A stretch of 64,000 nt of DNA from Paenibacillus sp. Soil787 (GTDB lineage: Bacteria; Bacillota; Bacilli; Paenibacillales; NBRC-103111), in assembly GCF_001429545.1 (NCBI RefSeq), contig NZ_LMSP01000001.1, forward strand, positions 663,189-727,188. The letters run 5' to 3'. The position numbers and the translations under genes were made by a program. The notes below the pieces were generated by a model, which worked only from the letters and a program-made list of their open reading frames with translations, had not been told where the DNA came from and did no database searches. Of this stretch, positions 1 to 64,000 are shown piece by piece; the first letter of the stretch is position 1; the number at the start of each line of letters is the position of its first letter.

Positions 1-504
1 ACGATTACGTTTCCAACGGTAAACGCAACGAAAATGAGGCTTAACATCACAAGCGCAACCGCTGCTCCATCCATCTGGGAGCTTGAAGTTTACCAAGTTC
101 CGCTACCGCCTGTTAACCTCGCGTTAAATAAATCGGTTACGGTGAGCAACTTCTACCAGAACAATGCAACCTACAATGGTGGAAAAGCAGTAGATGGTCT
201 TGGAACTACAAGATGGGCTACGGATACCGGAACAACTAGTGCAACGATGGAAGTGGATTTCGGAGTTGATACCACATTTAATCAAATCGTTATGAAAGAA
301 TACAAAGATTACGGCAATAGGATCACAGGTTACAAAATTCAGTATTGGAACGGTTCCAGTTGGATTGATGCCTATACGGGTACAATTCCGGCTGCAACGG
401 AAACGAATACATTTACGACAGTAACCGCAAGTAAAGTTAGGCTAAATATAACGAGCGCAACCGCTGCTCCATCGATTTGGGAGTTTGAAGTGTATAATCA
501 CTAG
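1..504 (+). CDS. Discoidin (F5/8 type C, CBM32-like) domain protein, C-terminal part
   Basis: The reading frame is open from base 1, so the gene begins before the window; only about 167 residues are seen. The first about 25 residues are the end of one discoidin domain (RLNITSATAAPSIWE), followed by a complete second domain starting NLALNKSVTVS, with the AVDG...TRWA and VDFG strands and the same RLNITSATAAPSIWE ending. The two endings are almost identical, so the domains are recent duplicates. Such domains bind sugars at the C-terminus of secreted glycoside hydrolases or surface proteins; the catalytic part is not visible. A strong terminator follows the stop. Function beyond carbohydrate or surface binding is inference. 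Confidence 0.85.
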   Translation, partial: TITFPTVNATKMRLNITSATAAPSIWELEVYQVPLPPVNLALNKSVTVSNFYQNNATYNGGKAVDGLGTTRWATDTGTTSATMEVDFGVDTTFNQIVMKEYKDYGNRITGYKIQYWNGSSWIDAYTGTIPAATETNTFTTVTASKVRLNITSATAAPSIWEFEVYNH

Positions 505-547
505 AATAATTTAATTGAAGTTGAAGCGATTTATCGGTGCACAGACT

Positions 548-597
548 TAAAAGAACAAAGGGTACAAGTGGAAATTTAAAACCCTTTGTTCTTTTTG
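548..597 (+). terminator. Intrinsic terminator after discoidin gene
   Basis: A perfect 13-bp stem (AAAGAACAAAGGG at 550-562 with its complement at 582-594) is followed by T-rich sequence. It ends the upstream secreted-protein gene. Confidence 0.85.
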
Positions 598-640
598 TGC
601 GATCACTTACTATAATCATGTAACTAAGAAGTTTCCATGA

Positions 641-1135
641 AATCGCTCTAAAGAGGTAAATTCAACAGACGATAGTACGTACAGCATGTATTATGATCAT
701 ACTGGAAGCTTTACCACACAGGCTTCGAACACGGATACCAATGCAGTATCAATCACTGCCAGATACATGAGAATCACACTAACGGCTACGCAAGGACAAG
801 GCAGCAGCATATATGAATTCAAAGTATATGGAAGCTTAATTCCGATTTCCCAAGGGAAAACGGCAACCGCTTCATCGATCTATTCAAGTTCCTACGATGC
901 TTCCAAAGCTGTTGACGGCAGTTCGTCGACACGTTGGGCGCAAGGCAGCGGATTGGCAGATCCATCTTGGTTAAAGGTGGATTTGGGAGCGAACTATTCG
1001 ATTTCTAATGTGAATACGACTTTCTACCAACAGTCGGGATTAGGTGGAAAATATAAAATCGAGTTTTCAACAGATGATAGTACTTACTCTATGTATGTTG
1101 ACCATACTGGAAGCTTTACGACACAAGATGCGTAA
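641..1135 (+). pseudogene. Remnant of a second discoidin-domain protein
   Basis: From about 662 the frame encodes the tail of one discoidin domain (STDDSTYSMYYDHTGSF, then YMRITLTATQ...YEFKVYG) and the first two thirds of another (ISQGKTATASS...AVDGSSSTRWAQG...VDLG...STDDSTYSMYVDHTGSF), which ends at a TAA in the middle of the domain. An in-frame stop at 638-640 closes the frame upstream, and there is no ribosome site near the first ATG (686). Both partial domains carry the same STDDSTYSMY segment, so the fragment looks like the result of a recombination or deletion between tandem domains. I read it as a dead fragment related to the gene upstream. Confidence 0.7.
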
Positions 1136-1178
1136 TGGGTAACAATTGCTTTGGGTGAATGAAAGCAATCATACAAAG

Positions 1179-1222
1179 AAGAAGCGTCAAGGTGTTCACG
1201 CATCGGGCTGCTTCTTTTTTTT
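1179..1222 (+). terminator. Probable intrinsic terminator
   Basis: AAGAAGC (1179-1185) pairs with GCTTCTT (1210-1216) ahead of a run of eight T. The loop is long (24 nt), so this is weaker than the one at 548. It lies after the discoidin remnant. Confidence 0.5.
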
Positions 1223-1363
1223 ATCCAAAAAAAATCAACATTTCCACCAAATTTACTTGTATATGAAGTGAAAAGCGTACTTTATATAATATTATTAATC
1301 ACTCTTTAAAATCTGATCAATTTATATATTTATTAATAAAGGATAGAAGGGAGTTTATATATC

Positions 1364-3718
1364 GTGAACAGAAACTTATCGAAGAATATGTATCCCTCAT
1401 CCTATTGGGGAGCAAAATGGCGAGAGGCTATACCTGTTGGCAATGGTGTACTAGGGGCTTCTGTCTACGGAGGTGTTTATAAAGAAACGATATTACTAAA
1501 TCATGCGGATTTGTGGACACAAGGAATCACGGCTGACCTCCCCGATGTAAGCGGCAAGCTTCCGCATGCTCGTGAATTGTTAATTCAGGGAAAAGCTGAA
1601 GTAGCTGACCACGTGCTTTCCAATGCATTAACAGAAGCGGGGTATAACGCTGAACATGCGCTGCCTCTGCCACTAGGTGATTTGCATATCATCATGCATG
1701 AAAGTAAAGGTTTCCAAGATTACAGTAGGGCGTTGAATATGGATACTGGTGAAGTAACCGTTTCTTGGCTCGAAGGAACAGCTAGGTATGAAAGGGTTTT
1801 GTTTGCGTCCCGTACGGATGACATCCTTGTTTATGAACTTCGATGTTCAGAGCCTGGTCACATTTCTTATATCATGAAATTTGATTTACATGGCAATGGA
1901 GAGCCAGAACCATTCAGAACGGCATTGGAGCTTTCATTAGCAGAGAATAAACATACTTATGGCGAAGAAAACAATCTTTACTATGCTGTGAAGAATGATA
2001 GTGGAATGGATTTTGGAGCCGTAGCAAGAGTTGAGTTAGACGGTGGAAGCATCTCGGATAAGCATGGTTCCTTACAAATCAAAGATGCCAATCGGGTTTT
2101 GATCTTCATTCGACTATTCGTGAATGGTGAAAGGAATCAACAATGGAAGAGGTTGAAAAGAGAACTCAGCGGAATAGATTCTGATTATTCTACTCTTTTG
2201 GAGCGACATGCCTGTGAACATTCTCGATTGTTTCATGCGATGAAGTTTGATTTAGGTGCCCAGGACAGAGATAAATATAATGAAGAATATCTGATGGAAG
2301 CGTATAAGGGGAAACAATCTTTAGCGCTGATGGAAAAAATGTGGTCATTTGGTCGTTATCTGCTTATTTCCAGCACGCGTGAAGGCGGACAGCCTTGCCA
2401 CCTGTATGGATTATGGTGCGGAGAATATAACGCATTATGGGCGTTTCATATGGTCAATTTAAATTTGCAAATGATCTATTGGCAAGCGTTAAGCGGTAAT
2501 ATGCCGGAGCTATTGCATCCTGTATTTGATTATATGGATGGTAAGTTGGAGGATTTCAGAACCAATGCTAAACAATTATTCGGCTGCAGAGGGGTTTTTG
2601 TTCCAGCGCCGACCACACCTGAATCCGGTTTGATGAAAATTGTGTATCCTCACATTATCCATTGGATTTCGGGTGCAGGCTGGATTGCTCAATTCTATGT
2701 GAAGTATTATCAGTATACGTTAGACGAAGAATTTCTTCGTGGGCGTGCCTTGCCGTTTCTTTATGAAACCGCATTGTTCTATGAGGATTATTTCACGATT
2801 GGCGAGGATGGATTCATTGTCATTAGTCCGTCTATTTCCCCGGAAAACACGCCAAGTAATTATGTGAAAGCGTCGAATCTGGATGGTTATGAATCCGGCG
2901 GTGTCATGGAAACAACGATGAATGCGACTATGGATTATGCAGTAGCGAAGGAAGTGTTAACAAGTTTACTTACTCTGGCTCCATTAGTAGACATGTATGA
3001 GGATGAAATTGCAAAGTGGAGAGATATGTTGGTACGAATTCCGGCTTATCAAACGAATGAGGATGGAGCGATTCGTGAGTGGATGCATCCTGATTATGAT
3101 GATAATGATCAGCATCGTCATTTGGCGCATATCTATCCGTTATTTCCAGGGTCAGAAATCGATATGGATAGCTCACCAGATCAGTATAATCCTTTCGTTA
3201 AAGCGGTTGAAAACCGTTCAAATGATGTAACACTGAGAGAACAATGTGCTTGGTCGTTTATGTATATTGCAAATGCCTATGCTCGTATGGGGAAAGGCGA
3301 AGAAGCAATCAAGTGTTTCGATAAGCTAAGCAGAGCGAATTTATTGAGCAACCTATTTACACTGTGTAATGATTGGCGCGATATGGGTCTGACGTTTGAA
3401 TTGCCAATGGCGCCTTTTCAAATTGATGCAAATATGGGCTGGTGCGCTGTCGTTCAAGAAATGCTGATGCTCTCCACGCCAGGGAAAATTCGTGTTCTCC
3501 ATAGCTTGCCTCAAAGCTGGGAGCAGGGTAAGGCAGGACCGATACTGGCGCATGGCAGTATAGAAGTTACACTTGAGTGGGATCTAAACCTAAAGGAAGC
3601 GCAAGTAAATCTATGTGCAACCAAGGTAGATCAGATGATTGAGTTAATTGTGGTTGAGCAAAGAACACAGATTGAGCTTAAAGCCAAGTCTCCTGTTCAA
3701 TTAAAGTTCATCTTGTAA
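1364..3718 (+). CDS. Glycoside hydrolase family 95-like protein (alpha-L-fucosidase type)
   Basis: 784 residues. The N-terminal segment WREAIPVGNGVLGASVYGG...LNHADLW is the GH95 / GH65-N-terminal signature. In the (alpha/alpha)6 barrel I see the paired asparagines N365-L-N367, an SPEN motif with Glu494, HRHLAHIYPLFPG, and DANMG with Asp688; by position these correspond to the Asn pair, general acid and Asp reported for GH95 enzymes, so the active site looks intact. No signal peptide is visible, so it is probably cytoplasmic and acts on imported oligosaccharides. GTG 1364 is chosen because GAAGGGA lies 11 nt upstream; ATG 1388 is an alternative. It is followed by its own terminator and sits beside an AraC regulator and a GH38 enzyme, suggesting a small glycan-use locus. 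Whether it is a fucosidase or a galactosidase cannot be told from sequence. Confidence 0.85.
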   Translation: MNRNLSKNMYPSSYWGAKWREAIPVGNGVLGASVYGGVYKETILLNHADLWTQGITADLPDVSGKLPHARELLIQGKAEVADHVLSNALTEAGYNAEHALPLPLGDLHIIMHESKGFQDYSRALNMDTGEVTVSWLEGTARYERVLFASRTDDILVYELRCSEPGHISYIMKFDLHGNGEPEPFRTALELSLAENKHTYGEENNLYYAVKNDSGMDFGAVARVELDGGSISDKHGSLQIKDANRVLIFIRLFVNGERNQQWKRLKRELSGIDSDYSTLLERHACEHSRLFHAMKFDLGAQDRDKYNEEYLMEAYKGKQSLALMEKMWSFGRYLLISSTREGGQPCHLYGLWCGEYNALWAFHMVNLNLQMIYWQALSGNMPELLHPVFDYMDGKLEDFRTNAKQLFGCRGVFVPAPTTPESGLMKIVYPHIIHWISGAGWIAQFYVKYYQYTLDEEFLRGRALPFLYETALFYEDYFTIGEDGFIVISPSISPENTPSNYVKASNLDGYESGGVMETTMNATMDYAVAKEVLTSLLTLAPLVDMYEDEIAKWRDMLVRIPAYQTNEDGAIREWMHPDYDDNDQHRHLAHIYPLFPGSEIDMDSSPDQYNPFVKAVENRSNDVTLREQCAWSFMYIANAYARMGKGEEAIKCFDKLSRANLLSNLFTLCNDWRDMGLTFELPMAPFQIDANMGWCAVVQEMLMLSTPGKIRVLHSLPQSWEQGKAGPILAHGSIEVTLEWDLNLKEAQVNLCATKVDQMIELIVVEQRTQIELKAKSPVQLKFIL

Positions 3719-3720
3719 AA

Positions 3721-3763
3721 GAAGTGGTTGAGCAGAGTGTTATTCTGATCAACCACTTTTTTG
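3721..3763 (+). terminator. Intrinsic terminator after GH95 gene
   Basis: AGTGGTTGA (3723-3731) pairs perfectly with TCAACCACT (3749-3757), followed by six T. Confidence 0.85.
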
Positions 3764-3873
3764 TCTTATAGCGAATTATGATTTGCCGATAATGTTGTCA
3801 TAGAACCGTTTTGATTTTTCGAAAAAAGCATGGATCGAATGAATAGAATAATTTGCGATTAGTGTGCTTTTTT

Positions 3874-4764
3874 TCATGTTGTATCAACAAACTTACCAGG
3901 TGATACGCCCATAACTTCAGAGAAGACAGTTGTAAAGTAATGGACGTTATCAAAGCCGGTCTCCTCCGAGATTTGTTTTATTGTATTTCTGGTAGTTGAA
4001 AGCATTAAAGCTGCCTTACGGATTCGTTCATTACGGACGTATTCTTTAAATGTTTGTCCAAGATTATTTTGAAATATCCGAGCCAATTGACGTCCGGATA
4101 TATGGAGGTAATCAGCTACGGCAGCTTGGGTCAGAAAGCGAGATGCAAGGTTATCTTGTATATATAAAATGGCATGATTGATGCTTGCCTCGGAAGAATT
4201 ATTCATATTCCGTTTTTTCCGAAGCCCTGCCTTATCTGATTGTTCAATAAAGACATTGGTGAATGAGGTAAGTAATGCAATGGAAAGGGCTTGGATGCTA
4301 TCTTGAAAAAGTTTCTGATTCTCTTGAGTTTGCAGTAATAATGCCTCCCAAATGCGAATCGTAGTCGTATCTGCTGCATCAGATATGATTATTTTTGTTG
4401 TTGCTGCCATTTGGCGAAATAATTCAATAGCTGCTGCTGAAGATTCTTCCTCAAAGAGTTCGAATGAAACAAAAATTAGGAAGAGCGATTGGCCGTTACT
4501 AATTTGATGCTTGATATTTGGGCGTGAAATAAACAATGTGTGTTTGAGCAATGGATATTCGATCCCCAACTCCGAATAGATGCCAACCCCATCAAGGACA
4601 TAACAGATCTCAAATATCGAGTGCTGATGAATAGGTGTATCGATATGATCTTGTACCCCACCCCAATAATGAACACGGAATGTCGCATCTTTTCCTATTA
4701 ATATAGGCGTATTCAGATTCAAACGACGCATTCCTTCTATATAAACGGATGAAGAGATAGACAT
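3874..4764 (-). CDS. AraC-family transcriptional regulator with N-terminal cupin-like sensor
   Basis: 296 residues from the ATG at 4764. An N-terminal AraC-binding (cupin-like) half contains HQHSIFEICYVLDG; the C-terminal about 100 residues are two AraC helix-turn-helix motifs (YLHISGRQLARIFQNNLG, then ISEETGFDNVHYFTTVF and GVSPGKF). The start at 4764 has AGGGGA about 8 nt upstream; a longer frame back to 4839 has no ribosome site. It is divergent from the GH38 gene, and a cre-like site lies between the two, so it most likely controls the mannosidase, and perhaps the GH95 gene, in response to a sugar. The effector is unknown. Confidence 0.9.
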   Translation of the reverse strand: MSISSSVYIEGMRRLNLNTPILIGKDATFRVHYWGGVQDHIDTPIHQHSIFEICYVLDGVGIYSELGIEYPLLKHTLFISRPNIKHQISNGQSLFLIFVSFELFEEESSAAAIELFRQMAATTKIIISDAADTTTIRIWEALLLQTQENQKLFQDSIQALSIALLTSFTNVFIEQSDKAGLRKKRNMNNSSEASINHAILYIQDNLASRFLTQAAVADYLHISGRQLARIFQNNLGQTFKEYVRNERIRKAALMLSTTRNTIKQISEETGFDNVHYFTTVFSEVMGVSPGKFVDTT

Positions 4765-4844
4765 GGCAGCATCCCCTTTTTGTATATGGAAACAATGTCC
4801 GTTAATTATAAAAAACATGTCGAGTTTTTGCAAATACATGGACA

Positions 4845-4860
4845 GTCTAAGCGCTTACAA
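4845..4860. promoter_or_regulatory. Catabolite-responsive element (cre) candidate
   Basis: GTCTAAGCGCTTACAA matches the CcpA consensus WTGNAANCGNWWNCAW at 14 of 16 positions (on either strand) around a perfect AAGCGCTT core. It sits between the divergent AraC and GH38 genes, where CcpA would repress glycan use in the presence of preferred sugars. Confidence 0.55.
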
Positions 4861-4907
4861 TAAGAGCATCGTATACTAAATTCGATTTAGAAAAGAGGAT
4901 ATTGGAA

Positions 4908-7583
4908 ATGTCTAAGATTAAAGAAGTATTGATTTTACATCATAGTCACTTGGATGTTGGATATACCCATGCTCAACCGATCTTATTAGAAATGCAGAAG
5001 GAATATATTGACCAAGCGTTGTTACTATGTGAGTCCACGGAGCATTGGTCAGAATCGAATAAATTTCGGTGGACCTGTGAAGCCACTTATCCTGTTTTAC
5101 TATGGTTGGAACTAGCAACGGAGAAGCAGATTACGGATTTTAAACGATTTCTGGCTAATGGCCAAATGAGTATAGCCGCTACTTACTTACATACGACTCC
5201 GCTTTGTACGCCAGAGCAGATTACGAGAATGCTTTATCCAATTAGAGAGTTACGTGAACGATTAGGCTGTGAAATTAAATGCGCCATTAATCATGATATT
5301 AACGGTCAGCCTTGGCCTTACAGTCAATTATTACTTGATGCCGGTGTAGAGTTTTATATCACGGGTATTAATATTCATATGGGCGGCATTCCACTAACAC
5401 GCCCTTCTGCATTCCATTGGCAAGCACCAGATGGCAGAAAGCTGCTCTCATTCAACGGCGAGCATTATTCGCTGTTTTCGCAAATCTGTTATCCCGAGAA
5501 TAATTCTACCGATGATGTTGCAAAAGGATTAACCAAGTATTTAGAGAAAATCGAAGCAAATCCGGACTACCCATTTGATTTTATTTATTTGACCTCAACG
5601 AATATTCCTGCCTATGATAACAATTCTCCGGATAAAGAGCTGGCCGAATTGTTTAAGGTATGGAACGAGGAACAAAGGGAGATTACCCTATCCTTTGTTA
5701 CGCCAGAGCAATTATATGCCAAAGTGAAGAAGCAGGAAACTCGTCTGCAGACGCATGCTGGCGACTGGACGGATTATTGGAACTTCGGTTCAGCTAGCTC
5801 AGCGAAAGAAACGAAGTTGAATCGCCGAACCAAGCAAGGAATGAAAGCCGTAGATCTTTTAGAAGCATTTGGAGCCAAAGGCAGCGCGTCTTATGTGAAA
5901 GCTAAAAAACAAGCATGGGATCAAATCAATCTCTACGATGAGCATACTTGGGGAGTTTGGTTTTCCATAGCTGATCCCAATGCATTGGATACCGATATTC
6001 AATGGGCGCACAAAGCGCATTATGCTTATTTAGGCAATAGTTTAACAGGCTATTTATTGGGGACACAAATGGAGAAATTAGCAGACAATCCGCAACAATC
6101 GAGAGAGCCGGAAGGGATAATGCTTGTGAATCCATCTTCTGTACCTATTAAATATGACATAAAGATTCCTTCTAGCTACTTGGAGAAAGGACGTCATCTC
6201 TATGATCTCAGATCGCGTGAAGTGCTGATGAACAACGAGTCAAATAATTCGGTAGTCAGCTATGGTACGGTTGAACTGCCTGCGTTTAGCTGGTTGAAAC
6301 TGCCAATTAAAGCTTTGCAGGAAGCTGAGTATTCCGAAGCTCTTGAAATAAATCCAGGTGAAATCAAGGATTTTGTCGAGCCGTTTTCACCAGTCAAAAC
6401 TAAGAATGGTTTAGTCATGATCGAGGAGGGGCTGATTGAAACCCCTTTCCATAGGTGTTCGTTTGATCCATCAACAGGTCGAATCTTAAGTTTATACGAT
6501 AAAGGGCAGAATTGGGAGGTTCTTGACTCCAATAGTCCCTACAGTTTGTTCCAATATGTCCAGGAGACGATTGATCCCCTCTATCATCCGAATCATCGCA
6601 GAACCTTATTTCCAAGAGATATTGAAAAAAGTAATAACAGCATAAGCTGCTGGAACAATGATTGGAAGGCTAAGCGCGAAACCTATACCCAATTCAAGTC
6701 ATGTAAAGTTGAGCGTAGCGCGAATAGCACGACCTTGATCTTACAATGGGATGCCTTTGGTGTAGATAATTTAGAACAGAGTTTTACTTTCTTCAGTTAC
6801 CGTGATGATATTGAAATGAAGGCATCCTTCTATAAACAAGACATAACGACACCAGAAGGCACTTACTTTGCCATTCCTTTGAATGTTCAAGAATGGCGTT
6901 GCCACTATGATACAGCTGGACAATGGGTTGAACTGGATGCTGAGCAGCTGCCAGGCGTATGCAGGGATTATCTTACGGTTGACAAGAGCGTTTCTGTCTA
7001 CGACGATCAGCATGGTGTAACTTTGGTCTGTTCCGATGCGCCGCTTGTACAAGTGGGGGACTTTAATTTCGGTAAAGAGCAGAGAAGCATTGATAAGCAG
7101 ACCAATCCACTCTTGTTAGCTTGGCCGATGAACAATTACTGGGAAACCAATTTTAGAGCGCGTCAACCTGGATATCATACATTCACATATTACTTGTCCA
7201 CCTTTAAATCCTTTAAACAAGCTGAAGTTATGGAGTCTGCTATAAGAGCAGTATCACCAATTCTTACCTATCCCGTTATTCATTGCAAAGAGGAGGAAGC
7301 AGGCCAATTCCTTCAAGTGATTGGGGAAGGTGTTCAGGTATTCGATGTAAAGCCAGCTGAGGAAGGTGCGGGAATCGTAATTCGTCTAAGTAATTGTACG
7401 GACCAACCCGTAGATGCTCAGCTTAATTTTCCCAACAAAAAGATAATCGCCGCCTATCAAACAAATGCTTTAGAAGAAATACAAAGTGAAATAAAGAACG
7501 TTCGGAATGAGACGCTTGAAATAAGTCTTCAAGCAAAACAAATGCTTTATTTCAATATAATTCTTAACCGATCGGACCGATAG
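4908..7583 (+). CDS. Glycoside hydrolase family 38 alpha-mannosidase-like protein
   Basis: 891 residues. The N-terminus has HHSHLDVGYTH, the GH38 metal-binding HxHxDxG motif, and about residue 130 NHDINGQPW provides the aspartate equivalent to the family nucleophile. A GH38 C-terminal beta domain follows (SFDPSTGRILSLYDK). No signal peptide, so cytoplasmic. The ATG at 4908 has AGAGG 9 nt upstream; the TTG at 4902 is too close to it. Divergent from the AraC regulator with a cre site between them. It belongs with the GH95 enzyme in degradation of an imported branched glycan. The exact linkage hydrolysed is not predictable. Confidence 0.85.
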   Translation: MSKIKEVLILHHSHLDVGYTHAQPILLEMQKEYIDQALLLCESTEHWSESNKFRWTCEATYPVLLWLELATEKQITDFKRFLANGQMSIAATYLHTTPLCTPEQITRMLYPIRELRERLGCEIKCAINHDINGQPWPYSQLLLDAGVEFYITGINIHMGGIPLTRPSAFHWQAPDGRKLLSFNGEHYSLFSQICYPENNSTDDVAKGLTKYLEKIEANPDYPFDFIYLTSTNIPAYDNNSPDKELAELFKVWNEEQREITLSFVTPEQLYAKVKKQETRLQTHAGDWTDYWNFGSASSAKETKLNRRTKQGMKAVDLLEAFGAKGSASYVKAKKQAWDQINLYDEHTWGVWFSIADPNALDTDIQWAHKAHYAYLGNSLTGYLLGTQMEKLADNPQQSREPEGIMLVNPSSVPIKYDIKIPSSYLEKGRHLYDLRSREVLMNNESNNSVVSYGTVELPAFSWLKLPIKALQEAEYSEALEINPGEIKDFVEPFSPVKTKNGLVMIEEGLIETPFHRCSFDPSTGRILSLYDKGQNWEVLDSNSPYSLFQYVQETIDPLYHPNHRRTLFPRDIEKSNNSISCWNNDWKAKRETYTQFKSCKVERSANSTTLILQWDAFGVDNLEQSFTFFSYRDDIEMKASFYKQDITTPEGTYFAIPLNVQEWRCHYDTAGQWVELDAEQLPGVCRDYLTVDKSVSVYDDQHGVTLVCSDAPLVQVGDFNFGKEQRSIDKQTNPLLLAWPMNNYWETNFRARQPGYHTFTYYLSTFKSFKQAEVMESAIRAVSPILTYPVIHCKEEEAGQFLQVIGEGVQVFDVKPAEEGAGIVIRLSNCTDQPVDAQLNFPNKKIIAAYQTNALEEIQSEIKNVRNETLEISLQAKQMLYFNIILNRSDR

Positions 7584-7654
7584 ATGCCCCCTATATTTCG
7601 GCAAGGCGCATTACTGGCGATGTGAATGCATCTCAGATCTGGTTCATTTATATT

Positions 7655-7695
7655 TGAAAAATAACCATTCAGCAACTGCTGTATGGTTATTTTTA
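7655..7695. terminator. Intrinsic terminator after GH38 gene
   Basis: AAAAATAACCAT (7657-7668) and ATGGTTATTTTT (7683-7694) form a perfect 12-bp stem with A and T tails, so it could work in both directions. Confidence 0.8.
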
Positions 7696-7782
7696 TTGTG
7701 AAATTGGGAATGCTGAATGAATTATAGCAGCCCCAAATCCCAAATTGTTTCAAATACTTTGTTAGCTGCATTTCTTTCCAGC

Positions 7783-7843
7783 AATATTGTGCTAGTGATC
7801 CGAATTATTATCTAGAGCGCAATCCATAATGAGCGATTATACT
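7783..7843 (+). promoter_or_regulatory. Predicted hut promoter and activator site, first unit
   Basis: AATATTGTGCTA (7783-7794), then TCCG (7799-7802) and CTAG (7812-7815), is matched with identical spacing at 12465-12497 upstream of hutG. A -10-like TATACT (7838-7843) begins 23 nt after the end of the motif, exactly as TAAGAT does at the second site. There is no good -35 box. This fits a promoter that needs an activator, most simply the AraC-type regulator encoded at 11182-12375. A further 10/12 match to the first block (7989-8000) lies in the leader. The 5' leader to the transporter start is about 265 nt and holds no gene. Confidence 0.55.
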
Positions 7844-7881
7844 TTGTTTACAGCAGCTTATCTCAAAGGAACATTGCTATT

Positions 7882-7897
7882 TTGAAAACGCTTAAAT
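7882..7897. promoter_or_regulatory. cre site in hut leader
   Basis: TTGAAAACGCTTAAAT matches the CcpA consensus at 15 of 16 positions. It lies about 40 nt downstream of the predicted -10, a roadblock position. Catabolite repression of hut genes by CcpA is known in Bacillus. Confidence 0.7.
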
Positions 7898-8114
7898 AGC
7901 TTTGAAAACTAAGAAAAGGAATGGATTGTATCACTTTATTCGTCACATTCCATAAGGATCAGAGCAGTCTGGTTCTAAATTGGAAAGCAAAATCGTGCTA
8001 GTTAATTAACATTACGGAAGGGGGCGCATTCACTCTTAACCTGATAAAATTGTAGAAAAAGATGAACCAGACAAGAAATTTTAAAATTCGATTTTCAAAA
8101 CGGGGGGTTACTCA

Positions 8115-9446
8115 ATGTCCGTACAATTATCCATGAAACCTTATAAGATTGATGATGCTCCACTCAATAAGTTTCATCTGAAAATTACAGCGCTTACGTT
8201 TGGATCTAATTTTTCCGATGGATATGCTCTTGGTATTATAGGAATGGCTCTAACTTTGATTGGACCTCAAATGAACCTTAGCCCGATTTGGAGTGGATTA
8301 ATAGGAAGTTCAGCGTTGATCGGACTCTTTTTCGGCAGTCTGCTCCTCGGAGGATTATCCGACCGAATAGGCAGACAGAAAATCTTCCTTGCTAATTTCG
8401 TAGTCATTGCTTTAGCATCTTTCTTACAATTTTTTGTACAAGATCCTACGATTCTGTTCATCCTGCGTATATTGATTGGTTTTGCATTGGGTGGCGATTA
8501 CGCGATTGGGTCGACGCTGCTTGCCGAGTTTGCACCTAGAAAGCATCGGGGCTTTTTACTCTCCTTCCTAAATGTTATGTGGACTGTCGGATATGTGGTA
8601 TCAAACCTTGTCGGTTATTATCTGCTAAAGACCGGCCCGGATTCCTGGCGGTGGATGCTCGCAAGTGCGGCTATCCCGGCAGTAATCGTTCTTCTAATGC
8701 GGATCGGAACACCTGAATCCCCAAGATGGCTCATTAGCATGGGGCGTATGGAGGAAGCAAGGGAAATCGTGAAGAAGCATATCGGTCCACTTGCGGAGCT
8801 TGATGAAACGCGTTTGGATCATACCTCCAAAACGTACCGGTTTCAAGACCTTTTCGGAAAACAGCTTTGGAAGCGTACGGCATTTGGCGGTCTCTTCTAT
8901 GTCTGTCAAGTGCTTCCCTATTTCGCAATTTATACGTTCCTACCGGATATTTTAGCTAAAATGGGATTTGAAGAGACGTTCCTTATGGACACGATTTTAA
9001 ATTTATTCCTGCTTGTCGGTTCGATTGCCGGTCTGTGGTTTACCGAGAAATATTCGCGCAGAAGCTTTACGATTAACACGTTTATTATTCTTACAATCTC
9101 CTTGCTTGCGCTTACACTTTTACCTGCTGGTTCACACATCGTGGCTATTACGATCTTTTGTTTATTTACCTTCGTCATGTCAGCCGCTTCCAATCTTACC
9201 TTAGTATATCCAGCCGAGCTCTTTCCAACCGAAATCCGGGGATCTGGTGTCGGTGTCGTGACTGCAATAAGCCGCATCGGTTCGGCAGTTGGAACATTTC
9301 TGTTGCCGGTAACAATTAATTCCATGGGACTAACCCCTTCTATGATTGGTATGACAATAGTTCTGCTGATCGGGACCATTGTTTCCATTGCCTGGGCGCC
9401 GGAGACGAAATCACTTGCCCTGGATGATGACATCCAATATCATTAA
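8115..9446 (+). CDS. MFS transporter of the hut region (sugar-porter-like fold)
   Basis: 443 residues with about 12 hydrophobic segments. The MFS loop motif LSDRIGRQK is between TM2 and TM3, and GTPESPRWLISMGR lies in the central loop, typical of the sugar/organic-acid porter branch. The start ATG has GGGGGG about 8 nt upstream. It is the first gene of the hut region, directly before the ammonia-lyase homologue and behind the shared hut motif, so histidine, urocanate or a related imidazole compound is the likely cargo. That substrate is inferred from context only; it is not an HutM/HutT amino-acid permease by sequence. Confidence 0.85.
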   Translation: MSVQLSMKPYKIDDAPLNKFHLKITALTFGSNFSDGYALGIIGMALTLIGPQMNLSPIWSGLIGSSALIGLFFGSLLLGGLSDRIGRQKIFLANFVVIALASFLQFFVQDPTILFILRILIGFALGGDYAIGSTLLAEFAPRKHRGFLLSFLNVMWTVGYVVSNLVGYYLLKTGPDSWRWMLASAAIPAVIVLLMRIGTPESPRWLISMGRMEEAREIVKKHIGPLAELDETRLDHTSKTYRFQDLFGKQLWKRTAFGGLFYVCQVLPYFAIYTFLPDILAKMGFEETFLMDTILNLFLLVGSIAGLWFTEKYSRRSFTINTFIILTISLLALTLLPAGSHIVAITIFCLFTFVMSAASNLTLVYPAELFPTEIRGSGVGVVTAISRIGSAVGTFLLPVTINSMGLTPSMIGMTIVLLIGTIVSIAWAPETKSLALDDDIQYH

Positions 9447-9454
9447 AAAACTTT

Positions 9455-9484
9455 TACAAGAGATGTCTTCAGACATCTCTTGTA
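9455..9484. promoter_or_regulatory. Perfect hairpin between transporter and ammonia-lyase
   Basis: A 13-bp perfect stem (core AAGAGATGTC) with a TTCA loop. No T run follows on the + strand, so it is not an ordinary forward terminator; it may be an RNA-processing or stability element that separates expression of transporter and lyase. On the minus strand a T-rich tail follows. Confidence 0.5.
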
Positions 9485-9544
9485 TGCATTATTTAACCGA
9501 CATCTATTCCCTAGTATGTATTGGTTTTAAAGGAGATGTTTTTC

Positions 9545-11104
9545 ATGAAAATTGCTGCTGCTCCCATCCATCCTAAAGACATAAATAAAGTGATTCTTGG
9601 CGATCATCCGATCTCTATTTCCGAATTTGTTGCTGTGGCCCGTTATGGGGCAAGAGTATCTTTTTCACAAAGCTACTGCGATCGCGTCAAGCAATCCAGA
9701 CAGCTTATCGAGAAATTTTTAAACGAAAACCGCATCATTTATGGCGTAACGACTGGCTTCGGGAGCAATGTGACAGAGATCATCTCAACCGAAGATGCCG
9801 AAACCCTGCAGCGCAACATTGTTAGATCTCATGCGGTTTCCGTAGGCGATCCACTGGAGAAAGAAGTTGTCAGAGCTATTCAACTTATGATGCTTATTCA
9901 TTTGGGGCGTGGCTATTCCGGCGTCCGATTAGAACTGCTAGAGCTCATAGCATCGCTCTTAAATCAAGGAGTCACGCCGTTTGCTCCAGGCGATGGATCC
10001 GTCGGGTATCTTGCCCCGGAAGCACATATGGCGTTAGTGCTAATTGGGGAGGGCAAAGCTTGGCACAAGGAGGAACTCCTTCCAGGCAGAGAGGCGCTCG
10101 AGAGAGCAGGGTTAACCCCTGCGACATTAAGCTGTAAAGAAGGGCTGGCGCTGACTAACGGGTCGTCATCTGTCACAGCTATGGCCATATTAACCCTATT
10201 TAATGCCATTCAAGCGGTGAAAACAGCTGATATTGCGGGCGCAATATCATTCGAAGCTTTAAAAGGTACGATTCATGCCTTCGATCCAAGGCTCCATGCT
10301 TTAAAACAACATGAGGAGCAGGCCAAGACGGCACAAAATTTATTGCGAATCCTTAAAGACAGTGAAATTGCCGAAACGTATAAAAACTATCGCGTGCAGG
10401 ATGCTTTAAGTTTAAGATGCATCCCTCAGGTTCATGGAGCTTCTAAAAGAAATTTGAAGGATGCCGCCTACACCATTAATAATGAGCTTAACTCTGTAAG
10501 TGATAATCCTGTTATTGTTCCCGAGGAAGACGACGGGATTGCCTTAATGGGAGGCAATTTTGACGGCACTTATGTCGGCATCCAGGCAGATATCATGTGT
10601 ATAGCCATGGGTAATTTGGGAAAAATAGCGGAGAGACGAATCGATCGATTAGTGAATTTTCACCTGAGCGAGATGCCTAGTTATTTAGTGAGAAATCCGG
10701 GATTAAACAATGGATATATGATTCCTCAATATACAGCTGTTGGGCTGCTCGGGGAAATCAGGATTCTTTCTCATCCAGCCTCCGTAGAAAGTGTTCCCAC
10801 TAGCGCCAATCAAGAAGATGTTGTCAGTTTCGCGTATGCGGCCTCGAAGAAAGCCTATCAGATTTCGAAGAAGCTGTCGTATATTTTGGCGATTGAATTA
10901 ATGACGGCTGTACAAGCACTCGATTTTCATCGTCCGATGAAATCTTCTCCAGTTATTGAGGGGGTCTATAACCTGATACGAATGCAAGTGCCAACGGTGG
11001 AGGAAGACCGCTTTTTCTATCCGGACATCGTGACGATCTATCATCAAATTCATGAGGGCGACATCGTTAAGGTTGTTGAAGACATGATAGGTGAAATAGA
11101 ATAA
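9545..11104 (+). CDS. hutH: Histidine ammonia-lyase family protein lacking the MIO triad
   Basis: 519 residues, normal HutH length; ATG 9545 has AAGGAG 9 nt upstream. Family landmarks are present: YGVTTGFG (Tyr66), SHAVSVGD, GLALTNGSS, RVQDALSLRCIPQVHGA, GGNF, ERRIDRLVN, TSANQED. The segment that is GS(V/L)GASGDLAPL(S/A)H in classical HutH reads GSVGYLAPEAH here: the Ala-Ser-Gly that cyclises to the MIO electrophile is cleanly missing between Gly154 and Tyr155. Other usual active-site residues also differ: Tyr of QDAYSLR is Leu288, His of GGNFH is Asp340, and His of QEDHVS is Val426. It is the only HutH homologue in a region with intact hutG, hutU and hutI, so a role in histidine deamination is likely, but by a non-standard mechanism, or the substrate differs. 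Family membership is certain; function is inferred. Confidence 0.8.
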   Translation: MKIAAAPIHPKDINKVILGDHPISISEFVAVARYGARVSFSQSYCDRVKQSRQLIEKFLNENRIIYGVTTGFGSNVTEIISTEDAETLQRNIVRSHAVSVGDPLEKEVVRAIQLMMLIHLGRGYSGVRLELLELIASLLNQGVTPFAPGDGSVGYLAPEAHMALVLIGEGKAWHKEELLPGREALERAGLTPATLSCKEGLALTNGSSSVTAMAILTLFNAIQAVKTADIAGAISFEALKGTIHAFDPRLHALKQHEEQAKTAQNLLRILKDSEIAETYKNYRVQDALSLRCIPQVHGASKRNLKDAAYTINNELNSVSDNPVIVPEEDDGIALMGGNFDGTYVGIQADIMCIAMGNLGKIAERRIDRLVNFHLSEMPSYLVRNPGLNNGYMIPQYTAVGLLGEIRILSHPASVESVPTSANQEDVVSFAYAASKKAYQISKKLSYILAIELMTAVQALDFHRPMKSSPVIEGVYNLIRMQVPTVEEDRFFYPDIVTIYHQIHEGDIVKVVEDMIGEIE

Positions 11105-11110
11105 AATAAA

Positions 11111-11158
11111 TGGAAGCAGTTTTCTCTGAAGTTTAGGAGCAAAGCGGCTTCCTTTTTT
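11111..11158 (+). terminator. Intrinsic terminator after hutH-like gene
   Basis: GGAAGC (11112-11117) pairs with GCTTCC (11147-11152), followed by six T. It separates the transporter/lyase unit from the regulator gene. Confidence 0.65.
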
Positions 11159-11181
11159 AAGGTAGGGGAGGTGAATAGACA

Positions 11182-12375
11182 ATGAAATTGGATACGGCTC
11201 AAGCCTCCTTTTCGCAGCTTCTCATATCCGGGACGTTAATCCATGAAGCGGATTTTGAAGAAATGCGTGAGCGGCTTGGCATCGAACCGCGGCCCCAAGT
11301 CGTTATCGTTTTGTCCATAGACCGTTATACCGATTTGGCTTTGGACAAGTCATTGCAATGGAGTATTGAGATCGGGCAAGTGCTGGTGGAAGCCATTTTT
11401 GAAAGTATCACCTTGCCATTCTTGTGGGTATGGGTGGGAGAAGGCGTGTTAGCCGTATTATTGGAACTCCAATCGATTCAGCCCGTAGAACCGACTTATA
11501 AGCAAATTACGTATGGCATGGTCCGGAAAATTCAAAACTTCGTGGATACGAAGGGCTTTTCCGTTTCAGCCGGAATTGGCACCTATTATGAAGATCCTTA
11601 CAAGCTTCATCTTTCCTACAGCGAAGCCAAAGAATCATTGATCGACCGTTTCTTTCAAGGAAACCGGATGATTTTTCAATATGAAGGACAAAGAAGCATT
11701 CAGGAAGACCGTGCAAAGCCGGTGACCCAAGAAGAGAAAATCGAATTGCTGTCACGTGTCCGGATCGGCGATGAAGAAGGCTCGATTGCTTATTTGGTCG
11801 AGTTATTAGAAAATCTTTCCCAATCGTATAAGCATAATATTGATCTATTTAAGTCGGAAGCTTATGATCTAGTACTTTCTTTGTCAAGAATGGTTGTCGA
11901 CTTAGGAGGTAATGCTTCTGAAATTTTATCTGAAAATGCGCGAATGCTTCAAGATTTGTACAGTACCATTCGCTATGACAAATTTGTTAAAAAGCTGTGC
12001 GCATACTGGAGGAAGTTAGCCAAGCAAGTATCGGACGATCATGCTTTAGAGGTGTCCCCCATTGTACGATCCGCCATTGTTTATATAAGAGAACATCATC
12101 AAGACAAATTGTTATTAAAAGAAATTGCCCAGCATTGTTACTTAAGCACCCATTATTTTGCCCATATATTCAAAAAAGAAGCGGGTTTAAGCTTTGTCGA
12201 CTTTCTAAATAAAGTTCGTATTGAGAAGGCGGTTTATTTGTTAGAGAAAACGGAATTAACCATGCAAGAGATTGCTGCGCGAGTCGGTTTTCAGGATGCG
12301 AACTATTTTGCAAGGAAATTTAAAATGATTATGGGGTGCAGCCCGACGGACTATCGGTCATCGGCCCAGTGCTAG
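11182..12375 (+). CDS. AraC-family regulator with N-terminal GGDEF-like sensor domain, probable hut activator
   Basis: 397 residues. Residues about 30-170 resemble the degenerate GGDEF-like (CdaR/YesN-type) domain (VSAGIGTYYEDPYKLHLSYSEAKESL), with no catalytic GGDEF motif. The C-terminal about 100 residues are a double AraC helix-turn-helix (IREHHQDKLLLKEIAQHCYLS, then YFAHIFKKEAG and EIAARVGFQDANYFARKFK). The start has GGGGAGGTGA upstream. It lies between the two hut transcription units, both of which carry the same upstream motif at a position suited to an AraC-type activator, so it is the best candidate hut regulator, replacing the HutP antiterminator of Bacillus subtilis. The direct ligand is unknown. 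Confidence 0.85.
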   Translation: MKLDTAQASFSQLLISGTLIHEADFEEMRERLGIEPRPQVVIVLSIDRYTDLALDKSLQWSIEIGQVLVEAIFESITLPFLWVWVGEGVLAVLLELQSIQPVEPTYKQITYGMVRKIQNFVDTKGFSVSAGIGTYYEDPYKLHLSYSEAKESLIDRFFQGNRMIFQYEGQRSIQEDRAKPVTQEEKIELLSRVRIGDEEGSIAYLVELLENLSQSYKHNIDLFKSEAYDLVLSLSRMVVDLGGNASEILSENARMLQDLYSTIRYDKFVKKLCAYWRKLAKQVSDDHALEVSPIVRSAIVYIREHHQDKLLLKEIAQHCYLSTHYFAHIFKKEAGLSFVDFLNKVRIEKAVYLLEKTELTMQEIAARVGFQDANYFARKFKMIMGCSPTDYRSSAQC

Positions 12376-12393
12376 TGTTATAGCAATAGAAAC

Positions 12394-12424
12394 TTAAAGC
12401 CAATCCGCCCAGGGGTTGGCTTTT
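12394..12424 (+). terminator. Intrinsic terminator after AraC gene
   Basis: AAAGCCAA pairs with TTGGCTTT and the stem extends inward with one G-U and two G-C pairs; TTTT follows. The T tail overlaps the adjoining cre site. Confidence 0.75.
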
Positions 12425-12436
12425 AAGCGTTTTCAA
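12421..12436. promoter_or_regulatory. cre site upstream of hutG
   Basis: TTTTAAGCGTTTTCAA matches the CcpA consensus at 15 of 16 positions. It lies just upstream of the shared hut motif, so CcpA could block activator binding. Confidence 0.65.
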
Positions 12437-12464
12437 ACAAATATTCACTTCTAGATTAAAGCGT

Positions 12465-12525
12465 AATATTGTGCTATCTTTCCGCAAATTTGGCTAGATT
12501 CAGATGCCTTTTTTTTAAGTAAGAT
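12465..12525 (+). promoter_or_regulatory. Predicted hut promoter and activator site, second unit
   Basis: AATATTGTGCTA (12465-12476), TCCG (12481-12484) and CTAG (12494-12497) repeat the motif of 7783-7815 with the same spacing. The -10-like TAAGAT (12520-12525) again starts 23 nt after the motif. The leader to hutG is about 50 nt. Confidence 0.55.
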
Positions 12526-12580
12526 GTAAACATAGAAACAAACAAACTTTATTTCATCAACCTACAGGAGGGAAGCAGCT

Positions 12581-13549
12581 TTGAGACAAATTGAACTGCT
12601 GAATCCGCCAGAATTCGTACGACAGTCCAATTGGCGGGATCGATTCGAGACCAAGGTATCCCAGTGGTTGACCCCTTGGGAAGGCGAGGAAGAAGTCCAA
12701 GTCGGTTTCATCGGCGTTCCGCTTTCTAAGACGTCAATCAGTATTTCAGGCGCTTCGATGACACCGAATGCCCTGCGCGAATTGTTTGCAAATGTCACGA
12801 CGTACAGTATCGACCACGGTGTCGATTTGCAGGAATTGCAGGCACGTGATCTTGGTGATATTCAAATGCATGTGACGGATCTGCTGCGCTGTCATGCCAA
12901 TATCGAACAAGGACTGAAGAACATTTACGCAGCCATGCCTCATTTGTTCCCGATTATTGCTGGCGGTGATCATTCCATTACTTGCCCCTCAGTGAAAGCG
13001 TTTAAGCACCATGTTGGTGGAAAGGTAGGCATCGTTCAGCTTGACTCCCATATGGATGTCCGAAATCTGGAGGACGGAGGTCCTTCCAATGGAACGCCAA
13101 TCCGCGGGTTGATCGAATCGGGGACGGTCTGCGGCCGCCATATTGCGCAAATCGGACTTCACAGCTTCGCGAATTCAAGAGCATATCATGAATATGCGAT
13201 GGAGCAAGGAATTACTCAATACACGGCGCGTCAGGTAGCCAAAGAAGGAATCGAAGCTTTGGTGGAAAAGGCGCTGGAGGTTGCCGGTGACGGGACGGAT
13301 GCGATTTATGTAACGGTTGACATGGATGTACTTGATCAAGCTTATGCACCTGGTGTGCCAGCGCTCGTTCCAGCCGGAATGACCTCATGGCAGTTGCTGG
13401 AAGCTGTATTCCTATTAGGACAGCATCCTAAGGTCCGAGGCTTTGATATTGTTTGTGTAGATCCTATGCAGGATCCCCGCAGAGCAACGGTCAGGACTAC
13501 CTTGCATGTTATCTTGACTTTCTTGACGGGATATATGAAACGAATTTAA
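12581..13549 (+). CDS. hutG: Formimidoylglutamase (arginase/ureohydrolase family)
   Basis: 322 residues. Hydrolyses N-formimidoyl-L-glutamate to glutamate and formamide, the last hut step. The binuclear manganese ligands are all present: GGDHS, LDSHMD and VDMDVLD. The start is TTG 12581, with AGGAGGG 8 nt upstream; there is no better start. First gene of the run hutG-hutU-hutI-gdh-malic enzyme with gaps of 15-80 nt. In-family alternatives (agmatinase, arginase) are less likely given hutU and hutI next door. Confidence 0.9.
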   Translation: MRQIELLNPPEFVRQSNWRDRFETKVSQWLTPWEGEEEVQVGFIGVPLSKTSISISGASMTPNALRELFANVTTYSIDHGVDLQELQARDLGDIQMHVTDLLRCHANIEQGLKNIYAAMPHLFPIIAGGDHSITCPSVKAFKHHVGGKVGIVQLDSHMDVRNLEDGGPSNGTPIRGLIESGTVCGRHIAQIGLHSFANSRAYHEYAMEQGITQYTARQVAKEGIEALVEKALEVAGDGTDAIYVTVDMDVLDQAYAPGVPALVPAGMTSWQLLEAVFLLGQHPKVRGFDIVCVDPMQDPRRATVRTTLHVILTFLTGYMKRI

Positions 13550-13579
13550 TTTAAACACAACATAGAGGAGTGACTATTC

Positions 13580-15244
13580 ATGGAACAAACTAACAAACGT
13601 ACAATTCGAGCAGCACACGGAACGAAACTTACAGCAAAAGGTTGGCAGCAAGAAGCTGTCCTGCGCATGTTGATGAACAACCTGGACCCTGATGTAGCAG
13701 AACGTCCGGAAGATCTTGTTGTCTACGGCGGAATTGGGAAAGCGGCACGGAACTGGGAATCTTATGACAAGATCGTAGAATGTTTAACGAACCTGGAAGA
13801 GGATGAAACGCTGCTAGTACAATCCGGGAAACCGGTTGGTGTATTCAGAACGCATTCGCATGCGCCGCGTGTTCTCATCTCCAACTCGGTGATTGTTCCG
13901 GCCTATGCCAACTGGGAAACGTTCCATGAACTCGATAAACAGGGACTTATGATGTACGGTCAAATGACGGCTGGCAGCTGGATTTATATCGGAACGCAAG
14001 GCATTTTGCAAGGTACGTATGAGACCTTCGCTGAGGCAGCTAGGCAGCATTCGGGAGGCACTTTAAGAGGTACTCTGACATTAACGGCAGGACTTGGCGG
14101 TATGGGCGGCGCTCAACCTCTCGCTGTAACGATGAACGAAGGCGTAGTCATAGGTGTAGACGTAGATCCGACTCGTATTCAACGCAGAATCGACACTCGT
14201 TATTGCGACGTCATGGTTTACGATCTGGATGAAGCGTTGAAGCTTGCGAACGAAGCGAAAGCTGAGGGGAGAGCGCTCGCTATTGGGCTAGTAGGAAACG
14301 CTGCAGAGGTGTTCGCGGAATTTGTGAAACGAGGAATTGTGCCTGATTTCGTAACCGATCAAACTTCGGCTCACGATCCGCTTAACGGCTATGTGCCGGT
14401 CGGTTATTCATTGGAAGCTGCGGCTGACTTGCGTAAAAACGATCCAACGCAGTATGTGAAGCTGTCCAAAAAGTCGATGGCTGACCATGTTCAGGCGATG
14501 CTTGATCTTCAAAAGCTGGGGTCAACCGTATTTGATTATGGTAACAACATCCGTCAAGTGGCTCTGGATGAAGGGGTTAAGGATGCCTTTAATTTCCCTG
14601 GATTTGTTCCGGCTTATATTCGTCCGCTCTTCTGCGAAGGGAAAGGACCGTTCCGCTGGGCAGCATTGTCCGGTAATCCGGAGGATATCTATAAAACCGA
14701 TGAACTTGCATTGAAACTGTTCCCAGAAAATGCGCATCTGCGTAAATGGATCGAATTGGCTAGAGAAAAAGTCGCATTCCAAGGTTTGCCAGCTCGTATT
14801 TGCTGGTTAGGGTACGGGGAACGGGCCAAGATGGGTCTGGCGATTAACGAAATGGTACGCAATGGAGAATTATCCGCGCCGATCGTTATCGGACGTGATC
14901 ACCTGGATTGCGGTTCCGTGGCTTCGCCAAACCGTGAGACTGAGTCCATGAAGGACGGCAGCGATGTAGTTGGCGACTGGGCTATCTTGAATGCTCTTGT
15001 GAATACAGCATCCGGTGCGAGCTGGGTTTCCGTCCATCATGGCGGCGGAGTAGGCATGGGTTACTCCCTGCACGCAGGTATGGTTGTTGTTGCGGACGGT
15101 TCCAAAGAAGCGGATGAAAGATTAGCTCGTGTCTTGAACACAGACCCTGGAATGGGCGTCATCCGTCACGCAGATGCGGGTTATGACATTGCCATTCAAA
15201 CGGCGAAGGAACGCGGCGTTCGCGTACCGATGATGGGTATCTAA
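13580..15244 (+). CDS. hutU: Urocanate hydratase
   Basis: 554 residues, full length. Converts urocanate to imidazolonepropionate using tightly bound NAD as electrophile. Characteristic segments include [43 protein letters not shown] and [18 protein letters not shown] lies upstream of the ATG. 30 nt after hutG; a palindrome lies between it and hutI. Nothing suggests damage. Confidence 0.97.
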
Positions 15245-15279
15245 AGGTTCTGAATATATAAAAGAATGATGAAAACTCG

Positions 15280-15303
15280 CAGCAAGCCCGATCGGGCTTG
15301 CTG
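15280..15303. promoter_or_regulatory. 24-bp perfect palindrome between hutU and hutI
   Basis: CAGCAAGCCCGA is followed directly by its own reverse complement. There is no T tail, so it is not a standard terminator. Its place inside an operon suggests an mRNA stem that protects the upstream hutU message or tunes the downstream genes. Confidence 0.55.
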
Positions 15304-15323
15304 TATTTCGAGGGGGAGAAACG

Positions 15324-16607
15324 ATGGAGAACAATCGGATTGACCTGCTGATCCATAACATTGGTACGCTGATCACGATGCAAGGAACTCAGGAACCGCG
15401 CCGAGGCGATGAAATGTCAGAGGTTGCAGCAGTTCGAAGAGGAGCTGTGGCAATCACAGACGGTATCATTGTTGCAGCGGGATCGGAAGATGAAGTTTTG
15501 GCTCAAATCGGTGAACGGCCGGTAACTTCTAAGTATGATGCTGAGGGTAAGCTTGTTACCCCTGGACTTATTGACCCTCATACGCATTTGGTTCACGGCG
15601 GCTCTCGAGAGAATGAATTAGCCTTAAAGCTGAAAGGCGCTTCTTATTTAGAAATTTTGGCTCAAGGCGGCGGGATTCTCAGCACAGTCCGTTCAACCCG
15701 TCAGGCTTCGGAGGATGAGTTGTACGTAAAGGCTAAAAAAAGCTTGGATACGATGCTTTCTTATGGGGTTACCACAGCAGAAGCCAAGAGCGGATATGGT
15801 CTAACGCTGGAGGATGAGCTTAAGCAGCTCCGAGTCACTCGCAAACTCAATCAGGAACATCCGGTTGATCTGGTGTCTACGTTCATGGGTGCTCATATGG
15901 TGCCGGAAGAATATAAGGGTCGGTCACAAGAATTCGTTCAGCTACTCATTGAAGAAATGCTCCCCGAAGTGAAACGTCAGGGACTTGCTGAATTTTGCGA
16001 TGTGTTTTGTGAGCACGGCGTATTCTCCGTAGAAGAATCGGAGCAAATCCTGTTGGCCGCAAAAGCGATGGGCTTCGGTCTGAAAATCCATGCGGACGAA
16101 ATCGAGCCGATGGGCGGCGCGCAGCTTGCCGGTAAACTCGGCTGCACATCTGCTGAGCATTTGATTGCCGCATCGGACGAAGGGTTGGAAGCGATGCAAA
16201 GTGCCGGCGTCATTGCCGTCTGTCTGCCAGCTACTTCTTTTAATTTAAGGCTGAAGCATCACGCTCGTGCACGTAAGATGATTGAAATTGGACTCCCCGT
16301 TGCTTTGTCCACGGATTATAATCCAGGGAGTTCGCCAACGGAATCTATACAGCTCGTCATGACGCTGGGCTATCTGAATTTAGGGATGTCGCCAGAGGAA
16401 GTCCTGACGGCTGTGACGATCAATGCGGCTCACGCGATCGGAAAAGCGGCTACCATAGGCAGTTTGGAAGCGGGCAAACAGGCCGATTTGGTTATTTTCA
16501 ATGCGGATAACTTGGCCTATCTGCCTTATCACTTCGGGATCAACCATGTTCATTCCGTATTCAAGCAAGGAAAAATGGTCGTCTCGGACGGCAATCGGAT
16601 TCATTAA
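15324..16607 (+). CDS. hutI: Imidazolonepropionase
   Basis: 427 residues, amidohydrolase fold. Hydrolyses 4-imidazolone-5-propionate to N-formimidoylglutamate. Metal and substrate motifs are present: DPHTHLVHGGSRENE, GGGILSTV, EAKSGYGL, KIHADE, and ALSTDYNPGSSP. GAGGGGGAGA precedes the ATG. Third gene of the hut run. Confidence 0.96.
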   Translation: MENNRIDLLIHNIGTLITMQGTQEPRRGDEMSEVAAVRRGAVAITDGIIVAAGSEDEVLAQIGERPVTSKYDAEGKLVTPGLIDPHTHLVHGGSRENELALKLKGASYLEILAQGGGILSTVRSTRQASEDELYVKAKKSLDTMLSYGVTTAEAKSGYGLTLEDELKQLRVTRKLNQEHPVDLVSTFMGAHMVPEEYKGRSQEFVQLLIEEMLPEVKRQGLAEFCDVFCEHGVFSVEESEQILLAAKAMGFGLKIHADEIEPMGGAQLAGKLGCTSAEHLIAASDEGLEAMQSAGVIAVCLPATSFNLRLKHHARARKMIEIGLPVALSTDYNPGSSPTESIQLVMTLGYLNLGMSPEEVLTAVTINAAHAIGKAATIGSLEAGKQADLVIFNADNLAYLPYHFGINHVHSVFKQGKMVVSDGNRIH

Positions 16608-16637
16608 AAGGTGTACTAAGACTTGGGGGGGATCAGC

Positions 16638-17918
16638 ATGGAAGCTCCGACGGAAGTAAAAGAGAAGCCTGTGCAAGCGGAAAGCTTGAATGTTTTGAAC
16701 AGAACGCAGCTTGTTATCCAAGCTGCTCTAGATAAAATGGGATGTGCAGAATCCCTTTACGAATTGCTAAAGGAACCGCTTCGCTTGCTAACCGTACGCA
16801 TTCCTGCGAAAATGGACGACGGTTCGGTAAAGGTATTCACAGGGTACCGCGCGCAGCATAATGATGCGGTTGGACCGACAAAGGGGGGTATTCGCTTCCA
16901 TCCCGGGGTCACTGAAGACGAAGTGAAGGCTCTTTCCATGTGGATGACCATCAAATGCGGCATTGCCGATCTGCCTTACGGCGGAGGCAAAGGCGGGATT
17001 CAGTGTGATCCGCGCACGCTGTCCTTCGGCGAGTTGGAACGGTTAAGCCGTGGTTACGTACGGGCAATCAGCCAGCTTGTCGGGCCGACCAAGGATATTC
17101 CGGCGCCGGACGTGTTCACGAATTCACAAATTATGGCGTGGATGATGGATGAATACAGCCGGATTCGGGAATTCGATTCGCCAGGTTTTATTACCGGCAA
17201 GCCGCTCGTCTTGGGAGGATCGATTGGAAGAGAATCATCTACCGCCATGGGCGTAGTGCTGTTGCTTAGAGAAGCGGCTCATGTTGCTGGGATTCCGATT
17301 GAAGGCGCGCGCGTCATTATCCAAGGCTTTGGCAATGCAGGCAGCTTTCTTGCTCAGTTCCTACACGAGGCTGGAGCCAAAGTGGTAGGCATTTCGGATG
17401 CGCTAGGGGCGCTCTATGATCCTGAAGGCTTGGACGTGCAGTATTTATTAGATCGACGGGATTCTTTCGGAACGGTGACGAATTTGTTCCCGAATGCCAT
17501 CTCGAACCAAGAGCTGTTAATCCAAGACTGTGATATTTTAGTGCCGGCTGCGATTGAAAACCAGATCACTGAAGACAATGCGGCTGACATTAAGGCAAAG
17601 ATTTTGGTGGAAGCGGCTAACGGACCGACGACTTTGAAGGCTACTGAAATTTTGACCAATAAAGGCGTTTTGATCGTTCCAGACGTGCTTGCCAGCTCTG
17701 GCGGGGTCATCGTATCGTACTTTGAATGGGTCCAAAACAATCAAGGATATTATTGGAATGAAGAAGAAGTGAATGAAAAGCTTCAGCAAATATTGAAAAA
17801 ATCATTTAACAACGTCTATCAGTTATCCTTGCAGAAGCAAATCGACATGAGATTGGCGGCCTATATCGTTGGTTTAAAGCGAATGGTCGAAGCGATCAAA
17901 TGGCGCGGCTGGATCTAA
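16638..17918 (+). CDS. Glutamate dehydrogenase (RocG/GudB type)
   Basis: 426 residues. Oxidative deamination of glutamate to 2-oxoglutarate. Catalytic-lysine region [19 protein letters not shown] and the NAD-binding segment [10 protein letters not shown] are seen. ATG 16638 has GGGGGGG 6-12 nt upstream; the TTG at 16623 lies before that site and is unlikely. It is 30 nt after hutI, so the histidine-derived glutamate is fed directly into the TCA cycle. Bacillus rocG and gudB are usually outside hut operons, so the placement is informative. Confidence 0.92.
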
Positions 17919-17957
17919 TCTATGCTCTGAACAAAATGCCTTGGAAGGTGATGAATC

Positions 17958-19241
17958 ATGAACAAGTTACGTGAAGATGCTCTTCACATGCATAAAAAGT
18001 ATACCGGAAAGCTGGAGATTCTCGCCAAGGTTCCGGTAGGCACTGTCCGTGATTTGAGTCTTGCCTACTCCCCGGGAGTTGCAGAGCCTTGTAAAGAGAT
18101 TTTTATTGAAAAAGATAAAGTATACGAATATACGATGAAAGGAAACCTGGTTGCCGTTGTTACCAATGGAACGGCTGTACTCGGTTTGGGAAATATCGGT
18201 CCGCATGCGGCTATGCCGGTGATGGAGGGAAAGGCTTTGCTTTTCAAAGTATTTGCCGGTGTCGATGCGATTCCGATCTGTTTAGATGCGTTGGATAAAG
18301 AGAAAGTGATTGAGACAGTTAAGCAGCTTTCACCTTCATTCGGCGGAATTAATTTAGAAGACATCGCAGCCCCGGATTGTTTTGAAATTGAAGAGAGGTT
18401 GAAAAAGGAATGCGCTATTCCTGTTTTCCATGATGATCAGCATGGTACGGCTATAGTCATTGCGGCTGGATTAATCAACGCTCTCCAATTAGTCGACAAA
18501 ACGATGGATCAAATTCGTGTGGTCATTAATGGGGCAGGGGCAGCCGGCATAGCGGCCATGAAGCTTCTGGGCCATATGGGTGCTAAGGATATCATCGTAT
18601 GCGATACGAAAGGTATTATCTATGAAGAAAGACAAGAAGGCATGAATCCATTCAAGCTGGAAATAGCACGGATGACGAATAAAGATCGTCTAACAGGTAA
18701 GCTAGCCGATGCAGTGAGAGGAGCCGATGTTTTCATTGGTGTTTCCGCGGCGGGGGCGCTTACGAAAGAAATGGTCAGTTCCATGAATCGAGATTCCATC
18801 ATATTTGCCTTAGCGAATCCGGTACCGGAGATTATGCCGGAGGAAGCGAAAGCCGCCGGAGCTGCGATCATTGGCACAGGACGCTCTGATTTTCCCAACC
18901 AAATCAACAATGTATTGGCGTTTCCTGGCATTTTTCGCGGCGTACTAGATGTACGTGCTAGAGAGATTAATGAGGCAATGAAACTAGCCGCTGTGTACGC
19001 CATTGCCGGTTTGGTTCCAGCAGATAAGTTAAATCGGGACTATGTAATTCCTCATCCTTTTGAACCGATGATTGCTCCGAATGTGGCTGCTGCGGTTGCT
19101 CAAGCAGCTATGGATACGGGGTGCGCAAGATTATACATCAATGCGGAAGAGGTTAAGGATAGAACAAAGAAACGGATCCGCAAAAACGATGCGGTAGGTT
19201 CGTATTTTTCTTGGTACGCTGACATGACAAAGGAAGAGTAG
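17958..19241 (+). CDS. Malic enzyme (short bacterial NAD(P)-dependent form)
   Basis: 427 residues. Converts malate to pyruvate and CO2 with reduction of NAD(P). Seen: LSLAYSPGVAEPCKEI, NLEDIAAPDCFEIE, PVFHDDQHGTA, and the Rossmann GAGAAGIA. The length fits the YtsJ/MleA group without the phosphotransacetylase extension. Last gene of the hut-gdh run, 40 nt after gdh and followed by a terminator. It provides the exit from the TCA cycle that growth on histidine or glutamate needs. Cofactor choice is not decided here. Confidence 0.92.
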   Translation: MNKLREDALHMHKKYTGKLEILAKVPVGTVRDLSLAYSPGVAEPCKEIFIEKDKVYEYTMKGNLVAVVTNGTAVLGLGNIGPHAAMPVMEGKALLFKVFAGVDAIPICLDALDKEKVIETVKQLSPSFGGINLEDIAAPDCFEIEERLKKECAIPVFHDDQHGTAIVIAAGLINALQLVDKTMDQIRVVINGAGAAGIAAMKLLGHMGAKDIIVCDTKGIIYEERQEGMNPFKLEIARMTNKDRLTGKLADAVRGADVFIGVSAAGALTKEMVSSMNRDSIIFALANPVPEIMPEEAKAAGAAIIGTGRSDFPNQINNVLAFPGIFRGVLDVRAREINEAMKLAAVYAIAGLVPADKLNRDYVIPHPFEPMIAPNVAAAVAQAAMDTGCARLYINAEEVKDRTKKRIRKNDAVGSYFSWYADMTKEE

Positions 19242-19261
19242 GCATTGTTCGGACTAGTTAT

Positions 19262-19291
19262 GCGGGACTTGGTTTTTCCAGGTCCTTTTTT
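19262..19291 (+). terminator. Intrinsic terminator after malic enzyme gene
   Basis: GGACTTGG and CCAGGTCC (one G-U pair) with a TTTTT loop, then six T. Confidence 0.8.
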
Positions 19292-19326
19292 CATTCGGTT
19301 ATGGATAATTTCAAGGAGATGCTTAC

Positions 19327-19950
19327 ATGTCTTATTCAGTCAAAGTCATTAAGAAGCATATGCAAATAACGACCACTTGGTCGGGGGGAACAACAACACA
19401 GCTAGCCATATATCCTGAACACGCGGAGTATAATAAACGAAATTTTTTATGGAGAATCAGCACGGCCCGCATTCATGATGAGCATTCTTTGTTTACCTGC
19501 CTTCCTGATTTTTGGAGAAAGCTTATGATTATAGAGGGAGAGGTGATTCTCGAATATGAAGGATCACATCAGGTGGGGGTAAAGCCCTACGAGCAGGAGA
19601 GCTTTAGCGGAGGATGGGTCACTCGGAGTATGGGGAAGGTAACAGACTTCAATCTCATCACAGCGGCGGGATGCCGGGGAGAACTAGAAGCTTTATTGAT
19701 CAAAGAAGGAACTTCATATGAGATCGAATGTCACAAGGATGATGTGGAATTTTCACTAGTAACAGAAGCTTTTTATTGTTCGGATGGCCGAATAAACGTT
19801 AGTATTAATGAAGATCAGTCTCTAAGGTTAGAGAAAGGCGACTTCTGCGTATTATCATGGAAAGCATCACTAGATAAGGTGAATATTAGGATAAGCCATT
19901 CTGGTAATGAATCTGCAGCATATGTCATTCGTGCCAGTATTGTGAGTTGA
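19327..19950 (+). CDS. hutD: HutD family cupin protein
   Basis: 207 residues. HutD signature: TTWSGGTTTQLAIYPE, FLWRISTARI, SLFTCLPDFWRKLMIIEGE and FSGGWVT. HutD is a bicupin linked to hut loci that has been proposed to limit or sense pathway flux; its biochemical role is not settled. AAGGAGATG precedes the ATG. It follows the hut run after a terminator, so it may be expressed at a different level. Confidence 0.88.
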   Translation: MSYSVKVIKKHMQITTTWSGGTTTQLAIYPEHAEYNKRNFLWRISTARIHDEHSLFTCLPDFWRKLMIIEGEVILEYEGSHQVGVKPYEQESFSGGWVTRSMGKVTDFNLITAAGCRGELEALLIKEGTSYEIECHKDDVEFSLVTEAFYCSDGRINVSINEDQSLRLEKGDFCVLSWKASLDKVNIRISHSGNESAAYVIRASIVS

Positions 19951-19973
19951 ATTTTTTCTGAGGAAGTGATGGA

Positions 19974-21116
19974 ATGATGAACTATGACGTAATCATTGTT
20001 GGTGCCGGTTCGATGGGGATGGCTGCAGGCTATTACTTGTCTCTGGAGGGGAAAAGTGTTTTGCTGCTGGATTCATTTAACCCTCCGCACGATCGCGGGG
20101 CACATCACGGCGATACCCGTATCATCCGGCATGCCTATGGCGAAGGGACGAGCTATGTCCCGCTAGCCCTCAGAGCCCAGCAGCTTTGGTTTGATTTGGA
20201 GCGAGAGTCGGGAAGAAAACTGTTCTGCCAAACCGGGGTGCTGAATGTAGGCACTCGTGATTCAACCTTTCTACAACAAGTTGTTTCTAGCTCCGAAGCC
20301 TATTCACTTCCGCTACAAACTGTGGATTCCAGTAAAATTCATACTGTATGGCCTGGCATTTCGCTTCCAGATGGCTACGTGGGCTGCTTCGAATCGGATT
20401 CAGGCGTGCTTAAAAGCGAGGAATGTATTCGTGCTTATCGGGAACTGTTGGAGCATCATCAAGTTACTATCTTAACGAATACATCCGTACAAGAGTTGTC
20501 TATTGATTCTGCCGGGGTGACGGTCCAAACAGCCAATGAAAGTTATACAGGACGCGCCCTAATCGTTACAGCAGGGGCTTGGTCTTCGAAGCTGCTTCCT
20601 CTTATGAATATCCATCCACCGCTTGTTACCAAAAGAAAAACCTTTGCCTGGTTTGAAGCAGATGACTTTTTATTCGGAGAGGAACAGTTTCCGGCGTTTA
20701 CGTTTGAAACCTCCTTGGGACATTATTACGGTTTTCCCAGCATGGGGGGAGCTGGTCTTAAGGTAGGACGTCATGATGGGGGACTTCGGATTAATCCGGA
20801 TGAAGCAATTCCCGAGTTTGGGGCACTGCAGGAGGATGAAGAAGACTTAAGAATGTTTTTAAGCCGGTTTATGCCTCTTGCCAATACGAAGCTGCGCAAG
20901 GGAAAAACCTGCACTTACACCCTTACTCCCGATGAAAATTTCATCATAGATACACATCCAGAGTATCCGCATATCGCCTTTGCTGCTGGATTTTCCGGCC
21001 ACGGGTTTAAGTTCAGCAGTGTAGTCGGGGAAATCTTATGCCAGCTAATTACAAAAGGCAAAAGTGAGCATGACATTTCTTTATTTTCAATGAACCGTTT
21101 TAAGAACGGGTATTAA
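19974..21116 (+). CDS. FAD-dependent amine oxidase of the sarcosine / N-methyl-tryptophan oxidase family
   Basis: 380 residues. Rossmann VGAGSMGMAAGYYLS at the N-terminus, HGDTRIIRHAYGEG, the covalent-flavin Cys in KTCTYTLTPDENF, and GFSGHGFKFS match monomeric sarcosine oxidase / SolA. It oxidises secondary amino acids or N-methyl amino acids to imines with H2O2. 23 nt after hutD, so probably co-transcribed. A link with histidine breakdown is not established; an N-methylated histidine derivative is a possible substrate, purely by context. Confidence 0.88.
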   Translation: MMNYDVIIVGAGSMGMAAGYYLSLEGKSVLLLDSFNPPHDRGAHHGDTRIIRHAYGEGTSYVPLALRAQQLWFDLERESGRKLFCQTGVLNVGTRDSTFLQQVVSSSEAYSLPLQTVDSSKIHTVWPGISLPDGYVGCFESDSGVLKSEECIRAYRELLEHHQVTILTNTSVQELSIDSAGVTVQTANESYTGRALIVTAGAWSSKLLPLMNIHPPLVTKRKTFAWFEADDFLFGEEQFPAFTFETSLGHYYGFPSMGGAGLKVGRHDGGLRINPDEAIPEFGALQEDEEDLRMFLSRFMPLANTKLRKGKTCTYTLTPDENFIIDTHPEYPHIAFAAGFSGHGFKFSSVVGEILCQLITKGKSEHDISLFSMNRFKNGY

Positions 21117-21163
21117 CAGAATGAGTCCTCGCTAGTTTTGTGCTAGATATCTTACAAAAAGAA

Positions 21164-21905
21164 AAGGACGGTCAGCGGAGAAGTCGATTTCCGACCTCCC
21201 CGACACCGTCGGCGAGCATCGGCTCGGGGAGCTGCTGCTGTAAGTGCGTTTTTCGCGCTTATCTGTTCGAGGCAGGATGATTAAGCGTGTTTTACGCACT
21301 TAATCAGTAAGGACGGTCAGCTGAGAAGTCGATTTCAGACCTCTCCGACACCGTCGGCGAGCTTCGGCTCGGGGAGCTGCTGCTGTAAGCGCGTTTTTCG
21401 CGCTTATTTGTTCGGGGAAACACGATTAAGCGCGTTTTCGGCACTTAATCAGTAAGGACGGTCAGCTGAGAAGTCGATTTCCGACCTCTCCGACACTGCC
21501 GACGAGCATCGGCTCGGGGACTCCCGCTGTAAGCGCGTTTTTGAGCCTGTCGATTAACTGTTCATAACTTCGGAAATTCTGCGGGAGACCACAAAATGTA
21601 TGCGAAAAATCATACATAATGAGCGGCACACACAAGTGATTTGAGCCCTGATTCTGTATATGTATCCGAAAAATCATATACATTCTCTGCCATGTGTCCG
21701 TGCACTTTAAAACTGTCCACAATTAATCGACAGCCCGTTTTTCGCGCTTATCTGTTCGAGGCAGCATGATTAAGCGCGTTTTCCGCGCTTAATTAGCACG
21801 GGCGTCAGCTGAGAAGTCGATTTCCGACATCTCCGACACTGCCGACGAGCTTCGGCTCGAAAAGCTCCTACTGTAAGCGTTTTTCGCACTTATCTGTTCG
21901 TAGCT
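21164..21905. repeat. 145-bp tandem repeat array (nearly 4 copies)
   Basis: Units begin AAGGACGGTCAGC at 21164, 21309 and 21454 (exact period 145), with a diverged fourth at about 21798. Each unit contains several stem-loops, such as AAGCGCG-TTTTT-CGCGCTT and GAGC-(A/T)TCG-GCTC. The third copy is split by the 193-bp insertion at 21543-21735. There is no gene in 21117-22085 apart from these repeats; at 21909-21929 a further hairpin (AAAGTATAA-TCT-TTATACTTT) follows the array. Confidence 0.85.
21543..21735. mobile_element. 193-bp MITE-like insertion with terminal inverted repeats and 7-bp duplication
   Basis: The insert interrupts the third 145-bp repeat, so its ends are defined by comparison with the intact copies. 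CGTTTTT occurs on both sides (21536-21542 and 21736-21742), as a target-site duplication. The ends are near-inverted: left ...CCTGTCGATTAA, right TTAATCGACAGCC. Inside are two hairpins with the same CGAAAAAT loop sequence (stems ATGTATG at 21596 and TGTATATG at 21655). No transposase is encoded. Confidence 0.75.
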
Positions 21906-22085
21906 AAGAAAGTATAATCTTTATACTTTTGCTCCGCATCTACCTTGACAAACGCGCTCGTTCCAGAAGGACGACGGAGTCGTTAATCCTTATTTAAATC
22001 TCATACGGCATTCATAGTACTATCAGAGATTGTGGATACACTTATTTGTGTAAGTAAAATACAATTGATGAGGTGGAATGAAACG

Positions 22086-22427
22086 ATGAAATTGATTAGT
22101 AAGAAGATCATTGTAGGTACAGCAGCAGCAAGTTTAGTGCTAGGAAGCGGTGTTGTTGGACTGTTACATACAACAGCATTTGCTAATACAGTGGGGACTT
22201 TATCTCCACAAATGATGACAAATCAGGTAAGTAACAACGAAAAAGACAAAGAAGCAGCGGACAATACAGAACAACAAGATCAAGATCAAGAAGTTGCCGA
22301 AGATGCCAATGGTCAGGATCAAGAGGTTGCAAATGACGCAGAACAGACTGGAAAAATCACGAAACAAGAACAAGCAGACGGAGAGCAAAACGAACAAGAT
22401 AACGAAATGAATGACGATCAACAATAA
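22086..22427 (+). CDS. Small secreted acidic, Gln/Asp/Glu-rich protein
   Basis: 113 residues from ATG 22086, with GAGGTGG upstream. Signal peptide: KLISKK then a hydrophobic stretch, with probable cleavage after HTTAFA (about residue 34). The mature part is low-complexity and highly acidic, with repeats of the type DQDQEVA(E/N)DA. No catalytic motif and no family recognised. Could be a cell-wall-associated or metal-binding spacer protein; no function is assigned. Confidence 0.7.
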   Translation: MKLISKKIIVGTAAASLVLGSGVVGLLHTTAFANTVGTLSPQMMTNQVSNNEKDKEAADNTEQQDQDQEVAEDANGQDQEVANDAEQTGKITKQEQADGEQNEQDNEMNDDQQ

Positions 22428-22543
22428 GCGACTTTGAAATAGCTGGACCGCTTGCCTCACGTGAGCAAAGTGGTCGGTGATCATGGAACAAATTCTCGAA
22501 TTCGACATATAAATAACAGTGTCAGACTCATGATTCCTCTAAA

Positions 22544-22573
22544 CCACCTACCCATTTAGGTGGCCTTTTTTTG
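22544..22573 (+). terminator. Intrinsic terminator after the acidic protein gene
   Basis: CCACCTA (22544-22550) pairs with TAGGTGG (22557-22563), followed by a run of seven T. Confidence 0.85.
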
Positions 22574-22610
22574 TAAAAAAATAGCGTATTCTAATGAAGG
22601 CGGGGATTGA

Positions 22611-23378
22611 ATGCCTGGTAAGTTAGGTCTACATTTATTTTTTTCTAAGGATCGTCATATCCGTTCCTATTTGCCGCCGACATCCGTATTGAATCGGAAT
22701 TCTTTTTTTCAGTTCATGAGGCGGTATCACTCGGTTTACATCAAACCGAATATGTCCCATATGGGTAAAGGTATCATCAAGACTTGGTTAGCGAATGGAC
22801 AATATCGAATAGTCAAAGTGAAAGGGAATGTCAAAACTTGTAGAACGCTAGAAACCACCTATAACGCTGTTCGAAAACAATCATCAAATAGCCTTTATAT
22901 CATCCAAAAAACAATTGATTTAGCAAAACTCAAAGAAAGACCTTTTGATATCAGAGTTATGATGATGCGCAACTCACAAAATAGCTGGCAGTATTCGGGA
23001 ATGTTAGCCAAAGTTGCGGGACAATCTAGCGTTATTACCAATGTGAATAGAGGAGGAGGATATGCGACTCCAATTGGAAATGCTTTATCCGCAGCACTTC
23101 GTTTATCCAAGAATGAGCAGCAAAAAATGATTCAAGAACTAATTCGTATAAGCTATCGTATTTGTAACCGATTCAACTATTACAAGTATTCTTCCCAAAT
23201 AGGCATCGATTTTGCTGTTGATCAACATCGTAGGATATGGATCATTGAAGTGAATTTTGACTATCCCTCCCATGGCTTGTTTGGAAAACTCAGCGATAAA
23301 ACCATGTATAGACAGATTAAGTTCCTTAGAAATTCATATTTAAAATCTTTAAGAGCCGGCAAGATAAGACGAAAGTGA
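22611..23378 (+). CDS. YheC/YheD-family ATP-grasp protein (spore-coat-associated family)
   Basis: 255 residues. YIKPNMSHMGKGI, RPFDIRVMMMRN, GGGYATPI, IGIDFAVDQ...WIIEVNFDYPSHGLF are typical of the YheC/D family, which has an ATP-grasp fold and in Bacillus is associated with the endospore coat. The family members are usually longer (about 350-450), so this is a short version with the C-terminal ATP-grasp half. Ribosome site AAGGCGGGGA before the ATG, terminator after the stop. Substrate unknown. Confidence 0.8.
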   Translation: MPGKLGLHLFFSKDRHIRSYLPPTSVLNRNSFFQFMRRYHSVYIKPNMSHMGKGIIKTWLANGQYRIVKVKGNVKTCRTLETTYNAVRKQSSNSLYIIQKTIDLAKLKERPFDIRVMMMRNSQNSWQYSGMLAKVAGQSSVITNVNRGGGYATPIGNALSAALRLSKNEQQKMIQELIRISYRICNRFNYYKYSSQIGIDFAVDQHRRIWIIEVNFDYPSHGLFGKLSDKTMYRQIKFLRNSYLKSLRAGKIRRK

Positions 23379-23391
23379 ATAGGCTTCAAAC

Positions 23392-23418
23392 TTAACCCGC
23401 GAACTTCGTGGGTTTTTA
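23392..23418 (+). terminator. Intrinsic terminator
   Basis: AACCCGCG stem with CGTGGGTT (one G-U) and TTTTT tail after the YheC/D-type gene. Confidence 0.75.
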
Positions 23419-23489
23419 GCATTTGCCACTCGCTTTCTTTCTCATCGCGTATTCTAACATTGCGAAGGTTCGAGACTTAAATCGCCATC

Positions 23490-24338
23490 GTGACTGGCGG
23501 GTACTCAGGCGTCGGACTTGAAACAACCCGCGCTCTGGCTGAAGCAGGTGCGACAGTAATTGTACCCGCACGTACACCAGAGAAAGCTCGCGCATCGGTT
23601 GCAGGCATCCCTCGGGTTGAGCTGGAGGAGATGGATCTAATCGATCCTGCTTCAATCGACGCATTCGTGCAGCGGTTTCTGGACTCTGGACGACCGCTGG
23701 ATATCTTGATCAATAACGCCGGCATCATGGCTCCTCCGCTAGTACGTGACGCGCGCGGTTACGAATCCCAATTTGCAACCAATCATTTGGGTCATTTCCA
23801 GTTGACGTTACGGCTTTGGCCGGCCTTGAAACAGGCGAGAAGCGCGCGGGTAGTCTCTGTTTCTTCAACTGGCGTTCGCTTCGGTGGCGTTGATTTTGAG
23901 GATCTTAATTTCGAACGACGGGAATACGATAAATGGAAGGCCTACGGCCAGTCCAAGTCAGCTAACGCGCTTTTTGCCGTTGCACTGGACAAGCGCGGTC
24001 AAGAACACGGTGTCAACGCCTTCTCTGTTCATCCTGGCAGAATTATGACTGATTTGGCGCGATTTTTATCAGAGGAAGAAAGTGCAATAGGTGGAGTATA
24101 TAAGACTACTGAGCAGGGAGCGGCTACGAGCGTTTGGTACGCGACCAGTCCTCAGCTTGAGGGTAAAGGAGGCGTTTACTGTTTAGATGCCGATATCGCC
24201 GAAGTCATTCCTGATTTTGATCTGAAAGGAATGGGGCAAACGCTTATTGGCGTACTTCCTTGGGCGATCGATCCGGATTTTGCGGAACGACTTTGGCAAA
24301 TTAGTGAGGAAATGACCCATATAAAGTTCAGGGCCTGA
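23490..24338 (+). pseudogene. Short-chain dehydrogenase/reductase, 5'-truncated
   Basis: The frame opens within strand beta-1: IAIVTGGYSGVGLE is coded, but a TAA just upstream (about 23478) removes the usual 20-30 N-terminal residues, and the first in-frame start is the GTG for the Val of VTGG. Directly upstream, VRDLN is readable in another frame, which points to a frameshift plus loss. The rest is intact for 282 residues: LINNAGIMAPP, S-x12-Y-x3-K as YGQSKSANALFA, HPGRIMTDL. No ribosome site precedes 23490. The sequence is visibly more GC-rich than its neighbours, suggesting transfer. It could still be translated from GTG, but I think it is inactive. Confidence 0.6.
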
Positions 24339-24443
24339 GCGCAAAAAAGTCTTTTCCGAGATAATAATAAAGTAAAATCTTTGGAATAAAGACGTCTGAG
24401 TGAACAGGCGTCTTGTCCAAATTACATAGAAAGAAGGAGAAGA

Positions 24444-24793
24444 ATGGAGCCAACATTTTCAATCGCTGAGATATCCGAAAAGACTGGACTCAGTTATGAT
24501 ACGATACGTTATTATGAGAAAATCGGACTGATGCCTACAATAAGGCGCAATAAAAATGGGTAACGTGAATACGATAAGGAAGATTAGGGTCGTATAATTT
24601 TCGTGACGAAGCTAAAAAGAACCAACATGCCGCTGAAGGAAATTGAACGGTATATGACCTTGGCATCCGCTCATGATTACGATAGCTGCTACAGCATACT
24701 TTATGAACATAAAAGATAAATGAAATGCAAGATGCTTTGGCTGTAATGGACTTTAAACTTATACATTATCAGGACCTCATAAAGCATCATTCA
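24444..24793 (+). pseudogene. MerR-family regulator, broken
   Basis: ATG 24444 with AAGAAGGAGA upstream starts FSIAEISEKTGLSYDTIRYYEKIGL, a perfect MerR helix-turn-helix, but TAA follows after 40 codons, then a TAG eight codons later; MPLKEIERYM continues in the same frame, and after a frameshift INEMQDALAVMDFKLIHYQ completes the coiled coil. Three lesions make it a clear pseudogene. MerR regulators of this type often control adjacent SDR or aldo-keto-reductase genes. Confidence 0.85.
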
Positions 24794-24855
24794 GGCCGGT
24801 CTCGACTTGATCTTCCTCACCCAGGTTAAAATCACTAACCTCGCCGCGGATGCTG

Positions 24856-24972
24856 CCAATCCCCGGGACAGCCAGCATCGATTTCCTTAAGGAGAACCTC
24901 GCCGCTGCCAGCATCCGTTTGGCGCCGGAGGAAGTAGACACAATCACCCTACTTATTCCAGAAGAGAATTGA
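24856..24972 (+). pseudogene. C-terminal remnant of an aldo/keto reductase
   Basis: PIPGTASIDFLKEN, then LAAASIRLAPEEVDTI and a TGA: this is the C-terminal end of an aldo/keto reductase (the PIPG(T/S) NADP-binding loop and the last helices). Nothing upstream reads as the rest of the enzyme. With the SDR and MerR remnants it forms a decayed oxidoreductase cassette. Confidence 0.6.
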
Positions 24973-25043
24973 AGCTGAAGACCGCTTTACTTCCTAACAT
25001 GACCTATGCAGTTGAAGTGAATTTCTGGAAATACCCTTGATCC

Positions 25044-25181
25044 ATTGGAATTTATCCACTGTTTTACTCATTTGCGCATAGAGATGACACGAATGGGGAA
25101 TTTTGGATTTCATTGGATTTTTTCCAATGAAAGTACGATTTCTCATGTCTGAACAAGTAATCTATTGGATTTTCTCCAATG
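25044..25181. repeat. Palindrome array A (ATTGGA-N5-TCCAAT)
   Basis: Palindromes at 25112-25128 and 25164-25180 are exactly 52 bp apart; a degenerate one lies at 25044-25060. The same palindrome with the same 52-bp period occurs at 33061-33181. The stretch 24973-25440 has no gene; besides this array it holds a terminator-like hairpin and the mur promoter. Confidence 0.7.
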
Positions 25182-25276
25182 ATATTGATCGTATTTTAGC
25201 TTATATCCAATTAAATCCAGATACTACATAACTCATGTTCCTAAGATAATGCAATAAAAAACACATTAGTATAACA

Positions 25277-25318
25277 AAAAACGGTCCTATCGCAAAAGAT
25301 GCGAACAGGTCCGTTTAT
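25277..25318 (+). terminator. Terminator-like hairpin without an upstream gene
   Basis: AAACGG...CCGTTT stem with an inner stem and TTATTT tail. No intact gene precedes it, so it may be the surviving terminator of the decayed cassette. Confidence 0.4.
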
Positions 25319-25339
25319 TTGTATGTTTATGGTTTAGTG

Positions 25340-25390
25340 TGAAATAAAATTTCAGAAATGTATAGACAAAGTGAAATAAAAATCTATAAT
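25340..25390 (+). promoter_or_regulatory. mur operon promoter with RpiR-type operator
   Basis: TGAAAT-AAA-ATTTCA (25340-25354) is a perfect palindrome of the kind bound by RpiR/MurR regulators; a second TGAAATAAAAAT starts at 25372. TAGACA (25363-25368), 16 nt, TATAAT (25385-25390) gives a good sigma-A promoter lying between and over these boxes. Autoregulation by the first gene is the obvious reading. Confidence 0.65.
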
Positions 25391-25440
25391 AAGGGTATGC
25401 AAGTTCAAAGCTACACATGAAACCGTAGAGGGTGACTCCC

Positions 25441-26298
25441 ATGTTAAAAGGTGGATTAGTAAGTATAGAAGAGGCGATGGGGAGCTTAAAGCCCATGGAG
25501 CGCAAGGCCGCACAATATATTATGGAGCATCCGGAACAGGTCGTCAGCCTTTCCGTGCAGAAGCTGGCAGAGTTTGCTGACGTAAGCGAAGCAACAATTG
25601 TAAGGCTTTCACGCTCCCTTCACTGTAAAGGATTTCGAGAGCTGAAGCTGAGGATCGCGGGTGATTTATCACAATCGTCGCTGCCTACAGAATCGTACCA
25701 AGAAATCCGTACCGACGGATCTATCGTAGATCTCATTAAATCAGTATCCAATAACAATATTGTTTCAATCCAAGATACTTTAACGGTACTCTCTCCGGAA
25801 AGTGTAGAAAAAGCAATTAATTCGCTGAGCAGCGCAAGAAAAGTCGGCGTGTTCGGGGTAGGTGCTTCAGCGGTTATCGCGAAGGATTTTATGCAAAAGT
25901 TAACGCGTATTAATCGCTGGTGTGAAATCGGCACAGGTTTTGATGCTCAAGCAACTATTGCGGCCAATCTAATTCCCGGTGACGTCGTCTTCGGCATTTC
26001 TTATTCAGGCCAAACCGAAGACATGATTCGCGCGCTGGCTATTGCTAAGAACAACGGTGCCTCAGTCATTACGCTGACCCGGTTTGGAGCCAATCCGGTA
26101 TCGGAGCTTGCGGATATACAGTTATTTATAAGCACTTTAGAGAAGAGTATCCGCAGCGGGGCGATGGCCTCAAGGATTTCTCAATTGAATGTGATCGATA
26201 TTTTGTACGCCGGAATCGCAGGGCGTCATTATGAGGAAAGCATCAAATCTCTAGAAAAGACGCGGCAAGCCGTCATGGCGGGAAAACGCAATGGATAA
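25441..26298 (+). CDS. murR: MurR/RpiR-family transcriptional regulator
   Basis: 285 residues. N-terminal HTH_6 domain (KLAEFADVSEATIVRLSRSLHCKGF) and a C-terminal SIS domain (VGVFGVGASA, GDVVFGISYSGQT) that binds a phosphosugar. ATG 25441 has GAGGGTGA 6 nt upstream. First gene of an operon ending in murQ, so the effector should be MurNAc-6-phosphate. Its end overlaps the next gene by 8 bp. Confidence 0.9.
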   Translation: MLKGGLVSIEEAMGSLKPMERKAAQYIMEHPEQVVSLSVQKLAEFADVSEATIVRLSRSLHCKGFRELKLRIAGDLSQSSLPTESYQEIRTDGSIVDLIKSVSNNNIVSIQDTLTVLSPESVEKAINSLSSARKVGVFGVGASAVIAKDFMQKLTRINRWCEIGTGFDAQATIAANLIPGDVVFGISYSGQTEDMIRALAIAKNNGASVITLTRFGANPVSELADIQLFISTLEKSIRSGAMASRISQLNVIDILYAGIAGRHYEESIKSLEKTRQAVMAGKRNG

Positions 26299-27313
26299 AG
26301 TGGATCGCTTGGTGGAAGGATGGGTGCGCGATGGGCTCTTGCCAGGCGCTGTTCTAGACATTACGATATCGAACCGCTTTCGATACCAAAAATCATATGG
26401 AGCATTCTCCGACGGCACAAAGGAACATCCGATTCGTCTGAACACAATGTTCGACATCGCATCCCTTACGAAGGTAACCGCTGCGCTTCCAGCCATTCTG
26501 GTACTAGTGGCCAAAGAGAAGCTGTCGCTGGACAGCTCCGTGCAGGCTTACTTGCCTGCATTCCGCCACCCGCAAGTCACGCTGCGTCATCTATTGATGC
26601 ATGCGTCCGGGCTGCCGCCGGATTTACCTTACCTTCCGCGTAAAGCAGCTCGGCCAAACCTAATCGAGGAAATTCTGGGGCAAGAGCTTTTATTTCAGCC
26701 AGGTAAGGAAAAGCTGTATAGTGATCTCGGTATGATCCTCCTTGGGATCATTATAGAGCGTGTGTCTGGCGAGCCGTTGGATCGCTTCGTTAAGCAGCAT
26801 ATATTCGATCCACTTGATATGCGGCATACGGTTTTTAACCCCGGCTCCGAACTTCAAGATCGCATTGCCGCAACCGAGCTGATAGACGGAGCCTACATCA
26901 TCGGTGAAGTTCACGATGAAAAGAGCTTCCACCTCGGCGGTGTTACCGGCAGCGCGGGATTATTCGCATCAGCGGACGACCTAGCACGCTATGCGGCATG
27001 GTGGTTACAGCCGGAGCAGTGGAATATTGTTCCGCCATCGCTGATGCGAGAAGCTACTTCGGCTCCAGTACGCGGCCGCGGACTTGGCTGGGAACTCAAG
27101 GATGATTCCGCTGACGTCCCTAGCTGCGGAGAAAGCTGGCCTACAGGTAGTTTCGGTCATACAGGATTTACCGGAACGAGCTTGTGGGTTGCGCCCGAAC
27201 AGGGTATCAGCGTCGTATTTCTTACCAATGCCGTTCATTTGGGCCGAAACAACAAGATCCGGGAGCTGCGTCCAATTTTGCATGAAGCGGTTTTGTCCTC
27301 ATTTCTATCATGA
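26291..27313 (+). CDS. Serine hydrolase, beta-lactamase class C fold (YbbE-like)
   Basis: 340 residues. Active-site S58-L-T-K61 in FDIASLTKV, the second motif YSDLG at about residue 143, and FGHTGFTGTS near the C-terminus replacing the KTG box. No signal peptide, so likely cytoplasmic. In Bacillus subtilis a gene of this family (ybbE) lies in the murQ-murR-murP cluster, and this one lies in the equivalent place. A muropeptide esterase or amidase role is inferred. Start overlaps murR by 8 bp. Confidence 0.85.
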   Translation: MDKVDRLVEGWVRDGLLPGAVLDITISNRFRYQKSYGAFSDGTKEHPIRLNTMFDIASLTKVTAALPAILVLVAKEKLSLDSSVQAYLPAFRHPQVTLRHLLMHASGLPPDLPYLPRKAARPNLIEEILGQELLFQPGKEKLYSDLGMILLGIIIERVSGEPLDRFVKQHIFDPLDMRHTVFNPGSELQDRIAATELIDGAYIIGEVHDEKSFHLGGVTGSAGLFASADDLARYAAWWLQPEQWNIVPPSLMREATSAPVRGRGLGWELKDDSADVPSCGESWPTGSFGHTGFTGTSLWVAPEQGISVVFLTNAVHLGRNNKIRELRPILHEAVLSSFLS

Positions 27314-27354
27314 GGTTAACATAGATAAGTAAACATTAAAGGGAGGCTTTCTAA

Positions 27355-28656
27355 ATGAAACGTTTATTCAGTGGGGCATTATTAACTATGGTCGCTGCTT
27401 CTTCCATGCTTGTCGCTTGCAGCAGCAATACCGCAACTCCTAGCGCAACCCCTGGTGGAGCTAGTACAGCGCCATCGGCAGCACCTCAGGAAAAAGTGAA
27501 GTTGACAATGGGCAGCTGGCGTACGGAAGATGCGGATGCTTATGCTAAAATCATTGCTGAATTTAAGAAAAACAACCCGAACATCGATATCGATTTCAAG
27601 CCGACTAAAAATACGGAATACAATACAGCCCTAAACACAGGCCTGCAAAGTGGAAATGGCCCTGATATTATTCATCTTCGTCCTTATGCGGCAGGTGCTG
27701 TGTTAGCAGATGCCGGTTATTTAGAGCCGTTAACCAGCCTCAAAGGAATGGACGTATTCTCGAAGGACACTTTGCTGGCCGCTACAGGATCAGATGGTAA
27801 AGTCTACGGCGTACCGACTGTATTCAGCTCCACGCAAGTATTTTACAATAAGAAAATCTTCCAAAAATATAATCTTTCAGAGCCTAAAACGTGGGATGAG
27901 TTGTTGAAAACGGCGGATACTTTGAAGAAAAATAAAGTAACTCCGTTTGCTTTCGGCTCTAAGGAAGGTTGGATTCTTTCCCTGACTCAAGGTACACTTG
28001 CACCGTCCGTTTACGGTACTGATTTCATTAAGAAGATACTTGCTGGCGATGCGAATTTCAAAAGCCCGGAATATGTAAGTTCAATTAAAATGCTCAAAGA
28101 TATGACCCCGTACTTCCCTGATAATTATGTAGGGATCGGTATGGATGATATGAGAAACATGTTTGTTTCCGAGCAAGCCGCTATGATGGTCATGGGCGAT
28201 TGGGAATATGCCGTTATGAAGAAAACGAATCCAGATTTACAGATGGATGTATTCCCAGTTCCGCCGATGAAAGCGGATGGTAAAGCAACGGTTACGACTT
28301 GGGTAGACGGCTCTTTTGCAGTGAATGCGAAATCTGCTCATAAAGCGGAAGCTCTGAAATTTATGGAGTTTTTGACTACGAAAGAGTTTGGAGCTCTAGC
28401 GGTAAATGAACTGCAAAAACCAAGCACAATCCCAGGTGTAGCGGCGAAAGATCCGCTTGTAGCCAAAATTGCTAAGAATGCAGATACGATTTCTACACCT
28501 TACGCATCCGTTGTCTATTTCAATGCAGGCAACCCTACAACCAAAGCTACATTAGAAAACTCAATTCAAGGCATGTATTTAAACAAACTGACTCCGGAGC
28601 AAGTAGCGGAAGAAGTTCAGAAGAGTGCCGATACATGGTTCAAGCCTAAGAAATAA
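27355..28656 (+). CDS. ABC sugar transporter, substrate-binding lipoprotein
   Basis: 433 residues. Lipoprotein signal with lipobox MLVAC (Cys about residue 22), a Ser/Thr/Ala/Pro linker, then a family-1 extracellular solute-binding fold (KVKLTMGSWRTEDADAYAKI, FYNKKIFQKYNL, MMVMGDWEY). Predicted to deliver an amino sugar, MurNAc or a muropeptide, to the two permeases that follow. No ATPase is encoded in this operon, so it must use a shared MsmX-type ATPase encoded elsewhere. Confidence 0.9.
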   Translation: MKRLFSGALLTMVAASSMLVACSSNTATPSATPGGASTAPSAAPQEKVKLTMGSWRTEDADAYAKIIAEFKKNNPNIDIDFKPTKNTEYNTALNTGLQSGNGPDIIHLRPYAAGAVLADAGYLEPLTSLKGMDVFSKDTLLAATGSDGKVYGVPTVFSSTQVFYNKKIFQKYNLSEPKTWDELLKTADTLKKNKVTPFAFGSKEGWILSLTQGTLAPSVYGTDFIKKILAGDANFKSPEYVSSIKMLKDMTPYFPDNYVGIGMDDMRNMFVSEQAAMMVMGDWEYAVMKKTNPDLQMDVFPVPPMKADGKATVTTWVDGSFAVNAKSAHKAEALKFMEFLTTKEFGALAVNELQKPSTIPGVAAKDPLVAKIAKNADTISTPYASVVYFNAGNPTTKATLENSIQGMYLNKLTPEQVAEEVQKSADTWFKPKK

Positions 28657-28686
28657 ATCTATTTTTAAGAAGAGGGGTGGGGGCAC

Positions 28687-29616
28687 ATGAATAACTTTGC
28701 AAAATCGTCTTGGTGGAAAAAGGGAGCCGTTCATCTGTTCCCGGTTCCTGCCCTCGCAGTTTACATTCTTTTCGTGATCTATCCGATCCTTTCGGCTTTC
28801 GGTTACAGCTTTTATGACTGGAAGGGTCTCACCCGCGGGGAGTTTGTGGGGCTGGGCAACTTTGTGAGCCTGTTTACAAAAGAACCGTTCAACCATTTAT
28901 TTTGGAATGCGTTTGGTCATAATCTTTATTATTTTGCTGTTGAAATGGCTGTTCAGAACGTGATTGCGTTCGTGCTCGCTTATTTTGTGTACAGCAAACT
29001 TAAGGGTTCGAACTTTCTGAAAATGGCTTACTTTTTACCGAGACTGCTTTCTGTCATCGTCGTAGGTTTTTTGTGGAAACTCATGTTGAACCCGAACAAC
29101 GGTATTGTTAATGTACTGCTCAAAAAGATCGGCCTGGTTTCGTGGGCTAAGCCTTGGCTCGGGGATCCGGCTTATGCGTTAACCTCCATTACAATCGTCA
29201 ACAGCTGGTTTGGCGTAGGTTTCTCCATGTTGATATTTCTCGCAGGTTTACACGCTATTTCGACAGAAGTTATTGAAGCGGCCAGATTGGACGGAGTAAA
29301 AGGTTCTCGCCTGATCCGTTCCATTATCCTGCCGATGATGAGTCAGTCACTAATTATAATAACTGTGTTTACCTTTATTCATGCTTTCGAAGCGTTCGAA
29401 CTCATCTATGCCATGGAAGGTTCGCAAGGAGAACCTTACAACTCCACCGACACGCTTGCTGTGTTCTTTTATCGGATTGCGTTTGGCGGCTCGTCTGGCG
29501 GCGATTCGGTCGCATTGGGCCTGGGTTCGGCATTGGCAGTAGTCCTATTTTTCATTATCGCGACCATTTCCGCATTCTTTCTATACTTCACTAGGAACCA
29601 ATCGGCTCATTCATAA
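28687..29616 (+). CDS. ABC sugar transporter permease (MalF/UgpA type)
   Basis: 309 residues, six hydrophobic segments, EAA loop EAARLDGVKGSRLIRSIILP. GAGGGGTGGGGG precedes the ATG. 30 nt after the binding protein. Partner of the next permease. Confidence 0.9.
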   Translation: MNNFAKSSWWKKGAVHLFPVPALAVYILFVIYPILSAFGYSFYDWKGLTRGEFVGLGNFVSLFTKEPFNHLFWNAFGHNLYYFAVEMAVQNVIAFVLAYFVYSKLKGSNFLKMAYFLPRLLSVIVVGFLWKLMLNPNNGIVNVLLKKIGLVSWAKPWLGDPAYALTSITIVNSWFGVGFSMLIFLAGLHAISTEVIEAARLDGVKGSRLIRSIILPMMSQSLIIITVFTFIHAFEAFELIYAMEGSQGEPYNSTDTLAVFFYRIAFGGSSGGDSVALGLGSALAVVLFFIIATISAFFLYFTRNQSAHS

Positions 29617-29663
29617 TGAGAGACTTTGGACTACGCCAAAGATCCCTATATTAGGAGGCAGAC

Positions 29664-30488
29664 ATGAAAACCAACAAATCCGTTCGGGGGCTCCAATATG
29701 CTGCGGCGTACGTGGGTGCACTGGTCAGTTTGTATCCGATCTTTCTGATGCTGACCTCCTCTTTCAAGACGAATATCCAGATTTTGAAAAACCCGATGTC
29801 GCTTCCGACTTCTATATCGTTTACGGCATATAGTAAGCTAATCCATCAAATTCCGTTTGGAACTTATTTTTGGAACAGTGTCGTGGTTAGTAGCGTTTCC
29901 GTCGTTTTGATTTTGCTGTTTGGCGTTTTGGCATCGTTTTATATCGCCAGATATCCATTCCGTTGGAATGGTTTGCTGTTCTTCTTTTTCCTTTTAGGCA
30001 TGATGATTCCAATTAAGCTTGGGATCGTACCGCTGTTCTTATTGATGAAAAAGCTAGCTCTTTTGAATAGCGTTTGGTCGCTCGTTAGCGTCTATACAGC
30101 GATTGGAATGCCGCTTGCTGTCTTGATTTTAACTGGTTTTTTTAGAACGCTGCCGAAGGAGCTAGAGGAAGCAGCGCGTATCGATGGATCTTCGGATTTC
30201 GGTGTTATGTGGCACGTATTGCTGCCGCTTATTCGCCCTGCACTGGGGACGGTCATGATTATGAATTTTATTATGGCGTGGAACGATTTCTTTTTCCCGC
30301 TGATTTTTATCCAAGACGATATGAAAAAGACGATACCGGTGGGCATGCTGTCACTTTTCGGACAGTATTCTACAGATTTAAGTATGCTATTCGCCGGGCT
30401 CACGTTGGCTTCCGTGCCGATGATCGTCATGTTTTTCCTAGCGTCGAAACAGTTTATGGAAGGCATGACGGCAGGAGCGGTGAAATAA
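29664..30488 (+). CDS. ABC sugar transporter permease (MalG/UgpE type)
   Basis: 274 residues, six hydrophobic segments, EAA loop EAARIDGSSDFGVMWHVLLPLIRPA. TAGGAGG before the ATG. The kinase gene starts 1 nt after its stop, so translation is probably coupled. Confidence 0.9.
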   Translation: MKTNKSVRGLQYAAAYVGALVSLYPIFLMLTSSFKTNIQILKNPMSLPTSISFTAYSKLIHQIPFGTYFWNSVVVSSVSVVLILLFGVLASFYIARYPFRWNGLLFFFFLLGMMIPIKLGIVPLFLLMKKLALLNSVWSLVSVYTAIGMPLAVLILTGFFRTLPKELEEAARIDGSSDFGVMWHVLLPLIRPALGTVMIMNFIMAWNDFFFPLIFIQDDMKKTIPVGMLSLFGQYSTDLSMLFAGLTLASVPMIVMFFLASKQFMEGMTAGAVK

Positions 30489-30489
30489 T

Positions 30490-31512
30490 ATGGCTGAAAC
30501 TAGATATATTGGCATTGACGGCGGAGGGACCAAAACGGTTTGCATTCTCGGTGATGCGGAAGGCAGCATTTTGGCTGAAAGCCGCGGAGAATCCAGCAGT
30601 GTGAAGTCCCGTCCATGGGAGGATGTTCAGCAAGTTTTGCTCACACTCATCCGGGACGTATTAGACCAATCGGGTACGGACATGTCCCAGTTAGGCGGGA
30701 TTTTCCTCGGACTTGCTGGGAGTGACCGTCCCGAAGACCGGAAACGAATCAGCGACTGGCTGCAAACGGAATTGCCGGAAGGTGTTCCGATCACCGTCCA
30801 CAATGATGCAGTGACCGCTCTGGCCGCCGGTACTTGGGGACAGAAGGGCATTGCGCTCATTTCAGGCACAGGCTCGATCGCTTATGGATTTGATCCAGCG
30901 ACGGGCGGATTTGTAAGAGTCGGAGGCTGGGGCTATTTACTCGGCGATGAAGGAAGCGGGTTTGATCTTGGGCGGAAAGCGCTTGTTGCAGTTATGCGAG
31001 CGTATGACGGTCGAGGTGAGCCTACAGCTTTGACGGAGTTAGTTCTTGAGCGTTGGTCCTTGCAGCACCCGGGGCAATTGATCAACACGATTTATGGCCA
31101 GGACAATGTACGGACCATGATTGCGGATGGTTCCAAGCTTGTCATGCGGGCAGCAGCAGATGGAGATCCGATTGCTGTTAAGCTCGTGGAAGAAGCGATT
31201 CAAGAGCTAGAAGAACTCGTAAAGACGGTCATAGCCTCCATGGGGGAACAACAGCCGATTGAGGAAAGCGATAGCCATGATCACTTAGTGGGAAAAACAA
31301 TCCCTCTTGTGATAACGGGGGGCTTATTTTCAGACCAAATGTTCGAAAAACGCTTTATGCAAACACCGTTGATACAGTCCGGCATGTTCGATGTCCGGCT
31401 GCTCGAACGCCCGCCAGTAATTGGAGCCTATCTACTTGCCTTACAGGAGCGTGGCTTCGAATTAACGGAAGTCATGAAACAACGAATGGCAGCATTTATC
31501 TTCCGTAAATAG
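30490..31512 (+). CDS. BadF/BadG-type sugar kinase (MurNAc / GlcNAc kinase)
   Basis: 340 residues, ASKHA fold. IGIDGGGTKTVCILGD is the phosphate-1 loop; HNDAVTALAAG, ISGTGSIAYG and GWGYLLGDEGSGFDLG are typical of GlcNAc/MurNAc kinases. It would phosphorylate the imported amino sugar to the 6-phosphate that MurQ uses, the step a PTS performs in Bacillus subtilis. Specificity for MurNAc is inferred from the adjacent etherase. Confidence 0.88.
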   Translation: MAETRYIGIDGGGTKTVCILGDAEGSILAESRGESSSVKSRPWEDVQQVLLTLIRDVLDQSGTDMSQLGGIFLGLAGSDRPEDRKRISDWLQTELPEGVPITVHNDAVTALAAGTWGQKGIALISGTGSIAYGFDPATGGFVRVGGWGYLLGDEGSGFDLGRKALVAVMRAYDGRGEPTALTELVLERWSLQHPGQLINTIYGQDNVRTMIADGSKLVMRAAADGDPIAVKLVEEAIQELEELVKTVIASMGEQQPIEESDSHDHLVGKTIPLVITGGLFSDQMFEKRFMQTPLIQSGMFDVRLLERPPVIGAYLLALQERGFELTEVMKQRMAAFIFRK

Positions 31513-31551
31513 ATGCTAAGTAACGTATTGATACAAAGGAGGCAAGGTAAC

Positions 31552-32463
31552 GTGGTACAACAAGTGAATCAAGCGGTTACCGAGCAGAGAAATGCAAAGT
31601 CTAGTCACCTTGACCGACTGACTGTTCGGGAGATCGTGACGCTTATGAATGAAGAAGACCAAACGGTAGCTCATTCCGTAAACGAAGCTTTACCGCAAAT
31701 CTCTGCTGCAGCTGAAGCGGTGGTCGAGGCCATGACTCACGGCGGTCGACTATTCTATATCGGTGCTGGAACCAGTGGTCGTCTCGGCGTTCTAGATGCA
31801 TCCGAATGTCCGCCTACGTTCGGTGTAGAGCCAGAACTTGTGAACGGCATTATTGCTGGAGGCGAAATAGCCATTCGTTCAGCTGTAGAGAACGCCGAAG
31901 ATGATGAGGAAGCTGGTGTACGTGCGATAGCAGATGTTGCACGGGCTGGTGATGTTGTCGTCGGCATTACAGCAAGCGGAACCGCTCCTTATGTGATTGG
32001 CGCCATACGAGAGGCTAACCGGCTGGGTCTATCGACGATCGGCATAAGCTGTAACCGGGATACGCAGCTAAGTAGAGTAGCGAAGTATCCAATTGAGGTG
32101 CCTGTCGGGCCTGAGATTATAACAGGATCGACAAGGTTAAAGGCGGGAACTGCGCAAAAAATGGTTCTCAACATGATCTCCACGACCGTGATGATTCAGA
32201 TGGGCAAGGTGTATGGTAATCTGATGGTAAATGTTCAGGCGACGAATAAGAAGCTCAGGGATCGTACCGTGCGGATTATTCAAGAGGCGACAGGCACAGA
32301 TGAAGAATCAGCCCGCCGCGTCGGAATGGAAGCCAAGGGAGATGCAAGAGTCGCCATTTTGATGCTGATGTTTGGCGTAAGCCGCGAGAAGGCTTTGGAT
32401 GCGCTTGTACAAGTAAATGATCATTTCGGTAATGCTGTAAAGCAGCTTGAACAAGCTCAATAA
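31552..32463 (+). CDS. murQ: N-acetylmuramic acid 6-phosphate etherase
   Basis: 303 residues, standard MurQ length. Cleaves the lactyl ether of MurNAc-6-P to GlcNAc-6-P and lactate. SIS-domain motifs GRLFYIGAGTSGRLGVLDASECPPTF and GIIAGGE are hallmark. The start is GTG 31552 with AAAGGAGG 8 nt upstream; an in-frame ATG at 31513, immediately after the kinase stop, lies upstream of that ribosome site and is unlikely. Last gene of the operon, followed by a terminator. Confidence 0.95.
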   Translation: MVQQVNQAVTEQRNAKSSHLDRLTVREIVTLMNEEDQTVAHSVNEALPQISAAAEAVVEAMTHGGRLFYIGAGTSGRLGVLDASECPPTFGVEPELVNGIIAGGEIAIRSAVENAEDDEEAGVRAIADVARAGDVVVGITASGTAPYVIGAIREANRLGLSTIGISCNRDTQLSRVAKYPIEVPVGPEIITGSTRLKAGTAQKMVLNMISTTVMIQMGKVYGNLMVNVQATNKKLRDRTVRIIQEATGTDEESARRVGMEAKGDARVAILMLMFGVSREKALDALVQVNDHFGNAVKQLEQAQ

Positions 32464-32487
32464 GAAACCATTCTATTTAAACATTAT

Positions 32488-32525
32488 ATGCCTAGGCTGA
32501 TAGTATTCAGTTTAGGCATTTTTTA
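32488..32525 (+). terminator. Intrinsic terminator after murQ
   Basis: ATGCCTAGGCTGA pairs with TTCAGTTTAGGCAT (two G-U pairs), then TTTTTT. Confidence 0.85.
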
Positions 32526-32752
32526 TTATTGTATAGGAAATTATGAAAGATGCCGATCTGTGGATAAGTGTTAAAGAATGAAAATAGAAATGAAAGGGTT
32601 TCATGTTGAGAGGCTCGAACCAGCATTACTACCGCCGCGCGAGCTGTCCGTTAAGAGTTGAAAAGGCGCTTACAATATAAGAGGATTTCAAGAATTGGTT
32701 GGAACCGTATCCCAGCCCCTCTTCATGAGCCAAAAGTATGCGTTACATAAAA

Positions 32753-32780
32753 GGACCTGAGGCGGGGCTTTAGGTTTTTT
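32753..32780 (+). terminator. Terminator-like hairpin in decayed region
   Basis: ACCTGAGGC, GGG loop, GCTTTAGGT (two G-U pairs), then six T. No intact gene precedes it; the span 32526-32795 holds no recognisable gene. Confidence 0.5.
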
Positions 32781-32795
32781 CTCAACACGCCAGTA

Positions 32796-33011
32796 TTGAT
32801 ATGTTTTGGGTTTGGGGTATGCGAAGCTTACCCCTTAGAAGGCAGAAAAGGCTGTCTCGGAGGCCCGGATACAGCGAAATTGGCGCGAGACTCCTTCTAT
32901 AAGAGTACGATTATGGAAGTACACGGCCCGAGCATTGAAGCTGACGCCGAAGGCCAAATTTCTTTACCGATAGGTCCTTGCGAAATTGTTACCATCGGGA
33001 TTCAACGATAA
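32796..33011 (+). pseudogene. C-terminal remnant, possibly of a glycosidase
   Basis: A 71-codon open frame with no ribosome site. Its last part, GPSIEADAEGQISLPIGPCE then IVTIGIQR, resembles the final beta-strands of GH38 mannosidases and similar sugar hydrolases (xxLxxGPxEIVTIxL). The upstream part is not recognisable. Likely a leftover 3' end; family is uncertain. With 32526-33329 it forms an 800-bp stretch without an intact gene. Confidence 0.3.
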
Positions 33012-33060
33012 GATTAGCTGGAACATTCGGATCGGTAATCAGCATGAAATGAATAGTTCT

Positions 33061-33182
33061 ATTGGAATATTTCCAATGGAATCGGCTCATAAGCTTCGAA
33101 AAATGCAATTTCATTGGAAATATTCCAATGAAATCGGATTCCATGCTGCCAAATCTCTACTTTCATTGGAGTTGATCCAATG
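33061..33182. repeat. Palindrome array B (ATTGGA-N5-TCCAAT, 52-bp period)
   Basis: ATTGGA-ATATT-TCCAAT at 33061, ATTGGA-AATAT-TCCAAT at 33113 and ATTGGA-GTTGA-TCCAAT at 33165: three copies exactly 52 bp apart, with unrelated 35-bp stretches between. Same palindrome and period as array A at 25112-25181. Confidence 0.75.
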
Positions 33183-33257
33183 GGAGTAGGATTCAGGCGC
33201 CTGATGTGGTCCGTGGATTGAGTAGTACACTGAGGTATAACACTAAATAGAAGCAAA

Positions 33258-33303
33258 ATAGACCAATCTAAGTCATTCAAACTTTAGGTTGGTCTTTTTT
33301 TTG
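33258..33303. terminator. Intrinsic terminator between convergent units
   Basis: AGACCAATCTAA... pairs with ...TTTAGGTTGGTCT and is followed by eight T on the + strand. It lies just beyond the end of the minus-strand membrane-protein gene. Confidence 0.75.
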
Positions 33304-33329
33304 TCTGAATGGATATACCTGATCACGAG

Positions 33330-33944
33330 TCAGGATTGAACGTCAATCAGAGGCATTTTTTTCCGCTTCGCCTTGAAGGCTAGATAAATACTGGTCGCAA
33401 CGGCGCCTATGGTACCGCAAATGATATCTGTCATTGTGTCGATTAAGCTACCATTTTGGGAATGGAGACCGAACAGACCATCCGTCGTATACTCGTAGAT
33501 TTCCCAAACGCCGGCCATGGCGGTGGAAAAGAAAAGGCAAAACCACACGGCAACCTGCGCATTCGGCGCGGCCTCTTTCTCGCCGTTACTTGCTTTCATA
33601 TAAACTAATAAACCGACGAAGCAAAGAATCAAGCCCGAAAAGAGATGCTCGATTTTATCCAGGTAAGGGATTACTTTATAAAATCCAAACTCGTTTGCCA
33701 TAAACATGGAGACAAAAATGAACAATAGAACGGAAAACCGCAACGCAGCAAACATTGTTGTTTTTGTGATTTTGACCACGAATCGGATGATCAGCAGTAC
33801 GGCAACGATCAAAACGGCCTGAAACATTTTTGCAGGAATGCCTTTCAACCAAAAATAAACCAAGCAGACTGCAGCAGTCGCATACAGGGCTAGTTCAAAG
33901 AGGTCGTTCCATTTATCTTTGTGTTTTTGCTTTTGCATCTCCAT
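33330..33944 (-). CDS. Multi-pass membrane protein, DUF2238/YjdF-like
   Basis: 204 residues, about five or six transmembrane segments. PYLDKIEHLFSGLILC and WEIYEYTTDGLFGLHSQ followed by DTMTDIICGTIGA are the conserved acidic/aromatic motifs of this uncharacterised membrane family. AGGCGAG precedes the ATG. Single-gene unit. Function unknown. Confidence 0.8.
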   Translation of the reverse strand: MEMQKQKHKDKWNDLFELALYATAAVCLVYFWLKGIPAKMFQAVLIVAVLLIIRFVVKITKTTMFAALRFSVLLFIFVSMFMANEFGFYKVIPYLDKIEHLFSGLILCFVGLLVYMKASNGEKEAAPNAQVAVWFCLFFSTAMAGVWEIYEYTTDGLFGLHSQNGSLIDTMTDIICGTIGAVATSIYLAFKAKRKKMPLIDVQS

Positions 33945-34175
33945 TACTCGCCTCGAATTCCTAAATTAGTCTTTTAAGTAAATATTGAACAAATACATTT
34001 TACTCTAAAAACAAGACGCCTCAATCATTTAGGAATAAAAATGTATGTTGGCTCTTCATTCATTGCTCGGGAAATAGCTAAATCGAGTTCCCTCTTTCCA
34101 TTTCTACCCAAAATCCATCGTCCATATTCCGAATAATTCTGTTTGATCAAGTCATTTTGACGAGAGAGGCATATC

Positions 34176-34308
34176 TTGACACATATTTAATAAGTAGATA
34201 TTATAGATATATTAAGTCTGTAATAAGAGAGATTTTGATTGATTTGGCTCACAAAGTAAATACAAGTTTGAGCTAAGTCATTTTTGTAAAGCTATTATAG
34301 ATATTAAG
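34176..34308 (+). promoter_or_regulatory. Promoter with repeated TATTATAGATAT boxes
   Basis: TTGACA (34176-34181), 17 nt, TATTAT (34199-34204) is a near-consensus sigma-A promoter. The -10 is part of TATTATAGATAT (34199-34210), which recurs at 34293-34304 in the leader, each followed shortly by TAAG. The repeat looks like a repressor site controlling the flavoprotein gene. The rest of 33945-34175 shows nothing recognisable. Confidence 0.55.
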
Positions 34309-34353
34309 AATCTATTATGACCTAATTATAATTTTGAATAGGAGATGATCATC

Positions 34354-35256
34354 ATGATTTATGATTGTGCCATTATTGGCGGTGGACCAGCGGGTTTGAA
34401 TGCAGCACTGGTATTAGGCAGAGCAAGGAGAAGCGTGGCCTTGATTGACAATAATCAGCCTAGAAATGCCGTAACGCACGCTTCTCATGGATTTATTACG
34501 CGAGATGGCATGGCACCGGCCGAATTCAGACGTATTGCCTATGAAGAAGTGCTGCGTTATCCGTCAGTTAATCAATGGCGAACCGAGGTTACTTCTGTTA
34601 ACAAGACCGAATATGGATTTGAGATGTTCACTTTATCTGGTTTTAGCGTTCAATCGCGAAAACTGATTTTGGCCACGGGTGTAAAGGAAATTTTTCCCGA
34701 GATCGAAGGTTTTTATCCGTTATATGGGAAAAGTTTGTTTAATTGTCCCTACTGTGACGGCTGGGAGCTTCGGGATCAACCGCTTGTTGTTGTCTCCGAG
34801 TTTCCGACTGCTTTCCATACGGCTAAACTTCTTCTCAATTGGAGTAAGGACGTGGTACTATGCACGAACGGTCATGCATCATTGTCGGATCAGCAAAAAG
34901 AATGGCTTGAATCGAAGGGAATTAAGGTCATGGAACAACCAATTACGGCCTTTATCGGTCAAAATGGATTGCTTGAACAGGTCCGATTTACAGATGGTAC
35001 TCATATCCTGAGAGCCGGTGGATTCGTTACCCCTAAATTTGTGCCAAAAGCAACATTTGGAGAAAGCTTGGGCTGCGAAATGACGGAATTAGGTGGAATT
35101 AAGACGGATGAGTTTGGAAGAAGTTCGGTCACGGGTTTATTTGCCGCCGGAGATGCGTCGTATTTCATGCCTTCGCAATTAATTTATGCTGCGGCCGACG
35201 GCAGCAAATCGGCTGTTGGTGTGAATATGGATTTGATGGAGGAATTCATCTCATGA
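34354..35256 (+). CDS. Thioredoxin reductase-like FAD/NAD(P) oxidoreductase
   Basis: 300 residues. FAD-binding IIGGGPAGLNAALVLGRARR, a redox-active CxxC in FNCPYCDGWE, and the C-terminal FAD motif GLFAAGDAS. The NADPH motif GxGxxA is not evident (VVVSEFPTAFHTA is there instead), so cofactor use may differ from TrxB. ATG 34354 has GGAGATGA upstream; the ATG at 34345 lies in that site. A single-gene unit behind a strong, probably repressed promoter. Substrate unknown. Confidence 0.85.
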   Translation: MIYDCAIIGGGPAGLNAALVLGRARRSVALIDNNQPRNAVTHASHGFITRDGMAPAEFRRIAYEEVLRYPSVNQWRTEVTSVNKTEYGFEMFTLSGFSVQSRKLILATGVKEIFPEIEGFYPLYGKSLFNCPYCDGWELRDQPLVVVSEFPTAFHTAKLLLNWSKDVVLCTNGHASLSDQQKEWLESKGIKVMEQPITAFIGQNGLLEQVRFTDGTHILRAGGFVTPKFVPKATFGESLGCEMTELGGIKTDEFGRSSVTGLFAAGDASYFMPSQLIYAAADGSKSAVGVNMDLMEEFIS

Positions 35257-35319
35257 CCGTTTTTAGTTCGGCGATTGGGTGACACCTAAAAATCGTATTG
35301 TTTTTCAGTCATGTTTAAG

Positions 35320-35357
35320 TACCGCCATATGACTAACCGTCGTATGGCGGTTTTTTA
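35320..35357 (+). terminator. Intrinsic terminator
   Basis: ACCGCCATA (35321-35329) pairs with TATGGCGGT (35343-35351); six T follow. Confidence 0.85.
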
Positions 35358-35362
35358 ACCAC

Positions 35363-35400
35363 AGAAAGTATAAGTTTTCTGTTTCCGAAAACCGCTTTCT
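35363..35400. repeat. Short dispersed element (AGAAAG...CTTTCT)
   Basis: 38-bp relative of the 44-bp elements at 45656-45699 and 61840-61883, sharing AGAAAGTATAAGTTT at the left end and CTTTCT at the right. Confidence 0.5.
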
Positions 35401-35681
35401 TATGTGGTCACACCAGTCCCCTAACCGTAAACCGCTCAACCGTCTATTTCCGTATCGATTCTCCAATATAGCCTCTTCTTCTGCAAGTAGCCAAAATATT
35501 AATGTTCACCCACCTGTGAACATATTCTTGATGATCTACCTGCCCTCGCACTCAACTTTCTACTATATACTCCAATAAAGGAGCACATCCATCACATGGC
35601 CCAATCACAGGCAAGCCGCATTCATAGTTCTTTTATCTATATCTCAAACTCAACCCGCACCTGGAATCACCAGATTTTCGC

Positions 35682-35807
35682 GGAACGAGGAGCCTCTATT
35701 TCCCGCATTTGTGGTGTAAAAACCGGGAAAACGGCAAAATAGCGGCCACACGTTCCGCGTATCGGCCCCGTATTGGCATAATCCCCGAAATAACGGCTCC
35801 TCGTTCC
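35682..35807. repeat. 126-bp inverted-repeat element
   Basis: GGAACGAGGAGCC...ATTTC (35682-35702) is inverted at 35787-35807 with 19 of 21 matches. Internal sequence is GC-rich and partly self-complementary. No coding capacity. The stretch 35257-36045 otherwise holds a terminator, the small dispersed element and the gapB promoter region. Confidence 0.6.
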
Positions 35808-35896
35808 CTATGATCCGCAGATTAGCAGCGTATATGTCCGAAATTACTCCACAGAGTTGGAGTTGATCAGATTTCTTATGCCTTAAGTATGACGAC

Positions 35897-35914
35897 ATAT
35901 ATGACGTCATATAT
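35897..35914. promoter_or_regulatory. 18-bp perfect palindrome upstream of gapB
   Basis: ATATATGACGTCATATAT is fully symmetric and lies about 60-80 bp upstream of the predicted gapB -35. It looks like an operator for an unknown dimeric regulator. Confidence 0.45.
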
Positions 35915-35974
35915 AAATATAAAGCGCTATTATAAGGGCGAATAATGATATTTCTGTGAACTTTAAAATATATA

Positions 35975-36014
35975 TTGTACATTATATAACCTTGTGATAC
36001 ATTTATGACATACT
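35975..36014 (+). promoter_or_regulatory. gapB promoter with tandem CcpN boxes
   Basis: TATGACATACT (36004-36014) matches the CcpN consensus TRTGHYATAYW perfectly; TGTGATACATT (35993-36003) directly before it matches 10 of 11. TTGTAC (35975-35980), 17 nt, TACATT (35998-36003) is the likely promoter, so the boxes cover the -10 and start site, as in Bacillus subtilis gapB. The repressor gene, ccpN, is in the same operon. Confidence 0.7.
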
Positions 36015-36045
36015 AAATAACGTATTAACGAATTGGAGGATGGAG

Positions 36046-37095
36046 ATGCGAGTTGGAATTAGTGGTACAGGTAGAATCGGGAGGCTATGTCTGAGAAAAG
36101 CATTGTCCGACAAACAGCAGGAGTTTGAAGTCAATGTGATCAACTCAACAAGCCCCATTCATGTATTAGCCCATTTGTTGAAATATGACTCGGTTCATGG
36201 CACTTGGGATGCGAAAATTGATGTGTTAAATGACAACTTAATGAAGATTAACGGAAAGCTGATTTCCGTCATTTGTGAAAGAGAACCTGATTTATTGCCG
36301 TGGGAGGATTATGGTGCCCAATTGGTTGTGGATGCAACTGGAAAGTTCAATCATCGGCATGGCGCTGAACGACATTTATTTGCTGGAGCCAAGAAGGTTT
36401 TGATTACTGCACCAGGGACGAACATGGACCTCACGGTCGTCATGGGAGTGAATGAAAAGAATTATGATCCGAAGCAGCATCGTTTGGTATCTGCAGCTTC
36501 CTGTACAACCAACTGTATCGCACCAGTTCTACATATTCTAGATGAAGCGTTTTCAGTCAAACAGGGTTGGATGACAACGGTACATGCTTTTACGAATGAT
36601 CAAAATCATATGGATAACCCGCATAAAGATCTTCGACGCGCAAGGGCATGTACAAATTCGATTATTCCGACTTCGACTGGCGTGGGAAAAGCTCTAATCG
36701 ATGTGATTCCTCATCTCGCATCGCAAATTCAAGGCGTCTCCGTTCGCGTACCAACACAAGATGTTTCTCTGTTAGATCTTCAAGTAGTGGTCGGCCGTAA
36801 AGTTAGCGTTGATGATGTGAAGTCCGCCATCAAGAAGGCGATTGCCGGGCTAATAGGAACGTTTGTTGACTACAATGAATTGCCGCTTGTTTCTGCGGAT
36901 TATATAGGTAATGAGAAATCTGCCATCATCGACGGTCTTAGCATTATGACGTTCGAAAACCAAATTAAGCTGCTGGCCTGGTATGACAACGAATGGGGTT
37001 ACACAAACCGAGTTATTGATTTAGTAGCTCATATGTCACGTGCTGAAAGCACACAACTAAAGGAGGAAACGAAATGTCTAACACAAACCATGTAA
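36046..37095 (+). CDS. gapB: Glyceraldehyde-3-phosphate dehydrogenase, gluconeogenic GapB type
   Basis: 349 residues. Active-site SCTTNC with Cys153; TVHAFTNDQ, RARACTNSIIPTSTG and WYDNEWGYTNR are standard. At the end of the second beta-strand the NAD-selecting Asp is replaced (N33-S34-T35), as in NADPH-linked GapB enzymes, which work in the gluconeogenic direction. ATG 36046 has GGAGG 6 nt upstream; the ATG at 36040 abuts that site. Its 3' end overlaps the SR1P-like gene. First gene of a gluconeogenesis operon. Confidence 0.92.
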   Translation: MRVGISGTGRIGRLCLRKALSDKQQEFEVNVINSTSPIHVLAHLLKYDSVHGTWDAKIDVLNDNLMKINGKLISVICEREPDLLPWEDYGAQLVVDATGKFNHRHGAERHLFAGAKKVLITAPGTNMDLTVVMGVNEKNYDPKQHRLVSAASCTTNCIAPVLHILDEAFSVKQGWMTTVHAFTNDQNHMDNPHKDLRRARACTNSIIPTSTGVGKALIDVIPHLASQIQGVSVRVPTQDVSLLDLQVVVGRKVSVDDVKSAIKKAIAGLIGTFVDYNELPLVSADYIGNEKSAIIDGLSIMTFENQIKLLAWYDNEWGYTNRVIDLVAHMSRAESTQLKEETKCLTQTM

Positions 37096-37250
37096 CAATG
37101 GCGGCCATTCATCGGTATGATCTTGGTGTTATCATTTGTAAATCATGTAATGAAGTGATTGCAACGTTACCTACGGACGGATACAAAAAATTCTATGGCT
37201 TGTGTAATTCAGCCCAATGTCTCGAAAAAAATAAGGAGGCTAACAAGTGA
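37074..37250 (+). CDS. SR1P-like GapA-binding peptide
   Basis: 58 residues: a 16-residue lead, then LGVIICKSCNEVIATLP and KKFYGLCNSAQC. The CxxC (Cys22, Cys25), the KFYGLC segment (Cys44) and Cys49 match the SR1P family, the small peptide encoded by the dual-function RNA SR1 of Bacillus subtilis, which binds GapA and promotes its interaction with RNase J1. The ribosome site AAAGGAGG (37059-37066) lies inside gapB, the gene overlaps gapB by 22 bp in another frame, and its TGA overlaps the ATG of ppdK. Here it is a protein-coding operon member rather than part of a separate sRNA. The four cysteines may bind zinc. Confidence 0.8.
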   Translation: MSNTNHVTMAAIHRYDLGVIICKSCNEVIATLPTDGYKKFYGLCNSAQCLEKNKEANK

Positions 37251-39931
37251 TGATTCAGAAACAAGTGGTACCCTTTCAGGAGGGAAATGCTTCAATGAAA
37301 GCTTTATTGGGAGGAAAGGGGGCCAATCTCGCTGAGATGACTCGTGCTGGGCTTCCTGTACCACCGGGTTTCACCATTACAACAGAGGCCTGCTTAGCTT
37401 TTTTTAAGGTTGGTAATCGGATCTCAGAGGGATTGCTTGAACAAATTGCAGAAGCTCTCAAGCAGTTAGAGAAACAAAAGGGACAAACGTTCGGAGATGC
37501 CAACAATCCACTTCTTGTTTCCGTACGATCCGGTTCTGTGTCTTCGATGCCGGGTATGATGGATACCATTTTGAATCTAGGTCTCAACGACTTAACTGTT
37601 CAAGGGTTGGCAGCGCTAACAAACAATGAAAAGTTCGCTTACGATTGCTACCGTCGTTTAATGCAGATGTTTGGAAACGTGGTCCTTGGCATTGAAGCCT
37701 ACCATTTCGAGCAGCTGCTGCACCGTTTAAAAGAGAAAGAGGGCGTCCATCAAGATCAGGATGTTACAGCTGGCGGTTGGAAGCGTCTTATTGAAGATTA
37801 CAAAGCGTGCATTCTGGCTAAAACAGGCCAAGCTTTTCCTCAGCATGTCTATGAGCAGTTGCGATTAGCTGTTGAGGCCGTATTCAAGTCATGGAACAAT
37901 CAAAGAGCTCAGATTTACCGCAAAATAAATCGGATTCCTGATGAGCAAGGGACAGCTGTGAACATTCAGAGCATGGTATTTGGCAATATGGGCAGCAGCT
38001 GCGGCACAGGGGTTGTCTTTACGAGAAACCCATCCACGGGTGAGAATACATTTTTTGGTGAATACCTGATTAATGCACAGGGGGAAGATGTCGTTGCAGG
38101 CATCAGAACACCGCTGGCGATCGCCGCGCTGCAAAGCGAAATGCCTCTGATTTATGAGCAGTTGTTCCAGGCATCCAAACAGTTAGAGAAGCATTACAAA
38201 GATATGCAGGATATTGAATTTACGGTGGAAAATAATAAGCTATACCTGCTGCAAACGCGTAACGGGAAACGAAATGCCCAAGCTGCGCTAAAGATTGCCG
38301 TCGATTTAGTCCATGAAGGATTATTGACTAAGCAGGAAGCCGTTGAGCGCATCGAAGTGTCGCATCTTGATCAGCTGCTGCATAGAGGTATCAATGAAGA
38401 GGCTGTAAAGGATGTGTTGGCCAAAGGACTTCCGGCTTCGCCTGGCGCAGCGGTTGGTCAGCTTGTGTTTGATGCTGACACAGCTGCAGAATGGAACCGT
38501 GCCGGCAAGACGGTCATTCTGGCAAGAAACGAAACAACACCCGAAGATATTCATGGCGTGATTGCATCGGAAGGTGTGCTCACGAGCCGCGGAGGGATGA
38601 CGAGCCATGCCGCTGTTGTGGCAAGAGGAATGGGTAAACCTTGCGTGTGCGGCTGCGAAGAAGTTCGAATTGTGCTGGATGAGAAGCGGATGTTGGCGGG
38701 AAGCAGAGTCGTAGAAGAAGGCGATTGGATTACGTTAGATGGCGCAACCGGACGCGTTATTGTCGGTGCAATGCCATTGCGGGAAGCCAGAATGACGGAT
38801 GAGCTTCTCGTTATGCTGAAGTGGGCGGATGAGATTCGTACGCTGAAAGTATACGCGAATGCAGATAATCCGGAAGATGCGAAAATTGCCAGACAGCTGG
38901 GAGCTCAAGGGATCGGTTTATGCCGAACAGAGCATATGTTTTTCTCGCCAACTCGTCTGCCTGTTGTTCAACGTATGATCCTCGCGGATGACAAAGAGGA
39001 ACGCTTGAAGGCTCTTGCACAGCTGCTTCCCATGCAGAAGTCAGATTTTGAAGGCATGTTCGAGGAAATGGATGGTCTCCCCGTAACGATTCGGTTGCTG
39101 GATCCGCCTTTGCATGAGTTTTTGCCCAACCTCGAAGATCTGCAAAAGAGACATGCGGAGCTGACTTTTGGTAATGGTGGGTCAGACATAGAAAGAGATG
39201 AGAACGCTCACCTTCTCCGCAAAGTGCAAGCTCTCCATGAGGCTAACCCAATGCTAGGACAGCGGGGCTGCAGATTAGGAATTGTCTATCCGGAGATTTA
39301 TGATATGCAGATAGAGGCCATCTTCCGTGCAGCTTCAGGTTGTATCGAGAGAGGTATCCGAGTTCTTCCAGAAATCATGATTCCACTCGTGGGCCATGCC
39401 AATGAACTGAAAATTTTGAGGGAGCTTGTTGATTTTGTTGCGGAACAAGTGCTGGGGAAAGATAAACTGAGAGATTGTCCGTACAAGGTCGGGACTATGA
39501 TTGAGGTTCCGCGAGCGGCTCTGACTGCGCGCCAAATAGTCGCTTATGCCGATTTCTTCTCTTTTGGCACCAATGACTTGACACAAATGACGTATGGTTA
39601 TAGCCGCGACGATGCGGAGGGTAAATTTCTATCCCACTATGTCGATCAGAAGCTGCTGCCCCATAATCCGTTTCAAGTGCTTGACACGGAAGGCGTCGGA
39701 CAATTGATTGACTTAGCCGTGAATGCGGGGAGGCTCGTTAAGCCGTCACTCAAAACGGGCATTTGCGGGGAACATGGCGGAGATAAAGAGTCGATTTTCT
39801 TTTGTCACTTGACCGGATTGGATTATGTTAGCTGTTCCCCATACCGAATTCCTTTGGCTCGAATAGCAGCGGCGCAAGCGTTCATCAAGCATGGTGTTCC
39901 CGGTGAACAAAAAGTAGCCCAAGCCATTTGA
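37250..39931 (+). CDS. ppdK: Pyruvate, phosphate dikinase
   Basis: 893 residues. Interconverts pyruvate, ATP and Pi with PEP, AMP and PPi. ATP-grasp domain (GGKGANLAEMTRAGLPVPPGF, VRSGSVSSMPGMMDTI), phosphohistidine domain with catalytic His453 in GGMTSHAAVVARGMGKPC, and C-terminal PEP domain (GTNDLTQMTYGYSRDD). Start may be GTG 37247 or ATG 37250; AAGGAGG is 7 or 10 nt upstream. It supplies PEP for gluconeogenesis and is controlled by the PpsR-type protein two genes downstream. Confidence 0.97.
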   Translation: MIQKQVVPFQEGNASMKALLGGKGANLAEMTRAGLPVPPGFTITTEACLAFFKVGNRISEGLLEQIAEALKQLEKQKGQTFGDANNPLLVSVRSGSVSSMPGMMDTILNLGLNDLTVQGLAALTNNEKFAYDCYRRLMQMFGNVVLGIEAYHFEQLLHRLKEKEGVHQDQDVTAGGWKRLIEDYKACILAKTGQAFPQHVYEQLRLAVEAVFKSWNNQRAQIYRKINRIPDEQGTAVNIQSMVFGNMGSSCGTGVVFTRNPSTGENTFFGEYLINAQGEDVVAGIRTPLAIAALQSEMPLIYEQLFQASKQLEKHYKDMQDIEFTVENNKLYLLQTRNGKRNAQAALKIAVDLVHEGLLTKQEAVERIEVSHLDQLLHRGINEEAVKDVLAKGLPASPGAAVGQLVFDADTAAEWNRAGKTVILARNETTPEDIHGVIASEGVLTSRGGMTSHAAVVARGMGKPCVCGCEEVRIVLDEKRMLAGSRVVEEGDWITLDGATGRVIVGAMPLREARMTDELLVMLKWADEIRTLKVYANADNPEDAKIARQLGAQGIGLCRTEHMFFSPTRLPVVQRMILADDKEERLKALAQLLPMQKSDFEGMFEEMDGLPVTIRLLDPPLHEFLPNLEDLQKRHAELTFGNGGSDIERDENAHLLRKVQALHEANPMLGQRGCRLGIVYPEIYDMQIEAIFRAASGCIERGIRVLPEIMIPLVGHANELKILRELVDFVAEQVLGKDKLRDCPYKVGTMIEVPRAALTARQIVAYADFFSFGTNDLTQMTYGYSRDDAEGKFLSHYVDQKLLPHNPFQVLDTEGVGQLIDLAVNAGRLVKPSLKTGICGEHGGDKESIFFCHLTGLDYVSCSPYRIPLARIAAAQAFIKHGVPGEQKVAQAI

Positions 39932-39990
39932 TACTGCGAGAAAATAGGTTAAAATTGGGATGAACATGAAAGTTCAGGGAGGGAAATACG

Positions 39991-40620
39991 ATAGAACTTA
40001 CATCCCGTCAAATGGAAATCATAGAACGCGTAAAAAAACATGCGCCAATTACCGGCGAAAACCTAGCAGAAATGCTCGGAATCGCCCGTCCTACCATTCG
40101 TTCCGACCTTGCTCTGCTAGTTATGCTAGGTTATTTGGATGCGAAGCCGAAGGTTGGTTATTTTCTCGGCAAAACGCTGGAGCGTGAAGAATCTTCGTAC
40201 AAAAAGCTTGATGGCATTTATGTGAAAGATGTGATGGGCTTACCTGTCGTTCTTCAAGAAACAGCTACGGTGAATGATGCCGTCGTCTCTCTGTTTCTTG
40301 AGAATGTGGGTACCCTGATGATTGTGAGCAGTAATCGGGCATTAGTTGGCATTGTCTCTAGAAAAGATTTGTTAAAGGTAACATTAGGCAATGCGAGTGC
40401 TCCTTCCATGCCGATTAGTCTTGTGATGACGAGACACCCGAACATCGTTACCGTAAGTCCGGAGGACCACGTCATTGATGCCGCACGAAAAATGATTCAT
40501 CATCAAGTTGATAGCCTGCCCGTTGTGAGTTTGGAACCTGAACAAGACCAGTATGCCGTTATTGGACGAATCACGAAAACAACCATGACCAAATTAATGT
40601 TGGAACTAGCTGCGAATTAG
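39991..40620 (+). CDS. ccpN: CcpN-like repressor of gluconeogenic genes (HTH + two CBS domains)
   Basis: About 209 residues. N-terminal winged HTH (APITGENLAEMLGIARPTIRSDLALL), then two CBS domains (VKDVMGLPVVLQE, VGTLMIVSSNRALVGIVSRKDLL, MTRHPNIVTVSPEDHVIDAA). CcpN senses ATP/ADP and represses gapB and pckA. Start is unusual: GGGAGGG (about 39978-39983) is 8 nt before ATA 39991, and the residues from there (IELTSRQMEII) match the CcpN N-terminus as I remember it; no ATG, GTG or TTG exists between the stop at 39967 and ATG 40012, and 40012 has no ribosome site. So an AUA start is proposed; otherwise the protein begins at 40012. Confidence 0.88.
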   Translation: MELTSRQMEIIERVKKHAPITGENLAEMLGIARPTIRSDLALLVMLGYLDAKPKVGYFLGKTLEREESSYKKLDGIYVKDVMGLPVVLQETATVNDAVVSLFLENVGTLMIVSSNRALVGIVSRKDLLKVTLGNASAPSMPISLVMTRHPNIVTVSPEDHVIDAARKMIHHQVDSLPVVSLEPEQDQYAVIGRITKTTMTKLMLELAAN

Positions 40621-40633
40621 GAGGTATTCACGG

Positions 40634-41434
40634 GTGGAGGAGAAAGTCCATACGATATTCGTTTGTTCGGACTCGGTTGGGGAAACCGCAAACACGGTAG
40701 TTCAAGCGACAATTCGTCAGTTTAACGCTAGTCAAGTTCATGTTAGACGTTTTGGAACGATGCGTACGGAGGAAGAAATCCGAAGTATGATGGAGGAAGC
40801 TTCCAGACTTGGCAGTTTTGTTGTTTACACGCTCGTTCTTCCGGAATTAAGAGAGATGATGCGTCAAGAAGCGATTCGCTTGAACGTGACCAGCATAGAC
40901 ATCCTTGGTCCTGTTATGCAGGCATTCATTGATACTTTTAATGATTCTCCCAAAAGGAAAGCAGGGTTACTGCACCAAATGGACGAAGAATATTATAAGC
41001 GGGTCGAAGCGATCGAGTTTGCGGTTAAAAGCGATGACGGAAAAGACACGAGCGCTTTAAAACAAGCTCATATTGTTCTACTAGGTGTTTCAAGGACGTC
41101 GAAAACACCGCTAAGTATTTATTTAGCACATAAAGGGTACAAAGTAGCTAACTATCCATTAGTGCCGGAAGTAAAGCCGCCGCAAGGGTTGTTTACACTT
41201 AACAAAAGCAAAATGATCGGATTGACGATGAGCGCTGAGCAGCTTGTGAAGATCCGTACAGAACGGCTGAAAGCTGTTGGGCTGCCTTTTGGCGCTAAGT
41301 ATTCAGCATTAGAAAGAGTGGCGGAAGAGCTGGAGTATGCATTCGGATTGTATAAGCAGCTTGGATGTACAGTGATCGATGTTACTGAAAAAGCAATAGA
41401 GGAAACGGCGGGTATTATACTGGACGCCATGTAA
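40634..41434 (+). CDS. ppsR: Bifunctional kinase/pyrophosphorylase regulating PPDK or PEP synthase
   Basis: 266 residues, DUF299 family. FVCSDSVGETANTVVQA at the N-terminus and the P-loop-like GVSRTSKTPLSIYLA. It inactivates PPDK by ADP-dependent phosphorylation and reactivates it by Pi-dependent dephosphorylation. GTG 40634 with AGGAGG 9 nt upstream, overlapping the ccpN stop. In Bacillus subtilis ccpN-yqfL are also adjacent; here their target ppdK is in the same operon. Confidence 0.95.
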   Translation: MEEKVHTIFVCSDSVGETANTVVQATIRQFNASQVHVRRFGTMRTEEEIRSMMEEASRLGSFVVYTLVLPELREMMRQEAIRLNVTSIDILGPVMQAFIDTFNDSPKRKAGLLHQMDEEYYKRVEAIEFAVKSDDGKDTSALKQAHIVLLGVSRTSKTPLSIYLAHKGYKVANYPLVPEVKPPQGLFTLNKSKMIGLTMSAEQLVKIRTERLKAVGLPFGAKYSALERVAEELEYAFGLYKQLGCTVIDVTEKAIEETAGIILDAM

Positions 41435-41476
41435 CCGCGGAATACTGGTTTAATTATAGAATTACTTAAACGATAA

Positions 41477-41522
41477 CGAACTTTAGAAGCGATTCTAGAG
41501 GCTCGTTTTTTTTTTTTTTTTT
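41477..41522 (+). terminator. Intrinsic terminator with 17-nt T run
   Basis: CTTTAGAA-GCGA-TTCTAGAG hairpin (one G-U) inside an outer CGA/TCG, followed by 17 consecutive T. It ends the gapB-ppsR operon. Confidence 0.85.
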
Positions 41523-41528
41523 GCTATT

Positions 41529-41720
41529 TTATTTCCGGTCGTTAGGCCGTCGTTTCAAGCCGCTTAAACTGATCGGTTTTTCAATTTCCGCATAGTTATC
41601 ATCGATATCTGTACGAATCGAATTCAATAGATGAAGAGCGTGGCTTCTTTCGTCGTATTCAGGAATCAATTGGATCAATTCTTCCAATCGTTTTAATCTC
41701 GTTTCTGTAACAAATCTCAT
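41529..41720 (-). CDS. Small hypothetical protein, 63 residues
   Basis: MRFVTETRLKRLEELI, then an amphipathic, charged helix and a basic tail (GLKRRPNDRK). AAAGGAGC stands 8 nt before the ATG, which supports translation. No domain recognised; predicted helical and cytoplasmic. Single gene, convergent with ppsR. Confidence 0.65.
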   Translation of the reverse strand: MRFVTETRLKRLEELIQLIPEYDERSHALHLLNSIRTDIDDNYAEIEKPISLSGLKRRPNDRK

Positions 41721-41963
41721 TAGTGAAGCTCCTTTGTTTAGATCCTGTATCCTATAATATTCGTCTATGACTGTTAATATCGGTCTATACTTTTAACATC
41801 CGGTAAAAGGTTTTTATCCCTTTATCAATATTACTGATAGATCACATAAGATCATTCTAATTGACCAATTTCGACATACATGATAGTTTCAAGAGAGTGA
41901 AAATAATGCGAAAAATGTATAATAGGAATTACTATCATTGCAGGCTATGAGAGGTGGATATTC

Positions 41964-43796
41964 TTGGTACTTCAAGTAACAAACAGTCCTTTTAATCAGG
42001 AACAAGTAGAATTGCTTAATCGATTACTTCCTACACTAACGGAAACACAACGAATCTGGCTGAACGGGTATCTTGCGGCAATTCAGGGGTCAGCAGTTGT
42101 GACGACTCCGGGTGCAGCGCCTGTGGCTCCCTTAGCAACTTTGGCGGCGAATGCGCCGGTAATCTCTAAAGAGGTGACTGTACTCTTCGGATCACAGACG
42201 GGTAAATCTCAAGGGTTAGCGAAGAAAATGTCCAAAAAGCTTGAAGAGCAAGGTTTTCAGGTAACGCTCTCCTCGATGGCAGACTTCAAACCTAATAACT
42301 TGAAAAAGGTTCAAAACTTGCTTGTTCTAGTGAGTACCCACGGAGAAGGAGATCCACCGGATAACGCGATTTCCTTCCATGAGTTTCTTCATAGCAAGAG
42401 AGCTCCTAAACTTACAGATCTGCGGTTTTCCGTGCTTTCACTTGGAGATACTTCTTACGAGCTATTCTGCCAAACTGGTAAAGATTTCGACAAACGTTTG
42501 GAAGAGCTGGGCGGCAAACGCCTTGCGCCGCGCGTTGACTGTGACGTGGATTTCGATGAGCCGGCTGAAGAGTGGATGAGTTCCGTATTAGACTCTTTAA
42601 GTGAAGCTTCAGCGGTCTCAACTGTTGTAAGTGGTGCCTCAGCGGCTGTTGAAAGCGGTACTGAATCCGAATATTCGAGAACAAATCCGTTCCAAGCTGA
42701 GGTTCTTGAGAACTTGAATCTGAATGGCCGTGGATCGGACCGCGAAACCCGCCACGTTGAGATCTCCCTTGAGGGAGCCAATCTTCAATATGAACCTGGT
42801 GACTGCTTAGGCATCTATCCGGAGAACCACCCTCGCCTTGTGGACGAATTGATCGAAGCCATGGGTTGGAAAGCCGAAGAGCAAGTTACAATTAATAAGA
42901 ACGGCGAGAAACGTTCATTGCGCGAGGCACTGCTTCGTAATTTTGAAATTACGGTACTGACGAAGCCGTTAATGGAGCAAGTGGCAAAGCTTACTTCAAG
43001 CAATGGGCTGCAAGAATTGTTGGCTGCAGGACGTGAGCAAGATCTTAAAGCATACATCAGTGGGCGGGATTTATTAGATTTGGTGCAGGATTACTCCCTT
43101 AAGGGCGTACCTGCAGGCGAATTCGTAGCGATCCTTCGGAAAATGCCTGCTCGACTTTACTCAATCGCAAGCAGTTCCAAGGCTTTCCCGGATGAAGTTC
43201 ATGTTACCGTCCGCACGGTTCGTTATGAAGCCCGAGGAAGAGAACGTTACGGCGTGTGCTCCGTGCAACTGGCTGAGCGAATCACATCCGGCGAAACGCT
43301 GCCAGTTTACATTCAAAACAACCCGAACTTCAAGCTTCCCGAGAACCCGGATACACCGATCATTATGATCGGACCTGGCACGGGCGTCGCTCCGTTCAGA
43401 GCCTTTCTCGGAGAAAGAGAAGAGACTGGGGCCGAAGGCAAATCATGGCTCTTCTATGGTGATCAGCATTTCTCCACAGATTTCCTTTATCAGGTTGAAT
43501 GGCAGAAATGGCTTAAGGATGGCGTGTTGACCCGTATGGATGTTGCGTTCTCCCGTGATACCGACCAGAAAGTATATGTCCAGCATAGGATGCTTGAGAA
43601 GAGCGCTGAGCTCTATAAATGGCTTCAAGAAGGTGCAAGCGTGTACGTATGTGGTGACGAAAAGAAAATGGCACACGACGTTCATGCCACTCTGGCAACA
43701 ATTATTGAGCAAGAGGGCGGATTTAGCCCGGAAGAAGCAGCGGAGTATTTGACCCGTATGCAACAGCAAAAACGTTATCAGAGGGATGTTTACTAA
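41964..43796 (+). CDS. cysJ: Sulfite reductase (NADPH) flavoprotein alpha subunit
   Basis: 610 residues. Flavodoxin domain ([29 protein letters not shown]), FAD domain ([31 protein letters not shown]), NADPH domain ([25 protein letters not shown]). Passes electrons from NADPH to CysI for sulfite to sulfide reduction. The start is TTG 41964 with AGAGGTGG about 6 nt upstream. 38 nt before cysI. TATAAT at 41918 may be its -10; the TAGGAAT overlapping it recurs before the cystine transporter operon. Confidence 0.95.
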
Positions 43797-43834
43797 GTTC
43801 AGATCCCAAAGATCGCGAGAGGAGAAAGGCCAAT

Positions 43835-45556
43835 ATGTCAGAAAATAATTTACTTTCAAAGAACAGTGCGCCGCACAGCGAAGTCGAGCACATTAAAACT
43901 AGAACCAATTACTTGCGTGGGAGTCTCGAAGATACGCTGAAAGATGCAATTACGGGGTCCATCCCTGAGGATGATAACCGTTTGATGAAGTTTCACGGAA
44001 GCTATATGCAGGACGACAGGGATCTGCGCAATGAACGGCAAAAGCAGAAGCTGGAGCCGGCTTATCAGTTCATGCTTCGTGTGCGTGCCGCTGGCGGAAT
44101 CGTTACACCAGAGCAATGGTTGATGATGGATCAGGTCGCACAGAAGTATGCAAACGGAACGATCCGTCTGACGACGCGTCAATCTTTCCAGCTTCACGGT
44201 GTGTTGAAGTGGAATTTGAAGAAGACGATCCGTGAAGTGAATGATTCGTTGTTAAGTACGCTGGCTGCGTGCGGTGACGTTAACCGTAACGTCATGTGTA
44301 ATCCGAATCCTTACCAGTCGGAAGTTCATGCTGAAGTATACGAATGGGCAAGCCGCGTTAGCAACCATCTTGATCCACAGACCAAAGCCTATCACGAGAT
44401 CTGGCTTGACGGCGAAAAAGTAGTGGACAGTCAAGACGGCGTTGAACAAGAGCCGATCTATGGAAAGGTGTATTTGCCGCGTAAGTTCAAAATCGGTATT
44501 GCGGTACCACCTTCCAATGATGTGGATGTCTTCTCACAGGATTTGGGTTTCATTGCTATTGTTGAAGATGGACGTCTGAAAGGCTTCAATGTATCTGTAG
44601 GTGGCGGCATGGGGATGAGCCATGGCGATCCGTTGACTTACCCGCAAGTAGCTCAAGTGATTGGATTCATCACGCCGGATCAGATGATTGATTTGGCAGA
44701 GAAGACGGTTACGATTCAACGTGATTATGGTGATCGCTCTGTGCGAAAACATGCTCGTTTTAAATATACGATTGATGACCGCGGCATTGATTGGTTCGTT
44801 GGTGAACTAACCGCTCGTTTAGGCTGGAAGCTGGAAGCAGCGCGTCCATATCATTTTGATCATAATGGAGATCGCTATGGCTGGGTGAAGGGTAGCAACG
44901 GGAAATGGCATTTCAACCTGTTTATCCAAAACGGTCGTGTGAAAGACGAAGATAACTACCTGCTGATGACCGGGCTTCGTGAAATTGCCAAAGTGCATAA
45001 CGGGGACTTCAGACTTACGGCGAACCAGAATCTGGTGATCGGTAATGTGAGCACTCAGAAGAAGAAAAAGATCGAAGAGCTGATCAAAGAATATGGTCTT
45101 ACGGATGGACTTCAGTACTCCGCATTGCGCAGAAGCTCTATGGCCTGTGTGTCTCTGCCGACTTGCGGCATGGCGATGGCTGAAGCGGAGCGTTACCTTC
45201 CAGAATTAATGGATAAAATCGAGCCGATGTTGGAAGAAGCCGGGTTGAGTGATAAAGAGATCATTATCCGCATGACCGGTTGTCCGAACGGATGCGCCCG
45301 TCCAATGCTGGCGGAAATCGCGTTCATTGGTAAGGCACCTGGCAAATACAACATGTATTTGGGCGGTGGGCATTCCGGAAATCGACTGAACAAGCTGTAT
45401 AAGGAAAACATCGGTGAAGTGGAAATACTGGAGTCGCTGCGACCGATTGTGAATCAATATGCGAAGGAACGGCAAGAAAACGAGCATTTTGGCGATTTTG
45501 TCATTCGCGCCGGCTATGTCAAAGAAGTTCGTTCCGGACAAGATTTTCATTCATAA
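43835..45556 (+). CDS. cysI: Sulfite reductase hemoprotein beta subunit
   Basis: 573 residues. The siroheme/4Fe-4S cysteines lie in [20 protein letters not shown] and [23 protein letters not shown] and [12 protein letters not shown] are typical substrate-binding regions. GAGAGGAGAAAGG before the ATG. Works with CysJ in assimilatory sulfate reduction; genes for sulfate activation are not in the window. Confidence 0.96.
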
Positions 45557-45604
45557 AATCTGGTTTAACCCATTTTAAATATGTTTCCGGAAATTATCGG
45601 AAAT

Positions 45605-45642
45605 GCGAAGAAGTGTGTCACTTAGACGCACTTCTTTTTTTT
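45605..45642 (+). terminator. Intrinsic terminator after cysI
   Basis: AGAAGTGTGT pairs with ACGCACTTCT (one G-U), then eight T. Confidence 0.85.
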
Positions 45643-45655
45643 GTGTAGATACGCC

Positions 45656-45699
45656 AGAAAGTATAAGTTTCGAGGTAGAGCATGAGGATCTCCCTTTCT
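45656..45699. repeat. 44-bp dispersed element, copy 1
   Basis: Begins AGAAAGTATAAGTTTCGAGG and ends CCCTTTCT, so its ends are inverted (AGAAAG/CTTTCT). A second copy of the same length is at 61840-61883, with most positions matching. Confidence 0.6.
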
Positions 45700-45739
45700 A
45701 ATTATTTTGGTAAATTTGGTAGTAGAGAGAGAAGGTATA

Positions 45740-45860
45740 CTAGCGCACAAAAATTGTGCGCAAGGTCGTCGGATCGGTCGCGACCGGACGCTAGCGCACA
45801 AAAATTGTGCGCAAGGTCGTCTGATTCGTCGTGACCGGATGCTAGAGCACGGTAGTGCTT
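45740..45860. repeat. 51-bp tandem repeat with hairpins
   Basis: CTAG at 45740, 45791 and 45842 marks 2.3 copies with an exact 51-bp period. Each full copy holds the hairpin GCGCACAA-AAA-TTGTGCGC (45743-45761, 45794-45812) and a GC-rich GGTCG...CGACC segment. No gene; the stretch 45557-46132 carries this, the 44-bp element, a terminator and the arsR promoter. Confidence 0.75.
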
Positions 45861-45931
45861 CTTTCAAAAAATCCTATTGTAATTTTGCATAACTTTAAGT
45901 GAATTATCTATTTATCAGGTCGTGAAGTACA

Positions 45932-45980
45932 CGCCGAATGCTCCGGAAATTCATTTCCGGAGCATTCGGTTATTGTTTTC
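45932..45980. terminator. Strong hairpin, terminator-like
   Basis: A perfect 16-bp stem (CCGAATGCTCCGGAAA and its complement) with TTCA loop and a T-rich tail. No coding gene ends immediately before it; it insulates arsR from the repeats upstream. Confidence 0.6.
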
Positions 45981-46047
45981 ATCTGTTTTTAGTAATTCCT
46001 GATTTTACACCAAATAAAGTAGATGGTTCGAGTACTAAATTAATTTC

Positions 46048-46086
46048 GAATATTCCTTGACAGGAATATTCCAATTAGGGTATATT
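46048..46086 (+). promoter_or_regulatory. arsR promoter with operator around the -35
   Basis: GAATATTCC-TTGACA-GGAATATTC (46048-46071): a perfect inverted repeat whose centre is the consensus -35. TATATT follows 18 nt after the -35 (46081-46086). Binding by the ArsR protein there would block its own promoter. Confidence 0.65.
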
Positions 46087-46132
46087 GTTATTAGAAGTTA
46101 AATAACTTGTTAACGAAACGAGGTGGCCTGAC

Positions 46133-46225
46133 TTGACTAGAAGTGGAACTGGAACTGGAACTGGAACTGGAACTGGAACTGGAACTGGAACTGGAACTGG
46201 AACTAGAAATCATCATCATGGATAA
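46133..46225 (+). CDS. Possible leader peptide of Gly-Thr repeats before arsR
   Basis: AGGTGG (46121-46126) is 6 nt before TTG 46133, which opens 30 codons: MTRS, then ten Gly-Thr pairs from the GGAACT repeat, then RNHHHG and TAA. Its stop overlaps the ATG of arsR by 8 nt. ArsR itself has no ribosome site, so this peptide may serve to deliver ribosomes to it. Changes in repeat number keep the frame. Inference from layout only; no homologue known to me. Confidence 0.4.
   Translation: MTRSGTGTGTGTGTGTGTGTGTGTRNHHHG
46145..46204. repeat. Hexanucleotide minisatellite (GGAACT)10
   Basis: Ten uninterrupted copies of GGAACT directly upstream of the arsR start. Perfect short repeats like this are prone to slippage. 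Confidence 0.95.
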
Positions 46226-46541
46226 TACAACATTTATCGCACTGGCCGAACCCAACCGTTTACGCATTGTTGAGCTCTTGTTAGAAGGTCCCTTGACTGT
46301 AGGGGATATCGCCGATGGTCTTGGGCTTCGCCAGCCTCAAGCCTCGAAGCATCTACGTGTACTATTGGAGGCCGGACTAGTCGAGGTGCAGGCAGTCGCC
46401 AATCGCCGGAACTACAAACTGCGATTGGAACCATTTCAAGAACTGGACACTTGGCTTGAAACCTACCGCAGTGTCTGGGATGAACGACTTGATGCTCTGA
46501 AGAATTACCTTCAGAAGCTGAGAAACAAAGAAAATAAATAA
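46218..46541 (+). CDS. ArsR-family winged-helix regulator
   Basis: 107 residues from ATG 46218. FIALAEPNRLRIVELLLEG, then the HTH VGDIADGLGLRQPQASKHLRVLLEAGLV. No metal-binding ELCVCDL motif; this subgroup typically pairs with an SRPBCC/AHSA1 protein, as here. There is no ribosome site close upstream, only the GGAACT repeats, so translation may be coupled to the leader frame. Reading from GTG 46143 would add an improbable (Leu-Glu)n tail. Confidence 0.88.
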   Translation: MDNTTFIALAEPNRLRIVELLLEGPLTVGDIADGLGLRQPQASKHLRVLLEAGLVEVQAVANRRNYKLRLEPFQELDTWLETYRSVWDERLDALKNYLQKLRNKENK

Positions 46542-46565
46542 AACCAAATTTTAGGAGGATTTTCA

Positions 46566-47075
46566 ATGTCAAATCAAATGACTACTAAGGTAGAAGGTCA
46601 GGTACTAATTTTGGAGCGTGTTTTTAACGCGCCGCGCGAGCTTGTATTCAAAGCATTCACCGAAGCTGAACACCTGAAGCATTGGTGGGGACCTCGCGGT
46701 TGGACGCTTACGGTTTGCAACGTCGATTTTCGTTCAGGTGGTATCTGGCATTACTGCATGAAGTGTATCGATCCGAATCAAGGAGATTTCTACGGATATG
46801 AATCTTGGGGGAAAGCAGTCTATGGGGAAATCGTTGAGGCGGAGAAAATCGCTTACGTCGATTACTTCTCGGATGCCGAAGGGAATGAAAATGAGGGTAT
46901 GCCATCGTCTCAGATAACGATGACTTTTGTAGAGCATGAAGGCAAGACCAAGCTTATCAACCGCGCACAATACGAATCTGCTGAAGCGCTCAAAGCCGTC
47001 ATGGAGATGGGGATGGAGCAAGGAATTACTGAAACTTATGATCGTCTTTCCGAGCATCTGCAATCCATTCAATAA
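46566..47075 (+). CDS. SRPBCC (AHSA1-like) domain protein
   Basis: 169 residues. LERVFNAPRELVFKAFTEAEHLKHWWGPRGW is the START/AHSA1 signature; FRSGGIWHYCM and a C-terminal long helix (MEQGITETYDRLSEHL) complete the helix-grip fold, which encloses a hydrophobic ligand cavity. TAGGAGG before the ATG, 24 nt after arsR, so co-transcribed. Ligand unknown; the arsR pair may respond to a small hydrophobic compound. Confidence 0.9.
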   Translation: MSNQMTTKVEGQVLILERVFNAPRELVFKAFTEAEHLKHWWGPRGWTLTVCNVDFRSGGIWHYCMKCIDPNQGDFYGYESWGKAVYGEIVEAEKIAYVDYFSDAEGNENEGMPSSQITMTFVEHEGKTKLINRAQYESAEALKAVMEMGMEQGITETYDRLSEHLQSIQ

Positions 47076-47087
47076 TCTCTTATCACG

Positions 47088-47124
47088 AGGCCGTTCGGCA
47101 TAGAGCCGGCGGCTTGTTTTTTTC
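47088..47124 (+). terminator. Intrinsic terminator
   Basis: AGGCCG pairs with CGGCTT (one G-U), with an inner CGGC-ATAGA-GCCG stem, and a run of seven T follows. Confidence 0.7.
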
Positions 47125-47170
47125 GGAGTTAGTGGGTATAACGATGTAATCTGAGTAAGTGTAGCGATGT

Positions 47171-47428
47171 TTGCATTTTAACCAGTTAGGCACTCTTCTT
47201 GCGAGTGTAGCGATGTTTTTCATCGTTACACTCACTCGTAATCGCTCACACGCAACTTTAACGAGGAAAAACATCGTCTTAGCTTGCATTTTAGCCAGTT
47301 AGGCATTCTTCTTGCGACTGTTACGATGTTTTTCATCGTTACATTTACTCATAATCACTCATACGTAACTTTAGCGATGAAAAACATCGTCTCAGTTTGC
47401 ATTTTAACCAGTGGGGCACTCTTCCTGA
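47171..47428. repeat. 113-bp tandem repeat (2.3 copies)
   Basis: TTGCATTTTA(A/G)CCAGT recurs at 47171, 47284 and 47397, an exact 113-bp period. Each unit contains CGATG-TTTTT-CATCG and a later GAAAAACATCG, so strong hairpins. No credible gene lies in 47076-47754; 47429-47700 shows nothing recognisable. Confidence 0.8.
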
Positions 47429-47754
47429 AATAATTGAGCCTTTTTATAGGCAATAAAGCGACTTTAACTGGATATATTTCACAATTATCGCGTGAATAAC
47501 GCAGTTTAGGTTGCTTATTGTTGTTTGAAATACAACTTTGTCGTTCCATACAACCATGTTCGATCTTGTTAGATAACTATCATCAGCAAATGACATGAAG
47601 TTGCAAAAAAACAGAAATTTTATTAAATGTTGAAATAATATTTCACAAATTTGTCATAAAGTTTATCGAGCCAATCATTACCTTTTTCAGCATCCTGTTT
47701 TATAATAGGTATTATACAAACCATTATTGAACAGAATTGGTGTGAATATCTGAT

Positions 47755-47904
47755 ATGGAACTACTATTATTAGAAAAAATCGAAGCATTGCGTACTGAAA
47801 TGATCGAAGAAGCATATTTACATGGAAGTTTAACGCACGAGAAAGTAGTAGATCTTAGTCAAAAATTAGATGAATATATTGTTAACTTTCAAGAGTTAAA
47901 ATAA
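47755..47904 (+). CDS. Spo0E-like aspartyl-phosphate phosphatase
   Basis: 49 residues: LEKIEALRTEMIEEAYLHG, SLTHEKVVDLSQKLDEYIV. The Spo0E signature SxxxD is present as SQKLD. Members dephosphorylate Spo0A-P and delay sporulation. Two-helix hairpin, cytoplasmic. TATAAT-like sequence about 55 nt upstream; the ribosome site (GGTGTGA) is weak. Followed by a terminator, so single-gene unit. Confidence 0.85.
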   Translation: MELLLLEKIEALRTEMIEEAYLHGSLTHEKVVDLSQKLDEYIVNFQELK

Positions 47905-47929
47905 TATTACTTACATAGAGAATGGGTCA

Positions 47930-47958
47930 GGGGATATGCATATGTATATCCTTTTTTT
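47930..47958 (+). terminator. Intrinsic terminator after Spo0E-like gene
   Basis: GGATAT (47932-47937) pairs with ATATCC (47946-47951), then seven T. Confidence 0.75.
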
Positions 47959-47984
47959 GTTATTTAAAATCTATTAGACTTTTG

Positions 47985-48095
47985 GTGTTAGTGTTAGTGT
48001 TAGTGTTAGTGTTAGTGTTAGTGTTAGTGTTGGTGTTGGTGTTGGTGTTGGTGTTGGTGTTGGTGTTGGTGTTGATGTTGGTATTGGTGTTGGTG
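47985..48095. repeat. Hexanucleotide minisatellite (GTGTTA/GTGTTG)n
   Basis: About 18 units of period 6: a block of GTGTTA units, then a block of GTGTTG with a few point changes at the far end. It lies between the Spo0E-like gene and the end of the cyd operon, which run towards each other. Confidence 0.9.
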
Positions 48096-48166
48096 GAAGG
48101 AAAAGCATCCAAGAACAGAAGAAACGCCGTTTCACCTTCCTCCAGCTTCGTAGTTATTCAAATGGG

Positions 48167-48271
48167 TTATTCGGGAAACCTATCCTGCCCTCTAGAGAAC
48201 ATCATGAACAAAATTCCGATTGAAAAAGCCACAAGCAGCAAAGGCGCAATCATAAGCAGAAAAAATTCCAT
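48167..48271 (-). CDS. cydS: CydS-like small subunit of cytochrome bd oxidase
   Basis: 34 residues: MEFFLLMIAPLLLVAFSIG, then ILFMMFSRGQDRFPE. A single transmembrane helix beginning FLLMIAP, which resembles CydS, the third subunit seen in Bacillaceae-type bd oxidases. It starts 5 nt after the cydB stop and has GGGTGAT as ribosome site, overlapping the cydB end. Predicted to be the accessory subunit packed against CydA. Short, so homology rests on position and hydrophobic pattern. Confidence 0.7.
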   Translation of the reverse strand: MEFFLLMIAPLLLVAFSIGILFMMFSRGQDRFPE

Positions 48272-48276
48272 CCTTA

Positions 48277-49308
48277 TCACCCTTTCTTGGTGGGATTCCC
48301 TCGCACATATTCAGCGTCGAACAGGAACAGTCGCATTAGTAAAACAAGTGATGGAATAAGCAGACATAGTCCTGCAAGGAAAACGACAATTAGGGAGATA
48401 GCCATCGCATCGTTCGTGAAATTTTGGTGAATGGTAATGAACGGATAAAGGATATACGGCAAGTGGGAAGCTCCATATCCGAAGATAGCAAAAGCGAATT
48501 GCAGCATGACAAGAATAAATGCCCAGCCAAAGCTTTTTCGTTTATAAACCAGATAGACGGCAGCTATGAAGCATAGTAAGGAAGCAATGAACATCCAAGA
48601 CAGATCAAGCATAGCCTGGAAATGCTCCGGATTGTGCCAGCGAATAGCGAAAAAAACAAATATACTGCACACGATTGTTGGCGGACTCCAACCTAGTGCG
48701 TATCCCCGGACGATTTCAAGTGCTTCATAGTCCTGCGCTTTGTTGGCATAGTAGGAAAGAAACATCGCAGAAATGTAAAGTACGCTGACAAGTGCAAGGA
48801 GCACGACCGACCAGGAATAAGAGCTTGTGAAGAGCTTGCCAAAGTGTAAAATAACCTTGCCATTCTCCTCTGTCATATAGCCACCCTCTGATATCGTCAG
48901 GACGGTAGATAAGGAAGCAGGAATGAGGAGGCCGGTAGCTCCATATAAAAAGGTATACAAGTGGCTTTGTTTTTGCATTTGTCCATAAATACTAAAAGCA
49001 TAATAAGAGCCGCGTATGGCAAGTAGAACAATCGCGATGCTGCCAGGCACCAAAAGGGCTGTTCCAAAGTAATACGAGCTATCTGGAAAAAAGCCGACTA
49101 TACCGACAAAGAAGAAAACAAGGAAAACATTCGTAACCTCCCATACGGGTGATAGGTAACGTTTGATGATGTTTTCAACCAGATGTTTTTTTCCGGTAGC
49201 GTAGGAGTAATAACTGAAGAAGCCTGCCCCGAAATCAATGGAAGCAACGATCAAATAGCCGTACAGAAATATCCATAAGACCGTAATGCCAATTAACTCA
49301 TACTTCAC
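48277..49308 (-). CDS. cydB: Cytochrome bd ubiquinol oxidase subunit II
   Basis: 343 residues, about nine transmembrane segments. LWIFLYGYLIVASIDFGAG at the N-terminus and WEVTNVFLVFF are typical CydB. The start is GTG 49308, overlapping the cydA stop (GTGA). Forms the membrane heterodimer with CydA; terminal oxidase for low oxygen. Confidence 0.93.
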   Translation of the reverse strand: MKYELIGITVLWIFLYGYLIVASIDFGAGFFSYYSYATGKKHLVENIIKRYLSPVWEVTNVFLVFFFVGIVGFFPDSSYYFGTALLVPGSIAIVLLAIRGSYYAFSIYGQMQKQSHLYTFLYGATGLLIPASLSTVLTISEGGYMTEENGKVILHFGKLFTSSYSWSVVLLALVSVLYISAMFLSYYANKAQDYEALEIVRGYALGWSPPTIVCSIFVFFAIRWHNPEHFQAMLDLSWMFIASLLCFIAAVYLVYKRKSFGWAFILVMLQFAFAIFGYGASHLPYILYPFITIHQNFTNDAMAISLIVVFLAGLCLLIPSLVLLMRLFLFDAEYVRGNPTKKG

Positions 49309-50648
49309 TGTGTAGGTCCCCCTTCAATGCCTCTGCTCTTGAGTTCATCTTGTACATCGCTGTTCGTGAACATTTTCCTAAGCACTTTGACCAAAGTTAA
49401 CCCAATCGCTACATATAGGATGCAGAACAAAAGGAGCATCAGATCCACATGTGTGGAGGTGGTCGCTCCATGGACGGTCTTCATATAACCTCGAAGGATC
49501 CAAGGCTGTCTGCCTACCTCCGCATAAATCCAACCCAATTCAATCCCCAAAATGGCAAGGGGGCCTGAAAGGATGATCAACCTCAACACCCAACTTGGAT
49601 ATTGGATACTTTTTAATTTGTAAACCATCCAAACAGTTAGCATAGAAAGTACCGTAAGGAAGATGCCTATCGTGACCATCGAATCAAAGTAATAATGAAC
49701 AATAAGAGGGGGCCGCTCATCAACAGGTGTTTCATTTAAGCCCTGAACGACCGAATTCGGGTTATCGTGAGCTAGAATGCTTAGGGCGAATGGGATTTTA
49801 AACCCGTATTTAATCTGATGATCTTCTGTTAAAATCCCACCTAGAACAAGCGGCACCTGTTTAGCCGTTTCAAAATGCCATTCAGCGGCAGCCAGCTTCT
49901 CGGGTTGGTATTTAGCCAAAAATTTCCCGGAGAGATCTCCAATCAGTGCAGTTGACATTGAAAAAATAAGAGCAGCGACCATCGTTAGCTTGAGCGCTTT
50001 GCGGTGATAAAGCGAATCGCGCTTCTTAAGCAAAGCAGCGCCGGCAATCGCCGCAAGGACGAAGGAGCTTGTCATATAAGCCGAAGAAAGCACATGTGCT
50101 ACCTTCGTTGGGGTAGCGGGATTGAACATAGCTATAAGCGGCTGAATGTTTGTAATGGAGCCGTTCTCTAGCTTAAAACCCTGCGGGGTATTCATAAACG
50201 CGTTAACAGTAGTGATAAAAAAAGCAGACGCTGAAGATCCGAGCATGACCGGAATGCTGAGCAGGAAATGAGTGATAGGCTTGCGGAAGCGATCCCAAGT
50301 GTATAGATAGATGCCTAAGAAGATAGCTTCAAAGAAAAAGGCGAAGGTCTCCATAAACAAAGGCAAAGCAATCGCTTGGCCGGCAACACGCATAAAGCTC
50401 GGCCACAGCAGGCTCAGCTGTAGACCTATCGCGGTTCCAGTGACAACACCAACAGCGACGGTTATGACGAAGCCGCGGGCCCAACGCCGCGCAAGAAGTA
50501 TGTAGTAAGGATCGTTTCGTTTAATGCCAGTCCATTCGGCGAATGCGATCATGATGGGAATACCGACACCTACGGTAGCGAAGATAATATGGAAGGCGAA
50601 TGTGAGCTCTGTGAGCATTCGGCTGTAAAGCACGGGATCATAGGACAT
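49305..50648 (-). CDS. cydA: Cytochrome bd ubiquinol oxidase subunit I
   Basis: 447 residues from ATG 50648, with AAAAGGAG upstream; a longer frame to 50774 has no ribosome site and its extra residues are not CydA-like. Heme ligand His in ELTFAFHIIFATVGVG, GRQPWILRGYMKT near the C-terminus, and a short Q loop, as in Gram-positive enzymes. First gene of cydABS. The 50649-50820 leader shows no clear regulator box. Confidence 0.94.
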   Translation of the reverse strand: MSYDPVLYSRMLTELTFAFHIIFATVGVGIPIMIAFAEWTGIKRNDPYYILLARRWARGFVITVAVGVVTGTAIGLQLSLLWPSFMRVAGQAIALPLFMETFAFFFEAIFLGIYLYTWDRFRKPITHFLLSIPVMLGSSASAFFITTVNAFMNTPQGFKLENGSITNIQPLIAMFNPATPTKVAHVLSSAYMTSSFVLAAIAGAALLKKRDSLYHRKALKLTMVAALIFSMSTALIGDLSGKFLAKYQPEKLAAAEWHFETAKQVPLVLGGILTEDHQIKYGFKIPFALSILAHDNPNSVVQGLNETPVDERPPLIVHYYFDSMVTIGIFLTVLSMLTVWMVYKLKSIQYPSWVLRLIILSGPLAILGIELGWIYAEVGRQPWILRGYMKTVHGATTSTHVDLMLLLFCILYVAIGLTLVKVLRKMFTNSDVQDELKSRGIEGGPTQ

Positions 50649-50883
50649 ATGTGATGTACTCCTTTTCAACTTAAAATTGCTTGGGATATCAGTTAGTGCG
50701 AATTTGCGAACATTTGTCGGAGCCAGGAAAGAAGCATGAGAGAAGCAATAAGGATGCAGAGCCATATTAACCATTTCTCTTGCTTTTTGTACTTATCTAT
50801 TTGATTCACCTACTGTACGGGTCAGAATGAATGGTTACACCCTATTAGAATGCCAATATAATGAAATTTTACTCTGAGTAAGA

Positions 50884-50917
50884 TGAAAACCCTCAGGCAA
50901 TATGCCTGAGGGTTTTT
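50884..50917. terminator. Bidirectional intrinsic terminator
   Basis: AAAACCCTCAGGCA and TGCCTGAGGGTTTT form a perfect 14-bp stem with A and T tails. It ends the minus-strand MFS gene. Confidence 0.9.
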
Positions 50918-50960
50918 CGTTCGAATTCCTATGGAAGCCGATATTATGTCACTAATATGT

Positions 50961-52337
50961 TCAGTGTTCGATTGCAACACTTGCATTCTTGGTTCGGAAT
51001 TGCACGTGGTAGAAGAGCAAGATCCCCACATGCAATGCGGCAAGAATGAGATAAAAATTACTGAATAGGTAACTGTTCGGATCGACATTTAATGGATTCC
51101 AATGCATGGATGAACCCTGTGCGGCAACAATTCCGTAAACGCCTGCAGCTATTCCTTGAGCAATAAAACTGACCATCGAGAAAAGTCCCATACCAACTCC
51201 AATCTGATCTTTGGGCAATGATCTTGAAATGGAATTGGACATGGCAATTTGCAAGAAAGATTGGCCTACGTTTCCGAATATCAAAAAGAATGAAATCCAT
51301 AGCGGCGAGATGCCTGTAAAGATGGACAATAAGACAAAACAAAAAATTAAAGAACCGGATGCAACAGAGAATAGATAGGAATTGCCCTTCAGATCCGCCA
51401 GTTTTCCGCCTTTTCGCCCCAGAAGGGCGGAGGCTGCTGCCGCAGGGACCATGGCGAAACCGATCCAATTCGAACCAAGATGATAAACTTGTGAAAACAG
51501 AATCGGGGTTAAGAAGTACAAGGAAACGCCTATGCCACTTATGAGAAACGTCAGCGTTATTGCTATGGTATACTTCTTGTTACGAAACAATCGAGGTTGG
51601 ATAAAGGGGTCTTCGACGGTACGAATTCGAACGATGAAGAGGATTAAGGTCGCTAAACCGACAACCAAATACCACCAGGTTCGATTCGTGACCCCTAGCA
51701 GAAGCAGGGCAATGGATGCGGCGAGCAAGCTTCCGCCAAGCCAATCGAATTTACGCGGAGCTTGTTTCTCTTCATGCTCGAGATATTTTCGATACAACGG
51801 CAGCAGTAACAAAATCAATAGGGAAGGCAGAAACAGCCATCTCCAATTCACAAAGCTGACGATAGTAGCGGAAAAAACTGGCGCAAGAGCGCTTCCGAGC
51901 GCAAGCCCGACGGCTGTCATGCTTAATGCGGAGCCTCTCTTCTCAGGCGCAAAATAACGTACAGGGATAATCAGCGCAATGGCCGGAATAGCCGCAGCCC
52001 CCGCAGATTGCAGGCATCTTCCAAGAAGTGCGAACCAGAAGGTTTGGGAAACGAGTCCCATAAGTGAACCCGCCGCAAACAACGTCATTCCGAACGTCAG
52101 TAGGCTCTTCAGTTGGAATCTGTCCGCCAATTTCCCATAAGTCACAGTTCCAAACGCGTAGATAAGCGTATAGGCGGATGACAGCCAACTCACCTGAGCA
52201 AGGGTAAGATGAAACTCCTCGCTGATTTGCGGAAGCACAATGTTAAACATTAAGGCGCTCATCGATGACATCATAACGGTAAACATCAATAATCGCATTA
52301 AGATAGGGCCTTTTTGCAGCATGGTTTCAGAATTCAT
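50961..52337 (-). CDS. MFS drug-efflux-type transporter (DHA2, 14 TM)
   Basis: 458 residues. N-terminal MFNIVLPQISEEF and LSSAYTLIYAFGTVTYGKLADRF, motif C-like GLALGSALAPVF, and about 14 hydrophobic segments, as in Tet(L)/QacA-type antiporters. A perfect operator palindrome lies directly upstream, shared with the tetR gene before it. Substrate unknown; probably a lipophilic drug or metabolite that acts as the TetR ligand. Confidence 0.88.
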   Translation of the reverse strand: MNSETMLQKGPILMRLLMFTVMMSSMSALMFNIVLPQISEEFHLTLAQVSWLSSAYTLIYAFGTVTYGKLADRFQLKSLLTFGMTLFAAGSLMGLVSQTFWFALLGRCLQSAGAAAIPAIALIIPVRYFAPEKRGSALSMTAVGLALGSALAPVFSATIVSFVNWRWLFLPSLLILLLLPLYRKYLEHEEKQAPRKFDWLGGSLLAASIALLLLGVTNRTWWYLVVGLATLILFIVRIRTVEDPFIQPRLFRNKKYTIAITLTFLISGIGVSLYFLTPILFSQVYHLGSNWIGFAMVPAAAASALLGRKGGKLADLKGNSYLFSVASGSLIFCFVLLSIFTGISPLWISFFLIFGNVGQSFLQIAMSNSISRSLPKDQIGVGMGLFSMVSFIAQGIAAGVYGIVAAQGSSMHWNPLNVDPNSYLFSNFYLILAALHVGILLFYHVQFRTKNASVAIEH

Positions 52338-52362
52338 GATTCATCTCTCCTTTTTGGGTATG

Positions 52363-52384
52363 AATGCAAGCACATACTTGCATT
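52363..52384. promoter_or_regulatory. TetR operator before the MFS gene
   Basis: AATGCAAG-N6-CTTGCATT, a perfect 8+6+8 palindrome, lies 26 bp from the MFS start. The same architecture is found upstream of tetR (52986-53007). Confidence 0.7.
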
Positions 52385-52391
52385 TAATTTA

Positions 52392-52420
52392 TAAAAAAGC
52401 TAGGGAGTTAATGCCCTAGC
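52392..52420 (-). terminator. Terminator embedded in the tetR stop
   Basis: On the minus strand GCTAGGG-cattaact-CCCTAGC is followed by six T; the TAG stop of tetR lies in the second arm. It limits read-through into the MFS gene, which has its own operator. Confidence 0.7.
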
Positions 52421-52969
52421 GAATAACCGTACGCTTTCTTCGATAAATTCGTCCAAATCTACGGGGGACATGCTGCTATTGAACGCACCATTATTCATCA
52501 ACATGAAAGCATATGCGTGGATATCAGGTTTTGAACTGATCACTTTACCTTGCTCCGACATGGAAACCAAATAATTCGTTATAAGCTTCTTAAGTTCCTG
52601 AGGATGGCGGTGGGCCTCCTGATATACTTCTGGAGGGAGGCTGCTGCTTCCTTTTTGAATGATCTGAAACAGTTTTCTATTCCGATTCATGAGATTATGA
52701 TACTTTCGACTGATGATAAGAAGGTCCTCATGCAGCTCGCCTGTCAGAGATTCGTTAAAAAGCCTTGTCATCTCTAAGGCATAATGATAACGATTGAAGG
52801 CAGCCGTAAGCAGCTTCTCTTTCGTGCCGAAATGGCGAAATAATGTGACTTCGTTCACTCCGGCCGCCGCAGCGATTTCCTTGGTCGTCGTACCATCATA
52901 ACCTTTTTCTGCCATGAGATTGATTGTGGCTAACAGAAGTTTATCACTTGTACTTGGATTGTTGCTCAT
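52400..52969 (-). CDS. TetR-family repressor
   Basis: 189 residues. HTH TTTKEIAAAAGVNEVTLFRHFGTKEKLL, then a helical ligand domain. It sits upstream of the MFS efflux gene on the same strand, and matching operators lie before both, indicating autoregulation plus control of efflux. Confidence 0.92.
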   Translation of the reverse strand: MSNNPSTSDKLLLATINLMAEKGYDGTTTKEIAAAAGVNEVTLFRHFGTKEKLLTAAFNRYHYALEMTRLFNESLTGELHEDLLIISRKYHNLMNRNRKLFQIIQKGSSSLPPEVYQEAHRHPQELKKLITNYLVSMSEQGKVISSKPDIHAYAFMLMNNGAFNSSMSPVDLDEFIEESVRLFARALTP

Positions 52970-52985
52970 TGATCTACCCTTCTTT

Positions 52986-53007
52986 AATGCAAGTACTTAC
53001 TTACATT
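52986..53007. promoter_or_regulatory. TetR operator before tetR
   Basis: AATGCAAG-TACTTA-CTTACATT: same 8+6+8 plan as 52363-52384 with one mismatch in the symmetry. About 17 bp before the tetR start codon. Confidence 0.65.
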
Positions 53008-53072
53008 ATTATTGTATTAGTGTCATGTTGCAATGTCAAGGACTGGAAGCACAAATTTTTTAGTCAAACAAT

Positions 53073-53109
53073 AAGCTGCCCTTCCGATTTAAATAGCGAA
53101 GGGCAGCTT
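53073..53109. terminator. Hairpin after the MocR gene
   Basis: AAGCTGCCCTTC and its complement form a perfect 12-bp stem; on the minus strand a moderately T-rich sequence follows. It ends the MocR gene. Confidence 0.65.
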
Positions 53110-53126
53110 CCACAATTCTATTCACA

Positions 53127-54563
53127 TTACTGTGTTAATGCATGAAAGGCCTGAGCTAATTTGGAGATGCCAGGAGCGATCTTATCCATAGAGGGACGAG
53201 CAAAGCTTAATCTAAGATATCCGGGCTCAGAGCCAAATACGGTTCCTGGCATAAACACAACTCCTCGTTTGATCGCTTCCTCCAATAACTTCTGATCGTC
53301 AACCTTGTCCTTCATCTTGCACCATAGATTAAGACCTCCTCGAGCTGGGGTAAAGCTGAGTTGATCGGGTAACTCTTGTTGAAGGGATCGGATCATGAGA
53401 TGCTGCTTCAGAGAAAGGGAGTCTCTTAGGAAATGCGTATGTTGATCAAACAATTCCGATCCCAGAAATTTATTAGCAAGCCACTGCGGGACAATGCTTA
53501 GGCCAAAGTCCATCTGCTGGCGAGCATCAGCTAATCGTTGTACGACAGCCTGTGGAGCTACCAACCAACCGATCCGTAATCCTGAAGCTGCAACTTTGGA
53601 TAAGGAACCGACATAGAGAACGGAACCGTGAGTATCGATAGACTTCAACGTATCAGGAGGAGAATGATCAAAGGAAGTAAGGCTGAACGGATCATCTTCT
53701 ACGATGGGTATACCGAGTTCAGCAGCGATCTTCAGCAAGGACTCTCTTTTAGATGAATGAAGGATCGTCCCAGTTGGGTTCTGATAGTTCGGATTCAAAA
53801 AAATCATACGTATGCGATGTTGGCGGTACAAAGTCATAATGTCTTCGGGATCGATGCCATTTTCTTTCACGGGTAAGCGATAAATGCGAAGCCCGGCAGA
53901 TTGGAACATGGACAAAGAATAGTAATAGGACGGATCTTCAATCGCAACCGCATCCCCAGGAGCTAACAAACATTGCATAATCAAATAAAGAGATTGCTGT
54001 GAGCCGGAAGTGATAAGGATGGAAGCTTCCGTCGCTCGAATACGTAATCTTTCCTCCAGAAAACCCACAAGCGTCTCTCTAAGCGGCAAATACCCACTCG
54101 GATCGTCATATCCTAAGTACGCTTCGAAAGGAATGTTCCTCATTAATTGCTTAATCGACTCATTGGGGAATAAGTCTGCAGATAACTCGCCACTAGCAAA
54201 GTCAATGATCGATTCCCTTTCACGTAGAACCTCACGGACTCGACGGATATAGGGAAGGTTGGGAGCAAATGTGCCGCCTTCCACATATTGACGCCAATTG
54301 GGTGTTAAATTGGGCCTAATACCCCAAATATGGTTGCTGACCATGGTACCGCTTCCGCTGATACTTTCCACTATTCCTCTTGCACGTAATTCCTCATAAG
54401 CCTGTATGACCGTGCTTCGGTTTACTTCCAGTCGTTCGGCTAGCTTACGTTCAGAAGGCAAGAAACTTCCGGGCGGATATTCGCCATGTATAATACTCCT
54501 CTCCATCTCATCTGAGATCTGTTGATAGAGAGGTTTTTTACTCGTTCGGTCAGGTTTGCGCAT
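53127..54563 (-). CDS. MocR-type regulator (GntR HTH fused to aminotransferase)
   Basis: 478 residues. N-terminal GntR winged helix (PLYQQISDEMERSIIHGEYPP, LPSERKLAERLEVNRSTV), then a fold-type-I aminotransferase domain with the PLP lysine region VLYVGSLSKVAASGLRIGW. Such proteins use PLP or an amino acid-PLP adduct to control vitamin B6 or amino-acid genes. ATG 54563 has GGTGG upstream; the ATG at 54575 has no ribosome site. No obvious target adjacent; the sulfur genes beyond 54792 are separately transcribed. Confidence 0.9.
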   Translation of the reverse strand: MRKPDRTSKKPLYQQISDEMERSIIHGEYPPGSFLPSERKLAERLEVNRSTVIQAYEELRARGIVESISGSGTMVSNHIWGIRPNLTPNWRQYVEGGTFAPNLPYIRRVREVLRERESIIDFASGELSADLFPNESIKQLMRNIPFEAYLGYDDPSGYLPLRETLVGFLEERLRIRATEASILITSGSQQSLYLIMQCLLAPGDAVAIEDPSYYYSLSMFQSAGLRIYRLPVKENGIDPEDIMTLYRQHRIRMIFLNPNYQNPTGTILHSSKRESLLKIAAELGIPIVEDDPFSLTSFDHSPPDTLKSIDTHGSVLYVGSLSKVAASGLRIGWLVAPQAVVQRLADARQQMDFGLSIVPQWLANKFLGSELFDQHTHFLRDSLSLKQHLMIRSLQQELPDQLSFTPARGGLNLWCKMKDKVDDQKLLEEAIKRGVVFMPGTVFGSEPGYLRLSFARPSMDKIAPGISKLAQAFHALTQ

Positions 54564-54791
54564 GTATACCACCATCTTAGAGAAATATCAATTTATTCCA
54601 TAGTATAATATAGTTCATGAATTCGTTGTTGAACTCTCGAGTAGAATATTTGACAAACTCGCTAATCTTTTCATAATGGTGGGGATAAAATGGGCAAGAA
54701 TGAAGCAAGGGTCTGGTTATTATTCACAGAATAATTGGAAAATATTCCAAGCTTTTAGCTGTGGAGAACCCTTTATTCCATCACATTGTCA

Positions 54792-56105
<1,314 letters not shown>

Positions 56106-56141
56106 TCATAATATTTTACTTATATATATTTGGGGGCGCTT

Positions 56142-56969
56142 ATGAATACGAAACACTTGTCCTTGTTCATGCAAGTTATTAAAAAGGGGAGCATTACTCA
56201 AGTTGCCAAGGAAACCTATGTGAGCCAACCTGCGATTTCCATGCGGCTTAAGCGTTTAGAGCAGGAAGTAGGAGTTCCCCTGTTTACGGTGGTTGGCCGG
56301 GATATCGCTGTGACGGATGCAGGACTTACTCTGATGGAATATGCAGAGACCATGCTGTCCTTGGAAGGGCAGATTTATCGGGCCATGGAGGAATATCGCC
56401 TAGGGAACCGAGGCAAAATCATTGTAGCCGCCTCCCAGGTAGTCGCCACTTATTTGTTACCGAAAATCATGTATTCGTTTACTCAAACCTATTCCGATAT
56501 CACCGTAGAACTGCAAACAAGAACGGATGAGGAAATTGAGCGATTAGTCAGAATGGGCAGCATTGATATCGGAATGACGCTGCAGCCGCCAGATGACCAT
56601 TTTTCATTTCGAGTCACGCCATTTGCTCAGGAGCGATTGATAGGTATTCAACCTTCGTTGTCATTCCATAGCCGAAAGATGATCGTTCCTCGTGATATTG
56701 AATCCTTACCTATAAGCGATACATGGGATATGGAGATCATGCATCTCGACTCCACCGAGACCGTTAAACAATTTGTGATTCAGGGAATGGGGTACGGAGT
56801 GATCCTGGAATCAGCAGCCGGTTTTGAGCTATCTTATGGGAGGCTGCAGCCATGGACAACGTTCACTCCAATACCCGTCGTAGCGAGTGTTATTACACGG
56901 CCTGCCGAGCGTCTGTCCAACAGCGTTTGGTATTTCTTGAATCATTTAAGGAATGGAGAGGACGGATGA
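56142..56969 (+). CDS. LysR-family transcriptional regulator
   Basis: 275 residues from ATG 56142 (GGGGG upstream). HTH GSITQVAKETYVSQPAISMRLKRLEQEVGVPLF is classical; the effector domain follows (VVATYLLPKIMYSFTQTYSDI, IDIGMTL). Divergent from the desulfurase gene and upstream of the permease and cystine ABC genes, so it may control one or both. Shorter than the usual about 300 residues, mainly in the effector domain. Confidence 0.88.
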   Translation: MNTKHLSLFMQVIKKGSITQVAKETYVSQPAISMRLKRLEQEVGVPLFTVVGRDIAVTDAGLTLMEYAETMLSLEGQIYRAMEEYRLGNRGKIIVAASQVVATYLLPKIMYSFTQTYSDITVELQTRTDEEIERLVRMGSIDIGMTLQPPDDHFSFRVTPFAQERLIGIQPSLSFHSRKMIVPRDIESLPISDTWDMEIMHLDSTETVKQFVIQGMGYGVILESAAGFELSYGRLQPWTTFTPIPVVASVITRPAERLSNSVWYFLNHLRNGEDG

Positions 56970-57109
56970 GACAAGCAAGAATGGCGGGATTGGTTGGGGA
57001 AGAAATCTCGAAATTGGGTGGTTACTTGCCCATGACGCTAAGCTACTATTAGGTAAATGAGTAGTCACATTCTCATAGAAAATAACGAAATGATAGATTG
57101 GTGAGGTAT

Positions 57110-58297
57110 ATGTCAGCTCTGAATACACAAAACCTATCGACCGGTGTTATGTCATCTTTGATGGCCTGCACGAGCGGCGCCATCATGATCATAAATTGTG
57201 CGGAAACAGCGGGATTTAGCCGCTCGCAGCTTATTTCCTGGTTGTTCTGTGTTTACTGCTTAGGCGGCATTCTAAATTTGGTATTGACGTGGACATACAA
57301 GATCCCTTTTGCTGGGGCACACTCGATCACGGCTGTTGCTTATCTAAGCACGGTTGTCGATCAATTTAATTTGAGTGAATTGGCAGGCGGTTTCATTATG
57401 GCGGGTGGACTTATCGCTGTATTCGGCTTTACGGGATTATTCAGTAAAGCGTTGGATTTTATCCCTAAGCCTTTCATTGATGCAATGCTAGCCGGTCTGG
57501 TTCTTCAATATGTGGTGAATATCATTCCGGCGTTAAAGCATTCACCTCTGATTGGCGGAATGGCCATTTTAGGTTTTTTTATAACACCCAAAATTTCGAA
57601 ATCAATCCCTCAGCTACTAGGAGTGATCCTTTTCGGGGTGTTGGGGCTTGTCATCGGGCATGATTTTCAGGCAGTCCCGGAAGCTTCCAAATTTGCTTTA
57701 CCCCATATCATTATTCCTTCCTTTACCATGCACAGTTTCTTCTCGATTGCAATTCCGCTTGCCGTTCTGATTTTGACTAACGATATTGCCGTGGCTTTAG
57801 CTGCTTTGAAGAAAAATGATTATCAGCCTCCAGTTAACCAGACGCTTATACTTTCAGGGATTGGCACGCTAATCGCCGGTTTTTTTGGTGGTCATGCCGT
57901 GAACATTGGTGGGATGATGACAGCGCTGTGCAGCAGTAAGGAAGCAGGTCCGAAAGAATATCGGATAGGTGCGGCACTAGTTTCCGGGGGACTAGTCACT
58001 TTATTCGGTTTATTTGCATGGAAAGTCATTGTGATTATTGAAATGCTCCCTTCCGCTTTTATTACGATGCTATCAGGATTTGCCCTCCTGGCAGTATTGT
58101 TAAATAGCATGCAAGCTGCGTTCTCGGAGTCGTCTTATCGATATTCGACGCTGTTTACTTTTCTAATCGCGATTTCCAACGTCTCATTTATTGGGGTATC
58201 CTCGCCTGTATGGTCTTTGCTGGTAGGGATCATTTCAGCGCAAATTTTCGGTGAAGGAAAGTTCAACAAGAGAACAGTACGGGGAAGGCAGATTTAA
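57110..58297 (+). CDS. BenE-like permease
   Basis: 395 residues, about 12 hydrophobic segments. FAGAHSITAVAYLS, PKPFIDAMLAGLV, AVALAALKKNDYQPPVN and GGHAVNIGGMMTALCSS match the benzoate/H+ symporter (BenE) family. Start: ATG 57110 lies close behind GGTGAGG; an in-frame TTG at 57098 is possible. The substrate is not known; given the neighbours it may be a sulfur-containing or aromatic acid. Confidence 0.82.
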   Translation: MSALNTQNLSTGVMSSLMACTSGAIMIINCAETAGFSRSQLISWLFCVYCLGGILNLVLTWTYKIPFAGAHSITAVAYLSTVVDQFNLSELAGGFIMAGGLIAVFGFTGLFSKALDFIPKPFIDAMLAGLVLQYVVNIIPALKHSPLIGGMAILGFFITPKISKSIPQLLGVILFGVLGLVIGHDFQAVPEASKFALPHIIIPSFTMHSFFSIAIPLAVLILTNDIAVALAALKKNDYQPPVNQTLILSGIGTLIAGFFGGHAVNIGGMMTALCSSKEAGPKEYRIGAALVSGGLVTLFGLFAWKVIVIIEMLPSAFITMLSGFALLAVLLNSMQAAFSESSYRYSTLFTFLIAISNVSFIGVSSPVWSLLVGIISAQIFGEGKFNKRTVRGRQI

Positions 58298-58412
58298 TGG
58301 GCGTCGCATCAGTAATTTAATCCAACTGAAACAGTAGGAATATTTCTTGACTGAATAAAGTTAGTAGTGATAAGATGACAAAAGTTCAAATAAACAACAT
58401 GGAGGTCTTCAA

Positions 58413-59270
58413 ATGAAAAAACAATATCTATCGGCGGGCATGCTGCTTCTAGCGAGCTCTCTTATATTTACTGCATGCGGAACAAAAGAAACGGCTAATA
58501 AACCATCTCCATCTGCGGCAGCAACCAAAGAAGCAGCGGCGAAAGAAACACCCGGACAAGCAACTCAAAACTTGTTGGGTACGATCAAAGCAAATGGGAA
58601 GATTCGTATAGGAACGGAAGGGACTTACGCACCTTTCACGTTCCATGACAAGGATGGGAAATTAACAGGGTTCGATGTAGAGATTGCTCAAGAAATCGCT
58701 AAGAAAATTGGTGTTCAAGCCGAATTCATCGAAACCAAATGGGATGGCATGTTTGCTGGGCTGGATTCCAAACGATTTGATATTGTTGTGAACGAAGTTA
58801 CCATTAAAGAAGACCGTAAAGTGAAATACGATTTCTCAGATCCATATATTGTGTCTAAATCCGTTTTGATTGTACACAAAGACAATAAAGATATTAAAAA
58901 ATTAACTGATTTGAAAGGTAAAAAAGCAGGGCAATCATTAACAAGCAACTTAACCGAGATTGCTAAATCCAATGGTGCAGAGATTGTACAAACCGACGGA
59001 TTTAATCAAGCCATCGATCTGCTGCTGTCCAAACGTATTGATGCCACCATTAATGATGGGCTGTCTTACCTGGATTTGAAAAAACAAAAACCGGATGTAG
59101 CTATTCAAGTCGTCGATGAGACCAAGGAAGCATCGCAAAGTGCCGTTTTGTTAAACAAGGGTAATCAAGAGCTTGTTGATGCGGTTAATGTAGCATTGGC
59201 TGATTTGAAGAAAGATGGAACCTATCTCAAAATTTCCGAAAAATACTTTGGCCAAGACGTATCGAAGTAG
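58413..59270 (+). CDS. Cystine/polar amino-acid ABC transporter, substrate-binding lipoprotein
   Basis: 285 residues. Lipobox LIFTAC (Cys22), a Lys/Ala/Thr-rich linker, then family-3 solute-binding fold: GKIRIGTEGTYAPFTFHDKDGKLTGFDVEIAQEI, GLDSKRFDIVVNEVTI. Closest in pattern to TcyA/TcyJ cystine binders. Own promoter region (TTGACT at about 58346) and GGAGG ribosome site. First of a three-gene operon. Confidence 0.9.
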   Translation: MKKQYLSAGMLLLASSLIFTACGTKETANKPSPSAAATKEAAAKETPGQATQNLLGTIKANGKIRIGTEGTYAPFTFHDKDGKLTGFDVEIAQEIAKKIGVQAEFIETKWDGMFAGLDSKRFDIVVNEVTIKEDRKVKYDFSDPYIVSKSVLIVHKDNKDIKKLTDLKGKKAGQSLTSNLTEIAKSNGAEIVQTDGFNQAIDLLLSKRIDATINDGLSYLDLKKQKPDVAIQVVDETKEASQSAVLLNKGNQELVDAVNVALADLKKDGTYLKISEKYFGQDVSK

Positions 59271-59281
59271 GGTTATCTAAC

Positions 59282-59950
59282 ATGGACGATAGAAAATGGC
59301 ATATCTTCATAGACTCATTCCTTCCCCTGCTTAAGGCAGGGGTTGCTTTTACAGTACCTTTGACTTTAATCGCATTTACACTGGGGATTTGTCTTGCCTT
59401 GGTAACCGCATTAATTCGTATTTCTGATATTAAACCTCTTGTTCAGGCAGCACGTTTTTACGTGTGGATCATTCGGGGCACGCCTTTGCTGGTGCAGTTG
59501 TTTATTATTTTTTATGGACTGCCAAGTATCGGGATTACACTGGATGCTTTCCCATCAGCTGTTATAGGATTTACCTTAAGTATTGGCGCCTATGGATCTG
59601 AGATTATTCGTGGAGCTCTGCTCTCGACACCAAAGGGACAATGGGAAGCATCCTATTCGCTCGGAATGACTAAGCTTCAAGCGCTGCGGGTCATCATATT
59701 GCCCCAAGCCATTCGTATTTCGATTCCATCACTTTTTAACTCGTTCATAAGCTTGGTGAAAGACACCTCACTCGCAGCTACTGTCACGGTGACGGAAATG
59801 TTTCAAAAAGCTCAGCAAATTACGGCTACCGTTTATGAACCCTTATTGCTTTATTGTGAAGCTGCACTCATTTATCTAGTGCTTAGTACAATTCTTTCAA
59901 ATATTCAAGGTCGTTTGGAGAAAAAGTTTGACCTTCATACGGCTAGATAG
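59282..59950 (+). CDS. Polar amino-acid (cystine) ABC transporter permease
   Basis: 222 residues, HisM/TcyB type. [20 protein letters not shown] is the family motif, and the EAA loop is [26 protein letters not shown]. 11 nt after the binding-protein gene. Confidence 0.92.
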
Positions 59951-59960
59951 TGGTGGATGT

Positions 59961-60713
59961 ATGATTACAATCAACAATCTATTCAAGGCCTTCGGTTCTC
60001 AGCAGGTGTTAAAAGGTATCAATATTGCCTTAGAGAGAGGCAAAGTGATGGTTGTCATCGGTCCCTCCGGCTCCGGGAAATCTACCTTGCTTCGTTCTAT
60101 TAACGCTCTAGAAATTCCTGATAAAGGCACAATTGAGGTAGGGAACGCTCATCTTACATTTACTGAAAAAGATAAGCCAAAACAGAGTGAGATCCTCGCT
60201 TTAAGGAAAAAGACAGGGATGGTTTTTCAGTCCTATCATTTATTTCCTCATTTAACGGTATTACAAAATGTGACGGCAGCTCAGGTCGTTGTGAAGAAAA
60301 GAAGCAGGCAAGAGGCTAAAAGTAAAGCGGTCGAACTGCTTAGGAAGGTCGGTTTAGAGGACAAGGCTAGCTCTTATCCGCATCAGCTTTCCGGAGGACA
60401 ACAGCAGCGAGTAGGTATAGCCCGAGCATTGGCCGTAGATCCCGAAGTGCTCTTATTTGATGAGCCAACTTCCGCCTTAGACCCTGAGCTTGTGGGGGAA
60501 GTGCTTAAAGTCATGAAAGACTTGGCCGTGGAAGGTATGACTATGATGATTGTTACGCATGAAATGCAATTCGCTAAGGAAGTAGCGGATACGGTTGTCT
60601 TTATGAACGATGGCAGTATTATTGAGCAGGGTACTCCCGATTCTTTGTTTAATCATCCTGAACAAGATAGAACAAGATTGTTTTTATCTAGACTTAGCGG
60701 GGCAAGCAACTAA
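59961..60713 (+). CDS. Polar amino-acid (cystine) ABC transporter ATPase
   Basis: 250 residues. Walker [10 protein letters not shown], signature LSGGQQQR, Walker B VLLFDEP, switch His in [11 protein letters not shown] 59961 with GGTGGATG upstream; 10 nt after the permease stop. The insert [20 protein letters not shown] before the Q loop is characteristic of TcyC/YxeO-type cystine importers. Confidence 0.92.
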
Positions 60714-60746
60714 TAATAGCTATTTGCCATAAGGCTAGGATGAACG

Positions 60747-60786
60747 ATACTAGGGCTGCTGGATCTTTCGGCAGTCTATTTTTATT
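60747..60786 (+). terminator. Probable intrinsic terminator of the ABC operon
   Basis: GGCTGC pairs with GCAGTC (one G-U) and a T-rich tail (TATTTTTATTTTT) follows. Confidence 0.55.
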
Positions 60787-60826
60787 TTTCAAGATGCTGC
60801 TCTCTAAATTGAGAGGGGGAAGTACT

Positions 60827-61038
60827 ATGAAATTTCCGAAAAGGTTTAGGGGAGAGAAATTAATAATACTAGGATTGCCTATTTGCAGGACTTCCTCACA
60901 CCTATTCAACTTGAGCTAAGACGGCTGAATGCCGGGGAGAATGGCTACCTCGAAGGGTATTATCACAAGGGGATTTTGGCTGGCGATAAATGGGTTTATC
61001 TAATCCAAACGTCCAAGCAATCATGGGCAACTGAATAA
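60827..61038 (+). pseudogene. Frameshifted small ORF of unknown function
   Basis: ATG 60827 with GAGAGGGGGA upstream starts MKFPKRFRGEK, then a -1 frameshift is needed to continue as RIAYLQDFLTPIQLELRR, LNAGENGYLEGYYHKGIL and AGDKWVYLIQTSK to a stop at 61036. The second part has the look of a real coding sequence. About 70 residues if repaired. No family recognised. Confidence 0.35.
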
Positions 61039-61157
61039 TCATAAAAAACAGGACTTTCCTTTGTCTTTTTAGGACATTTGAGAAGGTCTTTTTCATAGGA
61101 ATTGATCCTTATTTATGCAATAATATAATCACGTTAAAGCTTAAAAGGAGAAAAAAC

Positions 61158-61355
61158 ATGCCCAAACAACGTAAACTGGTAGAAGCTTCTGACTTTGAAA
61201 GGATGCGGGTATTTCGACAGCCCATCTCAATCTTTATACAAGGTGAACAAATAGGTGAAAATGTTATCATTCAATCTCATGATGACGAATTAGTTGTAAG
61301 CACCACTGGAGAAAAATTCGTGAAGGCAAATTGTGATTTTCTAAGTAAAAGATAG
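61158..61355 (+). CDS. Small hypothetical protein, 65 residues
   Basis: AAAAGGAG precedes the ATG. FRQPISIFIQGEQIGENVII and SHDDELVVSTTGEKFVKA suggest a small all-beta barrel-like domain. I do not recognise the family. Single gene; the next coding segment is a broken phosphoesterase. Confidence 0.65.
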   Translation: MPKQRKLVEASDFERMRVFRQPISIFIQGEQIGENVIIQSHDDELVVSTTGEKFVKANCDFLSKR

Positions 61356-61405
61356 TCATACTCGAAAGGATTGATTAATACCAAAAACGCAAAGGCGTGA
61401 AATAA

Positions 61406-61838
61406 ATGGCGGAGCATTTCAATGAGGAGCAATACGAAAAGCCGATTGTCAAATTCATCGTCATTACAGATACACATGTTAAAGATAATGTAGAAGGCGT
61501 GCATTCGCTGAATTTCATCCATGCTTTACGGGATATCAGGGAAGCTTCACCCGATAGTCAGGGCATTATGCATATTGGTCATGTGACTAACAATGGCAAG
61601 CAAAAAGAGTTTGAAACAATGACACGAATTTTGAAGGATCATAGCGCATATAAGAACCAATTCGGCTAGTCAGCCGGATGGGAGACTCGTATTCACTGAT
61701 CTGAATCTTCCAGTGGGATCTTATGATATCATTTATTTGGGAGAAATGTTGAATACAGAGCTGGTTCGAATATCTTTTGAGGTTATTTCTGATGCAAATG
61801 AGGTGGCAAGTTTCTTGCTTCCTCTTTTTTTAACATAA
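61406..61838 (+). pseudogene. Calcineurin-like metallophosphoesterase, internally deleted
   Basis: The N-terminal part (61406-61669) has FIVITDTHVKDN (metal motif DxH) and GIMHIGHVTNNGKQKEFE, where the expected Asp of GDxTNNG is His. It stops after 87 residues; in another frame from 61671 the C-terminal beta domain continues as QPDGRLVFTDLNLPVGSY and DIIYLGEMLNTELVRISFEV to a stop at 61836. Most of the catalytic core is missing, so the gene is dead. Confidence 0.75.
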
Positions 61839-61839
61839 T

Positions 61840-61883
61840 AGAAAGTAAAAGTTTCAAGGTAGAGCTAGTGGTACACCCTTTCT
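61840..61883. repeat. 44-bp dispersed element, copy 2
   Basis: AGAAAGTAAAAGTTTCAAGG...CCCTTTCT, same length and ends as 45656-45699. It abuts the stop of the broken phosphoesterase gene. Confidence 0.6.
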
Positions 61884-62186
61884 AGTTTTTTAGCTCCAAA
61901 CAGGAGATTTTGTGACAAATAGGTTCGAATTGTTGTACAAACTACAACTTTTACTAACAAAATAGCCTTTTGGCATGTGAATTGTTGCAGAATCTACAAC
62001 ATTGGTAATCACGATAGTTGATCGAAATCGAAGTTGCCAAGTTAACTGTGGTTAAAGCTTATTTTGGGCACTTTGAACTCATTCTATCGAAGTAGATGCC
62101 CCCGGCGAATACCGAATAATGGAGCCATCTTGTAGAACAGAAGAGGGGGGTGTGAGGGTGGAAAGGCGCTTTGCGGTGGGCCGCCT

Positions 62187-62235
62187 TTGAAGTCGTGTTT
62201 ATACCGCATAATAAATTAACAAAACACGACTTCAA
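62187..62235. repeat. Inverted repeat with 14-bp arms
   Basis: TTGAAGTCGTGTTT (62187-62200) and AAACACGACTTCAA (62222-62235), 21-nt loop. No T tail. The surrounding 61884-62410 has no recognisable gene. Confidence 0.6.
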
Positions 62236-62410
62236 CAGCGGTTGGAACCCCACATCCATTCCTCTCCGTGCTCAAAATGTATGGGTTTGCATGCATAAGG
62301 ACCTTCAGGGTAATCTTCCCTAGCAGTTTTTTTAACGGACTCGGATATGGGCAGCCTTTTTCTCTACAGCTACAATAAGAGAAGAGATTAATACGAAGGA
62401 GCCTCTTTCA

Positions 62411-62554
62411 ATGTTAGCTAACTTTCCGATAAAAGGGCCAAATGGCGTAAGATTTGCGTATTTCACAGATATGGATGGGCAACATAACTCGGCTATTACG
62501 GTAACTGAGCAAGGAGAAGTATGGATCAGAACCCTTGAAATTTCCAAAGAATAA
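62411..62554 (+). CDS. Small hypothetical protein, 47 residues
   Basis: GAAGGAGCC stands about 10 nt before ATG 62411. Sequence LANFPIKGPNGVRFAYFTD, then MDGQHNSAITVTEQGEVW; predicted mainly beta. I do not know the family, but the ribosome site and composition favour a real gene. Lies among decayed genes. Confidence 0.5.
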   Translation: MLANFPIKGPNGVRFAYFTDMDGQHNSAITVTEQGEVWIRTLEISKE

Positions 62555-62563
62555 CCTGGATAT

Positions 62564-62971
62564 ATGTATGAAAATTTTACGGCTATCCCAAGTCCCGAAT
62601 GGATTGAAAAATCAGTGATTTATGAGCTTCATATCAGGGCGTTTACCGATGATGGTTTTAATGGGCTAACAGACAAAATCGATTATTTCAAAAATTTGGG
62701 AATAAATACACTTTGGCTGATGCCTTTCAACGAAGTTGGACATGAAGGAAGATTAGGTAAATATGGCGACCCCTACGCAGAACGATTTTATAGTTTTATA
62801 ACTCTTATAAGTACAGCTTTCCAAGAAATGCTTTACGAACCATCCAGCATTTTGGAAGGGCGAACTAACGTTCATTCGCAATTCGGAAGAATTGGTTTTA
62901 TCATTATGAAACAATCATATATAGATTGTCCAAATAGAAAAAGATTTATCAAGTTTGTTTTGATACAGTAA
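62564..62971 (+). pseudogene. Alpha-amylase family (GH13) N-terminal fragment
   Basis: PEWIEKSVIYELHIRAFTDD, GLTDKIDYFKNLGINTLWLMP and GKYGDPYA are the first beta/alpha units of a GH13 barrel. After about residue 76 (about 62792) the family sequence ends and the frame runs on into unrelated residues, reaching into the end of the minus-strand MFS gene. The catalytic Asp/Glu/Asp are absent. No ribosome site before the ATG. Clear truncation. Confidence 0.7.
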
Positions 62972-64000
62972 GCTTGTACCACAGCAACATGCCTAGGGAA
63001 CCCAGACCTACCAAAAATAAAAGGCCATAAACGTATTTGAAGGAATAAGGAATTGGCGTATTCTTTTGAATTTCGAGTAGGATTCCACAAATCGCAACTG
63101 AAATTGAGCCTCCAAAAAATTGGATAAGCTGCATAAGTCCCATGCCAGAACCTATTAATGATTTTGGAAGAATACGTGAGGTCTCGTTGTTCAATGATGC
63201 TATCGTTGCTGAAAAAGCAGGCGAAAAACAAAGATATCCAAGAAGAATAACAAGTGGAGAAGCGCCAAGAGTCGTATAAAAAGCAATCATCACCAAAGAT
63301 AACATACAATGCCCGATAAACATAAAACGTAGATTCCCGTTTCGATCTATCCAGCGTCCGACAAATCGTGTTAAGAAGGCCGACAAAATGGCCCCTGGCG
63401 CAATGGTTAAGCCAATCATCATAGCCGATTGATCGAACACCTTGGCTAACACCAACGGCATTAAAAATAAATTACCAAGGTTCAACACCAAGATGCAAAA
63501 CCCGATCGTAACCAGTTTAAGATAAGTTGGATTTCTCAATAGTTCAGGGTTAATGAACGTATTGTTTGCTCGTTTCAAGTGCCAAGTATGTACGAGCAAT
63601 GAAAGACAACTGGCAGCAAGCCAGGCGGCAGAAACTTGCGTCACAGCTAACAGCAGCGTAGTTGCATTTACGATTGTTAAGAAAGCACCCAGAATATCGA
63701 ACCGAAAGGCTGCCGCATTTTCTTTGGGAAGCAGATGCACTAGAATAGGAAGAATAACCAGAACCAGACAAGTAATTGCGAACAATTCGTTCCAGCCAAA
63801 ATATTCACTGATTAAGCCGCCAACGATCGGACCGAGCCCGAAAGCCATAGCACTTCCTGCAGAAATCATGGCGATGGCTGACCCTCGTCTTTCAATTGGA
63901 ATATATCGACTTGCCAGAACCAAACCAAGGCCTGCCATCACCCCTGCGCCTGCTGACTGAAGAATACGAGCCATAAGCAAAGCATGGAATTCCCGGGCAA
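62949..64000 (-). CDS. MFS transporter (DHA2-like), 5' end outside the window
   Basis: The frame is open to base 64000 (REFHALLMARILQSAGAGVM), so the first two or three transmembrane segments are missing; about 350 residues are seen. Motif C-like MAFGLGPIVGGLISEYFGW and about ten hydrophobic segments match the 14-TM drug-efflux branch, similar in plan to the gene at 50961-52337. Substrate unknown. Its 3' end overlaps the GH13 fragment's run-on frame. Confidence 0.85.
   Translation of the reverse strand, partial: AREFHALLMARILQSAGAGVMAGLGLVLASRYIPIERRGSAIAMISAGSAMAFGLGPIVGGLISEYFGWNELFAITCLVLVILPILVHLLPKENAAAFRFDILGAFLTIVNATTLLLAVTQVSAAWLAASCLSLLVHTWHLKRANNTFINPELLRNPTYLKLVTIGFCILVLNLGNLFLMPLVLAKVFDQSAMMIGLTIAPGAILSAFLTRFVGRWIDRNGNLRFMFIGHCMLSLVMIAFYTTLGASPLVILLGYLCFSPAFSATIASLNNETSRILPKSLIGSGMGLMQLIQFFGGSISVAICGILLEIQKNTPIPYSFKYVYGLLFLVGLGSLGMLLWYKLTVSKQT

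Follow-up and report, generated by a model that had tools for sequence, protein, structure and literature searches.

Gene content of the locus

The window, that is, the whole stretch of 64,000 nucleotides of Paenibacillus sp. DNA that was analysed, carries a hut cluster on its forward strand, in which a lyase of the histidine ammonia-lyase (HAL) fold adjoins a transporter gene and is followed by hutG-like, hutU and hutI genes. The features are:

8115..9446, + strand, MFS transporter adjoining the lyase; nearest solved structures GlcP, then OCTN2 and OCT1 (SLC22)
9545..11104, + strand, MIO-less HAL-fold lyase (group A), predicted hercynine trimethylamine-lyase; CDS, profile match, model and tree
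9986..10027, + strand, codons 148-161 of the lyase, PGDGSVGYLAPEAH, the MIO-loop site with Tyr155 in place of ASGD; alignment
11182..12375, + strand, AraC-type regulator; 81% identity to the AraC beside classical hutH
12581..13549, + strand, hutG-like arginase-family hydrolase; formimidoylglutamase model TIGR01227 226.8 bits, just below the cut-off of 229.15
13580..15244, + strand, hutU, urocanate hydratase; TIGR01228 999.8 bits, sole urocanase found in the genome
15324..16607, + strand, hutI, imidazolonepropionase; sole copy found in the genome
16638..17918, + strand, glutamate dehydrogenase of the ELFV family; its scores do not reach the cut-offs of the specific NCBI models
17958..19241, + strand, malic enzyme family protein
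19327..19950, + strand, HutD-family protein; PF05962
19974..21116, + strand, flavoenzyme of the monomeric sarcosine oxidase / N-methyl-tryptophan oxidase family; 454 bits to 1zov

Among solved structures, the MFS transporter scored 114 bits with GlcP, 94 with OCTN2 and 83 with OCT1, and its likeness to OCTN2 and OCT1 is only a hint of a cation carrier. A perfect 13-bp hairpin with T-rich tails on both strands (9455-9484) lies between the MFS and lyase genes and may terminate or modulate the MFS transcript. The sarcosine oxidase homologue (19974-21116) is the last gene of the cluster. HutU scored 705.2 bits with the thiourocanate hydratase model (cut-off 930) and 734.8 bits with the S-methyl-thiourocanate hydratase model (cut-off 880), and, judged by its profile scores, is an ordinary urocanase. 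No trimethylamine-handling gene was found among the typed genes of the cluster. The Rfam scan returned 0 matches, and the promoter scan found 12, compared with 21.9 in shuffles.

The MIO loop and active site of the window lyase

The lyase CDS (9545-11104, +) begins with ATG, has AAGGAGATG upstream and encodes 519 amino acids. In the alignment with Pseudomonas putida HAL, whose numbering was tied to the Y280F, F329A and D145A mutants among the solved structures, residues 148-161 (PGDGSVGYLAPEAH) lie opposite GSVGASGDLAPLAH. The loop reads GSVG-Y-LAPEAH, with the single Tyr155 in the place of ASGD (HAL 142-145) and no Ala-Ser-Gly triad. An earlier note on this DNA had called the triad exactly missing; its absence stands, while the word exactly is alignment-dependent because four residues (ASGD) face one (Y). 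The three further active-site changes that the note had listed were borne out by the same alignment, in which Leu288, Asp340 and Val426 correspond to HAL Tyr280, His330 and His416. Tyr66, Gln285, Arg291 and Glu424 correspond to HAL Tyr53, Gln277, Arg283 and Glu414 and are retained.

The claim that the fold was kept despite the lost triad is likewise upheld by an AlphaFold2 monomer model, built from a 27-sequence alignment, with a mean pLDDT of 89.9 and with HALs as its best solved neighbours (TM 0.89). The T. denticola ergothionase (6s7j) ranked 16th among the structural neighbours (TM 0.85, 28% identity). Confidence drops in the MIO-loop region and in the stretch that includes Glu424, with lower pLDDT at residues 151-160 (71), 411-420 (58) and 421-430 (70).

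The window lyase scored 565 bits with PF00221 and 546.5 bits with the TIGR01225 hutH equivalog, thus exceeding the cut-off of 539.15, and automatic annotation would therefore name it histidine ammonia-lyase. The curated hutH cut-off is thus passed without the MIO triad, and near relatives carry the name histidine ammonia-lyase in databases.

A pseudogene or sequencing error was ruled out by the open frame and by the ASG-less loop in 119/119 full-length sequences. An MIO-like ring formed from other residues was also rejected: Ser152-Val153-Gly154 belongs to the GSVG that classical HALs have too, beside their ASG, and Tyr155-Leu156 lacks the next Gly that such a ring would take, as judged from the sequence and general knowledge.

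Conservation across the family

In the protein search, 7,999 candidates were scored, and the homologue set consisted of the top 120 out of 7,786 matches; after two short ones had been dropped, 118 homologues and the query made up 119 full-length sequences. Within this set, drawn from the best matches, ASG is absent in 119/119, Tyr155 is present in 115/119, residue 340 is acidic in 119/119 (Asp 116, Glu 3), and Tyr66, Gln285, Arg291 and Glu424 are invariant in 119/119. The search for other homologues that the earlier note had proposed thus found the ASG-less loop shared by all the full-length homologues examined, and on this sequence evidence the loss of the MIO triad is a family trait and not chance or damage.

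In a larger set of 147 distinct group-A sequences, membership of groups A and B was defined by residue 340, which is therefore acidic in 147/147 by definition; the figure free of that selection is the 119/119 of the full-length set. The four retained residues are present in 146-147 of the 147, and column 288 holds Leu in 98/147 and Tyr in 29/147, so Leu288 is no hallmark of group A. Among 85 distinct classical sequences, Tyr280 (85/85), His330 (85/85) and His416 (82/85) were found at the corresponding places.

Named group members among the best 120 include Paenibacillus, Peribacillus, Neobacillus, Priestia and Clostridium, as well as Pseudomonas, Paraburkholderia, Trinickia and Mycolicibacterium, and a Streptomyces genome also has a member among the matches listed in the scan of the genome collection. 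Overall, members of the MIO-less lineage come from Bacilli, Clostridia, Actinobacteria and Proteobacteria, and are mostly annotated as histidine ammonia-lyase.

Co-occurrence with classical HutH and other lyases

The window lyase had been described as the only ammonia-lyase. It is the sole lyase found in the window; however, the assembly holds two PF00221 genes, and the other encodes a classical HutH (GSLGASGDLAPLSH) at C1:477840-479216, 194 kb away. The check for another hutH elsewhere in the genome, which the earlier note had named as a finding that could count against its reading, thus proved positive, and partly does so: the window lyase appears to be a paralogue that serves a different function and not an odd histidine lyase. 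Next in line after classical hutH are genes for HutP (PF09021), an amino-acid permease and an AraC regulator. The AraC regulators at the two lyase loci (window 11182-12375; L003 11565-12758) are 81% identical, and both pathways may therefore be wired by a duplicated regulator. Urocanase and imidazolonepropionase each turned up once in the genome search, in either case within the window cluster, so that urocanate from both lyases would reach the same HutU.

Similarly, an ASG-bearing HutH is encoded in 17/19 other Bacilli genomes that have a group A or B lyase, and a urocanase in 16/16 of the A-bearing genomes tested. Of the remaining two, one is a genome of the window's genus (G190, 210 contigs) that has an A lyase alone, with no other PF00221 match, and the other (G247) has an A lyase, two ergothionase-type lyases, a distant lyase with Ala-Cys-Gly for Ala-Ser-Gly and three partial matches. 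The genome of Peribacillus frigoritolerans combines a classical lyase with A and B lyases. A further genome of the window's genus (G142) encodes HutH, an A lyase and an ergothionase-type lyase (L207), the last being 47% identical to the ergothionase-type L161, compared with 29% to the window lyase. Because HutH and an ergothionase-type lyase occur beside A in such genomes, the A lyase is unlikely to serve histidine or ergothioneine.

Gene neighbourhoods

Neighbourhoods were compared by tblastn of the flanks for 40 group-A lyases (35 loci), 69 classical lyases and the ergothionase type. Lyase types were assigned by best tblastn score; L021, which bears ASG, was corrected out of group B, and L166 was reassigned from classical to ergothionase type by the tree, giving corrected totals of 5 (B), 8 (ergothionase type) and 69 (classical) and leaving the BCCT and XDH counts of the classical group the same.

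A BCCT transporter lies within 10 kb of 11/40 group-A and 5/8 ergothionase-type lyases (5/7 uncorrected), compared with 0/69 classical ones. The BCCT-linked A lyases represent 8 loci, which belong to Clostridia and to two Bacilli genomes and of which none is close to the window. BCCT proteins beside A, B and ergothionase-type lyases passed Pfam PF02028 in 8/8 tested cases, and all of those scored with the NCBI glycine-betaine, choline and carnitine models fell below the cut-offs. In Corynebacterium, BCCT uptake of ergothioneine has been proposed, although some of the deletions had no more than slight effects (PMC12689799).

An MFS transporter of the window type lies within 1 kb of 18/40 A lyases compared with 0/69 classical ones, and hutU and hutI also occur at 16/18 of these A loci. 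Within 10 kb it was found near one classical lyase, L113, where both lyase kinds adjoin. Fisher p values are 6e-6 for BCCT and 7e-10 for MFS, both indicative only because contig ends truncate many of the loci and many are related to one another. In addition, a monomeric sarcosine oxidase homologue is located within 10 kb of 10/40 A and 0/69 classical lyases, a recurrence that suggests the breakdown of N-methylated histidines. hutU lies within 10 kb of 17/40 A lyases compared with 36/69 classical ones, a classical count that includes L166.

An XDH-type molybdenum hydroxylase lies within 10 kb of 0/40 A lyases compared with 6/8 ergothionase-type ones (6/7 uncorrected). It probably corresponds to the thiourocanate desulfhydrase cited in PMC13405746, an identity that is our own reading. 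The partners of the ergothionase pathway, an XDH-type desulfhydrase or a thiourocanate hydratase, were thus not found with the window type, given the XDH count of 0/40 for group A and the HutU scores below cut-offs. Five ergothionase-type lyases (L159, L161, L162, L164 and L165), from Clostridium and Peptoniphilus genomes and a Firmicutes MAG, adjoin a BCCT transporter and have XDH-type genes within 10 kb.

At four Clostridial loci, two different A lyases are adjacent or 1-2 genes apart (L009 6180-9287; L010 1-2949; L013 9980-14932; L019 9977-15284); the paired enzymes may form mixed tetramers or may serve two substrates.

Other MIO-less groups

Groups B and C are also MIO-less, yet keep His330 and His416, and at L122, L123, the Priestia plasmid locus L210 and the Klebsiella plasmid locus L211 (B/C) hut genes occur together with betaine-type carriers or an MFS transporter. 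OpuAC-family carriers can transport histidine too, and those beside group C are therefore weaker evidence than BCCT.

A further MIO-less group, with a loop of the form GSVGYLxATxH (L125-L128), occurs on plasmids of Agrobacterium, Rhizobium and Sodalis next to a betaine-type ABC transporter, in three cases (L125, L127, L128) with CoA-transferase and beta-oxidation genes as well. A lyase with the same loop is located on the Klebsiella plasmid (L211) among hutU, hutC, hutD and a formimidoylglutamate deiminase gene. At L120 (9075-15631) and L121, a Brevibacillus-type B lyase is followed by a divergent second urocanase, which scored 752 bits to hutU compared with 1011 for the normal copy and fell below the cut-offs of both thiourocanate-hydratase models; a gene for an OsmF-like betaine-binding protein lies nearby.

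Further finds (P0167, P0177, P0179, P0184 and P0185) comprise group-B MIO-less homologues of Pseudomonas and two group sequences fused to an ABC ATPase; such proteins may be what hutH1, so far unexplained, encodes in the hut operons of Pseudomonas. L208 (genome G473) is a HAL-fold protein with a shortened loop, GSLGVGDLQPMAH, whose genome encodes a classical HutH and a B lyase as well, and by its sequence is possibly yet another MIO-less type.

Phylogeny and relation to ergothionase

The possibility, raised in the earlier note, that MIO-independent members had been reported is real: the T. denticola ergothionase (6s7j) is a MIO-less member of the HAL fold, and ergothionase has been described as confined to few genera (PMC13405746). 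Eight relatives of it (L159-L166) came from a PF00221 search of 30 genomes, and L161 scored 662 bits with 6s7j. Their loop reads (G/S)S(V/I)GE(G/A)D in 6/8, with Glu at the His330 place in 6/8 and Leu at the Tyr280 place in 7/8. A motif G(V/L)GxNKD follows the catalytic Tyr in 7/8 of these sequences; the window lyase instead has GFGSNVTE, and reads GYL where the ergothionase type has the x(G/A)D loop. It scored 179 bits with 6s7j (28% identity) compared with 363 bits with P. putida HAL.

The tree of 81 rows was built with the MIO-loop and active-site columns removed and with no PAL/TAL outgroup; it comprised 22/41 A, 18/31 B and 28/47 classical sequences of the reduced set, together with 3 C, 8 ergothionase-type and 2 further MIO-bearing rows. 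Groups A (22 rows), B (18) and C (3) each form a single branch, A and B remain single branches in both trees built without column 340, and A+B+C form one branch with a support of 98/100 in the tree without trait columns. The best tree places the 8 ergothionase-type rows on a branch of their own, with MIO-bearing rows in between, and a split with all MIO-bearing rows on the same side was recovered in 0% of 200 bootstrap trees. By the AU test, a tree that unites A+B+C+E in one MIO-less clade is not rejected (p 0.32). Two independent MIO losses, one in A+B+C and one in ergothionase, are thus favoured by the sequences but not proven.

Simple filing of the window lyase as an ergothionase was rejected on its 28% identity, the separate branch in the best tree, the lack of an XDH partner and the presence of both types in G142.

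Predicted reaction and alternatives

The window lyase is very probably a MIO-independent lyase and not a histidine ammonia-lyase, and its substrate is probably a betaine. That it removes trimethylamine from histidine betaine (hercynine, N-alpha-trimethyl-L-histidine) to give urocanate is the specific reaction that we favour by a little. What we infer is that the protein is catalytic, that it acts on a betaine, specifically on hercynine, and that Tyr155 and Asp340 have the functions proposed below. What has been observed in support is the clade-wide loss of the MIO triad with the fold and other catalytic residues kept, the separate HutH, and the linkage to hut genes and, among relatives, to BCCT genes. 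The MIO-less fold, the acidic residue 340, the BCCT carriers of relatives and the HutU and HutI of the window would together most simply mean urocanate from hercynine.

MIO is required in HAL because ammonia is a poor leaving group. In the window lyase, beta-elimination would take place on the HAL fold without MIO: the conserved Tyr66 (HAL Tyr53) would take the beta proton, Arg291 and its neighbours would bind the substrate carboxylate, and the quaternary trimethylammonium would depart without MIO activation because it is incapable of attack on MIO and leaves more readily than ammonia does. The acidic side chain at position 340 (HAL His330; Glu in most of the ergothionase type) and Tyr155, placed in the vacated MIO space, may hold the cation, and the resulting urocanate would pass to glutamate via the adjacent HutU, HutI and HutG. 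Ergothionase offers a MIO-less precedent, in which trimethylamine is eliminated from a histidine betaine (PMC13405746). The earlier note had offered either MIO-independent chemistry or a different substrate, and the evidence favours both together, namely MIO-less elimination with trimethylamine as the better leaving group. At about even odds, this second HAL-fold lineage would have dispensed with MIO, apparently in a loss separate from that of ergothionase, and turned into betaine lyases, with the window enzyme a hercynine trimethylamine-lyase.

Several observations speak against hercynine. The BCCT linkage is not seen in the close kin of the window lyase, which have MFS instead; the sarcosine oxidase homologue could mean mono- or dimethylated histidines instead; the A lyase as sole PF00221 match in G190 would fit histidine as substrate; and Tyr stands at the 280 place in 29/147 A sequences. 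Also, His330 and His416 persist in groups B and C, which sit in similar clusters, so that not all of the residue changes can be linked to the betaine, and the pattern by itself leaves the substrate undefined. In the literature searched, where most subscription and chemistry journals are missing, no characterised hercynine lyase was found, and searches on a methylhistidine lyase, the two Pseudomonas hutH genes and hypaphorine showed nothing on the enzyme. Seebeck and co-workers have reportedly dealt with ergothioneine and methylhistidine catabolism, which may touch on a hercynine lyase.

The sarcosine oxidase homologue of the operon, linked to 10/40 A and 0/69 classical lyases, would fit N-alpha-methyl- or dimethyl-histidine as substrate, or a ring-methylated or otherwise substituted histidine with a more acidic beta proton, and the three lyase kinds of Peribacillus frigoritolerans may likewise serve several histidine derivatives. 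This is nevertheless unlikely, as a secondary-amine oxidase alone would convert N-alpha-methylhistidine to histidine with no lyase needed, and the relatives' BCCT carriers and the ergothionase-like changes indicate a quaternary amine. It is improbable that the window lyase is a second kind of ergothioneine trimethylamine-lyase giving thiourocanate. Such an enzyme would share the fold and MIO loss of 6s7j, an acidic residue at the same place and betaine transporters near its relatives, and the AU test leaves room for a common clade (p 0.32); on the other side stand the scores (179 bits and 28% identity to 6s7j vs 363 bits to P. putida HAL), the separation of the groups in the best tree and in the 200 bootstraps (0%), the three lyase types within G142, the absence of an XDH-type partner near the 40 A lyases, and a sole urocanase that scores 705 with the thiourocanate-hydratase model against a cut-off of 930.

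Deamination of histidine itself by a MIO-free mechanism would agree with the hutH equivalog score (546.5 vs 539.15), with the position of the lyase beside hutG, hutU and hutI, and with G190, where an A lyase is the sole lyase found; yet we regard it as very improbable, given the classical HutH of 17/19 genomes and the three further active-site changes, and a HAL without its MIO serine has greatly reduced histidine activity. Loss of the cofactor residues would also be expected of a regulatory or degenerate paralogue that is no enzyme, but this is hardly credible for a family that retains Tyr66, Gln285, Arg291 and Glu424 in 146-147 of 147 group-A sequences, is repeatedly linked to transport genes and gives a confident HAL-fold model (mean pLDDT 89.9).

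Significance and comparison with known systems

A MIO-less lyase of the HAL fold is already known in ergothionase; what is new is probably the substrate and perhaps the separate loss of the cofactor. If the hercynine reading is true, proteins such as this one that bear the name histidine ammonia-lyase are no histidine lyases, and calls of histidine degradation in such genomes need care. It would also add a further trimethylamine-forming reaction in soil and gut bacteria, and a new route from histidine betaine to glutamate via the ordinary hut enzymes that is a source of trimethylamine. Further, it would provide a natural test of the need for MIO, with ammonia (MIO) and trimethylamine (no MIO) leaving from the same scaffold, and the exchange of His330 for Asp/Glu would be tied to this contrast of leaving groups.

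Compared with classical HutH (P. putida 1b8f/1gkm), the window lyase has the same fold (TM 0.89) at about 40% identity, and has in common with it Tyr53, Gln277, Arg283 and Glu414 and the hut gene neighbourhood. HAL has Ala-Ser-Gly, whereas the window lyase is without it, so that no MIO is expected, and the residues at Tyr280, His330 and His416 differ.

Ergothionase 6s7j resembles the window lyase in its HAL fold, the lack of ASG, Leu at Tyr280 and an acidic residue at His330, and BCCT transporters adjoin ergothionase relatives and some group-A lyases alike. The two differ in the loop, x(G/A)D in ergothionase and Y in the window lyase, and form separate branches in the best tree. In addition, the ergothionase relatives have XDH within 10 kb in 6/7 and hutU in 0/7, the divergent L166 having hutU, whereas hutU and hutI are present and XDH is absent with the window type. 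For the degradation of hercynine, or histidine betaine, the reaction predicted for the window lyase is that of the betaine to urocanate and trimethylamine.
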